Shown here: one piece after another, positions 1 through 64,000 of the stretch
Layout of the letters: every line of letters begins with the position of its first letter
Numbering within the stretch: the stretch's first letter is position 1
From: Lacipirellula parvula
Lineage (GTDB): Bacteria > Planctomycetota > Planctomycetia > Pirellulales > Lacipirellulaceae
Reading direction: 5' to 3'
NCBI RefSeq assembly: GCF_009177095.1
Contig: NZ_AP021861.1
Coordinates: 3,268,501-3,332,500 of the forward strand
Length of the DNA stretch: 64,000 bases
Notes under the pieces: generated by a model
Databases searched by the model: none
Told to the model about the DNA's origin: nothing
The model's input: only the letters and a program-made list of their open reading frames with translations
Position numbers and translations under genes: made by a program

Positions 1-2
1 TG

Positions 3-1094
3 CCGCTCGAAGAAGAGACGATCGCCGAACGACTCCACGCAGCCGGTTACGCGACGGCTTCGATTGGAAAATGGCACCTCGGCGGACCGGAGTACTATCC
101 GGAGAAGCACGGGTTCGACGTAAACATCGCCGGCAACGATCAGCCGCAACCGCGGCCTGGCTACTTCGCGCCGTACGCAATCGACACGATGAAGCAGGGA
201 CCGAAGGGCGAATACATCACGGATCGCATCGGCAAGGAAGCGGTTAGCTTCATTCGCGAGAACGCGAAGCGACCGTTCTTCCTTTACATGCCGCAGTTCG
301 CGGTGCATACGCCGATTCAGGCGAAAAAAAAGCTGATCGCCCGTAACCAAGAGAGAGTGAAAGATGGGATGCGGCACACCAACGCTGCCTATGCGGCGAT
401 GGTCGAGAGCATGGACCACACGGTTGGCAGCATCCGCGCGACGCTAAAAGAACTCGGTATCGCTGACCACACGATCATCATCTTCACCTCCGACAACGGC
501 GGTCGCATTCCGACGACTTCAAATGCACCGCTCCGCGCGGGGAAGGGCTCTTGCTACGAAGGGGGCGTCCGCGTGCCGCTCATCGTTTACTGGCCGGGCG
601 TGACGCCGGCCGGCAGCGTTTGCGATGCACCGGTCATCACGATGGATCTTTACCCGACCATCTTGGCAATGACGGGCGTCGCCGATGCGTCGCCCAGCGA
701 CGGCGTCAGCTTGGTTCCGCTGCTGCATAAAACGGGCGGTCTCGCCGATCGCTCGCTGTATTGGCACTACCCCCACTACCAGCATTACCAACAAGAAGGC
801 ACGACCCCCTATGCCGCCGTTCGTCGCGGCGACTGGCGGCTAGTCGAGTTTTACGACGATCACCGCGTCGAGCTTTACAACTTGAAGGATGATCCCAGCG
901 AGCGAACAAACGTCGCGGCCTCATCGCCGGAACTCGTGAAATCGCTGCAGGACGAACTGCACGCCTGGCTTGGAGCGGTGAACGCTCAAATGCCGACGCC
1001 AAACCCGAACTACGACCCAACTAAGCCCGAGCACACGCCGCCAGTTACCAAGAAGCAAGCGAGGCTTGCGAACGGGCAGAGCGGGGATGCCTAA
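3..1094 (+). CDS. Sulfatase, C-terminal part (5' end outside window)
   Basis: The open frame runs in from the left edge (first full codon at 3) and stops at 1094, so the N-terminus and the CxPSR formylglycine site lie outside the window. The motif GKWHLG appears near 77-95, followed by the alkaline-phosphatase-fold sulfatase core, including a TSDNGG metal-site motif near 488-505 and the usual C-terminal domain. The family hydrolyses sulfate esters, here probably on a glycan in the periplasm or outside the cell. A second sulfatase lies 1 kb downstream, and glycosidases for fucose-type glycans follow, which supports a role in desulfating polysaccharide. An ATG at 189 is internal to the conserved domain and is not the start. 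Confidence 0.9.
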   Translation, partial: PLEEETIAERLHAAGYATASIGKWHLGGPEYYPEKHGFDVNIAGNDQPQPRPGYFAPYAIDTMKQGPKGEYITDRIGKEAVSFIRENAKRPFFLYMPQFAVHTPIQAKKKLIARNQERVKDGMRHTNAAYAAMVESMDHTVGSIRATLKELGIADHTIIIFTSDNGGRIPTTSNAPLRAGKGSCYEGGVRVPLIVYWPGVTPAGSVCDAPVITMDLYPTILAMTGVADASPSDGVSLVPLLHKTGGLADRSLYWHYPHYQHYQQEGTTPYAAVRRGDWRLVEFYDDHRVELYNLKDDPSERTNVAASSPELVKSLQDELHAWLGAVNAQMPTPNPNYDPTKPEHTPPVTKKQARLANGQSGDA

Positions 1095-1212
1095 GCGCCG
1101 CGTTGCGCGACGGCAGTCTACGATTAATTCGAACCGATGATTCGCCAGATTGATACGCACCTTGTCTAACCCCTTTTGTCGCGAGCCCGGCGGGCTCACT
1201 GGAGGTTGTCTC

Positions 1213-2064
1213 ATGAAGATTCGCAACTTGGTTTTACCTACAGTAGCGGCGCTCCTTGCCGCGACGGCTCCGCTGGCTCAAAGCGCCACGATTAGCGGCT
1301 GGGCCATTCACAATGGAACGTCGACGGTTGGCGGTACGCCAAGCGCCCCGACCTTCACCGCCGCCGACAACATCGCGGCGATGGCCCCGTTCGATCAGCC
1401 CGTTTTGCTTGATAGCAACGGCGACTTCGTCGAAGTCTCGACGACCGTGACGATCACCGGCCGCACGGGCGGCGTTGGCGTCAACACGCTCAACACGCAG
1501 TTGCGAATCGGCTTGTTCAACGGCCCGGCGGGCGCCGTCGCGGCCAGCGATATCCCGAACCAGGGATTCATCATCGAATACAGCAACCTGGCGGCCGGCG
1601 GACTCATCCGCGAGCAACCAAGCGCCTCGCAAACCAACCCGTTCAACAGCCCGACGAACCTCGGCAACGGGACGCCCGACGCCGGCGGCGATTCCATCCA
1701 AGGCGCCAACCCCGGGCCAGTGACGCTGACGCTCAAGCTGACCCGCAACGCGGGGATGCTCGATCTTTTCGGAACCATCACCGGTACGGACAGCGTGAGC
1801 GGCAATCCCTACTTGTCGAACTTCACGCTCAATGGCATCAACACGGCGAATTTTCCCGCGAACGGCACGTTCAATTTCAATCGCATCGGTCTGTTTCTCG
1901 GCGATGGCGTGAACGGCGCGAGCGCGGCGCTCTCTAATTCCACTATTCAGACAAACGTCCCTGAACCTGCCGCCGGCCTACTCGCCGTAGCGGCAGCCGT
2001 GGGCGGAATCGCTACTGCCCGCGGTCGCCGGCAAGCGCCGCAGTTTCACTGCGTGCAGCGGTAA
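1213..2064 (+). CDS. PEP-CTERM sorting domain protein, secreted
   Basis: This 283-residue protein begins at an ATG preceded by GGAGGTTGTCTC, a good ribosome-binding site; the longer frame from 1150 lacks one. It has an N-terminal signal peptide (MKIRNLV, then a hydrophobic run ending in AQSA), a beta-rich middle full of Thr, Gly and Asn, and a C-terminal VPEPA motif followed by a hydrophobic Ala/Gly segment and an Arg cluster. That tail is the PEP-CTERM sorting signal, which in other bacteria is processed by exosortase at the inner membrane. The middle matches no enzyme family I recognise. It sits between two sulfatases and its product may be a surface or matrix protein involved in glycan handling. 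Confidence 0.85.
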   Translation: MKIRNLVLPTVAALLAATAPLAQSATISGWAIHNGTSTVGGTPSAPTFTAADNIAAMAPFDQPVLLDSNGDFVEVSTTVTITGRTGGVGVNTLNTQLRIGLFNGPAGAVAASDIPNQGFIIEYSNLAAGGLIREQPSASQTNPFNSPTNLGNGTPDAGGDSIQGANPGPVTLTLKLTRNAGMLDLFGTITGTDSVSGNPYLSNFTLNGINTANFPANGTFNFNRIGLFLGDGVNGASAALSNSTIQTNVPEPAAGLLAVAAAVGGIATARGRRQAPQFHCVQR

Positions 2065-2077
2065 GCGGGGAGTGCCC

Positions 2078-5000
2078 ATGAAACCCCGCTACTGGTTGAT
2101 TGGCCTGACAGCGCCGGCCTGCACGGCGCTGTCAGGTCAGGCCGTGCGCGCCGACGCCCCGCGCCCCAACATCATCCACATTCTCGCGGATGATCTCGGT
2201 TGGGGAAGCGTTGGTTTCAACGGCCAAACGCAAATCGCTACGCCGAACATCGACCAACTCGCCGCCCAGGGGATGCGGTTTGAGAATTCCTACTCGGCGC
2301 CCGTTTGCGCGCCGAGCCGGGCGATGCTCTACACCGGCTTCCACCAAGGCCATGGCAGCCTGGACGGCAATGACGAGATCACTGCGGGGTTTCGCGCTGA
2401 AGACGTGATGACGCCCCAGGTGATCGCCGCTGCAGGATACAACTCCGCAATCTTCGGCAAATGGGGCTTCGGCGCGACCCAGGGTAGCGCGAGCGTGGCG
2501 CCGGTCGTCAACTCCACGGCAAGTTTGCCGAACAATCACGGCTTCACCGACTTCTACGGCTACCTCAACCACGGGGCGGCTCACGACTACTTCAACAAGT
2601 GGATGTGGCAGACCAGCGGCGCCCCGCAAGGCGTGTCGACGACGATCAACAGCGGCGGGCCTGGCGGCACGGCTCAGTACACGCACGATCTGATCGCCGC
2701 CAAGAGCGAGCAATACGTCGCTGCGCACGCTGCGGACGAGGCGCCGTTCTACATGGAGGTCGCCTACACGATCCCGCATTTCGATCTCGACGCGATCAGC
2801 AGCGCTCCGGGCGGATACGGCGTCTACGCGTCGCAATCGACTTGGACGCCGCAGCAAAAGGCTTACGCCGCGATGATCACGCGGATGGACGCCAGCATCG
2901 GCTCGTTGATGTCCCGACTCGACGATCCCAACAACGACGGCGACGACTCCGACAGCATTCGCGAGAATACGCTCGTGATCTTCACTTCCGACAATGGCGG
3001 AAGTCCCACCGAAGACAATGCTCCGATCGATTTCTTCAACGCCAACGGCGACTTCCGCGGCGGGAAATTCGAACTTTACGAAGGCGGCATCCATTCGCCG
3101 ACGGTCGCTTACTGGCCCGGCACGATCGCCGCAGGTTCCGTCAGCGACTACCGAACGGATTTAGCCGACTTCATGGCGACTGCTACAGATCTCGCTGGCG
3201 CCGAAGCCCCGGTTGGCATCGATGGAACGTCGATCGCTCCCACGCTCACTGGCGTCGGCCATCAGCGCGAGCGCGACTATCTTGTCTTCGAGCATCAAGG
3301 CTCGCGCGGCGGCGATCCGGATCCGCGCATTGGGCGCTGGGCAGTCGTCCGTCAGGACGGCATGAAGCTGATCCAGTACTACGACGAGACCCAGGCTGTT
3401 TTCAATCTCAACGCCGATCCCAGCGAATCGAGTCCGCTGAGCCTCGGCAATCCGGCCAACGCTCAAATCGCCGCTGAATTGCAGGCAGCGGCGGTCGCCG
3501 AAGGCGCTCTGCGCGGCGTCGTTGAATACCGCACCTACACGGGCAGTAACGGCAGCAACGTCCAAGACGACTCTAGTTGGGACGGCGCAGGGCGTCCCAA
3601 CGGCTATTGGTCGGCGACCATTGCGAACAACGGCGCCACGCCGCGGATCGCGCACGTGAGCGACGACGTGACGACGCTGGGCGTCGAAATTCGCGGCCAA
3701 TCTGCCGAACAAGTGGTCGACGTTCATGCGGGGCAAACGCTTACCGGCCGAAACGAAGTTCGCATCGGCGCGCACGGCCGCGTTGATCTAAGCGGCGGCA
3801 CGCTCGCCTCCAATCGCTGGACAAACATCCGCGTTGGCGGCGAACTTCGCGGCCAGGGGCACGTCGTCGGCGACGTTTACAATGAAGGCGAACTTTCTCC
3901 CGGCCGCGCCGACGCAACCGCCTGGCCTGTCGTCGCTCCGCCTGCGCTGCCGCCAAGCTCGCTCAACACGGGCGTCGTCAGCGGCGCCAACTTTAACTTT
4001 AGCGGCGTGCAAGACGACGTCCCGCTGCAAGCCACGAGTACCCTCAGCCCCTACGCGGAGGTTTCGCATGGCCTCGACTTCGGCCCCGGCGTCTCGCCCA
4101 AGCTGGGGAACGGCGGCACCGACGCGGGCAACGAGTTCAATATTATCGGCCAGACGGGCTCAACGCTCGCCGCGGCGATCAACAACGGCGACTACATCTC
4201 TTTCACCGTCGATCCTGTCGCTGGAGCCGGCGCCATCCCCTCGAGCGTGAGTTTTCGCGTGTGGCGAAACGGAGGCGCCGCCGCGAAGAACTTTGCGATT
4301 CTTTCCAGCATCGATGGCTTCGCGGCAACCACCGCCCTCGCGCAAGCGACTTACACCGATAGTGGCAGTGGCAATCAGCACACGCTCACGGCGACGCTTC
4401 CGGAAATCACCGCGACTAGCGATCCAATCGAGTACCGTCTGTACGGCTGGGGCGCCACCGACGGCGGCGGCAATACGCACATCAATCTCGCATCGTTGAA
4501 CGCGAGATTCGTCGGGATACCGACGCTCGAATTCAACCTCGCACAGCCGAACAATGGCGCGCCGCTGACTGCTCTAAAACGCAGCGATTCGCACCTGGAA
4601 CTGGCAGCGGGGCTCGCCCGCGGCCCGGGGCTTTCGACGCCCAATGGCGGCAATGCCCCGAATGAACTCGGCGTCACGGGATTCTCAAGCGGCGCATCGC
4701 TACAGTCGGCCATCGATGGAGGCGACTACTTGTCGTTCGCTGTGCGGCCGATTGAGGGGATGGCGATGTTCCCCGACAGCGTCACCTTCTCACTGTGGCG
4801 GGACAGCGCCGATTCCGCCGCGACCTACGCCGTACTTTCGAGCGCCGCCGGTTTCATTCCAGGTCAACAGCTTGCCGAGGTTAATAACTTCACCTCGGGT
4901 TCTGCCAATCGTTTCGAAATCACCGGATCATTCACCGGCGCCCAGGCGACGACCGAATCGGTGGAATTCCGCCTGTATGGATGGAACGCGACGGCGTCCC

Positions 5001-5686
5001 TCGCGAGTACGCACCTCGTTGGCGCCTCGCTGCGAGCCAGATTCGCGTCGATCGTCGGCGGCGAGGTCGATCCGTCCGGTCAATTGTCGGTTGACGGGGA
5101 CTACTACCATCTTGCCGGAAGCATGCTGGCAATCGACCTTGGCGGCCGCTCAGCGGGCGTCGACTTCGACGTCGTCAACGTCAGCGGCGCCGTCGATCTT
5201 GAGGGAAGCCTGGAGGTCTCTCTCGTGGACGCGGGCGGATCGTTATTCTCGCCGACGCTCGGCGATACGTTCGAAATCCTCACCGCCGCTCAAGGTTTGT
5301 CTGGCAGTTTTAGCGACGTCTCGCTCCCGGCGCTCGCCGCAGGTCTCGATTGGTTTGTCGATTATTCGCCGAACGGCGTTTCGCTCGATGTGGTGGCGTC
5401 TGCTGATTTCAACAGCGACGGCAGCGTTGGCGCCGACGACCTGCTCGTCTGGAAAAGCAACTTCGGAAACGAGCACGCCGACCGAACGGACGGCGATGCC
5501 GACCACGACGGTGTCGTCGATGGACGCGACTTCCTTTACTGGCAGCGTTGGGTTGGCGTGACCGGCAGCGCCACGAACGAATCGCATATGCCGATCCCAG
5601 AGCCGGCAGCCGCATTGTTGGCTTGCGCTGGCGTAACAGGATTCGTCTGTCTGCGGCGGATAGCCGGATCTGCGCTGGGCAGTTGA
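2078..5686 (+). CDS. Multidomain secreted sulfatase with tandem beta repeats, dockerin and PEP-CTERM
   Basis: This 1202-residue protein starts at ATG 2078, behind GGGGAG; a GTG at 2072 is less likely. A signal peptide (about residues 1-28) leads into a sulfatase domain (about 30-465). The formylglycine site CAPSR has its Cys at residue 77 and a TSDNGG metal motif follows further on. After it come an autotransporter-like Gly/Asn beta stretch (about 490-615), two homologous beta domains of roughly 175 residues (about 629-811 and 817-991), another beta domain, a dockerin-like EF-hand pair (about 1108-1160) and a PEP-CTERM tail (IPEPAAALL). Ordinary sulfatases are 450-600 residues, so more than half is accessory, probably for binding or display. 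Only 13 bases separate it from the gene upstream, so an operon is likely. Confidence 0.88.
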   Translation: MKPRYWLIGLTAPACTALSGQAVRADAPRPNIIHILADDLGWGSVGFNGQTQIATPNIDQLAAQGMRFENSYSAPVCAPSRAMLYTGFHQGHGSLDGNDEITAGFRAEDVMTPQVIAAAGYNSAIFGKWGFGATQGSASVAPVVNSTASLPNNHGFTDFYGYLNHGAAHDYFNKWMWQTSGAPQGVSTTINSGGPGGTAQYTHDLIAAKSEQYVAAHAADEAPFYMEVAYTIPHFDLDAISSAPGGYGVYASQSTWTPQQKAYAAMITRMDASIGSLMSRLDDPNNDGDDSDSIRENTLVIFTSDNGGSPTEDNAPIDFFNANGDFRGGKFELYEGGIHSPTVAYWPGTIAAGSVSDYRTDLADFMATATDLAGAEAPVGIDGTSIAPTLTGVGHQRERDYLVFEHQGSRGGDPDPRIGRWAVVRQDGMKLIQYYDETQAVFNLNADPSESSPLSLGNPANAQIAAELQAAAVAEGALRGVVEYRTYTGSNGSNVQDDSSWDGAGRPNGYWSATIANNGATPRIAHVSDDVTTLGVEIRGQSAEQVVDVHAGQTLTGRNEVRIGAHGRVDLSGGTLASNRWTNIRVGGELRGQGHVVGDVYNEGELSPGRADATAWPVVAPPALPPSSLNTGVVSGANFNFSGVQDDVPLQATSTLSPYAEVSHGLDFGPGVSPKLGNGGTDAGNEFNIIGQTGSTLAAAINNGDYISFTVDPVAGAGAIPSSVSFRVWRNGGAAAKNFAILSSIDGFAATTALAQATYTDSGSGNQHTLTATLPEITATSDPIEYRLYGWGATDGGGNTHINLASLNARFVGIPTLEFNLAQPNNGAPLTALKRSDSHLELAAGLARGPGLSTPNGGNAPNELGVTGFSSGASLQSAIDGGDYLSFAVRPIEGMAMFPDSVTFSLWRDSADSAATYAVLSSAAGFIPGQQLAEVNNFTSGSANRFEITGSFTGAQATTESVEFRLYGWNATASLASTHLVGASLRARFASIVGGEVDPSGQLSVDGDYYHLAGSMLAIDLGGRSAGVDFDVVNVSGAVDLEGSLEVSLVDAGGSLFSPTLGDTFEILTAAQGLSGSFSDVSLPALAAGLDWFVDYSPNGVSLDVVASADFNSDGSVGADDLLVWKSNFGNEHADRTDGDADHDGVVDGRDFLYWQRWVGVTGSATNESHMPIPEPAAALLACAGVTGFVCLRRIAGSALGS
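2104..2136 (+). promoter_or_regulatory. 13-bp perfect inverted repeat inside the sulfatase signal-peptide codons
   Basis: CCTGACAGCGCCG at 2104-2116 is the exact reverse complement of 2124-2136, with a 7-base loop. It lies 26 bases inside the sulfatase coding sequence and about 40 bases after the upstream stop codon. The RNA hairpin would be strong and GC-rich. It could end transcription of the PEP-CTERM gene before it, or slow translation early in the sulfatase. No T-run follows, so intrinsic termination is only one reading. Confidence 0.5.
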
Positions 5687-5721
5687 CGCATATCTTTCGG
5701 CATAGAACTTGAGGGAACGCG

Positions 5722-7116
5722 TTACACATCGATCGCTTCGAGCGGTATACCTTTGGTTTCTACTAGCCAGTTCCAAATCGCTGCGAATCCGATCGCACAC
5801 ATGGCGCCATAAAGCCAGAAGACGCCGTGCGCTCCGAGACTGCGATTGAGGAAAGGGAAAGTAAATGTGAGCGCGCCGCACGCGGCCCACAGGCAGAATA
5901 CGGTGAGCGACATGGCGACGCCGCGGATGCGCGTGGGGTAGAGTTCGGCGATGACGACCCACGTCACCGAGGCGAGCGTCATCGCATAGATTGCGATGGC
6001 GGCGATCACTAAGCCAACCATGACCATGCCGGCCTGATCGGTGTAGTAGGCGGTTCCCAACGCGACGTTGATCAACGCTAACCCTGCGGCCCCGACGAGC
6101 ATCAGCGTTCGTCGGCCGATGGCATCGACCGTGGCGAGCGCGACGAGCGTGAACGCTAAGTTGACGGATCCGGTAATCACGATCGACCGCATCACGCCGC
6201 TCACGTCGTACCCAGCGGCGCGGAAGATCTCCTCCGCATAGTTAAAAATGACGTTGATGCCGCACCATTGCTGAAGGATCACTAACCCGATCCCGAGCAT
6301 GAGCGCCCGCGATGCTTTCCGTTCAAGTAAGTGGCGCCAATCAAAATGCTCAAGCTCGCCTTGATTCAGCGAGTGGCGGATGGCTGCCATTTCTGTTCGC
6401 GCCTCAATTGCTCCGCTAATCGTCGCGAGAACCACTTCGGCTTCGGAATTTCGCCCCGCTCTAGCAAGCCAACGCGGACTCTCCGGCAGGATGAAGGCGA
6501 GCCCGAGGAAGGCCATTGCCGGAACGGCCCCGGCCCCGAACATCCACCGCCAACCCGCTTGGCCATACCAGGATTGTAGTAAGGCGTCCGCGGAGATTTC
6601 TGCCGGGACGTCGCGCGCAATCGCCCAATTCACGATCTGCGCGGCGAGAATGCCGATGACCACAGTCATCTGGTTGATCGAAACCAGGCGACCGCGCGAG
6701 CGAGCCGGGCTGATCTCCGAGATGTACATGGGCGAGACCGTCGACGCCAGCCCGATGCCGATACCACCAGCAATGCGCGCCAGGTTAAAAGACAGAAGGG
6801 TCGTGGCAAGGCCGGTCCACACGGCGCTGGCGGTGAACAGAAATGCCGACAGCATTAGCAGCGGCCTGCGACCGAACCGGTCGGTGAGGGCGCCGCACGC
6901 GACCGCTCCAGCCAAACATCCCACGAGGGCGGAGCTCATCGCCAACCCTTGCTGGAACGGGTTATCGGCGATGCCGAAGTAAAGCTCGTAGAATGGCTTC
7001 GCGCCGCCGATCACGACCCAGTCGTAGCCAAAGAGCAGCCCGCCCATCGCGGCGATTAGGCAAATCCGCCACAGCACATCGTGGCGGATGGAGGGCTCAA
7101 CGTTCAACGATGGCAT
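5722..7116 (-). CDS. MFS sugar transporter, sugar porter family
   Basis: This is a 464-residue, roughly 12-helix membrane protein. Sugar-porter motifs are visible: GALTDRFGRR between helices 2 and 3, RGRLVSINQ after helix 4, PESPRWL at the end of the first half, and a diverged VETKG (usually PETKG) at the C-terminus. It should take up a monosaccharide across the inner membrane, probably by proton symport; the substrate cannot be read from the sequence. It converges on the sulfatase (35 bases between the stops) and shares strand with the DUF5107-TPR gene upstream, a pairing that fits sugar uptake and processing. Length is normal for the family. Confidence 0.9.
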   Translation of the reverse strand: MPSLNVEPSIRHDVLWRICLIAAMGGLLFGYDWVVIGGAKPFYELYFGIADNPFQQGLAMSSALVGCLAGAVACGALTDRFGRRPLLMLSAFLFTASAVWTGLATTLLSFNLARIAGGIGIGLASTVSPMYISEISPARSRGRLVSINQMTVVIGILAAQIVNWAIARDVPAEISADALLQSWYGQAGWRWMFGAGAVPAMAFLGLAFILPESPRWLARAGRNSEAEVVLATISGAIEARTEMAAIRHSLNQGELEHFDWRHLLERKASRALMLGIGLVILQQWCGINVIFNYAEEIFRAAGYDVSGVMRSIVITGSVNLAFTLVALATVDAIGRRTLMLVGAAGLALINVALGTAYYTDQAGMVMVGLVIAAIAIYAMTLASVTWVVIAELYPTRIRGVAMSLTVFCLWAACGALTFTFPFLNRSLGAHGVFWLYGAMCAIGFAAIWNWLVETKGIPLEAIDV

Positions 7117-7171
7117 GTGCGTGGATCCTGAGCGAGCAGTTGATGCACATCATCTTACGACCGCCTAGCCG

Positions 7172-8177
7172 CTAACGCGATGTCCGCGTCACCGCCTGGT
7201 GTAGGTATCGATGCACTAGGGCTCCAGTGTGGTTGACGTTAAGAGCAAGGACGCGAGCAAATTGCCTTTCTGCCATCTCGTCGTCCCGGCGTCCCAAGTA
7301 GCCGAGAGCGAGCATGTACCGGCAATGGATCTGGTTAGTGAACGATAAATCATCGTCGAACATCAGCGATTCGGGCAGCGATACGGCAAAGAAATCGATT
7401 TCCGGAGCATCGTCGAGGTGATCTCGTCCGTAGTCGATCAGCTGGTTAAACCGCTGCAACGCCTCGTACTCTCGCCCCAGGGCGCGATGAGCCAACCCTT
7501 GGTAAAAGATCATCTCGGGAGGCTGATCGTTGTAGTAAATTGCCGCTGAGGGTTCATCGAGTCCAACGCTCGCGCGTTCGAAACAGGGCTGAGCCGCCGT
7601 CTCGCGGCCGACGGCTCGATGGGCGCAGCCGAGCAAGTAGTGAATATCATTCTCCTGGATGCCTGCGAGCTTTCCCTCCCCGAGCGAATCAGGCCAAACC
7701 TTAGTGCGGTTGAGCAGTTCGATGGCGTACTCAAATTGCTCGTCGGCAAGAGCGCGACGCGCCAGTTGGGTGAGACTCAAGCGATACTGCGCTGAAACCT
7801 TTCCCTCTCCTCCCTCCCACGGATGAAACTCCCGTTCCAGCAGATGACCAAGTGCTTCCTCATGCTGGCCGAGTTGATTGAGCAGCGTGACGCGCTCGAG
7901 CTCAAGATCGTCACGTCGCGCGACGACCTCCGCGTAACGCTGCAAGCGGTCGAGCCGTTGCTGCGGATCATGGTTGAGCCGCTTGGCAAGCTGATCGTAC
8001 TCGAACAGAACACGCGCGTCTGTTGGATTCAATTGGAATGCTTCGGTGAGCGATGCCGACGCAGCGAAATGATCGCGTCGCTTGTTGAAATAGGCGAGCG
8101 CCAGATTGCGGCGCGGCGCCGCGAAATTCGACGCAAGTTCTGCTGATCGCTCCCAACAGCTGATCGCTCCCAACAGC
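7172..8177 (-). pseudogene. DUF5107-TPR protein, 3' part, out of frame with its 5' part
   Basis: This frame carries the last third of the TPR protein whose N-terminal part is at 8029-10515. Helical TPR-like repeats run through it, with repeated Leu/Ala patterns and phrases such as LALAYFNKRRDHF and ALGYLGRRDDEMA. The frame break is at a tandem 17-bp duplication (8144-8177). Deleting one copy gives one continuous frame reading EEAISCWERSAELASNF and a 1108-residue protein. The long frame starting at 8269 only reads through the other gene's codons and has no start signal. Without a restored frame this segment would not be translated in phase. Confidence 0.75.
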
Positions 8178-10515
8178 TGATCGCTTCCTCGTAGCGTCGT
8201 TTGCTGTAAAGAAGGTTGCCTAGGTCGCACCAGGCGCGGAAATCGCTGTCGCGTTCCGTGACGACCCATTCGAGGGCGGCAAGATCTTCCAGCGTGTGAG
8301 GGAAGAATCCGCTGCGCGGAACATCACTTGCACGCTTTCGCAAGGCGTCCGCCGGCGCAGTATTTGAAGCGAACTGGGAGTAGCGGGCGGCATGGTACAG
8401 CGTCATGGCCGAATGGAATCGATCGTGGGTGCTTTCCAAATACTTGGTCAAAACGCCCGCGGCATCGACGTAGAGCCCCGCATGTGCGTAGTCATGCGCG
8501 AGCTCTACGAGACCATGTTCGGATTGGCAGGCATATTGGTAGTCTCCGCATAATTCCGGCAGCGCGTTCTCCATCTCGTAACGGACGCCAACATTGAATG
8601 GCTCGCGGCCTAGTCCCTCAGCCGCGAGTTCCGCCGCCGCGGCGCTTTCACCAAGATGTCGTAACGCAACCACGAGCAAATGGATTGCCTGGTGATGTCG
8701 CTGATTGTTGGCAAGACATTCCTGCAGTAGTTCACGCGCTTCAAGCCACTGGCGGCGTCGCATAGCGAGTCGCGCCAACTGAAAGTAGGCTGGCGCCTTC
8801 TGCTCGGCGTTCCAAGTCGCTTTGTAAAAAGCGCTCTCGGCCAACTGGTGTTCGCCCTGCGCGACGAGCGTCAGACCCAGCAGATAGAACGCTTCTCCGT
8901 CAGCTGGATTCGGATTGTGATGCGTCGCCTGCCGAATAGCGGCTCGGAAAACGTTCGTGGCATCGCTGTACAGCCCTCGCCGTAACAGCAACTTCCCGAG
9001 CCCGATGTTGCAGCGGATATCAGTGGGCTCGCGCCGCAATCCTTCTCGATAGTAGCCTTCCGGATCGCGCGTCGGGTGGCGATACTGCTCGAGATGCACT
9101 CCAGCCAGGTAGAGGGCTTCAACCGAATCAAGTGCTCGCGGCGATTCGATGGCTATGGCCGACGCTGGAACGCTCGCATCGATCGGTTGCGGCGAGTAAC
9201 AAACCAATTTCCTCCCCGCCTGATCGTAGACCGCCGCGTTCAGCGGCGCTGTTGCGTCTGCCGAGGTTACGGCGCTGAATTCGCGATAAGCCCACGGGCT
9301 GAGATCGACGCGCTCGTCAATCAGGGTTGTAGAGCCTCGGTGCAAAACGAGCCGTGCCTGAAGAAATATTGCCGTTGCGTACACGCGCACCGTCGCAATA
9401 TCGCCCGCTCGTTCTAATCCGACCGCAGCGTCGACCGTTGCGTTCTTAACCAGTCCGACGCCTTTGTACGGCATGAAGTACTGTGAGAACGATTTTTCTT
9501 CGCCTGGAGCGAGCCAACTGAAGTCGGGTTGATTGTCGGTGAACGCGCCGCACATCAGTTCGACGTAGGGTCCGTCCTCGTCGGTGAGCTGACGATCCCA
9601 GGCTCGGCCAAATTCCCCGCAGCCCCACGTCCATTGCTTTTTGCCAGGCGCGATGTGGTGGCTAGCCACGTGCAACAAACCTGCTTGCCGTCCGTGGTCG
9701 TATGAGCCGACGAAATCGTAGTCGGAACGATACGCCATAAACGACGTCGGCACGGGGATGTTGCGGTAACGGCTGATGTCCGTCCCCGGCGAGTAGTCAA
9801 CCTTGTAGTAGGTGCCCGTTGCGATCGGAAATTTGCTGACGTCTCGCTTGCCGTGATCCATCACCGCCGTCACGTCAGGCGGAAACACGGACTGATGATC
9901 GTCGTTCGCCTGCACGGCAGGATTCGCCCACCACAGAAACGTCTGCGGCAACGAGGTTCGATTGAACAGGCGAACGCGCACTTCCAAGTAGGCCTTATCA
10001 GGATGCAAGGTGAGCCCGTGCATTCCCTTCGTGCCGGCCATGCGGTCAATTTCGCTGCACCAAACGGTCGACGACCCGTCATCATTCTGCACGATCTGAG
10101 CATCGACCGGATGGAAGGTGCTCGGACGATGGTGCTGCGGCCAATTGAATTCGATGCCGCCGCTGATCCATGGACCCGCCAATCCGACCAGCGCCGGCTT
10201 GATCACGCGGTTGTAGTAGACGAAGTGGTAGTCGTTCGTCTTGTCGAGCGCCATCTGCACGCGGCCCCCGAGTTCCGGCAAAATCATGATCTTCAGGTAC
10301 TGGTTTTCCAGGAAGATCGCGTCGTATGTGCGAAGGCGCTTTTCATTCGAAACGGATTCGATCACCGGGTAGGGGTAGACCGCCCCGCTGCTGCCCTGGT
10401 AGACACGTTTCTCCAGAAAGCAGGGGTTCAACTCCGGCTCGCCAACGGCATAGGTCGGGATCGCCACCTGCTCGCGCCAGGCTCGGACATCGCAGGAGTT
10501 AAAGTTCTCAGGCAT
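8029..10515 (-). CDS. DUF5107 domain protein with TPR repeats, truncated by frameshift
   Basis: The ATG at 10515 gives 828 residues; a TTG at 10560 would add 15. The N-terminal half (about 1-350) resembles DUF5107, a carbohydrate-mutarotase-like beta domain (for example GAVYPYPV and GGRVQMALDKTNDYHF). A linker follows, then TPR repeats from about residue 440. DUF5107-TPR proteins are common in planctomycetes and Bacteroidetes beside sugar transporters and glycosidases, but their biochemistry is not established. The last roughly 40 codons (after CWERSA) are an out-of-frame tail caused by a 17-bp tandem duplication. The DUF5107 domain itself is intact, so the truncated product may still work. 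It is divergent from the XylR-type regulator at 10865. Confidence 0.75.
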   Translation of the reverse strand: MPENFNSCDVRAWREQVAIPTYAVGEPELNPCFLEKRVYQGSSGAVYPYPVIESVSNEKRLRTYDAIFLENQYLKIMILPELGGRVQMALDKTNDYHFVYYNRVIKPALVGLAGPWISGGIEFNWPQHHRPSTFHPVDAQIVQNDDGSSTVWCSEIDRMAGTKGMHGLTLHPDKAYLEVRVRLFNRTSLPQTFLWWANPAVQANDDHQSVFPPDVTAVMDHGKRDVSKFPIATGTYYKVDYSPGTDISRYRNIPVPTSFMAYRSDYDFVGSYDHGRQAGLLHVASHHIAPGKKQWTWGCGEFGRAWDRQLTDEDGPYVELMCGAFTDNQPDFSWLAPGEEKSFSQYFMPYKGVGLVKNATVDAAVGLERAGDIATVRVYATAIFLQARLVLHRGSTTLIDERVDLSPWAYREFSAVTSADATAPLNAAVYDQAGRKLVCYSPQPIDASVPASAIAIESPRALDSVEALYLAGVHLEQYRHPTRDPEGYYREGLRREPTDIRCNIGLGKLLLRRGLYSDATNVFRAAIRQATHHNPNPADGEAFYLLGLTLVAQGEHQLAESAFYKATWNAEQKAPAYFQLARLAMRRRQWLEARELLQECLANNQRHHQAIHLLVVALRHLGESAAAAELAAEGLGREPFNVGVRYEMENALPELCGDYQYACQSEHGLVELAHDYAHAGLYVDAAGVLTKYLESTHDRFHSAMTLYHAARYSQFASNTAPADALRKRASDVPRSGFFPHTLEDLAALEWVVTERDSDFRAWCDLGNLLYSKRRYEEAISCWERSAVGSDQQNLRRISRRRAAIWRSPISTSDAIISLRRHRSPKHSN
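8144..8177. repeat. 17-bp perfect tandem duplication causing a frameshift
   Basis: The unit TGATCGCTCCCAACAGC occurs twice back to back (8144-8160 and 8161-8177), and a partial third match, TGATCGCT, follows at 8178. Because 17 is not a multiple of 3, the duplication breaks the DUF5107-TPR frame. Removing one unit restores it exactly. The copies are identical, so the event is recent, or the repeat length varies between cells. Confidence 0.9.
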
Positions 10516-10864
10516 TGAATTGCCGCGGAAGCGGATGGAAACGCGGAGAAGAGCTATCAAGGTCTCGAGAAAGGTCGCGAACTCTTCCCCAGCAATCCAT
10601 CAGACGCCGCGACTCGGAACGAGTCATTCAGCAGAAACGTCAATCGATTTTCACATTTCGTCAGGAGCGTGGGGGGCTAGGTGCGGCCAGAAGTGACTCG
10701 CCCTGCGAATTCGGCGGCAGCGTCCACCGGGGTGGCGCCGCGGATGAGTGAACGCGGCTTGACTTCCCCTCGCTTTGTTTCACGATGGAAGGGTGCTGAT
10801 CCGAGCGCCGGTGGCGCCTGTTTTTCGGCCGTTTTCTTCTCCGCCGCTCTCGGACTGTCGCGAC
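10516..10864. other. Divergent intergenic region
   Basis: About 350 bases separate the DUF5107-TPR gene (-) from the XylR-type regulator (+), so both promoters should lie here. I see no clear -35/-10 pair or palindrome. The stretch 10775-10864 is open in the regulator's frame but lacks conserved residues, and I treat it as leader. Confidence 0.4.
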
Positions 10865-12046
10865 GTGCCTGAACTCAAACGTGTGATGCTGCTCATCGAG
10901 AGCTCGCGGGCATATGGCCGCGGCTGTTTGCTGGGGGCAGCAGCGTACATTCGATCGCACGGCCGCTGGAGCGTGGTGCACGTTGAACGCGGTTTGGCCG
11001 ACGAAGTTCCCCGCTTTCTGCGGAATTGGAAAGGAGACGGGATTCTCGCACGCATCGAGAACCGCCGTATCGCCGACGAAATTGCCGAGATTGGCGTCCC
11101 GGTCGTCGACCTCCGCGGCTCCCATCGGCCGCTTCACGGCGCCATGCTCGACACCGACCCGCGCCTGACGTCAACGCTCGCAGCCGAAAGCTTTCTCGAT
11201 ACCGGCTTCCGCAACTTCGCCTATATCGGTTATCCCGGCGTCGATTTTTCCGACTACCGCTGCGACGCTTATTGCGAGTACCTCAACAGTCGCGGCATGG
11301 ATGTGAGCGTCTACGCGCCGCCGCAATCGCGGCAGCAGAAGTCCGACGTGCTCGCTTGGGAAAGCCGCGGCGAATTGGAAGGCGACGCGATCGCCGAGTG
11401 GTTGCAATCGCTGCCTCGTCCGGCCGCGGTATTTGCCTGCAACGACGTCCGCGGCCGGCAAGTCATCGACGCTTGCAGCCGTTCGGATCTCTCCGTGCCG
11501 GAAGAAATTGCCGTTATCGGCGTCGACGACGACGAAGTGATTTGCGAACTCTCCAATCCGCCCTTGAGCAGCGTTCAGCCCGACACGCTGCGGTTAGGCT
11601 ACGAAGGAGCGGCGTTGCTCGACGCCATGATGGACGGTCACCTGGCCCCGTCGGAGACCGTCTACATCCCGCCGAAAGGGGTTTCGCGGCGCCTCTCTTC
11701 CGAGGCGACGGCGGTCAACGATCGGGAAGTGGCGGCGGCGATGCGGCTTATCCGCGACCACGCTTGCGAGGGCGTCACCGTACAAGATTTGGTGCAGCGG
11801 TTGAACGTCAGCCGCTCGACGTTGGAGCGTCGATTTCACGCCGTCTTCGGTCGCTCGCCCGCGATGGAAATTGAGCGCGTGCGAATGTCGCGGGCGAAGA
11901 TGCTGTTGATCGGCACGCGATATAAGCTTTCGAAAATTGCTGCCACGACGGGGTACGGAACTGCCTCGCAATTCGCTACGGCGTTCAAGCGACACACCGG
12001 CTTTACGCCCGGTAAATTCCGCAGTCAAACGCAGATTTCTCCCTAG
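10865..12046 (+). CDS. XylR-type AraC family transcriptional regulator
   Basis: From GTG 10865 the protein has 393 residues. The N-terminal part (about 5-265) is a periplasmic-binding-protein-like sugar sensor domain (RVMLLIESSRAYGRG; IAVIGVDDDEVICELSNPPL). The C-terminal part (about 285-390) is an AraC double helix-turn-helix (VQDLVQRLNVSRSTLERRF; ASQFATAFKRHTGFTPGKF). This is the architecture of the E. coli xylose activator XylR and of many planctomycete sugar regulators. It probably binds a sugar and activates the adjoining genes, either the cluster at 12.4-18.7 kb or the divergent DUF5107/MFS genes. An ATG at 10775 would add 30 residues without family similarity. Confidence 0.88.
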   Translation: MPELKRVMLLIESSRAYGRGCLLGAAAYIRSHGRWSVVHVERGLADEVPRFLRNWKGDGILARIENRRIADEIAEIGVPVVDLRGSHRPLHGAMLDTDPRLTSTLAAESFLDTGFRNFAYIGYPGVDFSDYRCDAYCEYLNSRGMDVSVYAPPQSRQQKSDVLAWESRGELEGDAIAEWLQSLPRPAAVFACNDVRGRQVIDACSRSDLSVPEEIAVIGVDDDEVICELSNPPLSSVQPDTLRLGYEGAALLDAMMDGHLAPSETVYIPPKGVSRRLSSEATAVNDREVAAAMRLIRDHACEGVTVQDLVQRLNVSRSTLERRFHAVFGRSPAMEIERVRMSRAKMLLIGTRYKLSKIAATTGYGTASQFATAFKRHTGFTPGKFRSQTQISP

Positions 12047-12435
12047 TTAGGACCCACTTCGCTACGGATTGGCGAACTATCTTTTCACGCTTTTCAGCGA
12101 CCCGCTTTTGATTTTTCGTCACGACAATTCTGCGTATTTGTCATTCCGCAGCGAAGTCCCCGATTTTCCAGTATTTCGTTGTTGCCAGGCGTTGTGAGCG
12201 ACGTACGCCGAACGCGCGGCGAGAGCACGATTTGGGCTGGAGAACAGCCGATTCAAGCTAAAATAAGGCCTGACTTCGCGGCGGCATCAGCGACTCTTTT
12301 CACCAGACTTATCCCTACGACTCGCGCGGCGGCGGCAGCCGATGCACTTCCCAAGAGAGCATCGACCTTGCGAGTGCGACTCAGGCGTTCATTCATCGAT
12401 CAGATCCATCTAGAGTAACCGAGGAGACGCGCGGC
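12047..12435 (+). other. Intergenic leader before PEP-CTERM gene
   Basis: This is about 390 bases, locally AT-richer than the genes around it. Two related stretches (GACAATTCTGCG near 12122 and GTCATTCCGCAG near 12139) and two GATTTT motifs (near 12110 and 12162) are visible and could be regulator half-sites. An open frame at 12179-12418 has no family features. The promoter of the downstream cluster is expected here, but I cannot fix it. Confidence 0.3.
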
Positions 12436-13734
12436 ATGATCTCTCGTCCATTCGCCATTGGAAATCTGCTCGCCATCGGGGCGGCGCTGACCGCTGCTCA
12501 GCCGGCCTGGGCGCTCCCGGGAACCGTTAACCTCGCGCCGTTCGGCACCGCGACGGCAACCGGCGCCGACTTCGGCGCCTCGATCGAAGACGGCATCGAC
12601 GGTAATCGCAACGGAGACTTCAACGCTGGTTCGGTCTACTACGGCAACGCCAACCCCGAAAACCCTCCGCTGTTTTACGAAGTCGATCTTGGCGTCAACG
12701 CCTACATCGACCGCGTCCAGATTTTGCGGCGCACTGACGCCGACCAAGGAGTGTTCGGCAACATGCGGCTGACCATCTACCAAGACGACGGGAACGGCAA
12801 TCCGGGCGCGGTCGCGTTCACCAAAGACTACCTCACCGGCGGCTTTGGCGAGGGCGGGTTCGAGCAAGGGAGCTGGGGGACGACCGACCCCAGTTTGAAT
12901 TCACCGCAAGGAACTTTGGGGCGGCACGTCCGGCTGGAGCGGATTGACAACAACTACTGGCTCACGTTCGCAGAGTTCGAAGTTATCGGCCGCACGACTC
13001 CGCTGGCGTTCAGCGAAGCGAACAACATCGCTCGCGGCAAACCGGTCACTACCTCCTCGGCGCCCGGATACTTCTCGAAGCTGGAATCCGCCAACGACGG
13101 GAACATCGACGGCAACTTCGGCGGCAGCGGGTATCAGCCCGTTTATCATTCTTCGAATTTGGGGATCGGCGAGTACTGGCAAGTCGACCTTGGATCTGAG
13201 AAGCAACTTGATTATCTGGAACTGTTCGCTCGCAGCGATTACTACTCGACTTCAGAGTTCAAAGTGTCGGTGCTCAACCAGAGTCTCGTTGAAGTTGGTT
13301 CATTCATCGTCGTGAACAACCCGCTGACTAACCCGAATCCCGGCTACGACCACTTGGTAAACACTGCCGGCATGACCGGCCAGTACATTCGCGTTTCGAC
13401 AACCAAGGAAGAGCACCTAGTTTTTTCGGAGTTGCGTGCCTTCGAAGGACCGGGAAGCATTCCGCTGGAGGCTGACTTCAACGGAGACGGTGCGGTCAAC
13501 GGCCTCGACCTCGCGAAGTGGAAGCAAAGCTTCGGCGGGGCGGGTGCCGACGCTAACCACGATGGCGTTTCCGACGGAGCCGATTATCTCGTCTGGCAGC
13601 GTCAATTTGGGTCCGGGGGATCGGCCCAAGTTGCCGCCGCCAGCGTGCCCGAACCCTCCGCGACGCTGATTGCCGGCGGGGCCGCATTGGGATTGATCGG
13701 CGCCGCCAAGCGGCGTCGCAGCGCATGCTTGTAG
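12436..13734 (+). CDS. Two F5/8-type-C-like domains, dockerin and PEP-CTERM, secreted
   Basis: This 432-residue protein has a signal peptide (about 1-26, ending PAWA) and two discoidin/F5-8 type C-like beta domains (about 30-195, LFYEVDLGVNAYIDRVQIL; about 200-335, EYWQVDLGSEKQLDYLELF). A dockerin-like calcium repeat pair follows (about 350-395; DFNGDGAVNGLDLAKW and DANHDGVSDGADYLVW), then a VPEPSATL PEP-CTERM tail. F5/8 C domains bind glycans or surfaces, so a glycan-binding surface protein is the likely role. GAGGAG precedes the ATG. A frameshifted paralogue lies at 15456-16518, and both flank a DUF1559/lipoprotein pair. Confidence 0.85.
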   Translation: MISRPFAIGNLLAIGAALTAAQPAWALPGTVNLAPFGTATATGADFGASIEDGIDGNRNGDFNAGSVYYGNANPENPPLFYEVDLGVNAYIDRVQILRRTDADQGVFGNMRLTIYQDDGNGNPGAVAFTKDYLTGGFGEGGFEQGSWGTTDPSLNSPQGTLGRHVRLERIDNNYWLTFAEFEVIGRTTPLAFSEANNIARGKPVTTSSAPGYFSKLESANDGNIDGNFGGSGYQPVYHSSNLGIGEYWQVDLGSEKQLDYLELFARSDYYSTSEFKVSVLNQSLVEVGSFIVVNNPLTNPNPGYDHLVNTAGMTGQYIRVSTTKEEHLVFSELRAFEGPGSIPLEADFNGDGAVNGLDLAKWKQSFGGAGADANHDGVSDGADYLVWQRQFGSGGSAQVAAASVPEPSATLIAGGAALGLIGAAKRRRSACL

Positions 13735-13808
13735 CCAGTCACCGGGCTGATCGTTAATGTCTTGCTAGTTGGTTCGCACTTGGCACAACGGACTTGAAGG
13801 ACGATTCC

Positions 13809-14864
13809 ATGCAGCGGCAGGAACTTCGATCGCAGTCAGGATTCACCCTCGTCGAACTGCTGGTTGTCATCGCCATTATCGGCGTGTTGGTCGCGTTGTT
13901 GCTGCCGGCCGTGCAAGCAGCCCGTGAAGCAGCGCGGCGTTCGCAGTGCACGAACAATATGAAGCAGGCCGCCCTCCGCATGTTGAACTACGAGTCGCAA
14001 AAAGGGCAACTGCCGCGCGGGACGTACAATTACATCGATAGCACCGGTGGCGGCACTGCGCCTCCCTACGGAAAATTCGATGGCGTCACTTCTACGGGAA
14101 CCGGCGACGACAAGGGAGATCGCCGCTGCTGGTTCCAGGATCTGCTGCCGTTTATCGAGCAGCAGCAGTTGTCCGCCGGATTCGAGAGCTTCGCCAATAC
14201 AAAGCAACCTTGGGGCGGCTACCCAACAGCCTACGACTTCAAGGCCTGCGCGACGATCGTCAGTTCGCTCGTCTGTCCCTCTGACCCAATCTCACCCAAG
14301 ATCAAAACGGCGCACCCCAGCAACGTAGCGGCGACGCAAGGCTTTTCAGGAAACTTTGTCGCGTGCGCAGGCAGCTACTACGAAAACCAACTGCGACCCG
14401 ATCTCGGCGACGCAGCGACTGTGAACAGCAATTCCAAGCTTGCCAGCTCGAAAGTTGACGGCATGCTCGTCGGCGGGGCGAACATCAAATTGAAGCAGTG
14501 CCTCGACGGCACTTCAAACACCGCGCTACTCTCAGAAATCCGCTTAGTCGAAGATGCGAACGGCAACGACGCCCGCGGCCGGTACTACAATCCGGCCCAC
14601 GGCGGCGTGTTATTTACGACGCTTGAACCGCCGAACTCCGCACGCGGCGACGAGGTTTCTTGGGCCACGTCTGCCAATGACGTCTCGCAGGCGCCGCTGA
14701 ACGAGCAGGGCGCCGGCAGCCCCTATTTCATGACGGCTCGCAGCTACCACGCTGGAATCGTCAACCTCGCGAAAGCCGATGGATCGATCACGACTGTGTC
14801 GGAGAACGTCGACCAACAGCTCTATCAAGCCCTCGGCAGTCGTGATCGCGGCGATATCAACTAG
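13809..14864 (+). CDS. DUF1559 family prepilin-like protein
   Basis: This 351-residue protein starts at ATG 13809 after GAAGGACGATTCC; a TTG at 13794 is a weaker choice. It opens with a type IV prepilin signal: GFTLVELLVV with the Glu at +5, then a single hydrophobic helix and the planctomycete signature LLPAVQAAREAARR. The rest is the DUF1559 (SBP_bac_10) domain with conserved DGTSNT and the ADGS motif near the end. These proteins are expanded in planctomycetes and are thought to form pseudopili or surface structures, but their exact job is unknown. It pairs with the lipoprotein gene 47 bases downstream, as at 18.8-20.4 kb. Confidence 0.92.
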   Translation: MQRQELRSQSGFTLVELLVVIAIIGVLVALLLPAVQAAREAARRSQCTNNMKQAALRMLNYESQKGQLPRGTYNYIDSTGGGTAPPYGKFDGVTSTGTGDDKGDRRCWFQDLLPFIEQQQLSAGFESFANTKQPWGGYPTAYDFKACATIVSSLVCPSDPISPKIKTAHPSNVAATQGFSGNFVACAGSYYENQLRPDLGDAATVNSNSKLASSKVDGMLVGGANIKLKQCLDGTSNTALLSEIRLVEDANGNDARGRYYNPAHGGVLFTTLEPPNSARGDEVSWATSANDVSQAPLNEQGAGSPYFMTARSYHAGIVNLAKADGSITTVSENVDQQLYQALGSRDRGDIN

Positions 14865-14911
14865 CGGCGGGTTCGAGCTTGTTGGAAGCACTAGCGGCAG
14901 CGGACGGAATA

Positions 14912-15310
14912 ATGCAGCAAGTTTCGCAACGCCTCAGATTGGCTCACCTACTGATCCTCAGCAGCGCACTCGCTGGCTGCGGTCCTGCGGGCCCGACGAA
15001 GTACCCTGTCCAGGGACAAGTCACGTTCAAGGGCGAACCGATCGTCAAAGGGACGATGACGTTGATCCCTGATTCGCCGGCGGGCCGGACGGCGACGGCG
15101 CCGATCGCCGATGGCAAGTACTCCGCCGAGCTGACCGAAGGGAGTTGGACGGTCAATGTCCAAGCAGTCCGAGAAACAGGCCCGGTCATTCCCGCGCTCG
15201 GCGAAGCGCCGCGCGAGCAATTCATCCCGGCCAAATATAACCGCGAATCGACGCTGAAGATCTCTGTGCCTTCGGACGAGCCTGAACACAATTTTGCGCT
15301 CGAACCGTAA
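14912..15310 (+). CDS. Small lipoprotein with carboxypeptidase-regulatory-like domain
   Basis: From ATG 14912 the protein has 132 residues; a TTG at 14879 would extend it. The N-terminal signal ends in the lipobox LAGC, so it is predicted to be lipidated and anchored in a membrane. The mature part (PVQGQVTFKGEPIVKGTMT...) is a beta-sandwich of the carboxypeptidase-regulatory/transthyretin-like type common in planctomycetes next to DUF1559 genes. No catalytic residues are expected. It probably works with the DUF1559 protein encoded just upstream. A related lipoprotein at 18811-19263 accompanies the other DUF1559 gene. Confidence 0.85.
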   Translation: MQQVSQRLRLAHLLILSSALAGCGPAGPTKYPVQGQVTFKGEPIVKGTMTLIPDSPAGRTATAPIADGKYSAELTEGSWTVNVQAVRETGPVIPALGEAPREQFIPAKYNRESTLKISVPSDEPEHNFALEP

Positions 15311-15455
15311 CGGCGCGCATTGTTGTAATCAGCGATCCACGTTCTTTTCTCGCATCGCCATGTTACTGCGAGTGCGCACTTTGCTTGCTGCTCTCTCGGC
15401 AGTGAGCGGGCCTCTTCCACGGCTCTATTTCGCAACTCTGAGGGAGTACTGTCTC

Positions 15456-16518
15456 ATGAAATGTAAGTTCGTTGCCGCCGCATTGTTAGCGGCGTTCACC
15501 GCAGTCGATCTCGCGGTCGCCGGGCCGACCACGACGAATCTTTCAATCGGCGCGACCGCGATGGCGACCCCGGCGGATTACGGCGGCATTGCCAATCGCG
15601 CGATCGACGGCAATCGCGACGGAGCCTTCTGGAACGGCTCCGTCTACTACTCGCAGAGCGGCACGAGCCCGCTGTTCTACGAAGTCGATCTCGGCACGGC
15701 GAATTACATTGAGCGCGTTCAACTGCTGCGCCGCACCGACGAAGACCACAATACGATCGGCGACATTCGCCTCACCATTTTTGAGGACGACGGAGCTGGC
15801 GGACATGGCGCCGTGAGTTTCCAGCAAGACTATCTCGCGTCCTATCTGCAGGTCGGCACTTGGGGAACGACCGATCCCGGCATCGCCGTTCCGGGCGGCG
15901 CACACGCGCGGCATGTTCGCCTCGAGCGCATCGACCCCGCCTACGGCAATCGTTGGTTGGCGATTACCGAATTCGAAATCATTGGCTCGCCCAACCCGCT
16001 CGTACACACCGCCGCAAACAACATCGCTGCCGGCAAGCCAGTCACTGTCACCTCGTCTGCTGGCTACGGCTCGGTTCCCGGCAGCGGCAACGACGGTAAC
16101 ATCGACGCCACCTTCGGCGTGCCTGGGAATCCGGTCTACCATTCCGCGGAGTGGGGCGTCGGCGTTTTTTTGGCAGGTCGACCTGCAAGCAGAATACGCG
16201 CTCGACTACCTGGAACTGTTCACTCGCAGCGACAACTACACCACGAAGGAGTTTCGCATCGCCGTCCTCGACGAGAACCTAGTCGAAGTCGGATCTAGAA
16301 CAGTCGCGGTCGCCGATCCTAAGAGTTCCACGTCCGACTACGATCATCTGATCGACGTCAGCGGCCTCACCGGACGCTATTTGCGATTGGAAACGACTCA
16401 AAACGACTTTCTGGCCTTCGCGGAATTCAGGGCGTTTGCCGCAGTCCCTGAACCCGCAACCGGCGTCTTAGCGTTGGCAGGTGTCGCGGCAATGGCATGT
16501 CGTCGGCGGGCGCGTTAG
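15456..16518 (+). pseudogene. F5/8-type-C-like PEP-CTERM protein, frameshifted at a T7 run
   Basis: The gene starts at ATG 15456 behind AGGGAG. Its first frame (signal peptide, first discoidin-like domain, start of the second) loses homology after VGVF and ends at 16298. The next frame resumes the paralogue's sequence with WQVDLQAEYALDYLELF, continues to a VPEPATGV PEP-CTERM tail and stops at 16518. The break coincides with seven Ts at 16165-16171; six Ts would give a 353-residue protein collinear with the gene at 12436 but without the dockerin. It may be a true mutation, a sequencing error in the homopolymer, or a site of transcriptional slippage. Confidence 0.8.
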
Positions 16519-16563
16519 TCTGGAAGCATTGGCCCAGCCAGCCAGACTACATTTTCTCAGCAA

Positions 16564-16598
16564 GCGACGAGGCCGATCGTGATGGTCGGCCTCGTCGC
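16564..16598 (+). terminator. 13-bp perfect hairpin terminator
   Basis: GCGACGAGGCCGA at 16564-16576 pairs exactly with 16586-16598 around a 9-base loop, 45 bases after the PEP-CTERM stop codon. ACTGTTCTCC follows, a weak T-rich tail. The hairpin contains the ATG at 16579, which argues against that codon as the start of the GH97 gene. Confidence 0.7.
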
Positions 16599-16650
16599 AC
16601 TGTTCTCCCGCGGCGGCTCCGCGTGCTCGCATCAGCGTGGAGTCGGGGCA

Positions 16651-18693
16651 ATGAGTTCGCGGAGCGTTGCGGTACAAAAACTGAAGTCTGACGTGGCTTG
16701 CCTCAGACTGCCACTCGTTTTAGCAGTGGTCGCGTTGCTCATCGCGACGCCGTTGGCAGGCGCCGCGGAGTGGGAACTGACGTCGCCCGCCGGTAGCCTT
16801 CAAGTTCGCGTCACGCAGAGCGACAATCTCCAGTACGCAGTTTCTCTGCGGGGGCAAGAGATTATTGCTCCTTCGACCATCAACCTGAAAGTCGAAGGAA
16901 CCGGTCCCATCAGCGCCGGCCAGCCTCAGGTCGACAGACGCAGCGTGAAGGAGACGATCGAATTCGTCGTCGCGCGCAAGTACCGCGAGCGCGACGTCGC
17001 GTACGAAGAACTGAAACTCACTTTCGCCCACGGCGCGGTCGTGTTTCGAGCCTACGACGAAGCCATCGCATACCGCTGGGAAACATCGCTTCCCGGCGAG
17101 ATTGTCGTTACTAACGAGCAGGCGGAATTCGTATTCCCTGGCGATCCCGAGGCTTGGTTCCCCGAAGAAGAGTCGGTCAACAGCCATCAAGAACGCGTTT
17201 ACAAGCATCTGAAGCTTGGCGAAATTAGCTCCGACCGCTTCTGTTCGACGGGCGTGCTTATCGGGCTGGGCGAGAATCGCAAGGTCTATATCTCTGAGTC
17301 CGACTTACGTTCCTACCCTGGGATGTTCCTCCACGGCCTGGGAAACGGCAAGATCGGACTCGCCGGCAAGTTTGCCGGTTATGCTCTCGAATCGAATGCG
17401 CTGAATGACCGCGATGTTCCGGTCACCAAGGCGGCTGAATATCTCGCGAAGACCGAGGGCACGCGCACCTTTCCCTGGCGCGTGATGCTGGTTACGGAGA
17501 AAGATTCGGAACTGCTCGAGTCCGAGATCATCTTCCAACTAGCTCCGCCGCTAGCAATCGAAGATCCTTCGTGGATCGTTCCGGGGAAGGCGGCCTGGGA
17601 GTGGTGGAACTCTATCAATATCACCGGCGTCGATTTCCGTGCCGGCGTTAACACCGAAAGTTACAAATACTACATCGACTTCGCCGCCGAGCATGGCCTG
17701 AAGTACATCGTACTCGACGAGGGGTGGAGTCAAGCGACCAATGATTTGCTGACGCCTCACGCCGACGTCAATCTTCCGGAACTCGTCGAGTATGGGAAGC
17801 AGAAGGGAGTCGGCGTCGTCTTATGGGTAGTTTGGAAGACGCTCGACGAGCAGTTGGAGCCAGCGCTCGACTACTTCCAAAAGCTCGGCGTAGCCGGAAT
17901 CAAAGTCGACTTCATGCAGCGCGACGACCAGCAAATGGTCGAGTTCTACCATCGCGTCGCCGCAGCCGCCGCCAAGCGTCGCTTGCTCGTCGATTTCCAT
18001 GGAGCGTTCAAGCCCACGGGACTCCACCGTGCGTACCCCAATGTGATGTCGTACGAAGGAGTCACCGGCCTGGAACAATATAAGTGGGGCAACGAAATCA
18101 CCAATCCCGAGCAGGAGTTGACGTTGCCGTTCATCCGCATGGTGGCGGGCCCCATGGACTACACGCCAGGCGCGCTCAGCAACGCAAACCAGGAAAGTTG
18201 GCGCTGGAACGTCGGCCACCCGATGAGCCTCGGAACCCGTTGCCATCAGCTGGCCATGTTCGTGGTTTATGAGAGCCCGTTGCAAATGCTCGCCGATAGC
18301 CCCAGCCGCTATCGGCAAGAGGCCGACGCGATGCGATTTCTCTCCGTCGTGCCGACGGTATGGGACGACACGCGCGTCCTCGACGCTAAAGTCTCTGATT
18401 ACGTCGTCGTCGCGCGACGCTCGGGCGATGCGTGGTTTCTGGGCGCGATGACCGATTGGAGCCCGCGAGAATTGGAAGTGGGGCTCGACTTCCTGCCCGC
18501 AGGAAAGTTCCGTCTGGAATCCTGGGCCGACGGCGCGAACGCCGATCGCAGCGGCGAAGACGTTCGCTGCGATTCGCGAGATGTTGACTCCCAATCAACT
18601 CTCAAGCTACGTCTAGCGCCCGCCGGCGGGTGGATCGGAATCATTCGACCACTAGATGGATCGCATGCTCCTGAGGCAGACGTCGCCAAGTAA
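16651..18693 (+). CDS. Glycoside hydrolase family 97 (alpha-galactosidase/alpha-glucosidase type)
   Basis: From ATG 16651 the protein has 680 residues with a signal-like hydrophobic segment ending PLAGAAE. The family layout is seen: N-terminal beta-sandwich (about 30-300), a (beta/alpha)8 catalytic domain (about 310-560, KAAWEWWNSINITGVDF; YIVLDEGW) and a C-terminal beta domain. Asp420 in GIKVDFMQRDD and Glu469 in MSYEGV lie where retaining GH97 alpha-galactosidases have nucleophile and acid/base, so a retaining enzyme is more likely than an inverting SusB-type glucosidase. Substrate remains an inference. It closes the cluster begun by the XylR-type regulator. The ATG at 16579 sits inside a terminator hairpin. 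Confidence 0.88.
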   Translation: MSSRSVAVQKLKSDVACLRLPLVLAVVALLIATPLAGAAEWELTSPAGSLQVRVTQSDNLQYAVSLRGQEIIAPSTINLKVEGTGPISAGQPQVDRRSVKETIEFVVARKYRERDVAYEELKLTFAHGAVVFRAYDEAIAYRWETSLPGEIVVTNEQAEFVFPGDPEAWFPEEESVNSHQERVYKHLKLGEISSDRFCSTGVLIGLGENRKVYISESDLRSYPGMFLHGLGNGKIGLAGKFAGYALESNALNDRDVPVTKAAEYLAKTEGTRTFPWRVMLVTEKDSELLESEIIFQLAPPLAIEDPSWIVPGKAAWEWWNSINITGVDFRAGVNTESYKYYIDFAAEHGLKYIVLDEGWSQATNDLLTPHADVNLPELVEYGKQKGVGVVLWVVWKTLDEQLEPALDYFQKLGVAGIKVDFMQRDDQQMVEFYHRVAAAAAKRRLLVDFHGAFKPTGLHRAYPNVMSYEGVTGLEQYKWGNEITNPEQELTLPFIRMVAGPMDYTPGALSNANQESWRWNVGHPMSLGTRCHQLAMFVVYESPLQMLADSPSRYRQEADAMRFLSVVPTVWDDTRVLDAKVSDYVVVARRSGDAWFLGAMTDWSPRELEVGLDFLPAGKFRLESWADGANADRSGEDVRCDSRDVDSQSTLKLRLAPAGGWIGIIRPLDGSHAPEADVAK

Positions 18694-18810
18694 CAGGCTC
18701 TTCTGCTCCGCGGTGCGCAGAAGTTCGATTGCCAAGACGACGCCCGGTACTGCCCGATGAGAAGAATTCCCCTGAAGCCTTTAGTTCGGGGCGTTCGCGG
18801 CAGTCGGATG

Positions 18811-19263
18811 TCAGGATTTCGATACTAGTTCCAGATCAATCTGATTGTCACCAGCCTTCACTTCCTTCTTCAGGTCCGACGTTTCCGGCGTCGTGTAGCT
18901 GATAGGCACTTTCTCCAACGCCTGAATCTGTGCGAGGGTCATTCCAGGCGATGGTCGGCCGCTGCGGTACGAAACGGTCGCGGTATAGTTGCCAGGGCGC
19001 AGACCTTCGACGCCGCCGGAAGATTGCAGCGAGTAGGTGCCGTCTGGCGCCACATTCCCGTAGGCAAGAGGTCCAGCCGCTTCGGGAATGAAAGTGATAG
19101 CTCCGCCGTCAAGCGAGGCGCCATTCAGCGACACGCGTCCGCTGACTGTAGAAAAGTTGGCGTCGCTGCACCCAGCGATCCCGATGACAATGATTGCCAG
19201 CGCGCAACGAGCTACGGATCGAAGCCGGAGCACGCCTTCCGCAGGCTGAGAATTCACAAACAT
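18811..19263 (-). CDS. Small lipoprotein, carboxypeptidase-regulatory-like
   Basis: This 150-residue protein starts at ATG 19263 (MFVNSQPAEG) with GAAGG upstream. The hydrophobic signal ends in the lipobox GIAGC, so it is predicted to be lipid-anchored. The mature part (VSGRVSLNGASLDGGAITF...LRPGNYTATVSY) is the transthyretin/carboxypeptidase-regulatory-like beta domain typical of planctomycete lipoproteins beside DUF1559 genes. It lies 81 bases downstream of the DUF1559 gene on the same strand, so the two are probably co-transcribed. It is a distant paralogue of the lipoprotein at 14912-15310. Confidence 0.85.
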   Translation of the reverse strand: MFVNSQPAEGVLRLRSVARCALAIIVIGIAGCSDANFSTVSGRVSLNGASLDGGAITFIPEAAGPLAYGNVAPDGTYSLQSSGGVEGLRPGNYTATVSYRSGRPSPGMTLAQIQALEKVPISYTTPETSDLKKEVKAGDNQIDLELVSKS

Positions 19264-19344
19264 TGGTAACATCCTTCTAGCGGCGTCGCGACCGCGACGC
19301 ATTCGACTGCACACTCGATTTAACTTTGTTCGTATGCAAACACG

Positions 19345-20358
19345 TCAATTGGCCGCTTCATCGCCCGCTTTCGTCGAGAGCGCCTGGTACAGCTTGTAGT
19401 CGATGCTCCCTTCGTAGAATCGCACGCTGCCGTCGGCCATGGCGAACTGAGCGCCCCCGGCATGGCGACTGCGAAAACCGTACACGTCTTCGTACTTGCG
19501 CGGGATTGGCGGCTCGGGGAGGTAATTGATTTCCGCGTCCGTCGCCATCCACGACCCGTTGGAGTAGTAGGCGACCGAGTGAGCGTTTTGTTCCGGCAAG
19601 TCCTCGCCGATGAGAAACGTGTTGGAGGTTCCGTCCGTAATTTGCTTCACCGACACGGGCGTAACGTAGTTGGCGCGAAATAGGATGCCGCTAATGGGGG
19701 CCGTCGAAGGATTCTCATCGCGGTTCCCAAACCAGCGACCGTAGCACCACGCATTGCCGGCGTTGCCCTTGTAGTTGGTCGTCGTTACAGGGACGCCAGA
19801 CGTGCCTTCGTTGTTGCTCCACTGGTACTGCGTCTCGCTGGGGGCGAGCGACGAGTCGTCGGATGGGCAGCGGATGATGTCGAGCGGAGTTCGCATCAAC
19901 TCCCGCATGGCAGGAGTATTGCGGCCAATACCGCCTTGACTGCCGGACATCGCTCCATTGTTGGCGTCAAATCGCCCCTCAAACGCTTGCGCACTCTTGA
20001 ATTGGTCGTACAGCGCCTGCTGTTCCATGTAAGGGAACGTCGACACGATCCAACTCGAACCATTTTCCTTCGCCGGCGTCGCCTTCGGCGAAGAGCCGCC
20101 AAAACCGTCGTAGCTCCGCGGAAAGATCTTCATCGCACTTTCGTGATTCAGATTTCCGAGAGCTAAGTTTTTCAAGTTGTTCACGCACTGCGCACGTCGC
20201 GCAGCTTCGCGAGCTGCTTGGACGGCTGGCAGCAGCAACGCCACGAGGACGCCGATAATCGCGATCACGACAAGCAATTCGACAAGCGTGAACCCAGGCG
20301 CCGGAACGACTGGGTGGAATTTGGCTGAAGGTCGATTGCCTTGCTCTACTCCCAACAT
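19345..20358 (-). CDS. DUF1559 family prepilin-like protein
   Basis: The start at ATG 20358 (MLGVEQG) is preceded by GAGGAG at good spacing and gives 337 residues; an ATG at 20385 lacks this. A type IV prepilin motif (GFTLVELLVV) leads into the hydrophobic helix and the LLPAVQAAREAARR signature. The DUF1559 body contains DGTSNT and ends with an ADGS motif and a YQALSTKAGDE tail, as in its family. It is probably exported and assembled through a type II/IV-like system into a surface structure whose function is not known. It shares strand with the lipoprotein downstream and the PEP-CTERM genes upstream. Confidence 0.92.
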   Translation of the reverse strand: MLGVEQGNRPSAKFHPVVPAPGFTLVELLVVIAIIGVLVALLLPAVQAAREAARRAQCVNNLKNLALGNLNHESAMKIFPRSYDGFGGSSPKATPAKENGSSWIVSTFPYMEQQALYDQFKSAQAFEGRFDANNGAMSGSQGGIGRNTPAMRELMRTPLDIIRCPSDDSSLAPSETQYQWSNNEGTSGVPVTTTNYKGNAGNAWCYGRWFGNRDENPSTAPISGILFRANYVTPVSVKQITDGTSNTFLIGEDLPEQNAHSVAYYSNGSWMATDAEINYLPEPPIPRKYEDVYGFRSRHAGGAQFAMADGSVRFYEGSIDYKLYQALSTKAGDEAAN

Positions 20359-20468
20359 ACCCCGACTCCTCGGACGGCTTGCCATCCAAATTTACTCAGT
20401 AGCGATGAAGAACTTTTGCGATCGGCCCGTAACTGTCATTTCGGAACGAAGGCGGAGCCTGTTTGATC

Positions 20469-21419
20469 TCAGGAGCGCCGACGGCGTGCCGCCCAGCCCG
20501 CAATTCCCGCACTCGCAACCAGCACAGCTGCCGCCGGCTCGGGAACGCTCGCCACGGCAATCGCCCCCTGCGGCGTGCCAAAGTTCGCTTTGATGTCATT
20601 GAGATCGGCTTGCGTGTACTGCGTGCCGTAGCCGCGCTGCCAAACCAGAAAGTCGGCGCCGTCGACGGCGCCGCTGTGATCGAGGTCGCCTGGAAGTGCG
20701 TCGACCGTCCGCAACTGCATCCCGTTGAAAGCGCCTGAGCTCCAAGTATTCACCAGCAAGCCGTTGTAGCCGGGATCGATTGAGAACGTGATCGTGGCGA
20801 TCTCGCCGTTGGCTTGAGTGACGCCGTTGCCGCCGATCGTGATCCCTTCCATATAGCCAATTTCGACCGCCGGCATGTTCTGATCGAGCTCATCGAAGAC
20901 GCCGGTGAACGCCGCTTGCTGAAACTGCAGCGGGAACGTTTTGCTCACGCCCGACCGGTCGTCGAGCATGAAGACTTGCAGTTCGTACAACTGGCCGGGA
21001 ACGAGATTGATGACGCCGTAACCGTCGCCGAAGTTCACGGTGCCGTTGTCGACGTTGTAGACCTGCGAGTCGGCGAGCGTGTCGTAGGCTCCGCCGGAGC
21101 TCCACAGATTCGAGTCCGCGTAGGCGTCGCCGCCGTGGTAGACGAATGACGCTTCGCCGAACGACTCCGCTCCTTCGTGGTAGGCGCCAGGCTGCGTTCC
21201 CTTGAACAGCACGCCATGGACCGTAGTGCTGACGCCGACGCCGTCGACGTTAGCATTGAGCAGATTGACCGCGTCAACGAGCGTGCCCCGGGTCGAGACT
21301 TCCGACCCATTCGCAAAGTCGGTGATATCGTGCGAGACGCCGTTGAACGTCGCTGCTCCGGCCGAAGATGCAAAGAGCGCGACGCTGCATGCCAGACTGG
21401 CGATGGGGAGCCGTTTCAT
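20469..21419 (-). CDS. Secreted PEP-CTERM protein with dockerin repeat
   Basis: This 316-residue protein has a signal peptide (about 1-22), then a beta-rich domain (about 24-245) nearly identical in long stretches to the protein at 23215-24021 (shared VINLVPGQ, LQVFMLDDRSGVSKTFPL, YNGLLVNTW). A short dockerin-like segment follows (GDLDHSGAVDGADFLVWQRG), then a VPEPAAAV PEP-CTERM tail. The body resembles a single-domain beta-sandwich of unknown function found in planctomycete secreted proteins. The dockerin part is the clear difference from its paralogue and may allow docking to a partner. It is separated from the SGNH gene upstream by 27 bases and is likely in one operon with it. Confidence 0.85.
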   Translation of the reverse strand: MKRLPIASLACSVALFASSAGAATFNGVSHDITDFANGSEVSTRGTLVDAVNLLNANVDGVGVSTTVHGVLFKGTQPGAYHEGAESFGEASFVYHGGDAYADSNLWSSGGAYDTLADSQVYNVDNGTVNFGDGYGVINLVPGQLYELQVFMLDDRSGVSKTFPLQFQQAAFTGVFDELDQNMPAVEIGYMEGITIGGNGVTQANGEIATITFSIDPGYNGLLVNTWSSGAFNGMQLRTVDALPGDLDHSGAVDGADFLVWQRGYGTQYTQADLNDIKANFGTPQGAIAVASVPEPAAAVLVASAGIAGWAARRRRS

Positions 21420-21446
21420 GCTGAGACTCTCTTTCTATGGAGTGAT

Positions 21447-22904
21447 TCAGTGTGAGAGAAGTGATTTGGTTTCCGTGCGAACGAAGAAGCCGAGCCCGAC
21501 GATCGCCGCGCCCAGCGAGATTGCCGATGCGGGTTCCGGAACTGCCGCGACGTTGGCCCGCAGCTCCCGGATATGGAGGAAGTTATTCGCCGTGAGGCGG
21601 ATAAATTTCGCTCCGGCGAATCCCGCTCCGCCGTTGTTGAAGGCGAGCGTTTCGCCCAACTGCGTCGAGTCGTCGGCGAGCGTCGTCGTGAACAAGACAT
21701 CCGTTCCGTTGGCGCCGATTACTTCCAGAACGGTTCCCGAGAGTCGCGCGTCGGAGACCGCCGAGCCGCCGTCGAGCACACCGCGGTTGACGATCTCGAC
21801 GTTGGCGAGGTTGTATGTCTTGTCGAGTTCCAACGTAAATACGTCAGGCGCCGCCGCGTTGCCGCCTGAGCTGCCGTTGAAGTCGCCGTGATTCATCGTC
21901 GTTAGATCGCCGTCGATCGCGCCGAAGGCGTAGTGACCGAAGGAACCGTCGACTGAGTTCGTCCAAGAGGCGACGCCGCGCGGGGCGACGTTCGGGAAGA
22001 AGGCGTCGGCCACAGGCGTGGCGTATTGGTTGACGAACGGCTGAATCGCGTCGTCCCAGGTTTCGTATCCCGCGGCGGTGAAGTGGACGCCGTCGCTGTT
22101 CATGTTCGCGTTGATCGTGCCGTTCGCGTTGCGGAACAGGCCGGCGTAATCGAGGTAGTGGAGCTGCGGATTCGTATCGAGATCGAACGCCTGCTTCACC
22201 AGTGCGTTCGCCGCGTTGGCCGCAACGCGATCGGGATCGGCGTTGTTCAATCCGCGAAGCGTGCTGAGCGCGAGGATGTTCGCATTCGGAGCGTGTTGGC
22301 GGATCGCCTGCACCGTGGCGAGCACGCCGTCGGCGACTTCTTCCGCCGTGTGTGCCGGCCCGACGTAGTCGGCGGCGGGAAAGCCAGGATTCCCCGTCGG
22401 CGCGAAGAGATTGTTCGTGCCGATCATGAGCACGATGAGCCCAGGATCGAGACCGTCGAGGGTGCCGTTCTCGATGCGGTAAATGAGGTTCTGCGTCTGA
22501 TCGCCGGCGATACCGAAGTTTAGCGCGCCGTACTTGCCAAAGTTGTGTTCCGACGACTTCCACGAGTTGGCGCCGATACTGTTCACCTGGCGGCCGCCGA
22601 CGGCGCCCCAACCTTGGGTGACCGAATCACCGAGAAACACCAGCCCCGCGTAGGAGCGTTCGGCGCCGAGCGTCTTCGTGTGATCGAATTGCTTTTGCCA
22701 GGTATTGAAACCGCCGCCCCAACCGGCGGCGCCGGCGAACGAAGCGTCGTTGGCGTCGAGCCGCAGCGTCGCTTCGAACGAATTCGCCCGCGGACTGCCA
22801 GGGCTACGGTCGGTGAAGACGAGATTGTCGATGTAGCTTGGGTCTGCGCTCGCGGACGGTGCAAGACAACTGCAAGTTGTCAGCGCCAGCAGCAGGGCGC
22901 GCAT
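21447..22904 (-). CDS. SGNH/GDSL hydrolase with C-terminal discoidin-like domain and PEP-CTERM
   Basis: From ATG 22904 the protein has 485 residues; the frame opens earlier at 22973 without a signal peptide. A signal peptide ends near PSASA. The SGNH hydrolase domain shows GDSVTQGW (block I Ser), GIAGDQTQN (block II Gly), GTNN (block III Asn) and DGVHFTAAGY (block V Asp/His). It is followed by a discoidin-like domain (about 310-450) and a VPEPASA PEP-CTERM tail. Such enzymes remove acyl groups such as acetate from glycans, which fits deacetylation of the polysaccharide targeted by this region. It lies between two paralogous PEP-CTERM proteins on the same strand. Confidence 0.87.
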   Translation of the reverse strand: MRALLLALTTCSCLAPSASADPSYIDNLVFTDRSPGSPRANSFEATLRLDANDASFAGAAGWGGGFNTWQKQFDHTKTLGAERSYAGLVFLGDSVTQGWGAVGGRQVNSIGANSWKSSEHNFGKYGALNFGIAGDQTQNLIYRIENGTLDGLDPGLIVLMIGTNNLFAPTGNPGFPAADYVGPAHTAEEVADGVLATVQAIRQHAPNANILALSTLRGLNNADPDRVAANAANALVKQAFDLDTNPQLHYLDYAGLFRNANGTINANMNSDGVHFTAAGYETWDDAIQPFVNQYATPVADAFFPNVAPRGVASWTNSVDGSFGHYAFGAIDGDLTTMNHGDFNGSSGGNAAAPDVFTLELDKTYNLANVEIVNRGVLDGGSAVSDARLSGTVLEVIGANGTDVLFTTTLADDSTQLGETLAFNNGGAGFAGAKFIRLTANNFLHIRELRANVAAVPEPASAISLGAAIVGLGFFVRTETKSLLSH

Positions 22905-23122
22905 TATTGTCACGCCGCTCCGTGAAGGAGCGCGATTTGTTGAAACGCTGAGTGGCAATTGGCCGTGTTGCATTCAGTGAAGACTCGATGAAGAGCCGGA
23001 ATTGACGGAGCGCCGCCCTGTCGAATCTGCTCTGGTGAAAAGAGCCGCCAAGCTCTCGCCGCCGCGGTAAGCGGCGACTTTGCCTACAAGTTCCGTAAAA
23101 AGTTTCTGCCAAACTGGACGCC

Positions 23123-23155
23123 AGCGACGACCGCACACATGGTGCGATCGTCGCT
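23123..23155 (-). terminator. 14-bp hairpin terminator
   Basis: AGCGACGACCGCAC at 23123-23136 pairs with 23142-23155, with one mismatch and a 5-base loop. It lies 60 bases beyond the stop of the PEP-CTERM gene at 23215-24021, read on the minus strand. No strong T-run follows. Confidence 0.55.
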
Positions 23156-23214
23156 AGACGCCGCTGCCCCCGTGCCTCTCGGTAGGCCAGCACCAACCAA
23201 GAGGCGTGGTTGCT

Positions 23215-24021
23215 TTATGCTTTCTTCGTCTGCCGCTTCCGCACCAACACTCCGAGCCCCGCGAGTCCGCCCAAGGCGAGCGTTGAGGGTTCGGGAATCG
23301 CACGCAACTGCATACCGTTGATGGCGCCGTTGTCCCAAGTGTTCACCAGCAAGCCGTTGTAGCCGGCGTCGATGGTGAAGTTGACCGTTGCGATCTCGCC
23401 GTTCGCTTGATGAACGCCGTTGCCGCCGATCGTGATGCCGCCGATGTAGCCAATCTCCACGGCGGGCGTGTTCGAGTTGAGTTCGTCGAAGTTGCCCGTA
23501 AACGCCGCCTGCTGAAATTGCAGCGGGAACGTTTTGCTGACGCCCGACCGGTCGTCGAGCATGAACACCTGCAACTGGTACTGCTGGCCTGGGACGAGAT
23601 TGATTACCCCGTAGCCGTCGCCGACGTTCACATTGCCGTTATCGATGCCGTAGAGTTGCGAATCGGCGAGCGTGTCATAGGCTCCGCCCGAGGTCCACAA
23701 GTTCGAGTCGGCGTAGCCGTCGCCCCCGTGGTAGACGAACGAAGCGTTTGCGAACGGCTGAGCGCCTTCGTGGTAGGCGCCGGGCTGCGTTCCCTTGAAT
23801 AGCACGCCGTTGATCGTCGTGCTGACGCCGACGCCGCCGACGTTGGCGTTCAACAAGTTGACTGCACCGACGAGCGTGCCGGCCGTCGAGACTTCGCTGC
23901 CGTTGGCGAAGTCAGTGATGTCGCTCGAACTACCGCTAAACGTCGCTCCGCGCACCGCGGGAGCTGCGATCGCTAAGAGGCCGCATAACGTTGCGACGGA
24001 ACCCAAAAGCTGCTTGTTCAC
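23215..24021 (-). CDS. Secreted PEP-CTERM protein, paralogue of 20469-21419
   Basis: This 268-residue protein has a signal peptide ending around APAVRGA, the same beta-rich body as the protein at 20469-21419 and an IPEPSTLALGG PEP-CTERM tail with a Lys/Arg-rich end. It lacks the dockerin segment of its paralogue. Sequence identity over the body is high by eye, with mainly conservative changes, so this is a local duplication with the SGNH gene caught between the copies. The biochemical role is unknown. It sits directly downstream (in minus-strand order) of the XylR-type regulator, with a 273-base gap that may hold its promoter. Confidence 0.85.
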   Translation of the reverse strand: MNKQLLGSVATLCGLLAIAAPAVRGATFSGSSSDITDFANGSEVSTAGTLVGAVNLLNANVGGVGVSTTINGVLFKGTQPGAYHEGAQPFANASFVYHGGDGYADSNLWTSGGAYDTLADSQLYGIDNGNVNVGDGYGVINLVPGQQYQLQVFMLDDRSGVSKTFPLQFQQAAFTGNFDELNSNTPAVEIGYIGGITIGGNGVHQANGEIATVNFTIDAGYNGLLVNTWDNGAINGMQLRAIPEPSTLALGGLAGLGVLVRKRQTKKA

Positions 24022-24156
24022 GAGTCACCCCCAACAGAAGAAAACCTTGATGAAAAGAAACCGCCATCGTGGAACCAAGTTCGCCTGCCTGTGAGCGAGG
24101 CTCCGAGAAAAGTCGCTGCCTCTGACCGCCGAAGCTGCCAAAGGCTCTACAAATTC

Positions 24157-24211
24157 ATTGCAATTCTCCGCTCGAAAACCGTCCATTGCAGTGAAGGCGA
24201 GCGAGATTGCA
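24157..24211 (-). promoter_or_regulatory. Three ATTGCA direct repeats upstream of PEP-CTERM gene
   Basis: ATTGCA occurs at 24157-24162, 24185-24190 and 24206-24211, spaced 28 and 21 bases, in the gap between the regulator gene (24295-25410) and the PEP-CTERM gene it probably controls. Direct half-sites are usual for AraC/XylR-type regulators. This is a weak suggestion, because a hexamer can recur by chance. Confidence 0.3.
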
Positions 24212-24294
24212 CTTTCGGACAATCGCTCAAATTTCGCTGCTGTTTACCGCGATCAAGTAGTTGCCAACCTCACGAAGCCTGTTGTGCACCGTTC

Positions 24295-25410
24295 TCAGCG
24301 AAATGCCGATGGGGCGATCCCGACATGACTCTTAAACGCTCGATAAAAAGTTGAGTAATCCGCGAAGCCGCATTGGAATGAAATCTCGTCCGCAGTGAGT
24401 TGCGTCTCTTCGAGCAAACGTTTGGCGGCGCCGATGCGGATGTTCAATAACACCTGGTAGGGCGAAGCCATCCCTTGCTGGCGAAACAGCCGGCCGATCG
24501 TCCGCGACGAGACGCCGCACGCCGACGCCAGTCGCTCGACCGTAAACTCGCGAATCTGGAAGTGCTGCTCCATGGCCGCCAGCGCCCTCGCGACGACAGG
24601 GTGCGACGCCGCTGCAGCAGTCTCAGTGCTCGCGCGGGTGACGACCTCTCCGGGCGCGACGAGCACCGCCTCGGCCGGCGCTGGCGCGCCGTGCAAAATG
24701 CGATCCAAGAGCTGCGCAGCCTGCATACCGATGCGGCGATGGTTGACTTCGATGCTAGAGAGGAGCGTTCGTCCCCCCTCGCAATGGAATGGGTCGTTGT
24801 CCGTCCCTAGCACCGCGAGATGTTGCGGAACTTCAATTCCTTGGTCTTCGCAGTAGTTCAGTACTCGCCGCGCGCAAGCATCGGTCACGCAGTAGACCGC
24901 AGTTTTCGTTGGTAACGATTTGAGTTGCGCAAGCTCGCCGCCAGTCGAATCATTCCCTGCGGAGTTGATGATCAATTCCTGCGGCGCGAATCCCGCCTCT
25001 TGCAGCGCATCGCGATAACCGGCAAATCGCTGCTGGGAGTAGTAATGCGTCGGCACGTCGGTGCAGAACACGAATGAGCGATAGCCGCGTTCCAGAAAGT
25101 ATCGGGCTGCCAGCGCTCCAACGGCTCGCGCATCCGAACGCACGCGCAGTGTACTCGGGCAATCGTGAATGCTGTTGACGCAAACAATCGGCGTCCCCGC
25201 GGGCGCGGCAGCTGGCAAACCTTCCGCCCCGATAAACCCGATGATGCCGTCGGGACGCGATGCATATGCTTCCTCCCAAGAAAGCACCGGCGCCTCCGCT
25301 GAGCGGAGCAATTTCCAATCGGCGGCCGTCCGCGCGTAGTCTTGCACTCCCTGCAGGATCGAGAACCGTAACACCACCGACTCCTGGAGCGCCAAGGCGA
25401 TCTGTTTCAT
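24295..25410 (-). CDS. XylR-type AraC family transcriptional regulator
   Basis: The start at ATG 25410 (MKQIALALQES) follows GGAGAAGCCA and gives 371 residues; the frame extends 45 codons further without conserved residues. Residues 1-265 form a LacI/periplasmic-binding-like sensor (VAVL-type core: LAVLGTDNDPFHCEGG). Residues about 275-371 form an AraC double HTH (VERLASACGVSSRTIGRLF; ISFQCGFADYSTFYRAF). It should respond to a sugar and control neighbouring genes, most likely the PEP-CTERM/SGNH/DUF1559 series downstream on the same strand. It is the counterpart of the regulator at 10865-12046. Confidence 0.88.
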   Translation of the reverse strand: MKQIALALQESVVLRFSILQGVQDYARTAADWKLLRSAEAPVLSWEEAYASRPDGIIGFIGAEGLPAAAPAGTPIVCVNSIHDCPSTLRVRSDARAVGALAARYFLERGYRSFVFCTDVPTHYYSQQRFAGYRDALQEAGFAPQELIINSAGNDSTGGELAQLKSLPTKTAVYCVTDACARRVLNYCEDQGIEVPQHLAVLGTDNDPFHCEGGRTLLSSIEVNHRRIGMQAAQLLDRILHGAPAPAEAVLVAPGEVVTRASTETAAAASHPVVARALAAMEQHFQIREFTVERLASACGVSSRTIGRLFRQQGMASPYQVLLNIRIGAAKRLLEETQLTADEISFQCGFADYSTFYRAFKSHVGIAPSAFR

Positions 25411-25612
25411 TGGCTTCTCCGCTGCCGATTCTGGGAATCCTTCAACCGCACCAGCCTCGGCGGCCGTCGAGGCGCTCGCCCGTAGCGGCACGCATGGTGG
25501 ATGCGCCGCTGGCGAGAGAGCGAAGTTGGCTGCCAAGTCGGTCATTAAGCACTAACTGATTCGTCGGGCTGCGTGTTGCTGCTAGCGGTGCACGGCTGCT
25601 CGCTGCGGGCGT

Positions 25613-27424
25613 TCATGATTGCGGAGCGGTTGCCGCGCCCGGGCCAAAGAGGCGAAACTCGTTGATCGTCGGACCATCCTTCGCGTCGAGCACTTGGAGC
25701 CGCACGCGACGTGCCGTGACAGGCGCGAATTCAATCACTCGCTGCGGCCCGACCTCGGCGCCGCGGTGAAGCGTTTTCCAACCAGCGCCGTCGTCGTATT
25801 GCAGTTCAAATCGCTGGATCCGCTGGTACTCGGTCGGCTCGTCAATTTTCGCGAGATTGATCGTCGTGGGCTGTTCGAAGTCGACCTGCAGCCAAGCGTC
25901 GCGCACGCCGCCGTCCGTCGCCCACCGTGTCTTCGAGTCGTCGTCAAACGCGCGGCTGGCGTCGTAGCCGCCATCGTTTTGAAACACATTGGAAGCCGAA
26001 GCCTTCTGATTCACGGCCAGCGAGCCGCTCAGCAGCTTCACCGGCAGCGGCGTGATCGACAGGGCAGGGCCATCGAGCGTCAGTTCAATGACCGTTGCAA
26101 TTTCCTGCCGATCGGCAGGAGGCACATCGATTTCAATCCCATCGCTCGTTTGTTTCACTGAGAGCTGGCCGCCGCTGCGAATCTTGAATGCGGTGATGTT
26201 CCAATCAATCGCCGGCAACCGCAGCGGACCAACGTCAGGCCAATTCATCACGAACAGGAAGACACTGTTATCCTTGCAAGTCGCTGCGCCCCAATCGCCC
26301 GGCATGAACGGCCCGCCGCGCGTGTCGTAAATGCCGTCGCCGTACTTTTCCAGCCAGGCGCCCATTTCGCGGAGTCGTTCGACTTGCCGCGGTTCGATCT
26401 GGCCGCTGGGCATTGGCCCGACGTTGAACAGAAAGTTGCCGTCGCCGCCGGCCGTTTGAATCAACGACTGCAAGCATTGCTTGAGCGGCTTGAGGTGATC
26501 GCTGGGCTTCCACGCCCATTGCTCGCAAATCGTCATACACGTTTCCCACGGTATGTCGCGATCGAAGCCGCCAATGCGCTGCTCTGGAGTGTCGTAATCG
26601 CCCGCGATATGCAGCCCTCGTGCTGCCTTCTCCTCCGGCGAGATGCGCGTCTTGCTGACGCGGTTGTTGATCACCAAGTCAGGCTGAATCGCTTTCAAGT
26701 AATCGTAAAGTCCATTGCCGTACTCAAGCGTCCACGGGTCTTCCCAATCGCCGTCAAACCACATCAACCCTAGCGGACCGTAGTTGTCGAGCAACTCTTT
26801 CGTTTGGTCTTTGATCAGCTGGTAATGCCGCGGCATGTTCGGATTCGTGCTCTTCACCGAACCGCCGGGCGAGGCGAGCGGATAGTCGATGCCGCGCCAA
26901 TCCGGAAGCGAGTAGTAGGCGCAAAACTGAATTCCCTCCGCCCGACATGCTTCCGCCAGTTCGCCGACGACGTCCCGCTTGAAGGGGGTCGCGCTGATGT
27001 TGTACTCGTCGTACTTCGATGGCCAGAGGCAGAAGCCGTCGTGGTGCTTCGTCGTGAGCACGAGGTACTTCATCCCGGCCGTTTTGGCGATTTTGGCCCA
27101 CGATTTCGCATCGAACTCAGTCGGATTAAACTGCTTATAAAGCTCGTCGTACTCTTCCGCGGAGACTTCTTTGCCGCGCGACCAGCCGATTTCGGTTCCC
27201 TTCAGCGCGACCGGTCCCCAGTGGATGAACATGCCGAACCGCTTCGCTTGCCATGCTTTGATGGCGTCGGAAGTGGTTTGGTCCACGGTTCTAACCGACC
27301 CGTTGGCAGTCGGATTCGCTTCCGCAGCGGCCACCAATTGCTGAGAGCCGATCATTCCAGCGCAAACGAGCAACGCGACGGCGCCGCTCATGAGCCAGCC
27401 GAGGAAAGTGCGTCGAAGGTTCAT
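25613..27424 (-). CDS. Alpha-L-fucosidase (GH29) with C-terminal F5/8-type domain
   Basis: The start at ATG 27424 has AAGGGGG in front and gives a 603-residue protein with a signal peptide (MNLRRTFLGW, hydrophobic run, AAAEA). The GH29 barrel shows FGMFIHWGP, LTTKHHDGFCLW and the nucleophile motif MWFDGDW with Asp at residue 224. The C-terminal 120 residues form a discoidin-like domain (ASRAFDDDSKTRWAT; AWLQVDFEQPTTI). It hydrolyses alpha-L-fucosyl linkages outside the cytoplasm and would supply fucose to the operon at 28.4-34.7 kb. Its ATG overlaps the TGA of the GntR-type regulator (ATGA), indicating translational coupling. The open frame upstream of 27424 only shadows the regulator. Confidence 0.93.
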   Translation of the reverse strand: MNLRRTFLGWLMSGAVALLVCAGMIGSQQLVAAAEANPTANGSVRTVDQTTSDAIKAWQAKRFGMFIHWGPVALKGTEIGWSRGKEVSAEEYDELYKQFNPTEFDAKSWAKIAKTAGMKYLVLTTKHHDGFCLWPSKYDEYNISATPFKRDVVGELAEACRAEGIQFCAYYSLPDWRGIDYPLASPGGSVKSTNPNMPRHYQLIKDQTKELLDNYGPLGLMWFDGDWEDPWTLEYGNGLYDYLKAIQPDLVINNRVSKTRISPEEKAARGLHIAGDYDTPEQRIGGFDRDIPWETCMTICEQWAWKPSDHLKPLKQCLQSLIQTAGGDGNFLFNVGPMPSGQIEPRQVERLREMGAWLEKYGDGIYDTRGGPFMPGDWGAATCKDNSVFLFVMNWPDVGPLRLPAIDWNITAFKIRSGGQLSVKQTSDGIEIDVPPADRQEIATVIELTLDGPALSITPLPVKLLSGSLAVNQKASASNVFQNDGGYDASRAFDDDSKTRWATDGGVRDAWLQVDFEQPTTINLAKIDEPTEYQRIQRFELQYDDGAGWKTLHRGAEVGPQRVIEFAPVTARRVRLQVLDAKDGPTINEFRLFGPGAATAPQS

Positions 27425-28266
27425 GACGCCCCCTTTCGCTGGTTCGACCGTAGCGCACGGCGTCCATGCGGCTCGTGCGTCCGCCGATCGTTGGCATCGT
27501 TCTTTCCGGTAACGCTCGCGTCCGCTCGAGTGGTTGCTTGCTCTACCGGCGTCGCGATCACATGGTGCAGTTCCTCCCACCGCCCGCGCGAGCGAGAAAC
27601 ATGGCTCCTTGCCGCATCGCGGGCGACTTCGGAGCGGCCCGATTTGATCGCGTCGACGATCACGCGATGTTCGGTCATTGTTTCCGTACGTAGATGCTCG
27701 CTGGAACGATACGAGTCGATGGCGAATCGGACGTAACGATCTCGTAAGGCAGCGCCCAGCGAAGCGAACAGTTCGTTTCCCGACGTCCGCAATAGTTCCA
27801 TATGGAAGTCGATGTCGAGAATCGCGAATTCTTCGATGATCCGCGCGGCGCTCATCGATTGCAGCTTCGCTTCGAGCTGCCGCCAAGCTTTCCCTTCTCG
27901 ATCCTCGGCGCCCTTCGCTGCGGCGTCGCCTTCGATTGCCATACGAAGCTCAAGCAAATCGGTGAACGTATGGTGGTCGACGGCCAGCACCGAGTAGGCA
28001 TTCAGCGCATTCGACACATGCTGCAACTCGCCGCCCGCGACAAAGCTGCCGCTGCCGTTGACCGTCTTGACTAGTCCGCGTCCCTGCAGCCGGCGGATCG
28101 CTTCGCGCACCACCGTGCGGCTCGCGCCGAATTGCTTACGGAGGCTTTCCTCCGAGGGGAGTTTGAATCCAGTCGACCACTCGCCCGTGAGGATTCTCTC
28201 GTTAAGGAACGCCTCAATCGGTTGACTAGCACTCGGGGCAAGCGTGCTGGGGCTGTCCTGTCGCAT
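27421..28266 (-). CDS. GntR family regulator, FadR subfamily (FCD domain)
   Basis: From ATG 28266 (GAGGAG nine bases upstream) the protein has 281 residues. Residues about 15-80 are a GntR winged helix (LPSEESLRKQFGASRTVVREAIRRL; GRGLVKTVNGSGSFV). Residues about 95-230 are the all-helical FCD effector domain with acidic/His metal-binding positions (ELRMAIEG; DIDFHMELL; TEHRVIVDAI). FadR-type regulators usually repress and are released by a sugar acid or related metabolite. It is divergent from the fucose operon and overlaps the fucosidase gene, so it is the natural regulator of both. A palindrome at 28397-28415 is its likely operator. The C-terminal 40 residues are basic and poorly conserved. 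Confidence 0.9.
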   Translation of the reverse strand: MRQDSPSTLAPSASQPIEAFLNERILTGEWSTGFKLPSEESLRKQFGASRTVVREAIRRLQGRGLVKTVNGSGSFVAGGELQHVSNALNAYSVLAVDHHTFTDLLELRMAIEGDAAAKGAEDREGKAWRQLEAKLQSMSAARIIEEFAILDIDFHMELLRTSGNELFASLGAALRDRYVRFAIDSYRSSEHLRTETMTEHRVIVDAIKSGRSEVARDAARSHVSRSRGRWEELHHVIATPVEQATTRADASVTGKNDANDRRTHEPHGRRALRSNQRKGAS

Positions 28267-28336
28267 AGGTGCATGCTCCTCGCCGTGGCGATGGGAGTCT
28301 GGTAGTCGTTGCGAAAAGATGATGAGGAGCTGTTTT

Positions 28337-28366
28337 GTTGACAAGTCAGTCGGGCAGTGCCTATTC
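28337..28366 (+). promoter_or_regulatory. Sigma70-like promoter of the fucose operon
   Basis: TTGACA at 28337-28342 is a perfect -35 box. TATTCT at 28361-28366 is a fair -10 box, with an 18-base spacer. Transcription would start near 28373, upstream of the palindrome and 50 bases before the first ATG. Confidence 0.6.
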
Positions 28367-28396
28367 TGACGGCTGCTCGACTTCTCCGCTCATCCT

Positions 28397-28415
28397 AAAC
28401 CTGTCGTACAGGTTT
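28397..28415. promoter_or_regulatory. Palindromic operator, probable GntR/FadR-type site
   Basis: AAACCTGT and ACAGGTTT form a perfect 8-base inverted repeat around CGT. The GT-N3-AC core resembles FadR-subfamily operators. It lies just downstream of the predicted -10 box and 8 bases before the first ATG of the operon, where a bound repressor would block elongation or initiation. Confidence 0.65.
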
Positions 28416-28422
28416 TGCAACC

Positions 28423-29184
28423 ATGTTGCTAACAAATCGTGTCATCCTGTTGACTGGCGGCGCCGACGGCATTGGCCGAAAGTGCGCCGAAGCCTACGCG
28501 GCTGCCGGCGCCAAGGTCGCGATCGCCGACCTGTCGGACACGCGCGGCAAGGAACTCGCTGGCACTCTCGGCGACGGGCATTTGTGCCTGAAATGCGACG
28601 TTTCTCACGACGATCAGGTAGCTGAAGCCGTCCAGCAAGTGCTGGAGACCTACGGCCGGCTCGACGCCATTCATAACAACGCGGGCATTGCGGGGCCTTC
28701 CACGGCCCTGCACGAAACTACCGATGGCGAATGGGACGACCTGCTTGCGGTGAATCTGAAGAGCATCTATTTCACGACGAAGTACGGCATCGAAGCGCTC
28801 GCCAAGTCGCGCGGCGTCATTCTCAATACCTCGAGCATGGCGGGCGTGATCGGTCAGGCTGCTCACGCCGCGTACGCCGCGACGAAAGGGGCGATCAACG
28901 CGCTCACCAAGTCGATGGCGCTCGATTACGCGCCGCTGGGAGTTCGCGTCAACGCGATCTGTCCCGCCGCAGTTTGGACGCCGATGCTGCGGCAGTGGGC
29001 GGCCGACCAGCCTGACCCCGCCTCGATGTCGGCCTACCTTGATGCGATTCATCCGCTTGGGCCATGCCCCGAAGGGGACGTCGTCGCCGACGCGGCCGTT
29101 TTCCTGCTTTCCGACCAGGCCCGCTTCATCACCGGGCATCTCCTGCACCTCTCCGGCGGCGCCGAGTTGGGATATCGACGGTGA
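28423..29184 (+). CDS. SDR family oxidoreductase, probable L-fucose dehydrogenase
   Basis: This 253-residue short-chain dehydrogenase shows the dinucleotide motif TGGADGIG (about 11-18), NNAG (about 90-93), a serine in NTSSMAG and the catalytic pair Tyr151/Lys155 (YAATK). It is the first gene of an operon with L-fuconate dehydratase and a fuconolactonase-like hydrolase. The best fit is therefore NAD(P)-dependent oxidation of L-fucose to fuconolactone; the second SDR (33038) would then act on the keto-deoxy acid. The two roles could be reversed, since SDR sequences alone do not fix substrate. Its TGA overlaps the GTG of the next gene (GTGA). Confidence 0.85.
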   Translation: MLLTNRVILLTGGADGIGRKCAEAYAAAGAKVAIADLSDTRGKELAGTLGDGHLCLKCDVSHDDQVAEAVQQVLETYGRLDAIHNNAGIAGPSTALHETTDGEWDDLLAVNLKSIYFTTKYGIEALAKSRGVILNTSSMAGVIGQAAHAAYAATKGAINALTKSMALDYAPLGVRVNAICPAAVWTPMLRQWAADQPDPASMSAYLDAIHPLGPCPEGDVVADAAVFLLSDQARFITGHLLHLSGGAELGYRR

Positions 29185-30410
29185 CCATCCAGCGCATCCA
29201 GGTGACAGACGCTCGCTTTCCGTTCGGCGAGGGGATGGGTTCCGACGCGATTCATCGCACGCCGGTCTACTCGTACGCCGTCACGACGCTAGCGAACGGC
29301 GACGCCGCCGGCACCGGCTTGGCATTTACCTTGGGTGACGGTAACGACCTCGTTTGCCGCGCCGTCGAGCATCTGTCGCGTCAGCTTGTCGGTCGCGACA
29401 TCGAAGAGATCATGCACGACTTCGGCGCGCTACAGCGCTCGCTAGCCAACGATGAAAAATACCGCTGGCTCGGTCCGCACAAGGGCGTCGTCCATCTGGC
29501 GCTCGCTTCGATCACCAATGCGTGCTGGGATCTGTGGGCGAAGCGACGCGGCGTACCTCTGTGGCGACTATTGCTCGATCTTTCGCCAGAAGAACTGGTC
29601 GCCACGCTCGATCTTTCGTACCTCGACGACGCGCTCACACGCGACGAAGCGATCGAGATAGTCCGCTCGCAACAGCACTCGCGAACTGAACGCGAAAGCG
29701 TGCTTGATCGAGGTTATCCAGGGTACGACACCTCGGTCGGCTGGTTCGGCTACGACGACGAAAAACTCCGCGACAATTGCCGGCGATCGCTCGACTGCGG
29801 CTTCCGCGCCCTTAAATTGAAAGTTGGCTCCGCGGAGATGGATCGCGATCTACGCCGCGTCGAAATCGTGCGCGAAGCGGCTGGCTGGGATGTTCGCTTC
29901 ATGGTCGACGCCAACCAGCAATGGTCGCTGCCGCGAGCGCTGGAGTTTGGTCGTCGCACGGGGGATTACAATCTCTACTGGATCGAGGAGCCGACGCATC
30001 CCGACGACGTTTTCGCCCACCAAACGCTCGCTCGCGAGTTGGGCGCCCACAAGATCGCCGCGGGCGAGCACGTCCCCAATCGCGTTGTATTCAAGAACTA
30101 CCTGCAGGCGGGAAGTCTGGGCTTCTGCCAAGTCGACGCGCTGCGCGTCGCCGGCGTCAGCGAGTTCATCGTCGTCAGCATGCTGGCGAAGAAATACGGC
30201 GTCCCGGTGGCGCCGCATGTGGGCGACATGGGCCAGTTACACCAGCATCTTGTGCTGTTCAACCACATCGCCCTCGGCCACGACGCCTTATTTCTCGAAT
30301 ACATCCCGCATCTGCAGCAACACTTCCGCCATCCCTGCCGCGTCGAGCAGGGCGTCTACCGCACGCCGCAAGAGAGCGGCGCGAGTTGCGATCTCATCTC
30401 GCTGAGCTAA
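29181..30410 (+). CDS. L-fuconate dehydratase, enolase superfamily
   Basis: From GTG 29181 the protein has 409 residues; the longer frame from 29064 lies inside the SDR gene. Family hallmarks are dense: GYPGYDTSVGWFGYDD, the KxK pair at Lys212/Lys214, metal ligands Asp243 (MVDANQQW), Glu269 (IEEP) and Glu296 (AGEHVPNR), and His346 in APHVGDMGQLHQH. These match L-fuconate dehydratases (ENOSF1/FucD type), which convert L-fuconate to 2-keto-3-deoxy-L-fuconate using Mg2+. The four-base overlap with the SDR gene indicates coupled translation. This gene anchors the interpretation of the whole operon as oxidative fucose catabolism. Confidence 0.93.
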   Translation: MTIQRIQVTDARFPFGEGMGSDAIHRTPVYSYAVTTLANGDAAGTGLAFTLGDGNDLVCRAVEHLSRQLVGRDIEEIMHDFGALQRSLANDEKYRWLGPHKGVVHLALASITNACWDLWAKRRGVPLWRLLLDLSPEELVATLDLSYLDDALTRDEAIEIVRSQQHSRTERESVLDRGYPGYDTSVGWFGYDDEKLRDNCRRSLDCGFRALKLKVGSAEMDRDLRRVEIVREAAGWDVRFMVDANQQWSLPRALEFGRRTGDYNLYWIEEPTHPDDVFAHQTLARELGAHKIAAGEHVPNRVVFKNYLQAGSLGFCQVDALRVAGVSEFIVVSMLAKKYGVPVAPHVGDMGQLHQHLVLFNHIALGHDALFLEYIPHLQQHFRHPCRVEQGVYRTPQESGASCDLISLS

Positions 30411-30419
30411 CGGCCGTTC

Positions 30420-32045
30420 ATGGGCTCGATCGATCTCATCATCGTCGTTGTCTACTTGCTCGCCGTCGTCGCGGTCGGGTGTTGGTCGAGTCTGCGCAAA
30501 TCCCGGGCCGAGGGCGGAGGAGCGGCGAGCGAGTACTTTCTCGCCGGCGGAACGTTGCGCTGGCCGATGATCGGCATGGCGCTGTTTGCCACGAACATCT
30601 CGACCGTCCACGTAGTCGGCCTTGCGGAGGCGGGCTTCAAGTCAGGCCTGTTGATGGGCAATTTCGAGCTGCTAGCGGGCTTTACGCTGATTCTGCTCGC
30701 CAACTTTTTTGCACCGCTCTACATTCGTTCGCGCGTCGTGACGCTCCCTGATTTTCTGGAGAAGCGGTATTCGCGCCCGTCGCGCGACGTGCTGGCGATC
30801 GTTTCGGTCGTCTCTGCCGTGTTCGTCCATATCGGCTTCTCGCTCTACACGGGCGCCGTCGTCATGAACGGCATTGTCGGCGTTGATATACCGCTCTTGT
30901 GGAGCGTCGTCGCGATCGCGGCGCTCACTGGGCTCTACACGATCCTCGGCGGGTTGACAGCGGTGGTCGTCACCGAGTCGCTGCAAACGATCGTCCTACT
31001 TGCCGGCGCCATTGTCATCAGCGCAGTCGCGTGGGTGAGGGCAGGGGGCTGGGAAGGCATCGTCGCCCATGCGCCTGAGACGCATCTGTCGCTCATTCGC
31101 ACCGCCGACGATCCGGCCGGCTTGCCCTGGTACTCGCTCGCCCTTGGCTACCCGGTGATCGGCATCTGGTACTGGTGCACCGATCAAACGATCGTGCAGC
31201 GCGTTCTCGGCGCCCAAGACGAAAATCATGCGCGCATCGGCGCGCTGTTCGCCGGCTTCATCAAGATCCTGCCGCTCTTTATTTTTGTCTTGCCGGGGAT
31301 CGCCTGTTACTCTTTGGTGCAGCAGGGAGCGATCGCGGCCAACAAACTCGCTCACACCGAACAGACCTACGCGGTGCTCGTGCAAGAATTGCTGCCGATC
31401 GGCGTGAAAGGCTTGATGGGCGCCGCCTTGCTCGCCGCGGTGATGTCAACCGTGTCGGGCGCTCTCAACTCGATCGGGACGCTCGTCAGCTACGATATCT
31501 TGCAACGTTGGCGGCCAGAGACCAGCGACCGCACGTTAGTCTCCGTCGGCCGGTGGTCGTCGTTCATCGCTCTGCTACTCGCGATCGGCTGGTCGTTGAC
31601 GCTCAATCCGGCCGGCATCTTTCAGTCGATCAACGCGATGATCACTTACGTCGCCCCGCCGATTACTTGCGTCTTTCTCTGCGGCGTCTTCTGGAGGCGC
31701 GCCTCATCGGTAGCCGCGTTCGCCACGCTGACGCTCGGCTCGCTAATCGGCGTGACGCTGTTTCTGCTGGAGAAATTCAAAGTCGCGTGGTGGACCGAAT
31801 TCCTCGCCGCGCAGCAGATCGACTTTCTTCTCGTTGGCGTCTTGCTGTTTGTGTTCTGCATGGGGATCATGCTCGCAGTTTCCTGGGCAAAACCGCATGT
31901 CCACACGGCCGAGAGCGAACGGCTCGTCTGGCGCACGCCATGGGAACCGCTGCAATTCCAGGGTTGGCCGGGCATCATGAACTACAAGTGGCTCACGGCG
32001 TTGCTCGTCGCTTCGCTGGCGGTCGTTTACACTCTTCTCGCGTAG
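30420..32045 (+). CDS. Sodium:solute symporter (SSS/SLC5 family), probable fucose uptake
   Basis: This 541-residue membrane protein has about 13-14 hydrophobic helices. Features typical of SSS carriers include the N-terminal EYFLAGGTLRWPMIGMALFATNIS region, the GLYTILGGLTAVVVTESLQ segment and the AVMSTVSGALNSIGTL sodium-site helix. It imports a sugar or sugar acid with Na+ across the inner membrane. Its place nine bases after the fuconate dehydratase gene suggests L-fucose or fuconate as substrate, by context only. Length is normal for the family. Confidence 0.9.
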   Translation: MGSIDLIIVVVYLLAVVAVGCWSSLRKSRAEGGGAASEYFLAGGTLRWPMIGMALFATNISTVHVVGLAEAGFKSGLLMGNFELLAGFTLILLANFFAPLYIRSRVVTLPDFLEKRYSRPSRDVLAIVSVVSAVFVHIGFSLYTGAVVMNGIVGVDIPLLWSVVAIAALTGLYTILGGLTAVVVTESLQTIVLLAGAIVISAVAWVRAGGWEGIVAHAPETHLSLIRTADDPAGLPWYSLALGYPVIGIWYWCTDQTIVQRVLGAQDENHARIGALFAGFIKILPLFIFVLPGIACYSLVQQGAIAANKLAHTEQTYAVLVQELLPIGVKGLMGAALLAAVMSTVSGALNSIGTLVSYDILQRWRPETSDRTLVSVGRWSSFIALLLAIGWSLTLNPAGIFQSINAMITYVAPPITCVFLCGVFWRRASSVAAFATLTLGSLIGVTLFLLEKFKVAWWTEFLAAQQIDFLLVGVLLFVFCMGIMLAVSWAKPHVHTAESERLVWRTPWEPLQFQGWPGIMNYKWLTALLVASLAVVYTLLA

Positions 32046-32061
32046 TTGAGGCGGTCACCAT

Positions 32062-33036
32062 ATGCGTCTATTGAGCATCCCACTAATCGCTCTAACACTC
32101 AGCGCTATTTTGCAAGCGTCGGCGATTGCAACCCCGCCTGCGGCTCCAACTGACAAGACGGCGGCCAAACCGCTGCGACTGGCATTTATCACCTGCGCCG
32201 TCGACCAAAAATTCTTCGACCCTGTGAAACGCGGCATGAATGACGCCGCCACTGCACTGAACGTCGAGTGCGACTTCCTCGGCACGCCCGGCGTCGACGT
32301 TCCCGCTCAGATCGAACTCGTGAAAAAGGCGGTCGCCGATGGCTACGAAGGCATCGCCATAAACATTATCGATGCGAAGGCGTTCGACGACGTGATCGCA
32401 GACACGATTGCAAAGGGAGTTCCGGTCGTCGGCTTCAACGTCGACGACTCCGCGAGTCCCAACGCGCGACTCGCTGCGGTGAGCCAACAGTTCGAAGCGG
32501 CCGGGCGAAAGCTGGCGACGCTGGCCTTGCCAGACGTCCCGCAGGGAGCGCACGTCCTGCTCACCAAACACGACGAAGGCGTTTCCGCCCTCGTCGAACG
32601 GAGCCGCGGCATCCAAGAAGTGCTGAAGTCGAAGGGAATCACCTGGACCGCCGTCGTCACCGGCAACGACGCCGTCGCGGGCGCCCGAGTCGTCGCCAAA
32701 GCGCTGCGCAAGCATCCTGAAATTCGCATCATCCTCGGCTCCGGCCAATCTGACACCGAAGCGGCCGGTCGTGCGATCGAGGCCAGCTTTCCGCAACAAG
32801 GCTACTGGGCCGCGGGATTCGACATGTCGCCGAAGACGCTGCAATTGATCGAAGCCGGCGCAATTCGCTTTACGCTCGATCAACAGCCTTACGCGCAAGG
32901 TTTCTATCCGGTCGTCCAACTGACGCTGAACCTACGGTACGGCCTCGCGCCCGCGAGTCTCGACGCCGGCGCCGGCGTGATCGACAAGAAGAACGTTGCT
33001 CGGGTGAAGCAACTGTGCGAAGAGGGATTCCGATAG
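32062..33036 (+). CDS. Periplasmic sugar-binding protein (ABC type, Peripla_BP_4)
   Basis: This 324-residue exported protein has a signal peptide (MRLLSIPLIALTL to about SAIAT). The type I periplasmic-binding fold is clear: an N-terminal lobe (LAFITCAVDQKFFDPVKRGM; GYEGIAINIIDAKAF), a hinge, and a C-terminal lobe (GYWAAGFDMSPKTLQLIEAG; IRFTLDQQPYAQGFYPV). This is the rhamnose/ribose/autoinducer-2 binding type normally feeding an ABC permease. No ABC permease or ATPase is present in the operon; an SSS symporter lies upstream instead. It may serve a distant permease, hand sugar to the symporter, or act as a sensor. Confidence 0.88.
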   Translation: MRLLSIPLIALTLSAILQASAIATPPAAPTDKTAAKPLRLAFITCAVDQKFFDPVKRGMNDAATALNVECDFLGTPGVDVPAQIELVKKAVADGYEGIAINIIDAKAFDDVIADTIAKGVPVVGFNVDDSASPNARLAAVSQQFEAAGRKLATLALPDVPQGAHVLLTKHDEGVSALVERSRGIQEVLKSKGITWTAVVTGNDAVAGARVVAKALRKHPEIRIILGSGQSDTEAAGRAIEASFPQQGYWAAGFDMSPKTLQLIEAGAIRFTLDQQPYAQGFYPVVQLTLNLRYGLAPASLDAGAGVIDKKNVARVKQLCEEGFR

Positions 33037-33037
33037 C

Positions 33038-33787
33038 ATGCGAACGGCAGTCATCACTGGCGGCGGATCGGGCATCGGGCGCGCCATCGCGTTGCGGCAG
33101 GCGGAAGCAGGCGATCACGTCGTCGTGCTTGAGCGTGAACTCGCCGCCGGCGCAGAAACGGTCGCACTGATCGCGGCCGCTGGCGGTTCTGCCGAAGCGA
33201 TCAGCTGCGACGTCAGCGACCTCGACGCCGTCTCCGCAGCATTCAATCAACTCCAGCGAGTCGACGTGCTGGTGAACAACGCCGGCGTCGCCCACGTGGG
33301 CAACGTGGAGAAGACCTCGCCGCAAGACTTTGAGCGCCTCTTCAGCGTCAATGTCCGCGGCGTCTACCACTGTCTGCACGTCGCGATCCCGCGAATGCGC
33401 TCGCAAGGAGGCGGCGTCATCTTAAATATGGCGTCCATCGCCTCAAAAGTCGGCATCCGCGATCGTTTCGCCTACTCGATGACCAAGGGCGCTGTACTGT
33501 CGATGACCCTCTCGGTGGCCCGCGATTACGTAGCCGAGAACATTCGCTGCAACTGCCTTTGCCCTGCCCGCGTCCACACGCCGTTCGTCGACGGCTTCAT
33601 CGAGAAGAACTATCCCGTTGAAGAACGGCAGCAAGTGTTCGAATCGCTCTCGACGTATCAACCGATTGGTAGAATGGGGCGCCCCGAGGAGATCGCCGCG
33701 CTGGCGCGGTTTCTCCTCTCCGATGAGGCCGCTTTCATTACCGGCGCTGCGTACGACATCGACGGAGGAGTTACGCAACTCCGTTAA
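33038..33787 (+). CDS. SDR family oxidoreductase, probable 2-keto-3-deoxy-L-fuconate dehydrogenase
   Basis: This 249-residue classical SDR has TGGGSGIG (about 7-14), NNAG (about 83-86), a serine in NMASIAS and the Tyr146/Lys150 pair (YSMTK). The segment CLCPARVHTPFVDGF is typical of SDRs found with fuconate or rhamnonate dehydratases. By context it would oxidise 2-keto-3-deoxy-L-fuconate at C4 to the 2,4-diketo acid. It starts one base after the stop of the binding-protein gene, so it is clearly in the operon. An exchange of roles with the SDR at 28423 cannot be excluded. Confidence 0.85.
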   Translation: MRTAVITGGGSGIGRAIALRQAEAGDHVVVLERELAAGAETVALIAAAGGSAEAISCDVSDLDAVSAAFNQLQRVDVLVNNAGVAHVGNVEKTSPQDFERLFSVNVRGVYHCLHVAIPRMRSQGGGVILNMASIASKVGIRDRFAYSMTKGAVLSMTLSVARDYVAENIRCNCLCPARVHTPFVDGFIEKNYPVEERQQVFESLSTYQPIGRMGRPEEIAALARFLLSDEAAFITGAAYDIDGGVTQLR

Positions 33788-33876
33788 GCGTTCGCCGCAA
33801 TGTCAGTCGCCCGGCGACGTCGTCGACCTCGGCATCCAGAGTCTCGGTCCACAACGCCTAGTCATGATCCCGTACG

Positions 33877-34710
33877 ATGATTGACGCCCATCACCACTTC
33901 TGGAAATTTGAAGAAGCGGAATTCTCGTGGATCACGCCTGAGATGGCGTCGCTCCGTCGAGATTTCGGTCCAACAGATCTTCAGCGTGAACTCGTGGCCG
34001 CCGGCGTCACCGGCGCCGTCAGCGTGCAATCGCGGACCTCGCTGCAAGAAACGGAGTTCCTGCTGAAAGCAGCCGGAGCAAACGACTTCATCGTCGGCGT
34101 CGTCGGCTGGGTCGACTTGAAATCGCCAGATGCCGAGGACGCGCTCGATCGTTTCAAGCAGGACGCCAGATTCAAAGGCGTGCGAGAAATCTGCCAGGGG
34201 GCGCCCGACGAGCAATTTTTCACCAGCAACATCTTTAACGAGGGCGTTCGCCAACTGACGAGCCGGCGGCTCGCCTACGATTTGCTGATTTACGCACACC
34301 AACTCCCCGCGGCGACGGCGTTCGTCGATCGGCACCCGAACCAGCAGTTTATTCTCGACCACTGCGCGAAGCCCGAAATTAGCGGGCCGCAACCCGCAGC
34401 TGAGTGGCGCCGAGAACTAACCGAACTCGCCCGCCGCCCACATGTCGCCTGCAAGCTTTCAGGACTGGCCACAGAAGTGCGCGATCCGGCAGGGAACCTG
34501 GATCTTGCGTTGCTACGTCAATATTTTGAGGCGGCGCTCGACGCTTTCGGCCCCGACCGCCTGATGCTCGGATCTGACTGGCCTGTTTTGAACTGCCGGA
34601 CCTCCTACGGAGCCTGGTTTGATTTGCTTCGCGAATGGCTGGCGAACTATTCGGACGAAGTTCGGGATGCAGTGGGCGCCGGGACGGCAACGAGGCTTTA
34701 TTCTTTGTGA
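33877..34710 (+). CDS. Amidohydrolase family lactonase, probable L-fuconolactonase
   Basis: This 277-residue TIM-barrel amidohydrolase (COG3618 type) has the N-terminal metal motif DAHHHFW (His5, His7), EICQGAPDEQFF in the middle, FILDHCAKP, and LGSDWPV with Asp234 near the end. This family includes L-fucono-1,5-lactonase and L-rhamnono-lactonase. In this operon it should open the lactone made by the fucose dehydrogenase to give L-fuconate, the substrate of the dehydratase at 29181. It is the last gene in the series, 89 bases after the SDR. No cleavage enzyme (FAH-type hydrolase or aldolase) follows. Confidence 0.88.
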   Translation: MIDAHHHFWKFEEAEFSWITPEMASLRRDFGPTDLQRELVAAGVTGAVSVQSRTSLQETEFLLKAAGANDFIVGVVGWVDLKSPDAEDALDRFKQDARFKGVREICQGAPDEQFFTSNIFNEGVRQLTSRRLAYDLLIYAHQLPAATAFVDRHPNQQFILDHCAKPEISGPQPAAEWRRELTELARRPHVACKLSGLATEVRDPAGNLDLALLRQYFEAALDAFGPDRLMLGSDWPVLNCRTSYGAWFDLLREWLANYSDEVRDAVGAGTATRLYSL

Positions 34711-34797
34711 AGAGCGCAGTCAGGCAGAATGAGCGTGAGTCGGCGTTGGCGCCGAGGCCTGCCTTTCGCTGGAGAATGGCGGGAGTAGAATGCGGGG

Positions 34798-35130
34798 ATG
34801 GTGACTCGCCGCCGCATCCGAGACTCTATGCAGCCCTCAATGCTACTCGCTAGCACCAGTCTCGCCGACTCTGTCCGGCGAGGCGCTCGGTATGGGGTGG
34901 CATTCGGAAGCATCTTGGCGCTCGTGTCCTCCGGCTTTCTTCTACCCCTGGTGATGGCCGGTGCTGCTATTGATCTATATAAAGGGGACGCGTTTGGCGA
35001 GGTGGTAAAAACTGTGGGCACGGTGGTAGCCGGGCTCGCGTTGATTTTCAGCTTCGCGTGCGCGGCGTTCGTGGTGTTTGGTATCGCGGCCGCCGAATAT
35101 GCGCGCCGGTTCGTGCGAGGCCGCCCCTGA
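34798..35130 (+). CDS. Hypothetical small membrane protein
   Basis: This 110-residue protein has two predicted transmembrane helices (about 37-57, SILALVSSGFLLPLVMAGAA, and about 73-97, VVAGLALIFSFACAAFVVFG) and a basic C-terminus. I do not recognise the family. An internal ATG at 34828 is an alternative start. It follows the fucose operon on the same strand after 87 bases but shows no link to it. Confidence 0.5.
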   Translation: MVTRRRIRDSMQPSMLLASTSLADSVRRGARYGVAFGSILALVSSGFLLPLVMAGAAIDLYKGDAFGEVVKTVGTVVAGLALIFSFACAAFVVFGIAAAEYARRFVRGRP

Positions 35131-35274
35131 TCACCGCCAAGGGGCAGTGGCGCTTAGCTTTCGCTCCGCCCGTCGGCAGCGTTTATAGTGGAGGCATGAT
35201 TAAAGCTCTCGCTATTCTATTCTTTCTCTAACACTTGCGAAATTGCCTTCAGCTTCTGTGCGTTCTCGTGGGCA

Positions 35275-35433
35275 ATGCTGATTCGCATAGCCGGACTTAC
35301 CGAGGCCGTGCGGCGCACGATCTACCTATGGCCGGGCAATCTGATTCACGCAATCGTTGTTGTGGTTGGGATAGTTTTCTTGCTCGGGGGGGTGAACCTT
35401 CTGAGCCATACAGGCGACAACCGCGATCGTTGA
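35275..35433 (+). CDS. Possible 52-residue membrane peptide
   Basis: A frame from ATG 35275 encodes 52 residues with one strong transmembrane helix (LIHAIVVVVGIVFLLGG). A separate ATG at 35197 opens a very short hydrophobic peptide (MIKALAILFFL) just before it, which may be a leader or the broken start of the same gene. There is no clear ribosome-binding site, and the family is unknown. Confidence 0.35.
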   Translation: MLIRIAGLTEAVRRTIYLWPGNLIHAIVVVVGIVFLLGGVNLLSHTGDNRDR

Positions 35434-35460
35434 TCGCAGCGATATCCAAGAGAGTTACTG

Positions 35461-35667
35461 ATGGGACCAGCTTGCGAAATACTACTGCCGTCCGCGCTGA
35501 CAAATGCGTCGCTCGCATTGATTGACGAATATTTGCAAGCCGTCGCGGAAGAAATCGCCACGACTCGCAAGGGGCGCAACTGGGATGTTCTGATTGACGG
35601 CCGCGCCGTCGTAATCACCGCAAGCTCGGCAAGACTTAGCCGACAAGCTCGGTGGAGTTCGGTCTGA
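35461..35667 (+). CDS. Doubtful small ORF, 68 residues
   Basis: The frame encodes a plausible soluble helix (LIDEYLQAVAEEIATTRKGR) with normal amino-acid composition, but it has no recognised family and no clear ribosome-binding site. It lies between two possible membrane peptides. It may be a real small protein or chance. Confidence 0.25.
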   Translation: MGPACEILLPSALTNASLALIDEYLQAVAEEIATTRKGRNWDVLIDGRAVVITASSARLSRQARWSSV

Positions 35668-35717
35668 ACCGACCAAGTGACGATTACTCGCAGGGTGAAG
35701 TCCGTGCGAGGCGTAGG

Positions 35718-35924
35718 TTACTCGATGAGCCCAGTTGCCTGCGCGATGTATGCGGCTACGAAGCAGCTGCCAATCAAGGTTGCCGCCTTCAGCCATTTGC
35801 CTCTGGCAAGCGCAACAACGCCCGCCATAAACCACGCACCAATGATCAGTCCGCCGAAGAGGATCGTTCGTAAACCTTGGTAGCCGCTCATCGTTGTAAC
35901 ATCATGTCGCATCATCACTTGCAT
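35718..35924 (-). CDS. Hypothetical small membrane protein, 68 residues
   Basis: Two hydrophobic helices (TILFGGLIIGAWFMAGVVAL and AATLIGSCFVAAYIAQATG) joined by a short basic loop are seen. The start could be the first Met or the internal MSGYQG. The family is unknown. The hydrophobic pattern is better than chance, but nothing else supports it. Confidence 0.4.
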   Translation of the reverse strand: MQVMMRHDVTTMSGYQGLRTILFGGLIIGAWFMAGVVALARGKWLKAATLIGSCFVAAYIAQATGLIE

Positions 35925-36010
35925 CGGGCTGGCTTCGCGCTACCCCCCCAAAAAAACCGCGATTGGAGCGAGAAGTCAGGCTGTGGGCGCAAGTCGACGG
36001 AGAGCAATCC

Positions 36011-36492
36011 GATGCCGCAAGGAACGAAGTTCAAGCCGGAAGAGCTCATTTCGAAGCTACCTGAGGGCGAGGTGGAAATGGCGCTAGGGAAGTAGGTTAT
36101 TGAAGTTTGCAAGCAGATCGGGGGGAGGAACAGAAGTACTATCGCTGGAAGAGAGTACGGCGGCTTCCGGAGGGACTAGGCCAAGCGTCTCAAAGAGCTG
36201 GAGGAGGATGACCGCCTGAAGCATCTGCTGGCCGACGGCTTGATAAGGTGATCTTAAAGAAAGCCGGGTCGAAAAACTCCTGAGCCCGACGAAACGGTGT
36301 GGGGCAGCCGAGCACGTTGGAGATGCGCTCGGACGCGCCCGAGTGTCGGAGCGTCGGGCCTGCCAAGTGCTGTGCCAGCGCCGCAGTAGGCAGCGGCAGA
36401 AGCGGCATGTCCCCAGCGACGAACAGCGTACGCTAGAGTGGATCTAAAGGCTAGCGACCGACTATGGTCGCTACGGCTACCTGGGCGACTGA
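36011..36492 (+). pseudogene. IS3-family transposase remnant (OrfA and OrfB fragments)
   Basis: From ATG 36011 the sequence reads like an IS3-type OrfA (KFKPEELISKLPEGEVE, then after a stop and frame change VIEVCKQIGGRN, AKRLKELEEDDRLKHLL). A later frame resembles the start of OrfB (RVSERRACQVLCQRRSRQRQ, then LATDYGRYGYLGD, matching the usual YGRYGYRR segment). At least four in-frame stops and several frame changes interrupt it, and the DDE catalytic core is missing. It is an old insertion sequence in advanced decay. I could not find its terminal inverted repeats. Confidence 0.75.
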
Positions 36493-36559
36493 GATCGGGG
36501 GCGCGGCTCATGGGCGCGGTCGTCGGCAGGGGCCGCGGATTCTGATTCTGCGGGCCGAG

Positions 36560-36772
36560 TTGCTTAATGTATTGCCGAGCGGCAACTTACAGCAATTAGG
36601 GAAGGGCAGTTGCACCTATTGTTGCACCTCGGTCGAGGTGAGCGTTCAGCTCGCACGTTTGATAGCTGCATGGCCTTCGCTCAATGACGAGCACCGGCGC
36701 GGGCTCGGATTATTGCTTACTGCCGCTGCCAGATGCGATCTGGACACTGACCAGGATTCGACTGGAAATTGA
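36560..36772 (+). CDS. Small protein of a repeated family, copy A
   Basis: From a TTG at 36560 the frame gives 70 residues; the true start is unsure. The core CTYCCTSVEVSVQLARLIAA is nearly the same as in copy B (49804-50007), and both copies are preceded by GGATTCTGATTCTGCGG. The Cys-rich beginning and the amphipathic helix (VQLARLIAAWPSL) are conserved at protein level while bases differ, which argues for coding. The function is unknown. It directly follows the IS3 remnant. Confidence 0.4.
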   Translation: MLNVLPSGNLQQLGKGSCTYCCTSVEVSVQLARLIAAWPSLNDEHRRGLGLLLTAAARCDLDTDQDSTGN

Positions 36773-37382
36773 CCTGGGCAGCAGGAGCCTTTACCCCCAA
36801 GCGAAAACGAGTACGTGCCCGTAGGTCGCTTTCACCTGCGCACATTGGCAGGACGTCACCGAGCTAAGGCGAGTGCCCGATTTAGCAGGCTGCATGGACT
36901 TTTGGCCAATCACTTCGGATCGTAGACGATAAGTTGAATTCCCCAGCAGCCCTTTGCACAACTAACTGCCACTACGGAGTTTACTGGCCGCTGCAAAGGA
37001 ATATGCCAACGAACTTATGCGAAGGCATCATGTCCCAGCCAGACGGCCGAATTCGCACTTTCAACAATTGGACTGTTCCAGTTAGGGCCACCCACGTCCG
37101 TCCGAACCCCCTGGACACATCGAGTTGACGACGTTTCCATCGGCGCGAAGGGAAGCGGCGAGCATGATGGTTCCGCCAATCAAGGAACACCGGTCGGCTA
37201 GCTCCCTCCGGATTTACGAATTGCGGCTCAATTCCGCATCTGCCGAGTGCATTGCGAGCATGCACTACCCATCGCTTCATCTTCTCTTAAGGTTCTCTTC
37301 CCGATACTGCTCAGGTCAGATGCCCAGGCAAGTTCGTTCCATCAAGACGGAACTGGTCATCTTCGAAGTGGAGAACAATGCG
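36773..37382. other. About 600 bases without a supported gene
   Basis: Open frames here (36934-37128 and the first part of a frame opening at 37125) have no family features or ribosome-binding sites. The stretch just before 37383 probably holds the promoter of the exported protein gene, but I see no clear boxes. Confidence 0.4.
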
Positions 37383-38201
37383 ATGACGCGAAGTAACTGG
37401 ATGCGAAGTATTGGGATTGGCGCGGTGGGCTTGGGAATTGCGTGCGCGGCACAAGTTTGGCGGGCATCGGCTGAGCCCGCGAGGGATTCCAGCTCTGAGG
37501 GTCGCGAGGCCAGCACAATCTCCGGAGTCATTGCCGAGTTCATCGAAAATGATCATGGGGACGTCGATGGTGTACGACTGGAGAACGGCAAGCAAGTTCA
37601 CTTTCCGCCGCACATCGGTGGTGAGGTAACCGAAGTCATGAAGGTGGGAAACGAGATAGCCGTCCGCGGCCATGAAGAAACACTCCCGCGGGGTGAACGG
37701 GTCTTCGCTGCAGAAAACATCGCAGGGGGAGGCGTTTCGATTGATGTGGTTCCTCCGCGAGGGCCAGCGCCTCACGCTCGTCGGAACGAACCTCCGATGA
37801 GCGCCACGGGAATCGTGAGCGAAATTTCAGTCAACCCGCACGACGACGTCGACGGCTTCACCCTTGAAGACGGAACCATCGTCAAGTTTCCGCCCCGTCA
37901 GGGCTCTGCCCTCGCAGATCTAATTGAGATGGGATCCAAAGTGGAAGTGGCGGGCCGCCGCCACGAAACGCCGGATGGAGCCATCCACTTGCGCGCTGAT
38001 CGAATCACCGCAACCGATTCAGGAAAGTCGGTACAACGGAGCGAACCTCGCGACCGGCCGCTCCCGCCGCCGCATCATGCGAAACCGCCTCACGCCGGTC
38101 CGAACGGCCATGAAGGCCCCAACGCCGGCCGTTTGCAGGAAGAAATTCTTCATGAGCTGCGCGAGATACGCCGGTTGCTCGAAGAGAAGTCGGCTCGCTA
38201 A
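37383..38201 (+). CDS. Exported protein with tandem ~68-residue domains
   Basis: ATG 37383 gives 272 residues with a signal-like N-terminus (MTRSNWMRSIGIGAVGLGIA). Two homologous domains follow: about 45-112 (ISGVIAEFIENDHGDVDGVR, LENGKQVHFPP) and about 140-207 (ATGIVSEISVNPHDDVDGFT, LEDGTIVKFPP). They resemble OB-fold DUF5666-type modules, a loose match. A Pro/His linker and a short coiled coil (LQEEILHELREIRRLLEEK) end the protein. A two-component system follows 98 bases downstream on the same strand and may be linked in function. The longer frame from 37125 lacks a signal peptide. Confidence 0.65.
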   Translation: MTRSNWMRSIGIGAVGLGIACAAQVWRASAEPARDSSSEGREASTISGVIAEFIENDHGDVDGVRLENGKQVHFPPHIGGEVTEVMKVGNEIAVRGHEETLPRGERVFAAENIAGGGVSIDVVPPRGPAPHARRNEPPMSATGIVSEISVNPHDDVDGFTLEDGTIVKFPPRQGSALADLIEMGSKVEVAGRRHETPDGAIHLRADRITATDSGKSVQRSEPRDRPLPPPHHAKPPHAGPNGHEGPNAGRLQEEILHELREIRRLLEEKSAR

Positions 38202-38250
38202 CGATGCGAGTACAATGAGCAAGCGAAGTGTCCTCTAAAGCGAAGCTCGT

Positions 38251-38280
38251 CGCCTTCCGCCGCACCAGCGGCGGCAGGCG
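38251..38280 (+). terminator. 13-bp hairpin terminator
   Basis: CGCCTTCCGCCGC at 38251-38263 pairs with 38268-38280, with one mismatch and the loop ACCA. TTAATAT follows. It lies 50 bases after the exported-protein gene and 20 bases before the response-regulator start, so the two are probably separate transcripts. Confidence 0.65.
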
Positions 38281-38299
38281 TTAATATCTGAGGGTGTGA

Positions 38300-38953
38300 A
38301 TGCGTCTGCTTGTAGTTGAAGACGATCCAGACTTGCGACGCCTCGTCGCCGAAGTCCTCCTCGAAGCCGAATATGCGGTGGACATCGCCGCCGATGGCGA
38401 CGAAGGACTTCTCAAGGCCCAAGCTTGGGAATACGACGCCATAGTGCTGGATCTGATGCTCCCGAAGCGAGACGGCTGGAGCTTCATTGACGTGCTTCGA
38501 CGCACGAAAGCGACGCCGGTCTTGATTCTGTCGGCTCGTGACGGATTATCTGATCGCGTCCAAGGCCTCGACCTTGGCGCTGACGATTACTTGACAAAAC
38601 CTTTCGAACGGCTCGAACTGATTGCCCGCGTGCGGGCGTTGATTCGCCGTGCGGCTGGCCAGGCATCAGCGGTACAGAGCATCGGCGACATCACCCTCAA
38701 CCTTCGCAGCCGGCTAGCGTCGCGTGGCGAGGAAATGCTTGATCTGACCGCCCGCGAATTCGCGTTACTGGAATATCTGGCAACGCACCGAGGCCGCGTC
38801 GTCAGTCGCACGGAACTCTACGATCATTTGTTCGACGAAACTGATGACAGCCTCTCGAACCTGCTCGACGTTCACGTTTCAAATTTGCGCAAGAAGTTAG
38901 GCCGGGACGTCATTCAAACTAGGCGGGGGCAGGGCTATGTCATCCCCGAATGA
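38300..38953 (+). CDS. OmpR-family response regulator
   Basis: This 217-residue protein has a receiver domain (about 1-115) with the acidic pair EDD at 7-9, the phospho-acceptor Asp51 (IVLDLMLP), a Ser in ILSARDG and the Lys in YLTKPF. A winged-helix DNA-binding domain follows (about 125-217; LTAREFALLEYLATHRGRVV, VHVSNLRKKL). It should be phosphorylated by the kinase encoded next, which overlaps it by 17 bases, and then bind promoter DNA. Context does not show the signal; QseB/CusR-type relatives respond to metals or envelope stress. Confidence 0.93.
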   Translation: MRLLVVEDDPDLRRLVAEVLLEAEYAVDIAADGDEGLLKAQAWEYDAIVLDLMLPKRDGWSFIDVLRRTKATPVLILSARDGLSDRVQGLDLGADDYLTKPFERLELIARVRALIRRAAGQASAVQSIGDITLNLRSRLASRGEEMLDLTAREFALLEYLATHRGRVVSRTELYDHLFDETDDSLSNLLDVHVSNLRKKLGRDVIQTRRGQGYVIPE

Positions 38954-40373
38954 GTCACAAGCGACATGGGCGCGTCGCTCCCTGCGAACACAGTTGCTCA
39001 TAGGCCAGCTGTCTTTACTCCTGCTGACGATACTCGGCTTCGGCGTCACCACGTATGCATTAATGCGCAGGGCCATCTACAACGAAGCCGAGTCTGATCT
39101 GTTGGGAGCCGCCCAGCTGATTGCTAAAGATAGCAGCGAAGCGAACCCAGGAACGGTGACTATCGACCGCGCGTATCGACACCGGTTCGGTCCCGCTCCG
39201 CGAGATCACGCCTACTTCGCCATTTGGAGTGCTCAAGGTGCGATCGTGGGCGCCAGCGATCCGCTTCCGCCGCACATCTCACGGCCAATTGATCTGCCGC
39301 CGGTCGATGGCCCGCGCCCCTTCTCGACCCGCGAGCACAAGGATGAGCTGGAAGTGATTATCCGCGGTCCAAATGCAACGCAGATTCTGGTCGGCCGACC
39401 GCTGGCGAAGGAGGGAGATCGGCTGCGAGCACTACTTCGCAATCTCTTAGCTGCTGGCGGCGTCGTCCTCGCGATCGGGGCCTTCGCAGCTTGGAGGCTC
39501 GCCAACCGTATCGTGCGGCCTATCGAGCAATTGACCGTGGCCGCGGAACAGATTTCGGCCACTCGGCTCGACCAGCGGCTCGAACTTCCGTTGGCTTCCT
39601 CAGAAATCCAACGCCTCGTCGAGGTGTTCAATCGTATGCTAAGCCACTTGCAGTCGTCATTCGAGCAGCAGGTACGCTTTACGGCGGACGCTTCTCACGA
39701 ACTCCGGACCCCGGTCACGGTCATCCTGACGCAAGCGGACCACACACTGTCGCGACCTCGATCTAACGGCGAGTACGCGGAGGCTTTAGAAGCATGCCTT
39801 CGAGCCGCGCGGCGGATGAAACGATTGGTTGACGATCTGCTCCTGCTTGCTCGTGCGGACGCCGGACGCCTAGATGCTCCGCATGAATCGTGCGATCTTG
39901 CAGAAGTCGCACGCTCGACGCTGGAAATGCTGGAACCGCTCGCCCGTGAACGCGATGTGCGGATCGAATCGCAGTTGCAGCCCACGTTCATCGAGGGCGA
40001 CGCTGCGCAGCTATCGCAGGTCGTCGCCAATCTCGTCACCAATGCGATCGATCATAGTGCTGCTGCTTCACAGGTGTTCGTTTCCGTCTACTCGCGTCGG
40101 CAACGCGCCTACCTTGTCGTCGCTGACGCTGGAGAGGGCGTTCCGGTTGAGTATCAGCCTCGGCTCTTCGAACGATTCTACCAGGGCGACAAATCACGCT
40201 CGCGTCAACTAGGACAGGGTGCTGGTCTGGGTTTAAGCATTGTCGCTGAGATTGTTTCCCTGCATCACGGCACAGTGGATTTGTCGTCCACTCCCGCGCG
40301 AGGAACGACGTTGACGGTAGAGCTGCCGCTCCGAGCAGTTGAGACCCCAGTTCCTACACCCAAGGCTGATTAA
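38937..40373 (+). CDS. Sensor histidine kinase with HAMP domain
   Basis: This 478-residue kinase has TM1 at about 20-42, a periplasmic sensor loop (about 43-163), TM2 at about 165-187 and HAMP at about 188-240. HisKA carries His254 in ASHELRTPV. The HATPase domain shows the N box (NLVTNAIDHS), G1 (VADAGEGVP), F box (LFERFYQGD) and G2 (GQGAGLGLSIV). It is of the CusS/QseC type and partners the regulator upstream, whose gene it overlaps by 17 bases. The periplasmic loop gives no hint of the ligand. Confidence 0.93.
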   Translation: MSSPNESQATWARRSLRTQLLIGQLSLLLLTILGFGVTTYALMRRAIYNEAESDLLGAAQLIAKDSSEANPGTVTIDRAYRHRFGPAPRDHAYFAIWSAQGAIVGASDPLPPHISRPIDLPPVDGPRPFSTREHKDELEVIIRGPNATQILVGRPLAKEGDRLRALLRNLLAAGGVVLAIGAFAAWRLANRIVRPIEQLTVAAEQISATRLDQRLELPLASSEIQRLVEVFNRMLSHLQSSFEQQVRFTADASHELRTPVTVILTQADHTLSRPRSNGEYAEALEACLRAARRMKRLVDDLLLLARADAGRLDAPHESCDLAEVARSTLEMLEPLARERDVRIESQLQPTFIEGDAAQLSQVVANLVTNAIDHSAAASQVFVSVYSRRQRAYLVVADAGEGVPVEYQPRLFERFYQGDKSRSRQLGQGAGLGLSIVAEIVSLHHGTVDLSSTPARGTTLTVELPLRAVETPVPTPKAD

Positions 40374-40425
40374 CCAAGCACGCCACCGTAACAATACCGT
40401 TAAAACGTACAACGAGCCCACAGAT

Positions 40426-40767
40426 ATGCCGGTCGCACTTCAGACAATTGCTCTACTCATCATCTCGAACGTCTTCATGACATTCGCTTGGTATGGGCAT
40501 CTCAAGTCGATGAATAATAAGGCATGGTACGTCGCCGCCATCGTCAGCTGGGGAGGGGCGCTTTTCGAGTATCTATTCCAAGTGCCGGCCAACCGCATTG
40601 GTCACACGACGATGAGCGTCGGGCAGTTAAAGATCGTGCAGGAAGTCATCACGCTATCCGTGTTCGTTCCGTTTGCCATGCTCTACATGAAGGAGCCTAT
40701 CAAACTTGACTACGCATGGGCCGGGTTGTGCTTGTGCGGAGCCGTCTATTTCGTCTTCCGAAGCTAA
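40426..40767 (+). CDS. DMT-type small membrane protein (DUF486)
   Basis: From ATG 40426 the protein has 113 residues and about four transmembrane helices. The motifs FMTFAWYGHL, GGALFEYLFQVPANR and MSVGQLKIVQEVITL are characteristic of the DUF486 (DMT superfamily) proteins found across bacteria, whose substrate is unknown. The frame opens earlier (40339) inside the kinase's 3' end, without a start signal. It is followed 15 bases later by an MFS permease gene and is probably co-transcribed with it. Confidence 0.88.
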   Translation: MPVALQTIALLIISNVFMTFAWYGHLKSMNNKAWYVAAIVSWGGALFEYLFQVPANRIGHTTMSVGQLKIVQEVITLSVFVPFAMLYMKEPIKLDYAWAGLCLCGAVYFVFRS

Positions 40768-40782
40768 GCGGGTTTACGACCG

Positions 40783-42069
40783 ATGACGATTTCACCCGCC
40801 CAATCCAACGATCAGTTGGACGAGAACTCTGTCCCCGTGAGTCGGCAGAGCCGCTTCGCACTTGATGCGCTAACGTTCTTCCTCGCCGACGTGCAGGACG
40901 GCCTGGGACCGTACCTGGCGATCTATCTCACAAGCGTACGGCGATGGACTCCCTCGGACGTGGGAATCGCCATGGCTTCGGTGGTGATCGGTACGCTGCT
41001 TGCGCAATTACCCGCTGGAGCGTTCATTGACGTTACCCGTCGCAAACGCTTCGCAGTCTCGGTGGCTGCGGGCGTCGTCGCGACATGTTGCATCGTCATG
41101 ATTAGCTGCCCTCAGTTGCCCGTGATCGTCATCGCTCAGACGCTCATCGGCGCAGCGGCGGCGATCCTTCCGCCAGCTGTCGCTGGCATCAGCCTTGGAC
41201 TTGTGGGGCGACGGCGCTTCGCACGTCGAACCGGCCGGAACGAGGCGTTCAATCACGCGGGCAACGTTGCCGCTGCCATTCTCGCAGGTGCACTGGGAAC
41301 TTACCTCGGGTATGCAACAATCTTTTATCTCGTCGCTGGAATGGCCGTGGCGAGCGGGATCTCCGCCATGTTGATTCGCGAAAGTGAAATTGATCACGAG
41401 CGGGCGCGCGAATCGGTGAGCCTACCGTCAGCTACGAGGGAATCGTTGATCTGGAATGGTCGTTTGCTTCGCTTTCTGGTGGCGATATTTCTGTTTCACT
41501 TCGCTAATGCGGCCATGCTTCCCCTTGTGGGACAGAAGGTATCCATCGGTCGAGACGATTCGGCCGCGGCGCTCATGTCCGCGTGCATTATCGCGGCCCA
41601 GATCGTCATGGTCCCCGTGGCCCTAGCCGCCGCATGGGGGGCAAATCGGTGGAGTCCGAAAGCAGTATTCGTCATTGCCTTTGCCGTCCTCCCGATTCGA
41701 GGGCTGCTCTACACCTACTCTGCGAATTCAACATTCTTGGTGACAGTGCAACTGCTGGATGGAATCGGCGCAGGCATTTACGGGGTCGTTGGAGTGCTAA
41801 TGGTGGCAGATTTGGCGAAGGGGACGGGGCGGTTTAACACGGCACTAGCGGCAATGGCGCTTGTGGCTGGTCTTGGCTCGGCGTCTAGCAACGTCACCGC
41901 TGGCCTTATTGCCGATTCGCTCGGATACAACGCTGCCTTTATCTCGCTATCAATCGTTGCAGGATTAGGGCTCGTATGGTTCTACTTCGCAGTTCGGAAT
42001 CCGTCTGATTTACTGGGTGGTAGCCACCTTGCATCGCAGTGCAGGGACCGTACTCAATCACTCGTATAG
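40783..42069 (+). CDS. MFS transporter
   Basis: This 428-residue protein has about 12 transmembrane helices in two halves with a basic central loop (RESEIDHERARESV). The signature DVTRRKR sits between helices 2 and 3. The conserved start RFALDALTFFLADVQDGLGPYLAIYL is typical of a group of MFS proteins annotated only as general transporters. Substrate unknown; drug or small-molecule efflux is a guess. It follows the DUF486 gene by 15 bases. Confidence 0.85.
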   Translation: MTISPAQSNDQLDENSVPVSRQSRFALDALTFFLADVQDGLGPYLAIYLTSVRRWTPSDVGIAMASVVIGTLLAQLPAGAFIDVTRRKRFAVSVAAGVVATCCIVMISCPQLPVIVIAQTLIGAAAAILPPAVAGISLGLVGRRRFARRTGRNEAFNHAGNVAAAILAGALGTYLGYATIFYLVAGMAVASGISAMLIRESEIDHERARESVSLPSATRESLIWNGRLLRFLVAIFLFHFANAAMLPLVGQKVSIGRDDSAAALMSACIIAAQIVMVPVALAAAWGANRWSPKAVFVIAFAVLPIRGLLYTYSANSTFLVTVQLLDGIGAGIYGVVGVLMVADLAKGTGRFNTALAAMALVAGLGSASSNVTAGLIADSLGYNAAFISLSIVAGLGLVWFYFAVRNPSDLLGGSHLASQCRDRTQSLV

Positions 42070-42278
42070 CTTGGAAAGATGCGTCGGTGTTCACGACCGA
42101 AGGTCGTAACTATGCACGCCGAGGTCATTTCACCGACGCCCTTCAGCAATTCACAGCCTAGTACGGTGAAATAAAGTGTGGCAGCACATGTAGAACTTTG
42201 CTCACATATGCAATTGGAGATAGGATGCGTATTGACCATCTGTAGAAATCAAGACGGTGCGCGGAGGTTTATCGTAAT

Positions 42279-42929
42279 ATGAATTGCAACCGGAATGACA
42301 CTGCGCTCGTTGTAATCGATCCGCAAAACGACGTACTTAGCGAGAAGGGCATTTCATGGTCACTAGTCGGCGAGAGCGTCAAAGAAAATAACACGGTCGA
42401 GAATCTTGACCGACTCTTCATTACTGCCAAAGAACATAAATTCCCGGTCTTCATTTCGCCTCATTACCTGTTCCCATTCGACCAAGCCTGGCAGTTCGGC
42501 GGTCTAGTGGAACACTCAATGCTCGACGATCGGGAATTTTTTCGTCCGAGCGCCTTGACTGTCGAAGGCTTCGTCAACTCGGGGGCAGATTGGCTCGAGC
42601 GGTACAAGCCGTACATCGAGGACGGCGAAACGATTGTCGTTAGTCCGCATAAAGTCTGGGGTCCCCAAACCAACGACCTCGTCCTTCAACTTCGCAAACG
42701 GCGTATCAACAAGGTCATCCTCGCTGGTATGCTCGCGAATCTTTGCGTCGAAAGTCACCTTCGCGAGCTTCTAGAGCAGGGCTTCGAAGTCGCCGTGGTG
42801 AAAGACGCCACGGCAGCACCGCGTCATCCCACGATCGGCGATGGGTATCAGGCGGCAGTGATAAATTACGGATTCTTAGCAAACGCAGTGCTGACCACCG
42901 ACGAAGCCGTTGAAATGATGGGAAGTTAA
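42279..42929 (+). CDS. Cysteine hydrolase, isochorismatase family
   Basis: This 216-residue protein has a Rossmann-like fold with the triad Asp14 (VVIDPQNDVL), Lys125 (SPHKVWGPQ) and Cys156 (GMLANLCVESH). A cis-peptide motif before the Cys and the GFEVAVVKDATAA strand fit the family. Members hydrolyse amides such as nicotinamide or ureido compounds, or isochorismate; the substrate cannot be read here. GGAGG lies 11 bases before the ATG. It stands alone, 209 bases after the MFS gene. Confidence 0.9.
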   Translation: MNCNRNDTALVVIDPQNDVLSEKGISWSLVGESVKENNTVENLDRLFITAKEHKFPVFISPHYLFPFDQAWQFGGLVEHSMLDDREFFRPSALTVEGFVNSGADWLERYKPYIEDGETIVVSPHKVWGPQTNDLVLQLRKRRINKVILAGMLANLCVESHLRELLEQGFEVAVVKDATAAPRHPTIGDGYQAAVINYGFLANAVLTTDEAVEMMGS

Positions 42930-43119
42930 CTTCAAGATCACTCGGCAACGCCGCACGCCGGGCCCATTCGCGTCTGTTGGGGAATGAGATAACGGCGCAA
43001 GTCTTGCTTAGTGATTCGGCCCGTGCGCGGGGCTAACTTATTCACATCTGATCGATCGACTCGGCAGGATGCTCCAAACACCCGACTTGCGTTTTTCTTC
43101 GCTAAATTCACTCCCAAGA

Positions 43120-44147
43120 ATGCGTCTTCCTGATTTTATCCAGAGCAATATTGAACCCATCCTGACCGAGTGGGAAAACTTTGCGCGGTCGCTCGCACCC
43201 GGAGCGAAAATGGATGAACTTGCCCTTCGCGCCTGGGCGACGCGTCGTCTATTCACGGAGTGGGTCGAGTCGGCTCCGGTTTCGATCTCGATGAAGTCGT
43301 TTCAGAGTATAGGGCGCTTCGCGCCAGCGTGCTGCGACTCTGGCGTGATAGTGTCCCTGCGTCAGACCTGAACGACATAGACGACATCACTCGATTTGGT
43401 GAGTCGATCGATCAGTCGCTCGCCAAGGCCGTGTCGAGTTACGCTCACCGCGTTGATCAGTCTCGGCACATGTTCTTAGCTATTCTAGGCCACGATCTCC
43501 GCAATCCGCTGAACAGCATTAGCCTCTCAGCACAGGTTGCGTCAGCCCAGACTGGCGGCGATACCTATGCCACTCAAGCATTCAACCAGATCGAACGCAG
43601 CGTTGAGGCGATCGTACGGCTCGTCCGCGATCTGTTGGACTTCGCTGGAACGGGCCTTGGCGGACGAATGCCGCTAGTCATGGGGCCGGTGAACCTAGAG
43701 GCGCTGGCGCGGGAGGTTGTTGCCGAATTGCAGGCAGCTAATCCCAACCGAAGATCACACATTGATGCCCGCGGCGATGCGTCTTGTGCGTGTGACGGCG
43801 CCCGCATGCGCCAGGTTCTATCCAATCTTGTCGGTAATTCCCTTCAACATGGGGCCGAGGACACGCCCGTGGAACTTCGGCTACTCCCAGGGGAGTCGGA
43901 TATCATATTGGCCGTGAGTAACCAAGGAAATCCCATTCCACCGGATATCCTGCCAACTATCTTTGATCCGCTGGTGCGTGACATTTCCATGGATGCGACG
44001 CGAGGACGCCGCGAAGGCAGCATCGGGCTCGGTCTCTTCATCGTTCACGAAATTATTACCTCGCACGGAGGCTCCGTCGACGTGTCATCCGACAAGTCCC
44101 GCACTGTCTTCACGATCCGCATGCCGCGCCAACTGCCCGAGCAGTAA
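43120..44147 (+). pseudogene. RsbRD-like sensor histidine kinase, broken by internal deletion
   Basis: The gene is a paralogue of the intact kinase at 57322-58506. From ATG 43120 it matches the partner's N-terminal domain (MRLPDFIQSNIEPILTEW) up to DELALR. About 110 bases are then missing relative to the partner, and the frame shifts; homology resumes in another frame at HGVGRVGSGFDLDEVVSEY. HisKA (ILGHDLRNPLNSI) and HATPase (NLVGNSLQHG, GSIGLGLFIVHEI) follow intact to 44147. A GTG at 43260 could still start a shortened kinase of 295 residues. No convincing ribosome-binding site precedes either start. Confidence 0.78.
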
Positions 44148-44202
44148 AACCGATTGGCGAAGCTGTCGAGTGCGTAATTCGCTTAAGGTGCTCGCGGGCC
44201 CT

Positions 44203-44516
44203 TTACCTCGGCGAACTGTTGTCAAGAACGCTGCCTTGCCCCACCATTGATCGGTTTTGGTTTGGATAAAGCGAGAATCGAATTCCACGAGCCCGCGATT
44301 TCGGCGAGCGACGATCTAAGCGGTTAAGTTCCGACAGCCCTTGCAATAACGCCAAGTGAAGTTTCAACCCTTCGTCTAGCGTCAGATCGATCTCGATTGG
44401 CTTCGAACTCTCAACAGGGATCGAGGGCTTGATTTGATGTAAAAAAAAATGACACCGTAGCTCTGCAGCTTTTTCTCACGCAGTTTCGCCGATTTTACTT
44501 TCTTCTTTTTGGCCAT
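44203..44516 (-). pseudogene. Small lysine-rich protein, frameshifted copy 1
   Basis: This is a copy of the gene at 50367-50678. It starts MAKKKKVKSAKLREK from ATG 44516 with GGAG upstream and follows its partner to GVIF. There, nine Ts (plus-strand A9 at 44441-44449) shift the frame by two bases. After the shift the second frame continues the partner's sequence (LTLDEGLKLHLALLQGLSEL, then SRARGIRFSLYPNQNR) to a stop at 44203. It may be a dead copy or a homopolymer slippage site. Confidence 0.7.
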
Positions 44517-44653
44517 GTGAAGCTCCGAATAAATGTAGGACGTGGTAAGGAACGGGCGGTTCAGCCCGCTCCAACCGAAATTTTACCGACTTTGAGTTCC
44601 GTCTGAGTTACTTCCCGTATAGCGATTTCATTTTTCTGACGCTGACGACGCCC

Positions 44654-44682
44654 CTGCACCGATAGAACCCTCGTGCTACAAT
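44654..44682 (+). promoter_or_regulatory. Promoter of cold-shock-like gene, copy 1
   Basis: CTGCAC at 44654-44659 and TACAAT at 44677-44682 form -35/-10 boxes with a 17-base spacer, in the same place and spacing as in copy 2. The following sequence, AGCACTAAGACAGCGAAGGC, is conserved in both copies, so transcription probably starts near 44690. Confidence 0.6.
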
Positions 44683-44689
44683 AGGAGCA

Positions 44690-44967
44690 CTAAGACAGCG
44701 AAGGCGTATGCGAGATGCTTTGCCGATGGCAGACGTTGAACAGTTCCTGAAGCTGCGAAACGTTTAAGTTGGCCCTTCTTCTTGTTGAACTCTGCCCTTC
44801 ATCCTGACCGGCCTTATGCCAGTCTTCGGCGATGTTGACCCACCGTGTGGGTCAGATTGCTTTCTTACGCTGAGCGCCTGGCAACAGGCCTCTGGAGCCC
44901 ACCCGATTGTAGTTGCACGGTGCGCGGGTGGTGCCGTCTGAGAGAACTGCGTGCAGGAGAATTTGAC
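44690..44967 (+). ncRNA. Conserved structured 5' leader RNA, copy 1
   Basis: About 280 bases precede the cold-shock-like start codon and are conserved with 50906-51184 although they do not code. Hairpin P1 is TGACCCAC/GTGGGTCA (44836-44854). Hairpin P2 is GAG-c-GCCTG, loop GCAA, CAGGC-CTC (44872-44892). A longer helix pairs CCACCCG with CGGGTGG (near 44898-44930). In copy 2 the same helices are kept with compensating or wobble changes. CspA-type mRNAs are known to use long leaders as temperature sensors; a similar role here is inferred. Confidence 0.6.
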
Positions 44968-45162
44968 GTGTCGCAAGATACTATTAAGAAATTGACTGAC
45001 AAAGGCTTTGGCTTCATTCAAGGCGACCGTGGAGATATATTCTTCCACTCGTCCTCGGTTGAAGGGGCTGGTTTCGACAGCCTCTATGAAGGCCAAGCCG
45101 TGCAATACAACGAAGGCATGGAGCCCAAGGGGAAGCGGGCTGAGAATGTCCGCGTGAGCTAA
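44968..45162 (+). CDS. Cold-shock-domain-like small protein, copy 1
   Basis: From GTG 44968 (CAGGAG eight bases before) the protein has 64 residues. GFGFIQGDRGDIFFHSSSVEG carries the RNP1-like (GFGFI) and RNP2-like (IFFHSS) aromatic motifs of the cold-shock fold, and the protein continues with YEGQAVQYNEGMEPKGKRAENV. Such OB-fold proteins bind single-stranded RNA or DNA and help melt RNA structure in the cytoplasm. It is nearly identical to copy 2 (51185-51379). The larger open frame that starts at 44845 belongs to the leader and is not needed. Confidence 0.88.
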   Translation: MSQDTIKKLTDKGFGFIQGDRGDIFFHSSSVEGAGFDSLYEGQAVQYNEGMEPKGKRAENVRVS

Positions 45163-45197
45163 TCACTCGACGCGCATTAACTAACGTGGTGTATTGA

Positions 45198-45230
45198 AAC
45201 GCCGGAAAGCAGGGCCTGCTCTCCGGCGTT
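45198..45230 (+). terminator. Hairpin terminator of cold-shock-like gene, copy 1
   Basis: AACGCCGGAAAGCAG at 45198-45212 pairs with 45216-45230 with a single mismatch, around a 3-base loop. It lies 35 bases after the stop codon, and a matching hairpin follows copy 2. Confidence 0.75.
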
Positions 45231-45285
45231 TGCCATTTCAGGACTTCAGGTGATGCGATCGCTTGTCACGCGAGCTGAGTCACAA

Positions 45286-45528
45286 TCACCTCGTAGATCT
45301 CTTCTCGTCTACTTCGGCGCTGCGTAACGTCATACCTGTCCAAGGGATTGCGTCGCGAACGAACATTCCCTGCGTTCCGTGAGAGATGGCGAGAAACGTC
45401 CCGTGCCCGTCGTCGTAATGACGGGCCTCGACGGCATGGCCTGGCGCTGTGCGTCCGTCAGCGGCGAAGTACCACTGACCATCAATTTGCCAAGCGTAGA
45501 CATCCGGCAGCCGATTAGATGAGGTCAT
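45286..45528 (-). CDS. Hypothetical protein, 80 residues
   Basis: The frame encodes a compact, Trp/Tyr-containing sequence (VYAWQIDGQWYFAADGR) with balanced composition and a charged C-terminus. No family is recognised and the ribosome-binding site is poor. It lies convergent to the cold-shock-like gene with its terminator between them, which is consistent with a real gene. Confidence 0.45.
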   Translation of the reverse strand: MTSSNRLPDVYAWQIDGQWYFAADGRTAPGHAVEARHYDDGHGTFLAISHGTQGMFVRDAIPWTGMTLRSAEVDEKRSTR

Positions 45529-45726
45529 GATTTTTTCACCCGCGACGAGTTGAAAAGACGCCTCGAATTCTCGGTGAATTTTTTTACCATTTCGGACTGC
45601 CGATTCAATCAGCGCCGGTGGAAATGAGCCTGACTTTTCGTTAATCTAGCGTCCCCATTTTCCTTCGAAATTGTTAGTTCCATCCGTAATTATCCCCAAT
45701 GTTGTGGAGGCAATGGGAAGTTCACC

Positions 45727-45936
45727 ATGACCGATCGTAATTCCGGCTCCAGCGCTGACGAAGTCTCGGTGCTGATCGCCATCGAAGCAAGAATTGACAC
45801 AGCGATGGCCCACCTCATTCGCAAAAAGCAAACCGTCGCCGATGGGGACAGTGCTCAAGCTGCAGTCCTCGCTGAATTACGTGAGGTAAGGGCAGCGATC
45901 CGAATTTTGCGAGACCGACAACGTCGGTCTCGATAG
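45727..45936 (+). CDS. Hypothetical helical protein, 69 residues
   Basis: From ATG 45727, with GGGAAG seven bases upstream, the protein is mostly helical with regular Ala/Leu/Ile spacing (AIEARIDTAMAHLIRKK, AAVLAELREVRAAIRILRD) and a basic tail, suggestive of a short coiled coil. The family is not recognised. The minus-strand frame over the same place looks less protein-like. Confidence 0.5.
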   Translation: MTDRNSGSSADEVSVLIAIEARIDTAMAHLIRKKQTVADGDSAQAAVLAELREVRAAIRILRDRQRRSR

Positions 45937-46208
45937 TCCAGTTATCGACAATTCTAGAGATCTGGGATGCGCCCTACGGCGCACAGGTCGGCCAGCGCAG
46001 TAAGCTATGGTGCGGATGCCTCTCACTCAGGTGAATGCACGAACAACCACTAGCTGCAAAAATTCGCTCAGGGCGATAGCACAGCGCACGCAAGTTCTTT
46101 CACAGCGCCGAGTCCATCAACTCCGCTTACTTGCATCCGGTCAGAAACTTCATTCGAATACTCAGGACCCGCTCCGCGCCGCCTTTGGTAGAATTGAAAG
46201 GAAGTGCC

Positions 46209-47024
46209 ATGCGCTACCTCCTCCTGATCGCTCTCCTCGCTGCAGGAAAAGCCGCCGCTGCCGACCCGGCATTCGAACGCCCCGCAGGGCCGGCCATGGA
46301 AGTTCTCGCCCTGCTGCAAAAGGTCACGCCAACCTCCTCCCGTGATGAGCTTCAGCAGACAGCCGCGAAGGGAGCGGCCATACTGACTCCGCAAAGCCCG
46401 GCCGCCGTCACTCTTACGGAAGTCGCGACCAGCGACCAGTCAGTCGATGAACTGCAGGCGAAGCTGGGGCAAGTGCGTGACGATCTTGCCTTCGAGCCGC
46501 TTCGCGAGGCCGAGCTTCCGGCCAATTTCCCCACTTACACGCCGCCCGGCGTTATCGAACTGAAAATCTATCCGAAGAACCGGCGCGCCGTCGCCAAAGA
46601 GTTCTTTCCTCTATTCGCCCATATCACCCGCAATAAAATTGCCATGACGGCCCCGGTGCGAATGGAATTCGACCGCAACGACGCTGGCGAGCTTCAGCAA
46701 GAGTCGATGGCTTTTTACTACGGCGATGCCGACAGCGGCGAGTTGGGTCCAGACGATAACGACAGCGACGTCAATACAATCGCCGACGACGGGCAATCAG
46801 TCGTCGCGCTCGGCCAGCGGGGACGATGGAATCGCAAGAAGGTCGCCCACGGCGAGCAGCTCCTACGCCAATGGCTTAAGGCAAATCCCAAATACGAAGC
46901 CGTCGAAGGAGTTGTCCTCATGGGCTACAACAGCCCGATGACTCCCACCGCCCGGCAATTCTTCGAAATCCAGCTTCCCGTCATTGAAGCCAGCGCCGAG
47001 AAAAGGCAACCGGGCGGGAACTAG
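46209..47024 (+). CDS. SOUL heme-binding family protein, secreted
   Basis: From ATG 46209 (AAGGAAG upstream) the protein has 271 residues with a signal peptide (MRYLLLIALLAAGKAAAA). The SOUL domain spans about residues 110-260: VIELKIYPKNRRAVA, the NKIAMTAPV motif, and the partner YNSPMTPTARQFFEIQLP. SOUL proteins relate to vertebrate heme-binding proteins; bacterial members are of unsure function and many lack the heme ligand. An acidic insert (DDNDSDVN) sits in the middle. The longer frame from 46131 lacks a signal peptide. Confidence 0.85.
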   Translation: MRYLLLIALLAAGKAAAADPAFERPAGPAMEVLALLQKVTPTSSRDELQQTAAKGAAILTPQSPAAVTLTEVATSDQSVDELQAKLGQVRDDLAFEPLREAELPANFPTYTPPGVIELKIYPKNRRAVAKEFFPLFAHITRNKIAMTAPVRMEFDRNDAGELQQESMAFYYGDADSGELGPDDNDSDVNTIADDGQSVVALGQRGRWNRKKVAHGEQLLRQWLKANPKYEAVEGVVLMGYNSPMTPTARQFFEIQLPVIEASAEKRQPGGN

Positions 47025-47702
47025 TCGACCAGAAGCGTTACATCGTCATTCCGAATGCTGCAAAGAACATGTAAGCGTACTTAACTCGGCCAAGCCAAAA
47101 CGCCTCTCTCTACCTCGCCGCGACTACGCTCAGCCTCAGCTTGCAAGCTTTGTCGCTGTAAATTAAATGCGGCACCGCGAAAACTCTGTCCGCGGATCTA
47201 CTCACGCTAGCCGCAGCCGCTCAGGAAGTTCCCAACCGCACCTAACTAGTCGCTACGGAGCTTCGGGATCGTCTGGGACAACGTCGCGCGGGGGCATTGC
47301 CGTAACGTGCACCGCCGCCGCCATAATCACCGCACCATCGTTGCTCCGTAACGAAGCCCGTGCGTGTTTGATTCCGCATGTTGGACTGCAATGCGGCGAG
47401 ACACTCCATCTGAAGATCGCTTCAAAGCTTTATAAGCAGGCTTCTCAGATGCAGTCAAAATGGCAGGACGCGAAGGGTGGAAGAAACAAAATTGCCATTT
47501 TGGCAACCCCTCCGTACCGGCTTCTGATACGACACTAGTCGCAACTATTTGGAGAATTACCACTTACGACACATCGTGGCGCAAAGGTCTCCTTCGGCAT
47601 GCTCCTTGCCATCGCGTGCTTCTGACGGCTCGAAGCCAGTCAGAGATAGGGCAAGCCGTCAGTCGTACAAGCATCTCTAGATTTTCGACGGGAGGAATCG
47701 CC
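47025..47702 (+). other. About 680 bases without a supported gene
   Basis: A frame at 47167-47538 has low-complexity Ser/Arg-rich composition and no ribosome-binding site, so I do not call it. The last 150 bases probably hold the promoter of the Hsp20 gene. I see no CIRCE-type repeat. Confidence 0.4.
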
Positions 47703-48122
47703 ATGAATAGCGCTTTGGTCCGCAATCGTCTGCCCAACCATGTAGGTGAGTTTGGTTCGATGATGGAGCAGTTCCTGAGTGCTCACGCCGGATCAGGCAT
47801 TCAGGCCTACTATGTCCCAGCGAGCATCTCTGAGGATTCTAATGCCTACCAGATTGAGCTCGATGTGCCGGGCGTAATGCGTGACGACGTCGAGTTAACG
47901 TTTGAGAAAGGGATGCTCCGCATCACCACAGAGCGCCGAGCACCGGATGAGAGCCGAAAAGGCTTGGTCGACGAACGTCGTTACGGACGGGTGACTCGTA
48001 CCGTGACGCTGCCCGAAACGATTGATCCGGATTCGATCACAGCGGAGCTCAATAACGGGGTGCTACACGTTTCGGTTTCAAAGAAGCCTGAAGCGCAGCC
48101 TAAGCGGATTGAAGTTCGTTGA
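47703..48122 (+). CDS. Hsp20 family small heat-shock protein
   Basis: The ATG at 47703 follows GGGAGGAATCGCC and gives 139 residues. The alpha-crystallin domain covers about 38-139: YQIELDVPGVMRDDVELTFE, a strand pair (LRITTERR), RYGRVTRTVTLPETID, and the A-x-x-N-G-V-L motif AELNNGVLHVSVSKK. It binds unfolding proteins in the cytoplasm as an ATP-independent chaperone. The C-terminal IEV resembles the IxI anchor. The longer frame from 47460 is leader. A strong hairpin follows the gene. Confidence 0.93.
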   Translation: MNSALVRNRLPNHVGEFGSMMEQFLSAHAGSGIQAYYVPASISEDSNAYQIELDVPGVMRDDVELTFEKGMLRITTERRAPDESRKGLVDERRYGRVTRTVTLPETIDPDSITAELNNGVLHVSVSKKPEAQPKRIEVR

Positions 48123-48160
48123 TGCGACGCTGGCGCTGATCGCCGACATCGCGCATGGCT

Positions 48161-48198
48161 CGTTGAGTGAGGTTGCGCCATCGCAACCTCGCTCAACG
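48161..48198 (+). terminator. 17-bp hairpin terminator of hsp20
   Basis: CGTTGAGTGAGGTTGCG at 48161-48177 pairs with 48182-48198 with one G-T wobble and loop CCAT, 38 bases after the Hsp20 stop codon. There is no T-run, but the stem is very stable. Confidence 0.7.
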
Positions 48199-48234
48199 GA
48201 TCTGCAGTTTCTCAGTCTTGTGGAGTAAATCGCC

Positions 48235-48648
48235 ATGAGTGCTGCGACTCTGAATCAATCGTCGCGCAAGTCCGATCTGTTGCGCCGGAGTTCAAATACC
48301 GAACGACTTCCGGCAAGTGGTACTGGCGAGCGTGGTAACGGCCCGCGCCAATCGAACGCTGCGGATAGCCCGCATACAAATCGTCGTGTATCTGCTCGTC
48401 CCAGGCCAATCGAATCTGCTAGCCGCAGCGACCAACTTAATCGGGAAGCGGTCCGATTCTCGTTGCCGCTGGTATTTTTGATCATTGGCTACGCAGTCGG
48501 ATTCTTCCTGGCCTTAATCTCGCTGCTGGACCTCGCCCTCGGCATGCCTTTCTACAGAGCTAGTGCGCTGTATGACGCCGGCCTGTTTGTTGCCAGCGTC
48601 ATCCTTCTCTACCTCAGTCACGATGCTAGGGACGGGGTGAGGGGATGA
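48235..48648 (+). CDS. Hypothetical membrane protein with disordered N-terminus
   Basis: GGAGTAAATCGCC precedes ATG 48235. The 137 residues divide into a polar Ser/Arg/Asn-rich N-terminal half (1-75) with no fold signal and two transmembrane helices (about 79-102, SLPLVFLIIGYAVGFFLALI, and about 113-132, DAGLFVASVILLYLS). I do not recognise a family. It follows the Hsp20 terminator, so it should have its own promoter. Confidence 0.6.
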   Translation: MSAATLNQSSRKSDLLRRSSNTERLPASGTGERGNGPRQSNAADSPHTNRRVSARPRPIESASRSDQLNREAVRFSLPLVFLIIGYAVGFFLALISLLDLALGMPFYRASALYDAGLFVASVILLYLSHDARDGVRG

Positions 48649-48700
48649 GGTCTATCTGACGAGGTGACGAGGTATTGACATTCTAACGCATAGCAAGCAA

Positions 48701-49090
48701 ATGAGTGACGTAGCTCTATCCGACCCACTCGGCCTCGAACTCTTCTTGCAGCGGCCCGGGACTGACGACGCGAATCGTATTCCGACGACGCGAGGCGACG
48801 AGGGAGAACAGCTGTACCCGGAGCTCGATGCCGACGGAGATCATGTTCACTTTGAGATGGTGCCGATGGGCGGCGACTCGATGCTCTGGCTGACTATTCG
48901 GCGCGGCACTTCTCCCAAACAAGCAGTTAGCGCACTGCGTAAGATTGCCGATCTGATCGAGCGTCACGGCGACCGCATATTGAGGCTACTTCAGGGCGGG
49001 CAGGGTTCGTTTAGCGCGAGTGGCGAAGTGATCTCGGGGGCGTTGCGGCTGGAATATGATACCAACGGAGATCTAATCATCCCTGAGTAG
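48701..49090 (+). CDS. Hypothetical soluble protein, 129 residues
   Basis: The protein is acidic at first (GDEGEQLYPELDADGDHVHF), then has a regular alpha/beta pattern with a long helix (PKQAVSALRKIADLIERHGD) and a Gly-rich turn. Composition is ordinary for a folded cytoplasmic protein. There is no clear ribosome-binding site and no family is recognised. It lies 52 bases after the membrane-protein gene on the same strand. Confidence 0.55.
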   Translation: MSDVALSDPLGLELFLQRPGTDDANRIPTTRGDEGEQLYPELDADGDHVHFEMVPMGGDSMLWLTIRRGTSPKQAVSALRKIADLIERHGDRILRLLQGGQGSFSASGEVISGALRLEYDTNGDLIIPE

Positions 49091-49803
49091 CTTTGTGACG
49101 TGAGAGGAATAGGCAACAGCGATTGCATGTGCAGTGCGTCATCACGCGTTGACTCATTGCAACCACGCAGGAGCCTGCCATGGGAGTATCTTGTCGTATG
49201 CGTGCGCTATTCGTCGGGCAGGTCGGCCGGTTCTCAGCTTGACCTATGGTAATTACCTTACACTCAACCGACGCCACCTACTCGCCGAGGCAGACGCCAA
49301 GCAGGTTCGCACTCGCCGCAGCCACGGGACGCCGTTAATGGATTTGCATTTCTGAAACGGAGCAGCTCGTAAGTCACGTCACTTGGAAGGCGATGCGGAT
49401 CTGTTTGGAGTGGCATTACCTAAGCCTCGCAATGGAGTATGCAATTGCGTTTGGGCGCTTACTCGCACGCGATTGCGCCTCGGCGATTTGGAATCAAAGA
49501 AGAGTCTATCGCGGCAAGTGCACTCAACGAGCTTACCCACTTACTCTGGTCCCCAGTGGTCTGCTTGGGATCCCCGTCTCAGTCGCTTGGAGCGCAAGGC
49601 GCAGGTGAGATAAGCGCTGACTGCGAATCCGCCGACAGTGGTTTTGCTGCTGCTTCTCACGTTCGCGTTCGCTTTACAAAATCGTAGCGATGGCCACGCC
49701 AACCGGGCAAGAGGACGAATATCCCGCGCGCGTCGGTGTTCACGACCTGCGCGGGTTATGACTGCTATGTTGAGCGGCGGATTCTGATTCTGCGGTCCGA
49801 AAT
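49091..49803. other. About 700 bases without a supported gene
   Basis: Several overlapping frames of 60-125 codons occur (around 49134, 49383, 49541), but they have Arg/Ser-rich shadow-like composition and no start signals. Near 49780 the block GGATTCTGATTCTGCGG repeats the one before copy A of the small repeated ORF. Confidence 0.4.
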
Positions 49804-50007
49804 GTGTTGTCGAGCGAAGACTTAGGCCAGACAGGGCAGGGCTGTTGCACCTATTTTTGCACCCTGGTCGAGGTGAGCGTCCAGCTCGCACGTCTGATAA
49901 CGGCGTGGCCTGCACTTACCCCCAGGCAGCGACGTTGGCTCGAATTATTGCTTCCAGCCGGCGCACAAGACGATCGCAAAGTAAACCAACGTCCCACTGC
50001 TAATTAG
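49804..50007 (+). CDS. Small protein of a repeated family, copy B
   Basis: The frame from GTG 49804 gives 67 residues with the conserved core CTYFCTLVEVSVQLARLITA and a helix ending WPALTPRQRRWLELLLP. It matches copy A (36560-36772) at protein level, and many differences between them are conservative or synonymous. No start is certain: the shared upstream block is in a different frame here. Function unknown. Confidence 0.4.
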   Translation: MLSSEDLGQTGQGCCTYFCTLVEVSVQLARLITAWPALTPRQRRWLELLLPAGAQDDRKVNQRPTAN

Positions 50008-50366
50008 CTGCGGTCAGGACAACCTCTGTGCGACGCGTCCATTAATGATTTGGCCGCAGATTGACCTAGTCGCACACGGCGAAATGGAACCAGAGGAGCC
50101 GGCGACGTTGCTGACAGCCGCACCAAGTCCGGCGACGAGCGCCATTGCCGGCCACTGCCGCTAAGCCCGAGAAGGCAGCGTTGTAGCCGAGTGACTCAGC
50201 GACTAGGCCACCGCCCAATTGAAGCTATGTCGCTCATCGGTTCGCGGCCCCGCAAGCCAATTCGGGTAATGGGGTGCTTCGACTCTGCTGGCGTCTACAC
50301 CAAAATGAGCCGCGTCACGGGCGGCCCCGGTGGCTTATCGCGCGGCCGCACAAGCAAGTTGGCGCG
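50008..50366. other. About 360 bases without a supported gene
   Basis: A frame at 50191-50424 overlaps the end of the lysine-rich protein gene on the other strand and has no start signal. I see no repeats or RNA features here. Confidence 0.4.
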
Positions 50367-50678
50367 TTACCGAGGTGCACTGTTGTCTTTGACGCTGCCC
50401 TGTTCCACCATTAGACGATTCTGATCTGGGTAGAGCGAGAAGCGAATTCCGCGAGCCCGCGAGCGCGGCGAACGTCGATCGAGCCGGTTAAGCTCCGACA
50501 GCGCCTGCAGTAGCGCCAAGTGAAGCTTCAGCCCCTCGTCGAGAGTCAGATCAATTTCGATCGGTTTAGGACCGTTGACCGGAATCGGCGGCGCGATTTG
50601 ATCCAAGAAAATGACGCCGTAGCTTTGCGGGTTCTTCTCACGCAGTTTGGCTGACTTAGCTTTCTTCTTCTTTGCCAT
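50367..50678 (-). CDS. Small lysine-rich N-terminal protein, intact copy 2
   Basis: From ATG 50678 (GGAG seven bases before) the protein has 103 residues. It opens MAKKKKAKSAKLREK, has a middle with PPIPVNGPKPIEIDLTLDEG, and continues with a helix (GLKLHLALLQALSELNRLDR) and a basic part (SRARGIRFSLYPDQNR). Composition suggests a cytoplasmic nucleic-acid or ribosome-associated protein, but I know no family. It is divergent from the cold-shock-like gene in both copies of the duplication, so the two products may act in one response. Confidence 0.7.
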   Translation of the reverse strand: MAKKKKAKSAKLREKNPQSYGVIFLDQIAPPIPVNGPKPIEIDLTLDEGLKLHLALLQALSELNRLDRRSPRSRARGIRFSLYPDQNRLMVEQGSVKDNSAPR

Positions 50679-50870
50679 GGAAATCTCCGAATACGCTGTT
50701 TGAGCGGGGTATGAATTTCGCGGTTTGCATATTAAACGGCCGCGATAGTACTCGTCTGAATCTTTAATTTCAATCGGCGTGACTCAATTTCGTAGCCTTG
50801 ATAACGCCGCTGCACGCGCCTGCGGGATTAATTTCTCAGTTGTCGCAATACACTCACGCCATGAAACTGA

Positions 50871-50899
50871 TTGCTCCGATAGAGTTATTGTGCTATAGT
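50871..50899 (+). promoter_or_regulatory. Promoter of cold-shock-like gene, copy 2
   Basis: TTGCTC at 50871-50876 and TATAGT at 50894-50899 have a 17-base spacer. Their position relative to the leader is the same as in copy 1, which supports both calls. Confidence 0.65.
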
Positions 50900-50905
50900 T
50901 GAAGC

Positions 50906-51184
50906 ACTAAGACAGCGAAGGCATATGCGAGACGCTTCGCCGAATGTGACCGTTACGTCGTCCTTAGGACCTCGCAATGGCTGCTTCGGCCCTTCTTCTT
51001 GTTGACTTTTGCCCTTCATCTTTACCAGATCAAGCTGGTTCTTGGCGATGTTGATCCACGGTGTGGGTCAAATTGCTCTCTTACGTTGAGTGCCCGGCAG
51101 CGGGCCTCGAAAGCGTCGCCCGATCGTAGTTGCACGGTGCGCGGGTGCGCCATTCACGAGAACTGCGTGCAGGAGTAATGTTAA
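50906..51184 (+). ncRNA. Conserved structured 5' leader RNA, copy 2
   Basis: The leader matches copy 1 in length and in several blocks (CACTAAGACAGCGAAGGC, GGCCCTTCTTCTTGTTGA, TAGTTGCACGGTGCGCGGGTG). P2 is GAG-t-GCCCG, loop GCAG, CGGGC-CTC (51088-51108): the fourth stem pair (T-A in copy 1) is now C-G, a compensating change. P1 keeps pairing through a G-U wobble. GCAGGAG just before the start is the ribosome-binding site in both copies and could be masked or exposed by folding. Confidence 0.6.
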
Positions 51185-51379
51185 GTGTCGCAAGGTACTA
51201 TCAAGAAGTTGACTGACAAGGGTTTTGGCTTTATTCAAGGCGACAGTGGAGATATTTTCTTCCACTCGTCTTCGGTAGAAGGCGCTGGTTTTGACAGCCT
51301 CTACGAAGGCCAAGCCGTGCAATACAACGAAGGCATGGGCCCCAAGGGCAAGCGTGCCGAGAATGTCCGGATTGGTTAA
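51185..51379 (+). CDS. Cold-shock-domain-like small protein, copy 2
   Basis: From GTG 51185 the protein has 64 residues and differs from copy 1 at only a few positions (for example SGDIFF for RGDIFF and MGPKGKRAENVRIG at the end). The GFGFI and IFFHSS motifs of the cold-shock fold are kept. It is a little shorter at the N-terminus than typical CspA (about 70 residues, MxGxVKWF), because the usual first strand is replaced by MSQGTIKKLTDK. Expected role: RNA chaperone. Both copies look functional. Confidence 0.88.
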   Translation: MSQGTIKKLTDKGFGFIQGDSGDIFFHSSSVEGAGFDSLYEGQAVQYNEGMGPKGKRAENVRIG

Positions 51380-51414
51380 TCGCCAACCGAGCATTCACTG
51401 ACGTGATGCACCAG

Positions 51415-51445
51415 ACGCCGGAAAGCGCCAGTCGCTTTCCGGCGT
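51415..51445 (+). terminator. Hairpin terminator of cold-shock-like gene, copy 2
   Basis: ACGCCGGAAAGCG at 51415-51427 pairs perfectly with 51433-51445 around CCAGT, followed by TTCTTATTG. It lies 36 bases after the stop codon and matches the hairpin after copy 1. Confidence 0.8.
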
Positions 51446-51642
51446 TTCTTATTGTGCAACTAGAAGACCCATCGTCGGCCCCACCGCCGGACTAGGGGCA
51501 AAATCAAACGTCGAAAGCGCTGATTCCAATCGTCGTCGGCCAGCCCGAACGGCCAGCGCGCCGCCTGGCTGATGGGGCGCGGCCACTACGATCGATATGA
51601 CGACCGTCAAGGCACCAACTTCTTATAGTTAGCGGGGCTACG

Positions 51643-51786
51643 ATGAAATCTCTTCTCCTTCTGCTCCTGCTCATCACTGTCGCTTCCGGCTGCTCATTTG
51701 GTCGGGAGAAAGTCGCAGCCCCGGAAGAGGAGAGTACTGCGCACGACTCGGCCTATGAAACAGGTTCGCCAGTCCAACACAAATGA
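51643..51786 (+). CDS. Small putative lipoprotein, 47 residues
   Basis: ATG 51643 opens MKSLLLLLLLITVASGCSFG, a clean lipoprotein signal with the lipobox VASGC (Cys17), followed by a short acidic, polar tail ending at 51786. Such entericidin-like or spacer lipoproteins are common and hard to classify. It may be anchored to the outer or inner membrane. AGCGGGG a few bases upstream may be the ribosome-binding site. Confidence 0.6.
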   Translation: MKSLLLLLLLITVASGCSFGREKVAAPEEESTAHDSAYETGSPVQHK

Positions 51787-52001
51787 TGCCACCGGCTTGC
51801 TCTGCTCCAGAGCTGGTGATGCCGCCGGCGAGGCGATTCTTCTGCCATTGATTTTCGTCCGAGGTTCGGCAACTATCTAGCCGACGTTTCGCTGACGTCC
51901 TTCAAAAGTACTGGCGGTAATACCGCGAAGTGTCACTCGCTGCCCCCAATTGCAGCATTCATCCACCTTCCGACAGAGTTTTGTCAGGAGCTCGCGGCGC
52001 C

Positions 52002-52817
52002 ATGCCGATCCATCCTACCGCCGTCGTCGACATTGCTGCGGAGATTGACGGCAGCGCATCAATCGGGCCCCACGCAGTCGTGAGCGGACCGGTGACGATC
52101 GGCCCTGATTGCGTGCTATCACCCGCGGCGATCGTAATGGGGCACACTACGCTGGAGGCAGGCTGCCACCTCCATTCCCGAGCCGTCGTCGGCGACGCGC
52201 CGCAGGATCTGAAGTATCACGGCGAAGCTTCCTACTGCCGCATTGGCGAAGGAAGCGTCATTCGCGAAGGCGCGACCGTTCACCACGGGACAGCGGCGGG
52301 GACGGCAACTATTGTCGGCAAACGTTGCCTGCTGATGACGAACTCGCACGTCGGTCATAACAGCGAACTGAGCGACGACGTCATTTTGGTGAGCGGCGCC
52401 CTGCTTGGAGGACACGTGCACGTCGGTCCGCGAGCGATCGTCTCCGGCAACGCGGCGGTCCATCAGCATGTGCGGATCGGCGAGCTGTCGCTAGTCGGGA
52501 TGCTGGCCCGGATCACTCAGGACGTGCCGCCATTCTGCATCACCGATCAAGGAGGGAACGTCATTGCCGAGAATCGCGTCGGCATGAAGCGGGCCGGTTT
52601 GACTCTCGGCGAACGCGCCGAGTTACGGGCGGCGTTTGGGGCGATCTACCGCGAAGGCATCGGACGCAATGCCGCCGTGCAGTACCTCCAAGACACAATG
52701 AAGACCGAGGCCGGGCAACGGCTCTTGGCGTTCTATGCGCGCGGGTCGGGGATGCGGCTGTATGACCCTGGGTCCGCCGCGTACTTGCGGCTGAGCAGCG
52801 CTAGTAAGCGACTGTAA
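52002..52817 (+). CDS. lpxA: Acyl-ACP--UDP-N-acetylglucosamine O-acyltransferase
   Basis: From ATG 52002 (CAGGAG upstream) the protein has 271 residues. The left-handed beta-helix is shown by hexapeptide repeats (IGPHAVVSGPVTIGPDCVLS; VHVGPRAIVSGNAAVHQHVR). Active-site landmarks include GDAPQDLKYHG, HHGTAAGTATIVG, MTNSHVGHN (catalytic His region) and the C-terminal helical domain. LpxA carries out the first step of lipid A synthesis, moving a hydroxyacyl chain to UDP-GlcNAc in the cytoplasm. It stands alone here, with no other lpx or fabZ gene near, so a second copy or a dispersed pathway is possible. Confidence 0.88.
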   Translation: MPIHPTAVVDIAAEIDGSASIGPHAVVSGPVTIGPDCVLSPAAIVMGHTTLEAGCHLHSRAVVGDAPQDLKYHGEASYCRIGEGSVIREGATVHHGTAAGTATIVGKRCLLMTNSHVGHNSELSDDVILVSGALLGGHVHVGPRAIVSGNAAVHQHVRIGELSLVGMLARITQDVPPFCITDQGGNVIAENRVGMKRAGLTLGERAELRAAFGAIYREGIGRNAAVQYLQDTMKTEAGQRLLAFYARGSGMRLYDPGSAAYLRLSSASKRL

Positions 52818-52950
52818 GCTATGTTCCGACGTGACCTCGGCCCCATGAGTTCACACGGCAGTTATGCAGACGTGGCAGTCTTCGCCAGTCGAATTGGTGC
52901 GAGTCGCCCCGACACCGCAATCGCAGACTTATTCACCTTGAGGCGTCAAC

Positions 52951-53223
52951 ATGGAAGAACCCATAATCACTGTCCGCCACGTCGCGACCGTTGGGTGGCA
53001 GGTCTTGCTAGACGGTGACGAGTGGCACACCTGCCGAAAAGAGCAAGATGCCCGCTACATTGCTCACCACGTTCTGATTGCGCGGGCCGTCTTGAGTGGT
53101 GTACGTATGGGGACGGAGGTGGCTAGGGAGTTGGATGAAGCCGTCGTCATGGTCGGGCATCAGATTGGCGATTGTGCCGCGCTGCGTCTGATGAACGAGG
53201 CGGCGGTGAAAGCTCGCGAGTAA
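52951..53223 (+). CDS. Hypothetical protein, 90 residues
   Basis: GAGG precedes ATG 52951. The N-terminal half forms a small beta-sheet-like unit (IITVRHVATVGWQVLLDGDE) and the rest is helical (ARYIAHHVLIARAVLSGVRM, ARELDEAVVMVGHQI). Composition is that of a folded cytoplasmic protein. No family is recognised. Confidence 0.55.
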   Translation: MEEPIITVRHVATVGWQVLLDGDEWHTCRKEQDARYIAHHVLIARAVLSGVRMGTEVARELDEAVVMVGHQIGDCAALRLMNEAAVKARE

Positions 53224-53298
53224 GCAGTAAAACGTCGAGATGTTCTGGCGATCCTTCCTTGCTTGCGAATTGACGCTCCTGGACGGGGCGGCAAAGCG

Positions 53299-53499
53299 TC
53301 AAGCAATCGTCTCGGTGGAGACTTGGCTGCTGCACTGGGGGCAATCGATCCATCGCCGCTCGCCAGCGTACTCTCCATCCCCGTTATACTGAGGCTCGCT
53401 CTGCACGTCAGCGCCGCTGAATTCCAGGACTGATCCACAGCGGTCGCAAGTCACGCGACGAACTTCCCGTTCACCGCGGCCGATGATCTTCACCGTCAT
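53299..53499 (-). CDS. Small zinc-ribbon-like protein, 66 residues
   Basis: Two CxxC knuckles, CDRCG (about 18-22) and CPQCS (about 53-57), are separated by about 34 residues with a WIDCP turn, the pattern of a zinc ribbon. The N-terminus (MTVKIIGRGEREVRRV) is basic. It is probably a metal-binding or nucleic-acid-binding protein; no closer family is recognised. It is convergent with the 90-residue hypothetical gene. Confidence 0.6.
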   Translation of the reverse strand: MTVKIIGRGEREVRRVTCDRCGSVLEFSGADVQSEPQYNGDGEYAGERRWIDCPQCSSQVSTETIA

Positions 53500-54125
53500 C
53501 CGAAGGTCTCTGGGCCGATGATTACCGAAAGGCGAACGAAGCCGGGCCCCTTCGCAGCTGGCAATGCGAAATAGGTTTCAAGGGGCTCGGTGGTGTTACG
53601 GCCTGCCACTTGCATGACAACGGCGGTGCTTGGCCCTCGTGAATTTAGCGAGCTCAGCAGCGGCAGGATTCTTTCATGAAGTGCGTGACTCGTCGAGGTT
53701 GCTAGCCCGCAGCTTGTAGATCTTCGTTGAGGCGGGTGAGACTCCCCTACAACGACGGGGAGGTTGGAAACTACTTAGGCGCGCCAATTGCTATGACATC
53801 GCGTCGATGGGGTGCAACTATGAGTTCGGGCATTTGTGAACGAGGCGGCATTGCGTACGTCCTCACAACCATCGATCGCAATGGCCAAGCATGTCAAACT
53901 GGATTCTCGGCGGCGTTTAAGGAACGGGAGGCGACCAACACGCCTTCGACGACGTCAAAACAGCTATCAGTTCGCTTCTCGAGGGACGACTTCGAAGGCT
54001 AACGTCTGCAGATATTTCGCCGAACTACCCTGAATTCCCATTGGAATCTGGCCCCGTCACGAAGCGGTATTTCGCGTCGTATTTACACGGGCGTACCAAA
54101 GATAGGTATATGGCTAGCCTGCCCG
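53500..54125. other. About 620 bases without a supported gene
   Basis: A frame at 53727-54002 has an ordinary length (91 codons) but no ribosome-binding site, no conserved motif and an overlapping shadow frame, so I do not call it. Nothing else stands out. Confidence 0.4.
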
Positions 54126-54404
54126 TCAGGGGCGAGCCGCCGCAATCTCCACCTCGTCCTGCACCGCTTGGGATCGCTTCATGGCCCGCCCCAACTTCCA
54201 GAGCATCGCGGCGACGACAAGGCCGTATGCCAGTACTGGAAATAGTAGCAATCGGACCGAGGACATGCCGGCAGGCAGATAGCCCCCGAGTTTCGCGGGC
54301 ACGACGATGGCGATGACGACGATCGCGGCAACGCAGCCGCCGATGTGCGCCGCTTTACATGCTTCGCCGCGCGCCTCGCGGCAAGAGCCGATAGCTGTAC
54401 TCAT
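54126..54404 (-). CDS. Hypothetical small membrane protein, 92 residues
   Basis: AGAGGAATC lies just before ATG 54404, a good ribosome-binding site. Two hydrophobic helices (about 21-37, IGGCVAAIVVIAIVVPA, and about 49-68, VRLLLFPVLAYGLVVAAMLW) and a charged C-terminal helix are seen. The family is unknown. It follows another small membrane protein gene (54457-54618) by 52 bases on the same strand, so they may form a pair. Confidence 0.6.
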   Translation of the reverse strand: MSTAIGSCREARGEACKAAHIGGCVAAIVVIAIVVPAKLGGYLPAGMSSVRLLLFPVLAYGLVVAAMLWKLGRAMKRSQAVQDEVEIAAARP

Positions 54405-54456
54405 AATGATTCCTCTTCTGATGAACTGTAGTAAGCCGGCAAGCAGCCGCGAGCAG

Positions 54457-54618
54457 CTAACGCTGCATGATTAGCATCACGCCGGCAACAATGGCAAGCA
54501 CGCCTAGAACATCGCCGCTATGAGAGAAGCTGATACCGAGCAGCGGCGTCGTCAGCAAGCCGAAAAGGAAAAGCCAAGCGGCGAGGAGTAGCATGCCAAG
54601 GTTTTTGCTAAGTTTCAT
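54457..54618 (-). CDS. Hypothetical small membrane protein, 53 residues
   Basis: ATG 54618 opens MKLSKNLGMLLLAAWLFLFG, and a second helix (VLGVLAIVAGVMLIMQ) ends the protein at 54457, so it has two short transmembrane segments joined by a small polar loop. It resembles many small two-helix membrane proteins, without a firm family. It lies just upstream of the 92-residue membrane protein gene. Confidence 0.5.
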   Translation of the reverse strand: MKLSKNLGMLLLAAWLFLFGLLTTPLLGISFSHSGDVLGVLAIVAGVMLIMQR

Positions 54619-54898
54619 GGATGAGCTCACGGGTAGGGCGTTGGCGGGAGGCGCTGTAGTGACCTTCGACGCTAGCGTCGCATTGAATTGAGTTGTTAAT
54701 TCTCAGCGCGGACTGTTGCGCTAGGGTTGACGTTAGCGGACGACGCGATTGGGCTGCGACAGCGAAAGCCCACGATCTGCGAGTTTGTCGTACCGAAACA
54801 CAGGTGGCCTGGAGTACGATGGAAACAGAGCTCCTGCCGAGCTGATGACGCGGCTGCGTCACATGCCGGAAGGCTCCACAACGCATGACGAGAAAACG

Positions 54899-55129
54899 AT
54901 GACGACCAACGCGACTTTTCCGATTGAACTCGATTCTCGGGTCATCGAATGCCTTACCGAGCCCGAGCGCACAATGTTGCAGGAAGCTCACGGGATTTGC
55001 TGCGACTTGCGCACCAGTGATCGGCATTCGGCGGACCGACTGCGCGAAATCAGCGCCGCCTGTCACCAATACGGGCTCACAAAAATGGGCGCCGTGATCG
55101 CTACGCTAGCCGAGCATACGAATCGTTAG
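54899..55129 (+). CDS. Hypothetical protein, 76 residues
   Basis: From ATG 54899 the sequence (FPIELDSRVIECLTEPERTM, then helices LREISAACHQYGLTKMGAVI) looks like a small helical cytoplasmic protein. It has two adjacent Cys residues (GICCDL). The start may lie further upstream (54845 or 54863). It resembles receiver- or HPt-associated helpers only loosely; no family is claimed. Confidence 0.5.
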   Translation: MTTNATFPIELDSRVIECLTEPERTMLQEAHGICCDLRTSDRHSADRLREISAACHQYGLTKMGAVIATLAEHTNR

Positions 55130-55441
55130 TCACCGATAGGCGACCGACAATCAGTACGATCGATTGGCGCTTCGGCTTGAGAGCTAGCCGAATAGTTCCT
55201 CAAGCGTCGCTCCCTTTTATTCGCGCGACGGCATCGTGTAGCGATAAATGTACTTCTCCGACACATGTCCTGCGTATTCGGGGTGGCAAACGCCAGCCCC
55301 CCCTTCTCTCAGGCATCCGTCGCAACATAGTGTGGAGAAGGTGGGGATGAAGGCGGAGCTGCTCTGTTTCGGACAGCGTGGCGTTTGCTTGGCTAGCAAT
55401 TTTTGTTAAGGCCTTAGCGTTAGCTTCGTTACCCTAGGCCA
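55130..55441. other. About 310 bases without a gene
   Basis: This is the convergent gap between the 76-residue hypothetical gene and the hybrid kinase. The minus-strand frame at 55217-55399 is not convincing. I see no strong hairpin. Confidence 0.4.
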
Positions 55442-56953
55442 TTAGCCCGGCACGAGAGAAAGAAGCTCAAACAACCGCTTCAGCTCGACAGGCTTAACTA
55501 AGTGATGGTTGAAACCTGCCTGCTTCGATCGTTCGAAATCCTCCGCACGACCATACCCAGTCATTGCAATTAGATAAGTGTCTTTCAGCTCATCATGAGC
55601 TCGAATCCGCTCAGCGAGCATAAAGCCGTCCATCACTGGAAGCCCAATGTCTGCGAGGATCACAGTCGGCCGCATGCGCGCAGCACGCTCGAGTGCTTCT
55701 CGTCCGTTGCTGGCTGTTTCAACCTGATGCCCAGACTTTTGGAGGAGCAATTGCAAACTCTTTGACGTATCAACATTGTCCTCGGCAATCAGGATTCGCA
55801 GTGATGGCGTAGCTAGTCCCTGCGGCGCTGAGACGGGACGCGTCTCCTCGAGTTCGGGCACGACGGGTAACTTTACAACGAACTCACTGCCATTTCCGAC
55901 GCCTGAACTATGCGCCTCGACGATTCCACCGTGCATTTCAACGATGCGTTTGACCAAAGCTAATCCGACACCGAGGCCGCCCATTGTCCTGTCAAGCGAA
56001 TTATCGGATTGGACAAAAGGTTCGAATATCTGCGGCAGAAGATCCGACCGAATTCCAGCCCCGTTGTCTTTGACTTTGACGTGCACCTCGTTCCCAAGCC
56101 GCTTCGCCGAAAGAATGATCTCCCCCTGATTGTCACTGAACTTAGCTGCATTTTGAAGCAGACTGCCAATCGCTTGGGCCAATCGCGCAGGATCGGCGCG
56201 AAGCCAGACGAATTCTTGAGGGACGTCGATAGAAAGCTGTTGAGAGCGGTTCGCGATGAGTGGGCGGTTTGTCTCGATGGACTGTTCAAGAACTTGCTGA
56301 AGCGTGCCCTGTTGCAGTCGCAATTGGAATTTTCCAGTCGTGACGCGAGAAACATCTAGCAGGTCATCGACCATGCGAATCAAAAGGTCCGTTTGACGCT
56401 GGATTATTCCCGCGGCTTCTTGCGTTACTGATTCGTCGCCTGAATTCAGGAGCTGAGAAGCATTCTTAACTGCTGCAAGCGGATTGCGCAACTCATGAGA
56501 AAGCATCGCCAAAAATTCGTCCTTGCGACGATTCTCCTCCTGGAGTTTGTCCTCAGCGTTCTTTCGATCCGTGATATCACGAAGGACCTTCGCAAAACCC
56601 TTCAATGCTCCGTTCTTGTCCCACAGGGGAGTGACTATGCCGCTCGCCCAGAAGGCGGAGCCATCTTTCCGCACATGCCATCGTTCGTCTTCTGCGCGCC
56701 CACGCTCCTGGGCAATTCGCAATTCGTTCCTCGGCTGCTGCTGGCTCTTGTCGGCGGGCGTGAAAATCTCAGAAAAACTATGGCCGATTATTTCTTCCTC
56801 GGCATAACCGAGGATTCTTTGAGCGCCCGCGTTCCAAGTAGCTATTTTGCCGTCCGCTGAGAGCATGAAAATTGCGTAATCAGTAACGTTAGCTGAGATT
56901 GTCTGCCAGAGTTCCTCCTCTGACCACTCCGCTGGATCCGCCTTTGCCGACAT
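55442..56953 (-). CDS. PAS-domain hybrid histidine kinase with C-terminal receiver
   Basis: The start at ATG 56953 lies after AGGAG and gives 503 residues. Order: PAS (about 13-130; YAIFMLSADGKIATWNAGAQ, DITDRKNAEDKL), HisKA with His153 (FLAMLSHELRNPLAAV), HATPase (about 250-370; NAAKFS, GLGVGLALVKRI) and receiver (about 385-503; LIAEDNVDTSKSL, phospho-Asp in VILADIGLPVMDG, and a Lys in HHLVKPVEL). No membrane helix is present, so it is a cytoplasmic sensor, possibly binding a small ligand or cofactor in PAS. No partner regulator is adjacent. Confidence 0.92.
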   Translation of the reverse strand: MSAKADPAEWSEEELWQTISANVTDYAIFMLSADGKIATWNAGAQRILGYAEEEIIGHSFSEIFTPADKSQQQPRNELRIAQERGRAEDERWHVRKDGSAFWASGIVTPLWDKNGALKGFAKVLRDITDRKNAEDKLQEENRRKDEFLAMLSHELRNPLAAVKNASQLLNSGDESVTQEAAGIIQRQTDLLIRMVDDLLDVSRVTTGKFQLRLQQGTLQQVLEQSIETNRPLIANRSQQLSIDVPQEFVWLRADPARLAQAIGSLLQNAAKFSDNQGEIILSAKRLGNEVHVKVKDNGAGIRSDLLPQIFEPFVQSDNSLDRTMGGLGVGLALVKRIVEMHGGIVEAHSSGVGNGSEFVVKLPVVPELEETRPVSAPQGLATPSLRILIAEDNVDTSKSLQLLLQKSGHQVETASNGREALERAARMRPTVILADIGLPVMDGFMLAERIRAHDELKDTYLIAMTGYGRAEDFERSKQAGFNHHLVKPVELKRLFELLSLVPG

Positions 56954-56977
56954 CTTCACATCACTCCTAAAACGCAA

Positions 56978-57321
56978 GACTTGGCGGACATCTACTCAGA
57001 CTGGTGCAATGCCAACCAGGAACGTCTGACCTCCAGTAAGGTCGCACCGAGGGATTTCCCCCCTCAGACGGGGCGCTAAGCGGTATGGTGGAGCGGACGA
57101 AGAAAATAGAAACGCTATCCTGGCCAGACGCTAGGGGCTCCAACTGCCACTGACTTGCGAACCTTATGCCGCCGCACTCAAACTGAACAAATACGCAGTA
57201 CTATCGGCTAGAATTGCCTGCTGATCCCGTGCAATGCTGTTGGCGTTCCAAGCACGAGCATTTTGAGGCTGTACGGGGTAGCGATTCCACCGTGCGTGGG
57301 TAAGTCTACTAGGAGGCGTTG
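56978..57321. other. Divergent intergenic region between two kinases
   Basis: About 350 bases hold the promoters of the hybrid kinase (-) and the RsbRD-like kinase (+). No clear -35/-10 pair or palindrome could be fixed by eye. AGGAGG at 57311-57316 is the ribosome-binding site of the plus-strand kinase. Confidence 0.4.
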
Positions 57322-58506
57322 ATGCGTCTTGCCGATTTCATTCTGTCGAGCGTCGAGCCAATCCAAGCCGAGTGGGAAATCTTCGCCCGGAGTATTGGCG
57401 CCGGCGAAAATCTTGATGAACTCGCGCTACGCGATCACGCCGGTCAAATCTTACTAGCCACCGCACGCAATATGAAGGCGCCTCAGACTGCGGCTGAGCG
57501 CGCGAAGAAGTCCAAGGGCTTAAAGCCATCTCAGGAGGATGATACTCTCGATGGGGCGTCCGAATCGCACGCAGTAGACCGCCTTGGCCTTGGCTTTGAC
57601 TTACTGGAAGTAATGAGCGAATATCGAGCGTTGCGCGCGAGCATACTTCGACTTTGGGACGAGAGCTCGCCCGATGAAAGCGATCGCGACGTCGATGACA
57701 TCACCCGTTTCAACGAATCAATTGATCAGTCTATTACCAAAGCTGTTGCGAGTTACACAAGTCGCGTTGATCAGGCCCGAGATATGTTCCTCGCGATTCT
57801 CGGCCACGACCTGCGCAATCCGCTCAATTCCATTAGTATCAACGCGCAATTGGTGCCGCTTGTTTCTGCAGACCCCGCCGAGGCCATCGCGTGCGGCCGG
57901 CAGATCAGCCGCAACGTGTCGGTCATGGAACGCATGATTGCCGACCTACTCGACTACACCCGCACTCGACTCGGCGCGGGCATGCCAGTTACGCCCGCGC
58001 CATTGGACCTTGGGGACCTCGCTGTCGACCTGTTCGAAGAATTTCGTACGGCTCACCCTGCTCGGAACATTCAACTCCGAACTGAAGGCGACCTGAACGG
58101 TCAGTGGGATTCCGACCGCGTCCGTCAGGCCATTTCGAACCTGCTGGGAAACGCAATACAGCATGGCTCGGCTGACTACCCAGTCACGGTTTCACTCCGC
58201 GGCGAAGCGTCGAATGTATTCATTGAAGTGCATAACGGCGGCGATCCCATCCCCCCCGGAGAGTTGCAGAAAATCTTTGACCCACTCATTCGCGGCTCCG
58301 GCGCCGAGCACCCCAAAAAAAATCGCCCTGGCAGCATTGGCATGGGATTGTACATCGCCCGCGAAGTTGCCAAGTCGCATAGCGGTCGAATTGATGTGAC
58401 TTCTACCGCAGAGGACGGCACCGCGTTCACGATTCGTCTGCCACGCGACAGCGCGCCGCGCCACGGGCAGCCGATACTTGACGCGGAGCACATCGACAGA
58501 ATGTGA
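57322..58506 (+). CDS. Histidine kinase with RsbRD-like N-terminal domain
   Basis: A perfect AGGAGG lies five bases before ATG 57322; the protein has 394 residues. An N-terminal helical domain (about 1-125; LADFILSSVEPIQAEWEIFA, VMSEYRALRASILRLW) resembles the RsbRD N-terminal type found in stressosome-related and globin-like sensors. HisKA carries His162 (ILGHDLRNPLNSI), and HATPase covers about 265-380 (NLLGNAIQHG; GSIGMGLYIARE). It has no membrane helix. It is a close paralogue of the broken gene at 43120-44147. No response regulator is adjacent; cross-talk with nearby receivers is possible. Confidence 0.9.
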   Translation: MRLADFILSSVEPIQAEWEIFARSIGAGENLDELALRDHAGQILLATARNMKAPQTAAERAKKSKGLKPSQEDDTLDGASESHAVDRLGLGFDLLEVMSEYRALRASILRLWDESSPDESDRDVDDITRFNESIDQSITKAVASYTSRVDQARDMFLAILGHDLRNPLNSISINAQLVPLVSADPAEAIACGRQISRNVSVMERMIADLLDYTRTRLGAGMPVTPAPLDLGDLAVDLFEEFRTAHPARNIQLRTEGDLNGQWDSDRVRQAISNLLGNAIQHGSADYPVTVSLRGEASNVFIEVHNGGDPIPPGELQKIFDPLIRGSGAEHPKKNRPGSIGMGLYIAREVAKSHSGRIDVTSTAEDGTAFTIRLPRDSAPRHGQPILDAEHIDRM

Positions 58507-59136
58507 GGCACAGCATTCCGCTTGCTATCAGGCTCACCGCTACTTTCTGGTATTGCGGGCAGTAGGTATTTGGGCAATTCGCCGGCGGCCATTTTAATTC
58601 GGAACGCGTCCCGTCACACGACTCTCATTGCGAGTTACGTTCACTTCTCCCCGGCGTCGTTTTTCAACGCCAATTTCCCCACCAGGAAAAACGGACTACG
58701 ATAGCTGGACTACATCGAATAATGAAGCGATTGCGACGTCGAGCGGCGGATGTTCTGAGGCCACTGTTATCGGCGTTACAACGCATAATAACGATCGCCT
58801 TGTAATCGTTGACATTCCGCCGCTTCTCGCTCCATACGTGAGCTCTCATAGAGGAGCCAATTCACCGGTAACAAATTCTTAATACGCTCCCAAGCAGACT
58901 GCGAAATCTTGTTGATGCATGTCGGTCCTCGTTAACACAATGGAAACTCTTGCCTCCCTTCACTTGATTACCTAGGATCTATCAGCACGACCGACGCTTT
59001 CTATCGCTTCTCCATTTCAGCCGCGGTAGAATGCTCGCATGCAAGTTGGCTGGATGCCATCCTCACTTGTCTGACCGCCAGCCCATGGAGGGGACGGCCG
59101 CCTAATCACTCTGCCCATCCGTGACCGGGAGTCGGG
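58507..59136 (+). other. About 630 bases without a supported gene
   Basis: Frames at 58522 and 58628 are polar Ser/Thr/Asn-rich and have no ribosome-binding site. The last 150 bases before 59137 probably contain the promoter of the LOV kinase. GGGAG lies right before its ATG. Confidence 0.4.
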
Positions 59137-61782
59137 ATGAAAAACGCAGGAAGGTCGGCTACCACAGGTGCGTTCCAAATCGCCTTGGAATGTATCCCAT
59201 CGCCTGTTCTCGTCTGCGATCATCGCACTCTTCAGATCCTGGCGTTCAATCAATGCGCGATTGAGAGATATGGCTTCACCCAGGAAGAATTTAGCCACAT
59301 GACGATGAAGGCAATTCTTTGTCATGGAGACGTTGAGGCTTTTACAAATGCGATCAAAAGAATTGGGGAGACAGGCGTCGAACTGGGAGAGTGGCAGCTA
59401 ACCACCAAGGCGAATGCAGCTATTCAGGTGCGGTTCGAAATTCGCTCCATCGACTGGGGCGGAGTCGATGCGCTCCTGATTAAGACCATTGAGAGTGAGG
59501 ATCCGCTCCCGTCCGGATCAGATGTCACGCGAGCGAGCGACCTTTTACTCGCGGTGATCGAGACCAGTTTTGACGCACTTTACGTGAAAGACCTGGAAGG
59601 AAAGTATCTGCTTTTCAATCGTGCGGCCGCGCTGTTTGTCGGGCAAGAAGCGGAGTACGTGATCGGTAAGGACGACACCGCGTTGTTCGAACCCGTTGGG
59701 GCCGGACGGCTCATGGCGCGCGACCGTGAGGTCATGCAAACGGGCCAAGTTCGCATTGAGGAAGAAGTGCTAACGGCGGCTGGCGCGACCAGGACCTATA
59801 TCACCACCAAAACGCCCTATCGCGATCGCTTGAGTAATATCACCGGGTTGATCGGCACTGCGCGAGACATTACCCAGCAGAAAACTGCCGAGCAATCGTT
59901 ACGACAGAGTGAAGCGCGCTATCGCACGCTCGTCGAAGCCACCACCGCAATTGTCTGGAACACGCCGGAGTCAGGCGAGTTCGAAACTGAGCAGCCGGCG
60001 TGGACGAGATTTACCGGGCAGACGTTCGCCGAGTTACAAGGCTGGGGATGGCTCGATGCGGTCCACCCAGACGATCGTCGCCACACTGAACAGGTTTGGT
60101 CGAACGCAATTCACGATCGCACAATCTACATCGTCGAACACCGGCTGCGTCGCGCTGACGGCGAATATCGCCTCATGGCCGTACGGGCAGTTCCCATCCT
60201 CAACCCGAATGGCAGCATTCGCGAATGGGTGGGACTTCATTTCGACATTACCGAGCAGAGGGAGGACGAGCAAGCGCTCCTGTTGCGTGACTTCGCTGTA
60301 CGCTCGATTAGCCAAGGCATTGTCATCACTGATCCACGTTCACACGACAATCCCATTATCTACGCGAATCCAGGCTTCGAAGCGATTACCGGGTATCAGT
60401 CGACGGAAGTGCTCGGGCGCAATTGCCGATTTCTGCAAGGCCCCGATACAGACCCATCCGCCACGGAGGAGTTGCGCCACGCCGTGGCAGCAGGAATCCC
60501 TTGCACCGTCGAGCTGCTAAATTACCGCAAAGACGGCGCTATGTTTTGGAATGCCGTCACGCTGTCGCCTGTATTCGATGACAAAGAGCAGCTAACGCAC
60601 ATTGTAGGCGTGCAAATAGACGTCACGGAACGAAGGCGATTGGAAGAGCGATTGCGGCAGTCAGAGAAAATGGAAGCCATCGGTCAACTGGCAGGGGGCG
60701 TGGCTCATGACTTCAATAACATGCTGGCGGTGATCAACGGTTATAGCGCTTCGTTGTCTCAATCTGAGCGCCTCGACGAATCAGAGTTAGAGGCCGTTGC
60801 AGAGCTTCGGGCTGCCGGCGAGCGCGCGGCACGTCTCACCCGGCAACTGTTGGCATTTAGCCGGCAGCAGGTGTTGAAGCCGACGATCGTCAATCTAAAT
60901 GAAGTGGTGGTCGAAACGGAGAAAATGCTCAGTCGCGTCATCGGGGAGGACATTCGAATTCTCTCGGCGCTCGAACCAACGCTTTGGCCCATTCGCATCG
61001 ATCCCGGTCAGTTCGAGCAGATTCTTTTGAATTTGTCGATCAACGCTCGCGACGCCATGCCGCAGGGGGGCGTGTTGACGATCGCGACTAGCAACCTCGA
61101 CCGTCAGGACAGCTCACTCGACGCGGTTCAGCACTTCGTCAAAGTCACCGTGGCTGACACCGGTTGCGGTATGGATAAAGCGGTGCGCGAACGGGCGTTT
61201 GAACCCTTTTTTACGACCAAGGAGCAGGGGAAGGGGACGGGATTGGGACTAGCGTCTGTTTATGGCATTATCCAACAAAGCGGTGGTCAAATCTTGCTCG
61301 ACAGCGAACCGGGAAGCGGGGCGTGCTTTACCATCCTCTTCCCAGCGCTTCCGGGGGAGAGCTGGAAGTCCGAGGGCGAGACTGCTGAACAGAGTGATGT
61401 CGAGCGAGGCAGCGAAACGCTCTTGGTCGTGGAGGACGAGGAGATGGTGCGCCGTCTACTTTGCAAAGTTCTTGCCGCGCAGGGCTACACGGTGCTGGGG
61501 GCGAGCGGCGGAAGAGAAGCGATTGAACACTGGAAGGCGCGTCAACGCGATATCGCCTTGGTAATTACGGATGTCATCATGCCGGAGATGAGCGGTCGCG
61601 AGTTGATCGATCAGCTGCGGCGGGAACGATCAAATTTAAAGGTTCTTTTCATGTCGGGCTACACGGACGACGCCGTCATGCGGCACGACATTGAAGAACA
61701 CTCCGTACACTTCATGCAGAAGCCGTTCTCGCCAGCAGCGCTCGCGGCGAAGGTCCGCGACGTGCTGGCGTCTGAGAGCTAG
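59137..61782 (+). CDS. PAS-PAS-PAS-LOV histidine kinase with C-terminal receiver, probable blue-light sensor
   Basis: This is an 881-residue cytoplasmic protein. Three PAS domains (about 10-125, 133-255, 262-380) precede a LOV domain (about 384-500). The LOV domain has GRNCRFLQGPDTDP with the photoactive Cys at residue 430, and also ELLNYRKDGAMFWN, both hallmark LOV stretches. Then come HisKA with His524 (GGVAHDFNNMLAV), HATPase (NLSINARDAMP, GTGLGLASVYG) and a receiver with Asp812 (VITDVIMPEMSG). Known LOV kinases bind FMN and signal after blue-light adduct formation. It converges on a BLUF gene, 30 bases between stops. Confidence 0.93.
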   Translation: MKNAGRSATTGAFQIALECIPSPVLVCDHRTLQILAFNQCAIERYGFTQEEFSHMTMKAILCHGDVEAFTNAIKRIGETGVELGEWQLTTKANAAIQVRFEIRSIDWGGVDALLIKTIESEDPLPSGSDVTRASDLLLAVIETSFDALYVKDLEGKYLLFNRAAALFVGQEAEYVIGKDDTALFEPVGAGRLMARDREVMQTGQVRIEEEVLTAAGATRTYITTKTPYRDRLSNITGLIGTARDITQQKTAEQSLRQSEARYRTLVEATTAIVWNTPESGEFETEQPAWTRFTGQTFAELQGWGWLDAVHPDDRRHTEQVWSNAIHDRTIYIVEHRLRRADGEYRLMAVRAVPILNPNGSIREWVGLHFDITEQREDEQALLLRDFAVRSISQGIVITDPRSHDNPIIYANPGFEAITGYQSTEVLGRNCRFLQGPDTDPSATEELRHAVAAGIPCTVELLNYRKDGAMFWNAVTLSPVFDDKEQLTHIVGVQIDVTERRRLEERLRQSEKMEAIGQLAGGVAHDFNNMLAVINGYSASLSQSERLDESELEAVAELRAAGERAARLTRQLLAFSRQQVLKPTIVNLNEVVVETEKMLSRVIGEDIRILSALEPTLWPIRIDPGQFEQILLNLSINARDAMPQGGVLTIATSNLDRQDSSLDAVQHFVKVTVADTGCGMDKAVRERAFEPFFTTKEQGKGTGLGLASVYGIIQQSGGQILLDSEPGSGACFTILFPALPGESWKSEGETAEQSDVERGSETLLVVEDEEMVRRLLCKVLAAQGYTVLGASGGREAIEHWKARQRDIALVITDVIMPEMSGRELIDQLRRERSNLKVLFMSGYTDDAVMRHDIEEHSVHFMQKPFSPAALAAKVRDVLASES

Positions 61783-61812
61783 GCCCCGTCGCCGCAGTGC
61801 AGTCGTTGTTAA

Positions 61813-62340
61813 TCACGCTGATGCGAGGCAGTGCACGGCGAGTAGCCGCGAAAGACGGATCACCGCGATTGGCGTCGTTGCTCGTTCCACGGATTGTTGT
61901 CGCAACGCGACCATCGCTTCCACTAATTCGCCTTCTAGGTTGAATCGTTGAAAGTCGTCCTTGCTCAACAATTTCATCGTCCAGTCGGGGAACAGCCTCC
62001 GCGCCCCCGGCCACGGCGCCGCTGTCATGTTAGCCTTCAGGCCTGGACGAGCGGCGCCTGCTGAGGTTCGGCGAATCGCCACCTGTCGCTCTTCGTCAAG
62101 TATCGGCACCACGTTCAGAATTCGGTGCCGGGAATCCGCCTCAATCGTTGCCATCAATTGCTCGACGACTTCCTTCTCGCCTTCCAGGAATTGCAAGAAC
62201 GTCGCTGACTCGAACTCGTAGGTGAGATATCCGGTAATCTCCAGTCGTTGATTCTTAGCGGAGGCCAGCCGCGTGAGTTGCACCATTGCCGATTCGTCGA
62301 AGGGCGCCGTCGCTACGCTGGTATAGACCAATGCAAACAT
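61813..62340 (-). CDS. BLUF domain blue-light photoreceptor
   Basis: From ATG 62340 the protein has 175 residues. The BLUF domain (about 1-95) shows FALVYTSVA with Tyr6, KNQRLEITGYL with Asn30, and FLQFLEGE with Gln50, the flavin hydrogen-bond network. The Asn-Gln distance is 20, two more than the usual 18, from an insertion in the strand turn (YEFESAT). A semi-conserved Trp (FPDWTMKL) follows after a long insert, and a basic helical tail (VALRQQSVERATTPIAVIRL) ends it. It binds FAD and probably passes the light signal to another protein. It converges on the LOV kinase. Confidence 0.88.
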   Translation of the reverse strand: MFALVYTSVATAPFDESAMVQLTRLASAKNQRLEITGYLTYEFESATFLQFLEGEKEVVEQLMATIEADSRHRILNVVPILDEERQVAIRRTSAGAARPGLKANMTAAPWPGARRLFPDWTMKLLSKDDFQRFNLEGELVEAMVALRQQSVERATTPIAVIRLSRLLAVHCLASA

Positions 62341-62465
62341 CACTGACCTTATTCTAACGAAAGTGATTCAAGGCGCGACGCTGCGTCTCAGTATCTCCGA
62401 GAAGTAGATTCCTAGTCGCTTATCTTCCGAAGACTATCTTGGCCGATCACCCACGGCCTCGTGCG

Positions 62466-62499
62466 GGCCTCTATCGGTGGAGCTACGCCGATAGAGGCC
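62466..62499. terminator. 12-bp perfect hairpin between BLUF and receiver genes
   Basis: GGCCTCTATCGG at 62466-62477 pairs exactly with 62488-62499 around a 10-base loop. ATTTTC follows on the plus strand. It lies 53 bases past the stop of the receiver gene (minus strand) and 126 bases before the BLUF start, so it probably ends the receiver transcript. Confidence 0.6.
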
Positions 62500-62551
62500 A
62501 TTTTCATTGAAACCACGTCGCGGCGACAGTTTCCACTCACACTCGCGCGAG

Positions 62552-63175
62552 CTACGCCCGGCGAAGTTGAAGAAGTTGTCCTGTTAGCAACGTGGCGCGT
62601 TCAGCGGCAATCAGCACCTCGCTCAGATCTTCTCGCACAGACGAACCCTCCGGAAGCCTATTGAATGCGATTTCCGTTTGGCCAATCATCACGGTGAGCA
62701 GATTATTCAAGGTGTGAGCGATCTCGCCCACTTTCTTGGCCCAATTGACGACGTTCGAATCGGATTCGAGACGCTCCTCCGTCGAATTCGCTCCTTCGCG
62801 CTCGACGGCAAAGCGAACGGCGCGACGCAGCTGCCCTTCTACCGTATGCCCCTTCACCAAATAGCCGTCAGCGCCTTCCCGCGCGGTGTGCAATTCGCAT
62901 AGCTCGCCGGGCGTTGAAGTCAGCACAATCACCGGAACGTGAGGCGCATCATGCCTCAGCTTGGTGAGCGTTTCGACTCCATCGGAATCGGGCAGACCGA
63001 GATCCAGAACGACGGCGTCGGTGTGGACGTTCTTCAACTCGCTAATGGCTTCTTCAAGCCGTTCAACGTGAGCGACGACGAACTGCGGTTCGCGCGACAG
63101 TTCGACTTGAGCCAGCGCCGCGTCGACTTCGCTATCCTCTACAAGCAACACCCGAAACATTTGCGGAACATTCAT
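62552..63175 (-). CDS. Receiver domain fused to a histidine-phosphotransfer (DHp-like) helix pair, no ATPase
   Basis: From ATG 63175 the protein has 207 residues. Residues 1-125 form a receiver (LLVEDSEVDAA; Asp58 in VVLDLGLPDSDG; a Lys in GYLVKGH). After a linker, residues about 145-207 look like a HisKA dimerisation helix pair with His154 (GEIAHTLNNLLTVMIG) that ends just where an ATPase domain should begin. The stop codon is clear and no ATPase homology follows in any frame. It may take phosphate from another kinase and pass it on, or dimerise with a kinase. The LOV kinase nearby is an obvious candidate. Confidence 0.8.
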   Translation of the reverse strand: MNVPQMFRVLLVEDSEVDAALAQVELSREPQFVVAHVERLEEAISELKNVHTDAVVLDLGLPDSDGVETLTKLRHDAPHVPVIVLTSTPGELCELHTAREGADGYLVKGHTVEGQLRRAVRFAVEREGANSTEERLESDSNVVNWAKKVGEIAHTLNNLLTVMIGQTEIAFNRLPEGSSVREDLSEVLIAAERATLLTGQLLQLRRA

Positions 63176-63190
63176 ACGACATGAAGCCAT

Positions 63191-63508
63191 GCAACCATTG
63201 TGGGACCGTTGGATGCCGGAAGACAGGATGACGAAGGTCGCATCCTATTGAGCAGCCAATCGCAACACTCAATTCCAGGGAGGCGAATCCCAGGACCTGA
63301 GCTTCTCCGCGAGTCGTTGCACGGCTCGAAGTGGATTGCACGGCGTTCATCGTAGACCATTTCCTCCAAATAATTGCATGACTACATGCCTAAGTTCGGA
63401 CAAAACGGCAAACCGCGAATGGGTCTAGAACCTGCCTGAAGCTGCCTAGACTGCCATCGCGGCAATAAGCCACGCAATAACGGCAGTTGTGAGTGAATTC
63501 CAATCATT
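63191..63508 (-). other. About 320 bases without a gene
   Basis: The minus-strand frame at 63132-63350 is not convincing. This region should hold the promoter of the receiver gene and the end of the sigma54-activator transcript. I see no strong motif. Confidence 0.4.
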
Positions 63509-64000
63509 TTACTTCTCAGCGTTCTCGTCGTCCTGCTCCATAATTCGATAAAGCGACTTACGGTGTAGACCCAGCGTCCGCGCCGCCGCCGACTTATTGC
63601 CGTGTGAGCGATTAATCACTTCCGAAACCAAGGCCCGCTCCATGATCTTGAGGTCGCCTATATAGGGGACCGAGATCATCTCCGTATTCGCGGGCGGACG
63701 CGTTGGCGGCAACAGTTCCGCCACTCGCGCGGCCGACAGTTGCGATTCCGACGTAAAGACGATGGCCCGACGTACGAAGTTTTCGAGTTCGTAAACGTTG
63801 CCAGGCCATTCGTAGCGTTCCAGCTTGGCCATCGCCTCTTCGGTAAACTCGATTTTTCGGCGGCGGTCGTACGACTGCGAAGTGCGGTTGGCTTCTTTCA
63901 TCAGGCTCGCCAGCAGCGGTCGAATATCTTCGCGGCGCCGGCGCAGCGGAGGCACCTCCAGGGGAGCTTGACTCAGGAAGTTATGAAGATCATCGACGAA
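63509..64000 (-). CDS. Sigma54-dependent regulator, C-terminal part (5' end outside window)
   Basis: The frame is open to the right edge (in-frame from 64000), so only the last 163 residues are seen. PPLRRRREDIRPLLA and YEWPGNVYELENFVRRA are motifs of the AAA+ domain of NtrC-type activators. The end is a Fis-type helix-turn-helix (NKSAAARTLGLHRKSLYRIM). Full proteins usually have an N-terminal receiver or PAS domain. It binds upstream enhancer sites and drives sigma54 RNA polymerase. It shares strand with the receiver gene 62552-63175. Confidence 0.9.
   Translation of the reverse strand, partial: FVDDLHNFLSQAPLEVPPLRRRREDIRPLLASLMKEANRTSQSYDRRRKIEFTEEAMAKLERYEWPGNVYELENFVRRAIVFTSESQLSAARVAELLPPTRPPANTEMISVPYIGDLKIMERALVSEVINRSHGNKSAAARTLGLHRKSLYRIMEQDDENAEK

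Follow-up and report, generated by a model that had tools for sequence, protein, structure and literature searches.

The 5' leaders of two cold-shock protein (csp) genes in the Lacipirellula parvula genome probably represent, at a probability of roughly 60%, a new class of cis-regulatory RNA that controls how one group of csp genes is translated in Pirellulales. Such a reading is supported by comparison of the leaders, which revealed a conserved promoter position, a 5' hairpin, a pyrimidine-rich block, the hairpins P1 to P3 and a pseudoknot, P4. An earlier note on this DNA had already described a structured csp leader, which held, but it had missed both P4 and the link to non-AUG start codons.

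Two csp units with a long leader in Lacipirellula

The window, that is, the whole stretch of 64,000 nucleotides analyzed, contained two csp units on the forward strand, spaced 6.2 kb apart. The copy 1 gene (44968..45162) and the copy 2 gene (51185..51379) each encode 64 amino acids and start with GTG, at 44968 and 51185, respectively. The copy 2 protein, the only one submitted to the Pfam scan, matched CSD with an E value of 2.2e-17 and 63.1 bits against a cut-off of 27, and copy 1 was assigned through its 94% identity to copy 2 over residues 2-63. A Shine-Dalgarno (SD) sequence GGAG was found at 44956..44959 in copy 1 and at 51172..51175 in copy 2. The leader is about 280 nt long, and the copy 1 leader stretch (291 bp) showed 76% identity to that of copy 2. 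These results, together with the helices described below, confirmed the duplicated csp module with a long leader that had been proposed. The proposal of a shared terminator stood for copy 2, whose hairpin (51413..51447, forward strand) was flagged by the scan, while the copy 1 hairpin (45198..45231, forward strand) was recognized by eye only and was unflagged. The duplicated unit also includes a divergent 103-aa gene without a Pfam match, which is intact on the reverse strand in copy 2 (50367..50678); the reading frame of its copy 1 counterpart, at about 44200-44520, is broken in the alignment by two extra bases beside a run of A. A 105-aa frame entering copy 1 from upstream was rejected, since it has no counterpart in copy 2, where the open frame is 64 aa long.

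The leader features of the window all lie on the forward strand. The -10 box is TACAAT in copy 1 (44677..44682, conserved leader start at 44688) and TATAGT in copy 2 (50894..50899, conserved leader start at 50905), and both promoters scored 8 of 12, under the scan cut-off of 9. In full-length cases the leader measured 255-363 nt, with a sigma-70-like promoter directly before it. The best sigma-70-like pair scored 8-10 of 12, with its end 5-10 nt upstream of the point where the conserved leader starts, in 20 of the 21 full leaders, the exception being L002 with a score of 6, and the second hexamer fitted TANNNT in 17 of the 21. The 5' hairpin P0 was identified by eye as GCGAAG/CTTTGC in copy 1 (44698..44723) and GCGAAG/CTTCGC in copy 2 (50915..50940), and so was the conserved pyrimidine-rich block, at 44771..44803 in copy 1, where it ends in TGCCCTTCATC (family form GGCCCTTCG), and at 50988..51020 in copy 2. 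By eye, the P0 5' strand CGAAGG could also pair with a CCTTCG block.

Hairpin P1 (44835..44855 in copy 1, 51051..51071 in copy 2) has the strands TTGACCCAC/GTGGGTCAG, with one G-U in copy 2; among eight Lacipirellula leaders, 97.2% of its cells were paired and 2 pairs were changed on both sides. The P2 core, GCCTG/CAGGC in copy 1 (44876..44889) and GCCCG/CGGGC in copy 2 (51092..51105), keeps its one-base bulge in both copies and folds between a TTGCTYTC motif and P3. P3 is CCACCCG/CGGGTGG in copy 1 (44899..44931), with the P4 5' strand in its loop, and CGCCCG/CGGGTG in copy 2 (51117..51147). P3 scored higher than shuffles over the 31 leaders described below (mean z 1.2), although just 6 of the 31 reached p <= 0.05 when taken singly, and 67.3% of its cells paired in alignment A5. 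Whole-leader folding energies were slightly below those of shuffles (mean z -1.1 in 22 leaders), and the fold of P2 between the motif and P3 had a mean z of -1.2, also over 22 leaders. The three helices with paired changes reported by the earlier note were thus present. As to its further claim that the leader structure is under constraint, two copies alone cannot show an excess of paired changes over chance, and the covariation of P1 and P4 among the eight close Lacipirellula leaders was not above shuffles either (80/500 equally high). The argument rests on the wider leader family. A 13-codon upstream frame over P1 (ATG TTG ... TGA) is open, by eye, in both window copies and in L006; as a conserved frame it was rejected, its ATG missing in L002 and L004.

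The leader family and its start codons

Of 110 csp loci, 31 were preceded by the leader core. These came from at least 19 of 43 Lacipirellulaceae genomes, from four genomes belonging to a second family of Pirellulales and from two more MAGs. The count of 19 is a lower bound, as it excludes seven csp matches with E values between 3.8e-17 and 8.5e-15 and every match weaker than 1e-9. The locus sample left out 43 of 80 loci (L038-L085 except five, non-planctomycete), and the verrucomicrobial loci L016 and L037 were kept in the csp set. Leader membership was first recognized by eye, partly via a GCACGG motif. Covariance model R2, trained on 26 of the 31 leaders, recovered all but one of the 31 leader loci with an E cut-off of 0.05, and with a cut-off of 1 it matched none of the 79 csp loci that lack the leader; outside the training set, L004, L007, L192 and L193 were found and L008 was missed. 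One of the 79 loci counted as lacking the leader, L103, in a genome shared with L124, showed 5' leader features by eye, without P4 and with an ATG start. When model R1 was run on 396 genomes of the order, the best 19 matches (E up to 7.8e-6) lay directly before csp genes; the best match outside csp leaders had an E value of 8.6e-6, showing that chance matches occur, and the weaker matches were inspected in part (15 loci by tblastn, eight read). Homologous leaders before related csp genes, whose absence had been set beforehand as a refutation, were therefore found in other genomes.

Rfam includes a cspA leader family. In the Rfam searches, the window had no match and no leader family reached the gathering score; the two leaders gave none at E up to 5, and raising the limit to 10 yielded six, none of which came near the gathering score; 16 related loci gave only a tRNA. 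Within this scope, a long structured csp leader without a match in Rfam was upheld. A literature search, with most subscription papers outside its coverage, found no earlier report of a planctomycete csp leader, and looking up terms in PMC11109978 and PMC8632094 gave no hit.

All 31 csp genes with the leader start at a non-ATG codon (27 GTG and 4 TTG), in contrast to ATG in 79/79 genes without it. Mapped on the tree of the csp proteins, the group with the leader requires 5 changes, 1 of them forced by starred branches. Because the tree forces one change, a single origin of the leader is possible and its association with the start codon could be one inherited event; common ancestry may explain much of it.

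Pseudoknot P4 beside the Shine-Dalgarno sequence

P4 is an H-type pseudoknot formed by GCACG in the P3 loop and a CGUGC strand shortly before the SD. In copy 1, the 5' strand TGCACG lies at 44914..44919 and the 3' strand CGTGCA at 44950..44955, immediately 5' of GGAG; the corresponding strands of copy 2 lie at 51131..51136 and 51166..51171. The CGUGC strand ends 0-2 nt before the SD core GGAG in 22 of 31 leaders, so that it lies beside the SD, not across it. Five core pairs are possible in 31/31 leaders with the 5' strands placed by eye, where automatic placement differed in six (L004, L122, L095, L192, L104 and L097), and 98.5% of P4 cells were paired in 26 leaders. Core pairs have changed on both sides from C-G to U-A in L106 and from A-U to G-C in L008 and L011.

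At the sixth pair, 22 of the 31 leaders have Watson-Crick bases (6 U-A, 9 A-U and 7 G-C), where permutation gave a mean of 9.8 (p < 5e-5); with one leader per lineage the figures are 11 of 15 and 5.0 (p = 8.5e-4). By covariation this pair took first place among the 1176 column pairs of one alignment and the 2145 of another. Under a tree-aware null over all column pairs, its E value was 0.28 or 0.23 in the former and 0.1 in the latter; three of the six P4 pairs are nearly invariant, and only a post hoc tree-aware test limited to the six pairs passed, at about 0.001. The covariation sought by the earlier note was thus significant by plain permutation but not against the alignment-wide tree-aware null. 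A first pseudoknot descriptor search hit 23 of the 106 csp loci, where shuffled sequences gave an expectation of 15.6, and the hits were concentrated in leader loci, with 22 of 27 (6.2 expected, summing the listed rates) versus 1 of 79 others.

Candidate anti-SD block and predicted SD accessibility

Downstream of P1 lies a conserved block, TTGCTYTC in copy 1 (44857..44869) and TTGCTCTC in copy 2 (51073..51085), which is a candidate anti-SD. The TTGCTYTC motif occurred in 19 of 31 leaders, and in 17 of the 19 its distance upstream of the P4 5' strand was 55-62 nt. The conserved upstream UUUGCUCYC block may be an alternative partner of the SD; in a permutation of own versus swapped SD, the pairing was not significant (p = 0.08). 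Pseudoknot-free partition functions, which leave P4 outside the model, gave the 31 leaders a predicted SD accessibility of 0.25 at both 5 C and 15 C, rising to 0.27 at 25 C and to 0.30 at 37 C, and 72 other csp genes followed the same trend, from 0.28 to 0.36.

Discussion

Under the regulatory reading, P4 would sit within the ribosome footprint and could hinder or position the 30S subunit, and initiation at the weak start codon would be made dependent on the opening or refolding of the leader. The trigger might be Csp binding its own leader, as autoregulation, or cooling.

The preQ1-II and SAM-II riboswitches, which are examples of translational pseudoknot regulators, likewise have an H-type pseudoknot with its 3' strand at the SD. 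The present leader differs from them in that its 3' strand mostly ends before GGAG and leaves GGAG free, in having no Rfam match and in that the downstream gene is not metabolic; its gene context offered no ligand candidate. With E. coli cspA it shares a long untranslated csp leader; according to one report, translation in E. coli is controlled at the ribosome-binding site of this leader, the cspA mRNA is itself a target of CspA, and the cold form exposes the SD in a large loop (PMC9947658). Unlike that leader, the window leaders carry a conserved pseudoknot abutting the SD, lack an Rfam match and belong to a family with non-AUG starts throughout. The leaders of Listeria monocytogenes cspA and Staphylococcus aureus cspB/cspC are also described as controlling translation, in Listeria through SD exposure (PMC8155936); these thermoswitches come from another phylum and were compared by description only.

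The earlier note had suggested that the leader could be a new RNA thermosensor or regulatory element. As a thermosensor of the E. coli cspA kind, the leader would be refolded by temperature and nothing else, so that the SD becomes exposed in the cold. The downstream gene is indeed a csp gene, the long leaders known from E. coli cspA, Listeria cspA and S. aureus cspB/cspC have been called thermosensors or thermoswitches, and on paper TTGCTCYC offers the SD an alternative pairing. However, the pseudoknot-free prediction placed SD accessibility slightly lower in the cold (5 C) than at 37 C, with the trend shared by the other csp genes, so the proposal is not supported so far and we regard it as rather unlikely. 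That P4 is static, either a standby site for the ribosome or a protection of the mRNA, with no switching, would fit a CGUGC strand that adjoins GGAG without covering it; we consider this rather unlikely too, arguing that the full-length leaders carry a long conserved 5' domain besides P4, more than a standby site requires, and that weak start codons throughout better suit a controlled gene.

Transcription attenuation, with P1 followed by UUGCUUUCUU acting as an intrinsic terminator, could be suspected because in copy 1 the scan reported P1 with its tail as a terminator-like element, at 0.8 expected by chance. The tail is broken by G and C, was unflagged in copy 2 and reads GCTCCC in second-family leaders, which makes attenuation very improbable. 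Least probable is a recent duplication, with leaders alike only as copies and paired changes arising by chance: the unit was copied together with the divergent 103-aa gene, and covariation between two sequences is weak evidence, but the occurrence of the core across Lacipirellulaceae and in another family, with P4 in every leader, already contradicts duplication as the full explanation.

Returning to the leader as a regulatory RNA, a more specific version is tentative, at somewhat less than even odds: P4, the alternative anti-SD helix and the non-AUG start might form one switch unit, with temperature or Csp setting translation, which originated in Pirellulales independently of the enterobacterial cspA thermosensor. 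Controlled csp leaders are known from few model bacteria, and a pseudoknot leader in a distant phylum would mean that RNA-leader control of csp genes arose more than once. The leader offers a compact SD-flanking pseudoknot for study, and the contrast between non-AUG starts with it and ATG starts without it provides a natural case for the co-evolution of start-codon strength and leader structure.

The csp leader in the window and its host genome

Both cold-shock protein (csp) genes of the window start with GTG, copy 1 at 44968 and copy 2 at 51185, and their 280-nt 5' leaders showed 76% identity when aligned end to end. The hairpins P1, P2 and P3 described in the earlier note were found in both leaders, with the changes it had claimed. 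A protein search revealed five csp genes in the 6.9 Mb host genome (genus Lacipirellula). Four of them (L001-L004) are preceded by the leader core; L005, the remaining one, starts with ATG and differs in its upstream region. The closest named csp was that of Lacipirellula limnantheis, 97% identical.

The repeat unit reaches upstream beyond the leader and includes a divergent 103-aa gene, whose frame is intact in copy 2 (50367-50678, minus strand) and broken in its copy 1 counterpart (about 44200-44520, minus strand). The protein, lysine-rich at its N-terminal start, had no Pfam match; it also adjoins a third leader-bearing csp of the host genome (L002), with 83% identity. The stretch separating the csp units holds genes for Hsp20 and for a SOUL heme-binding protein (47703-48122 and 46131-47024, respectively), so that heat- and cold-shock genes are neighbours in the window.

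Distribution of the leader

The csp loci were gathered by protein search, 80 from named genomes and others from 43 Lacipirellulaceae genomes, where 69 matches gave new loci (29 + 40). After duplicates and 43 non-planctomycete loci were taken out, 106 were left, and four more were added after a second family of Pirellulales had been searched with RNA models (n = 110). The leader core was present at 31 of the 110 loci, representing at least 19 of the 43 Lacipirellulaceae genomes, four second-family genomes and two MAGs (L008 and L011) classified no deeper than Pirellulales.

Searches with the covariance model R2, run under stricter filters that lose weak matches, detected the leader in 4 of 241 second-family genomes and, in a phylum sample of 294 genomes, only in the window's own. 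With the model R1, 52 of 396 genomes of the order had a match at E <= 0.01, and each of the top 19 matches (E up to 7.8e-6) was directly upstream of a csp gene. Among 15 loci around R1 matches (L177-L191), csp was adjacent in three and absent in twelve, eight of which were inspected by reading. The top csp-less match, L179, had an E of 8.6e-6, indicating that chance matches of R1 begin just below the genuine leaders.

A well-supported pseudoknot next to the Shine-Dalgarno sequence

In all 31 leaders, a pentamer upstream of the Shine-Dalgarno sequence (SD) can pair with one in the P3 loop region, forming the H-type pseudoknot P4. The 3' pentamer is CGTGC, also CGCGC, CGTAC or CGTGT, and the 5' pentamer GCACG, also GCGCG, GTACG or GCATG; the 5' strand was positioned by eye, and automatic choice disagreed in six leaders. 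The CGTGC-type pentamer ends 0-2 nt upstream of GGAG in 22/31 leaders and six upstream of it in the four second-family leaders; L116-L118 have GAGAG in place of GGAG.

The sixth, next outward pair is A-U in nine leaders, G-C in seven, U-A in six and G-U in one, and is mismatched in eight (seven U-U, one A-G). These 22 Watson-Crick pairs compare with a mean of 9.8 and a maximum of 20 in 20,000 trials with shuffled 3' strands; with 15 lineage representatives, 11 were observed versus 5.0 (permutation, p = 8.5e-4). In a tree-keeping test the sixth pair ranked first of 1176 column pairs, with E of 0.28 or 0.23 on two trees over all column pairs, and about 0.001 counting six proposed pairs alone, a subset chosen post hoc. 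A second alignment (30 rows, L095 misaligned) ranked it first of 2145, with E of 0.1. The significant covariation asked for in the earlier note was reached by permutation at the sixth P4 pair, but not over all pairs in the tree-keeping test (E 0.1 to 0.28). P4 is therefore graded well supported, short of proven. In alignment A5, fitted to P3 and not to P4, the share of paired cells was 98.5% for P4 and 67.3% for P3. P3 itself (mean z 1.2; p 0.05 reached individually in 6/31 leaders) is consistent yet weaker than P4.

Leader architecture

Full-length leaders, in which the 5' block could be placed (n = 21), measure 255 to 363 nt. In 20/21, a promoter-like pair scored 8 to 10 of 12 and ended 5 to 10 nt before the conserved leader start; its second hexamer matched TANNNT in 17/21. 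In a promoter scan (cut-off 9), the promoters of both window copies were below the reporting threshold. The promoter is followed by P0, which surrounds a GGCGAYGCGAGA-like block, the GGCCCTTCG block, P1, a TTTGCTCYC block, P2, P3 and the SD (blocks identified by eye). The 3' core occurs without an apparent 5' part in some genera (L097, L104, L106, L114, L116-L118, L123, L125).

P2 is constant in position and very different in sequence, within one genus being GTCGCTCTA/TGGAGCGAC in L098 and GCCGCTCCA/TGGGGCGGC in L099 (two genomes). Mean folding z over 22 leaders was -1.2 for P1, -1.2 for P2 and -1.1 for 265 nt of leader, predicted values that are modest and unconvincing alone. In eight close leaders, 97.2% of P1 cells were paired, with two pairs altered on both sides, and the covariation of the counted structure, P1 included, was matched by 80/500 shuffles. 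By eye, the P0 5' strand CGAAGG of full leaders is complementary to a conserved CCTTCG downstream (P0 and GGCCCTTCG block), with CGATGG and CCGTCG in L011; this pairing is a possible candidate for an alternative fold.

Start codons of the csp genes

All 31 csp genes with the leader and pseudoknot start with a non-ATG codon (27 GTG, 4 TTG), versus ATG at 79/79 loci without the pseudoknot, and the split was also seen inside single genomes with both csp kinds, the host genome among them. The leader-bearing genes may be one inherited lineage, and the leader/start-codon link can then be largely an inherited association. In the poorly resolved csp protein tree, the leader group needs five changes, one forced by well-supported branches, and formed one side of a branch in 0/200 bootstrap trees. 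At L103 (G042 C1:446893), which shares its genome with L124, features of the 5' leader were recognised by eye, but P4 is missing and the start codon is ATG; this single case speaks for coupling of leader and start codon, and the control unit may have been lost naturally here.

Other csp upstream regions

The ATG-started csp (MAEGTIKKLI) and its relatives have a different conserved upstream region, opening by eye with a GGGGTCGTATCGAGTCAAACCCC-like block, at L005, L028, L030, L032 and L033, also L023 and L027. This region has the look of a second family of csp leaders; Rfam had no match for L005 or L023. Other shared blocks seen by eye mark two more groups of upstream regions, of GATTGCGGTT type (L024, L025, L017, L019, L029, L031) and of GGACGGATTCGACGTCTCCTGG type (L014, L015, L018). 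Judged from such blocks, Pirellulales csp genes may have several unrelated leaders.

Relation to known csp leaders and proposed mechanism

In E. coli, Listeria and S. aureus, csp leaders are described that work as thermosensors or thermoswitches. Controlled csp leaders are therefore a known kind. The present leader matched no family in Rfam 15; it is placed outside the cspA thermosensor family, and no earlier description was found in the literature searched. The temperature switch suspected in the earlier note would, in pure form, refold the leader. Energy calculations gave no hint of this, but they cannot represent the pseudoknot.

In the window copies, P4 is directly upstream of GGAG, which is 8 or 9 nt upstream of GTG. 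A helix just upstream of the SD would fall under the bound ribosome (30S footprint), so P4 should hinder or position the 30S subunit, and with a weak start codon the ease of P4 opening would set initiation. The TTTGCTCYC block (19/31 leaders; 55-62 nt from P4 in 17) could pair with GGAG; the match is seven pairs long in L100 and L101, and own pairs were not clearly better than swapped pairs (p = 0.08). Because E. coli CspA is described as promoting translation of its own mRNA in a less accessible form (PMC9947658), autoregulation by Csp is a natural candidate for the trigger, with the pyrimidine-rich leader blocks as putative Csp sites.
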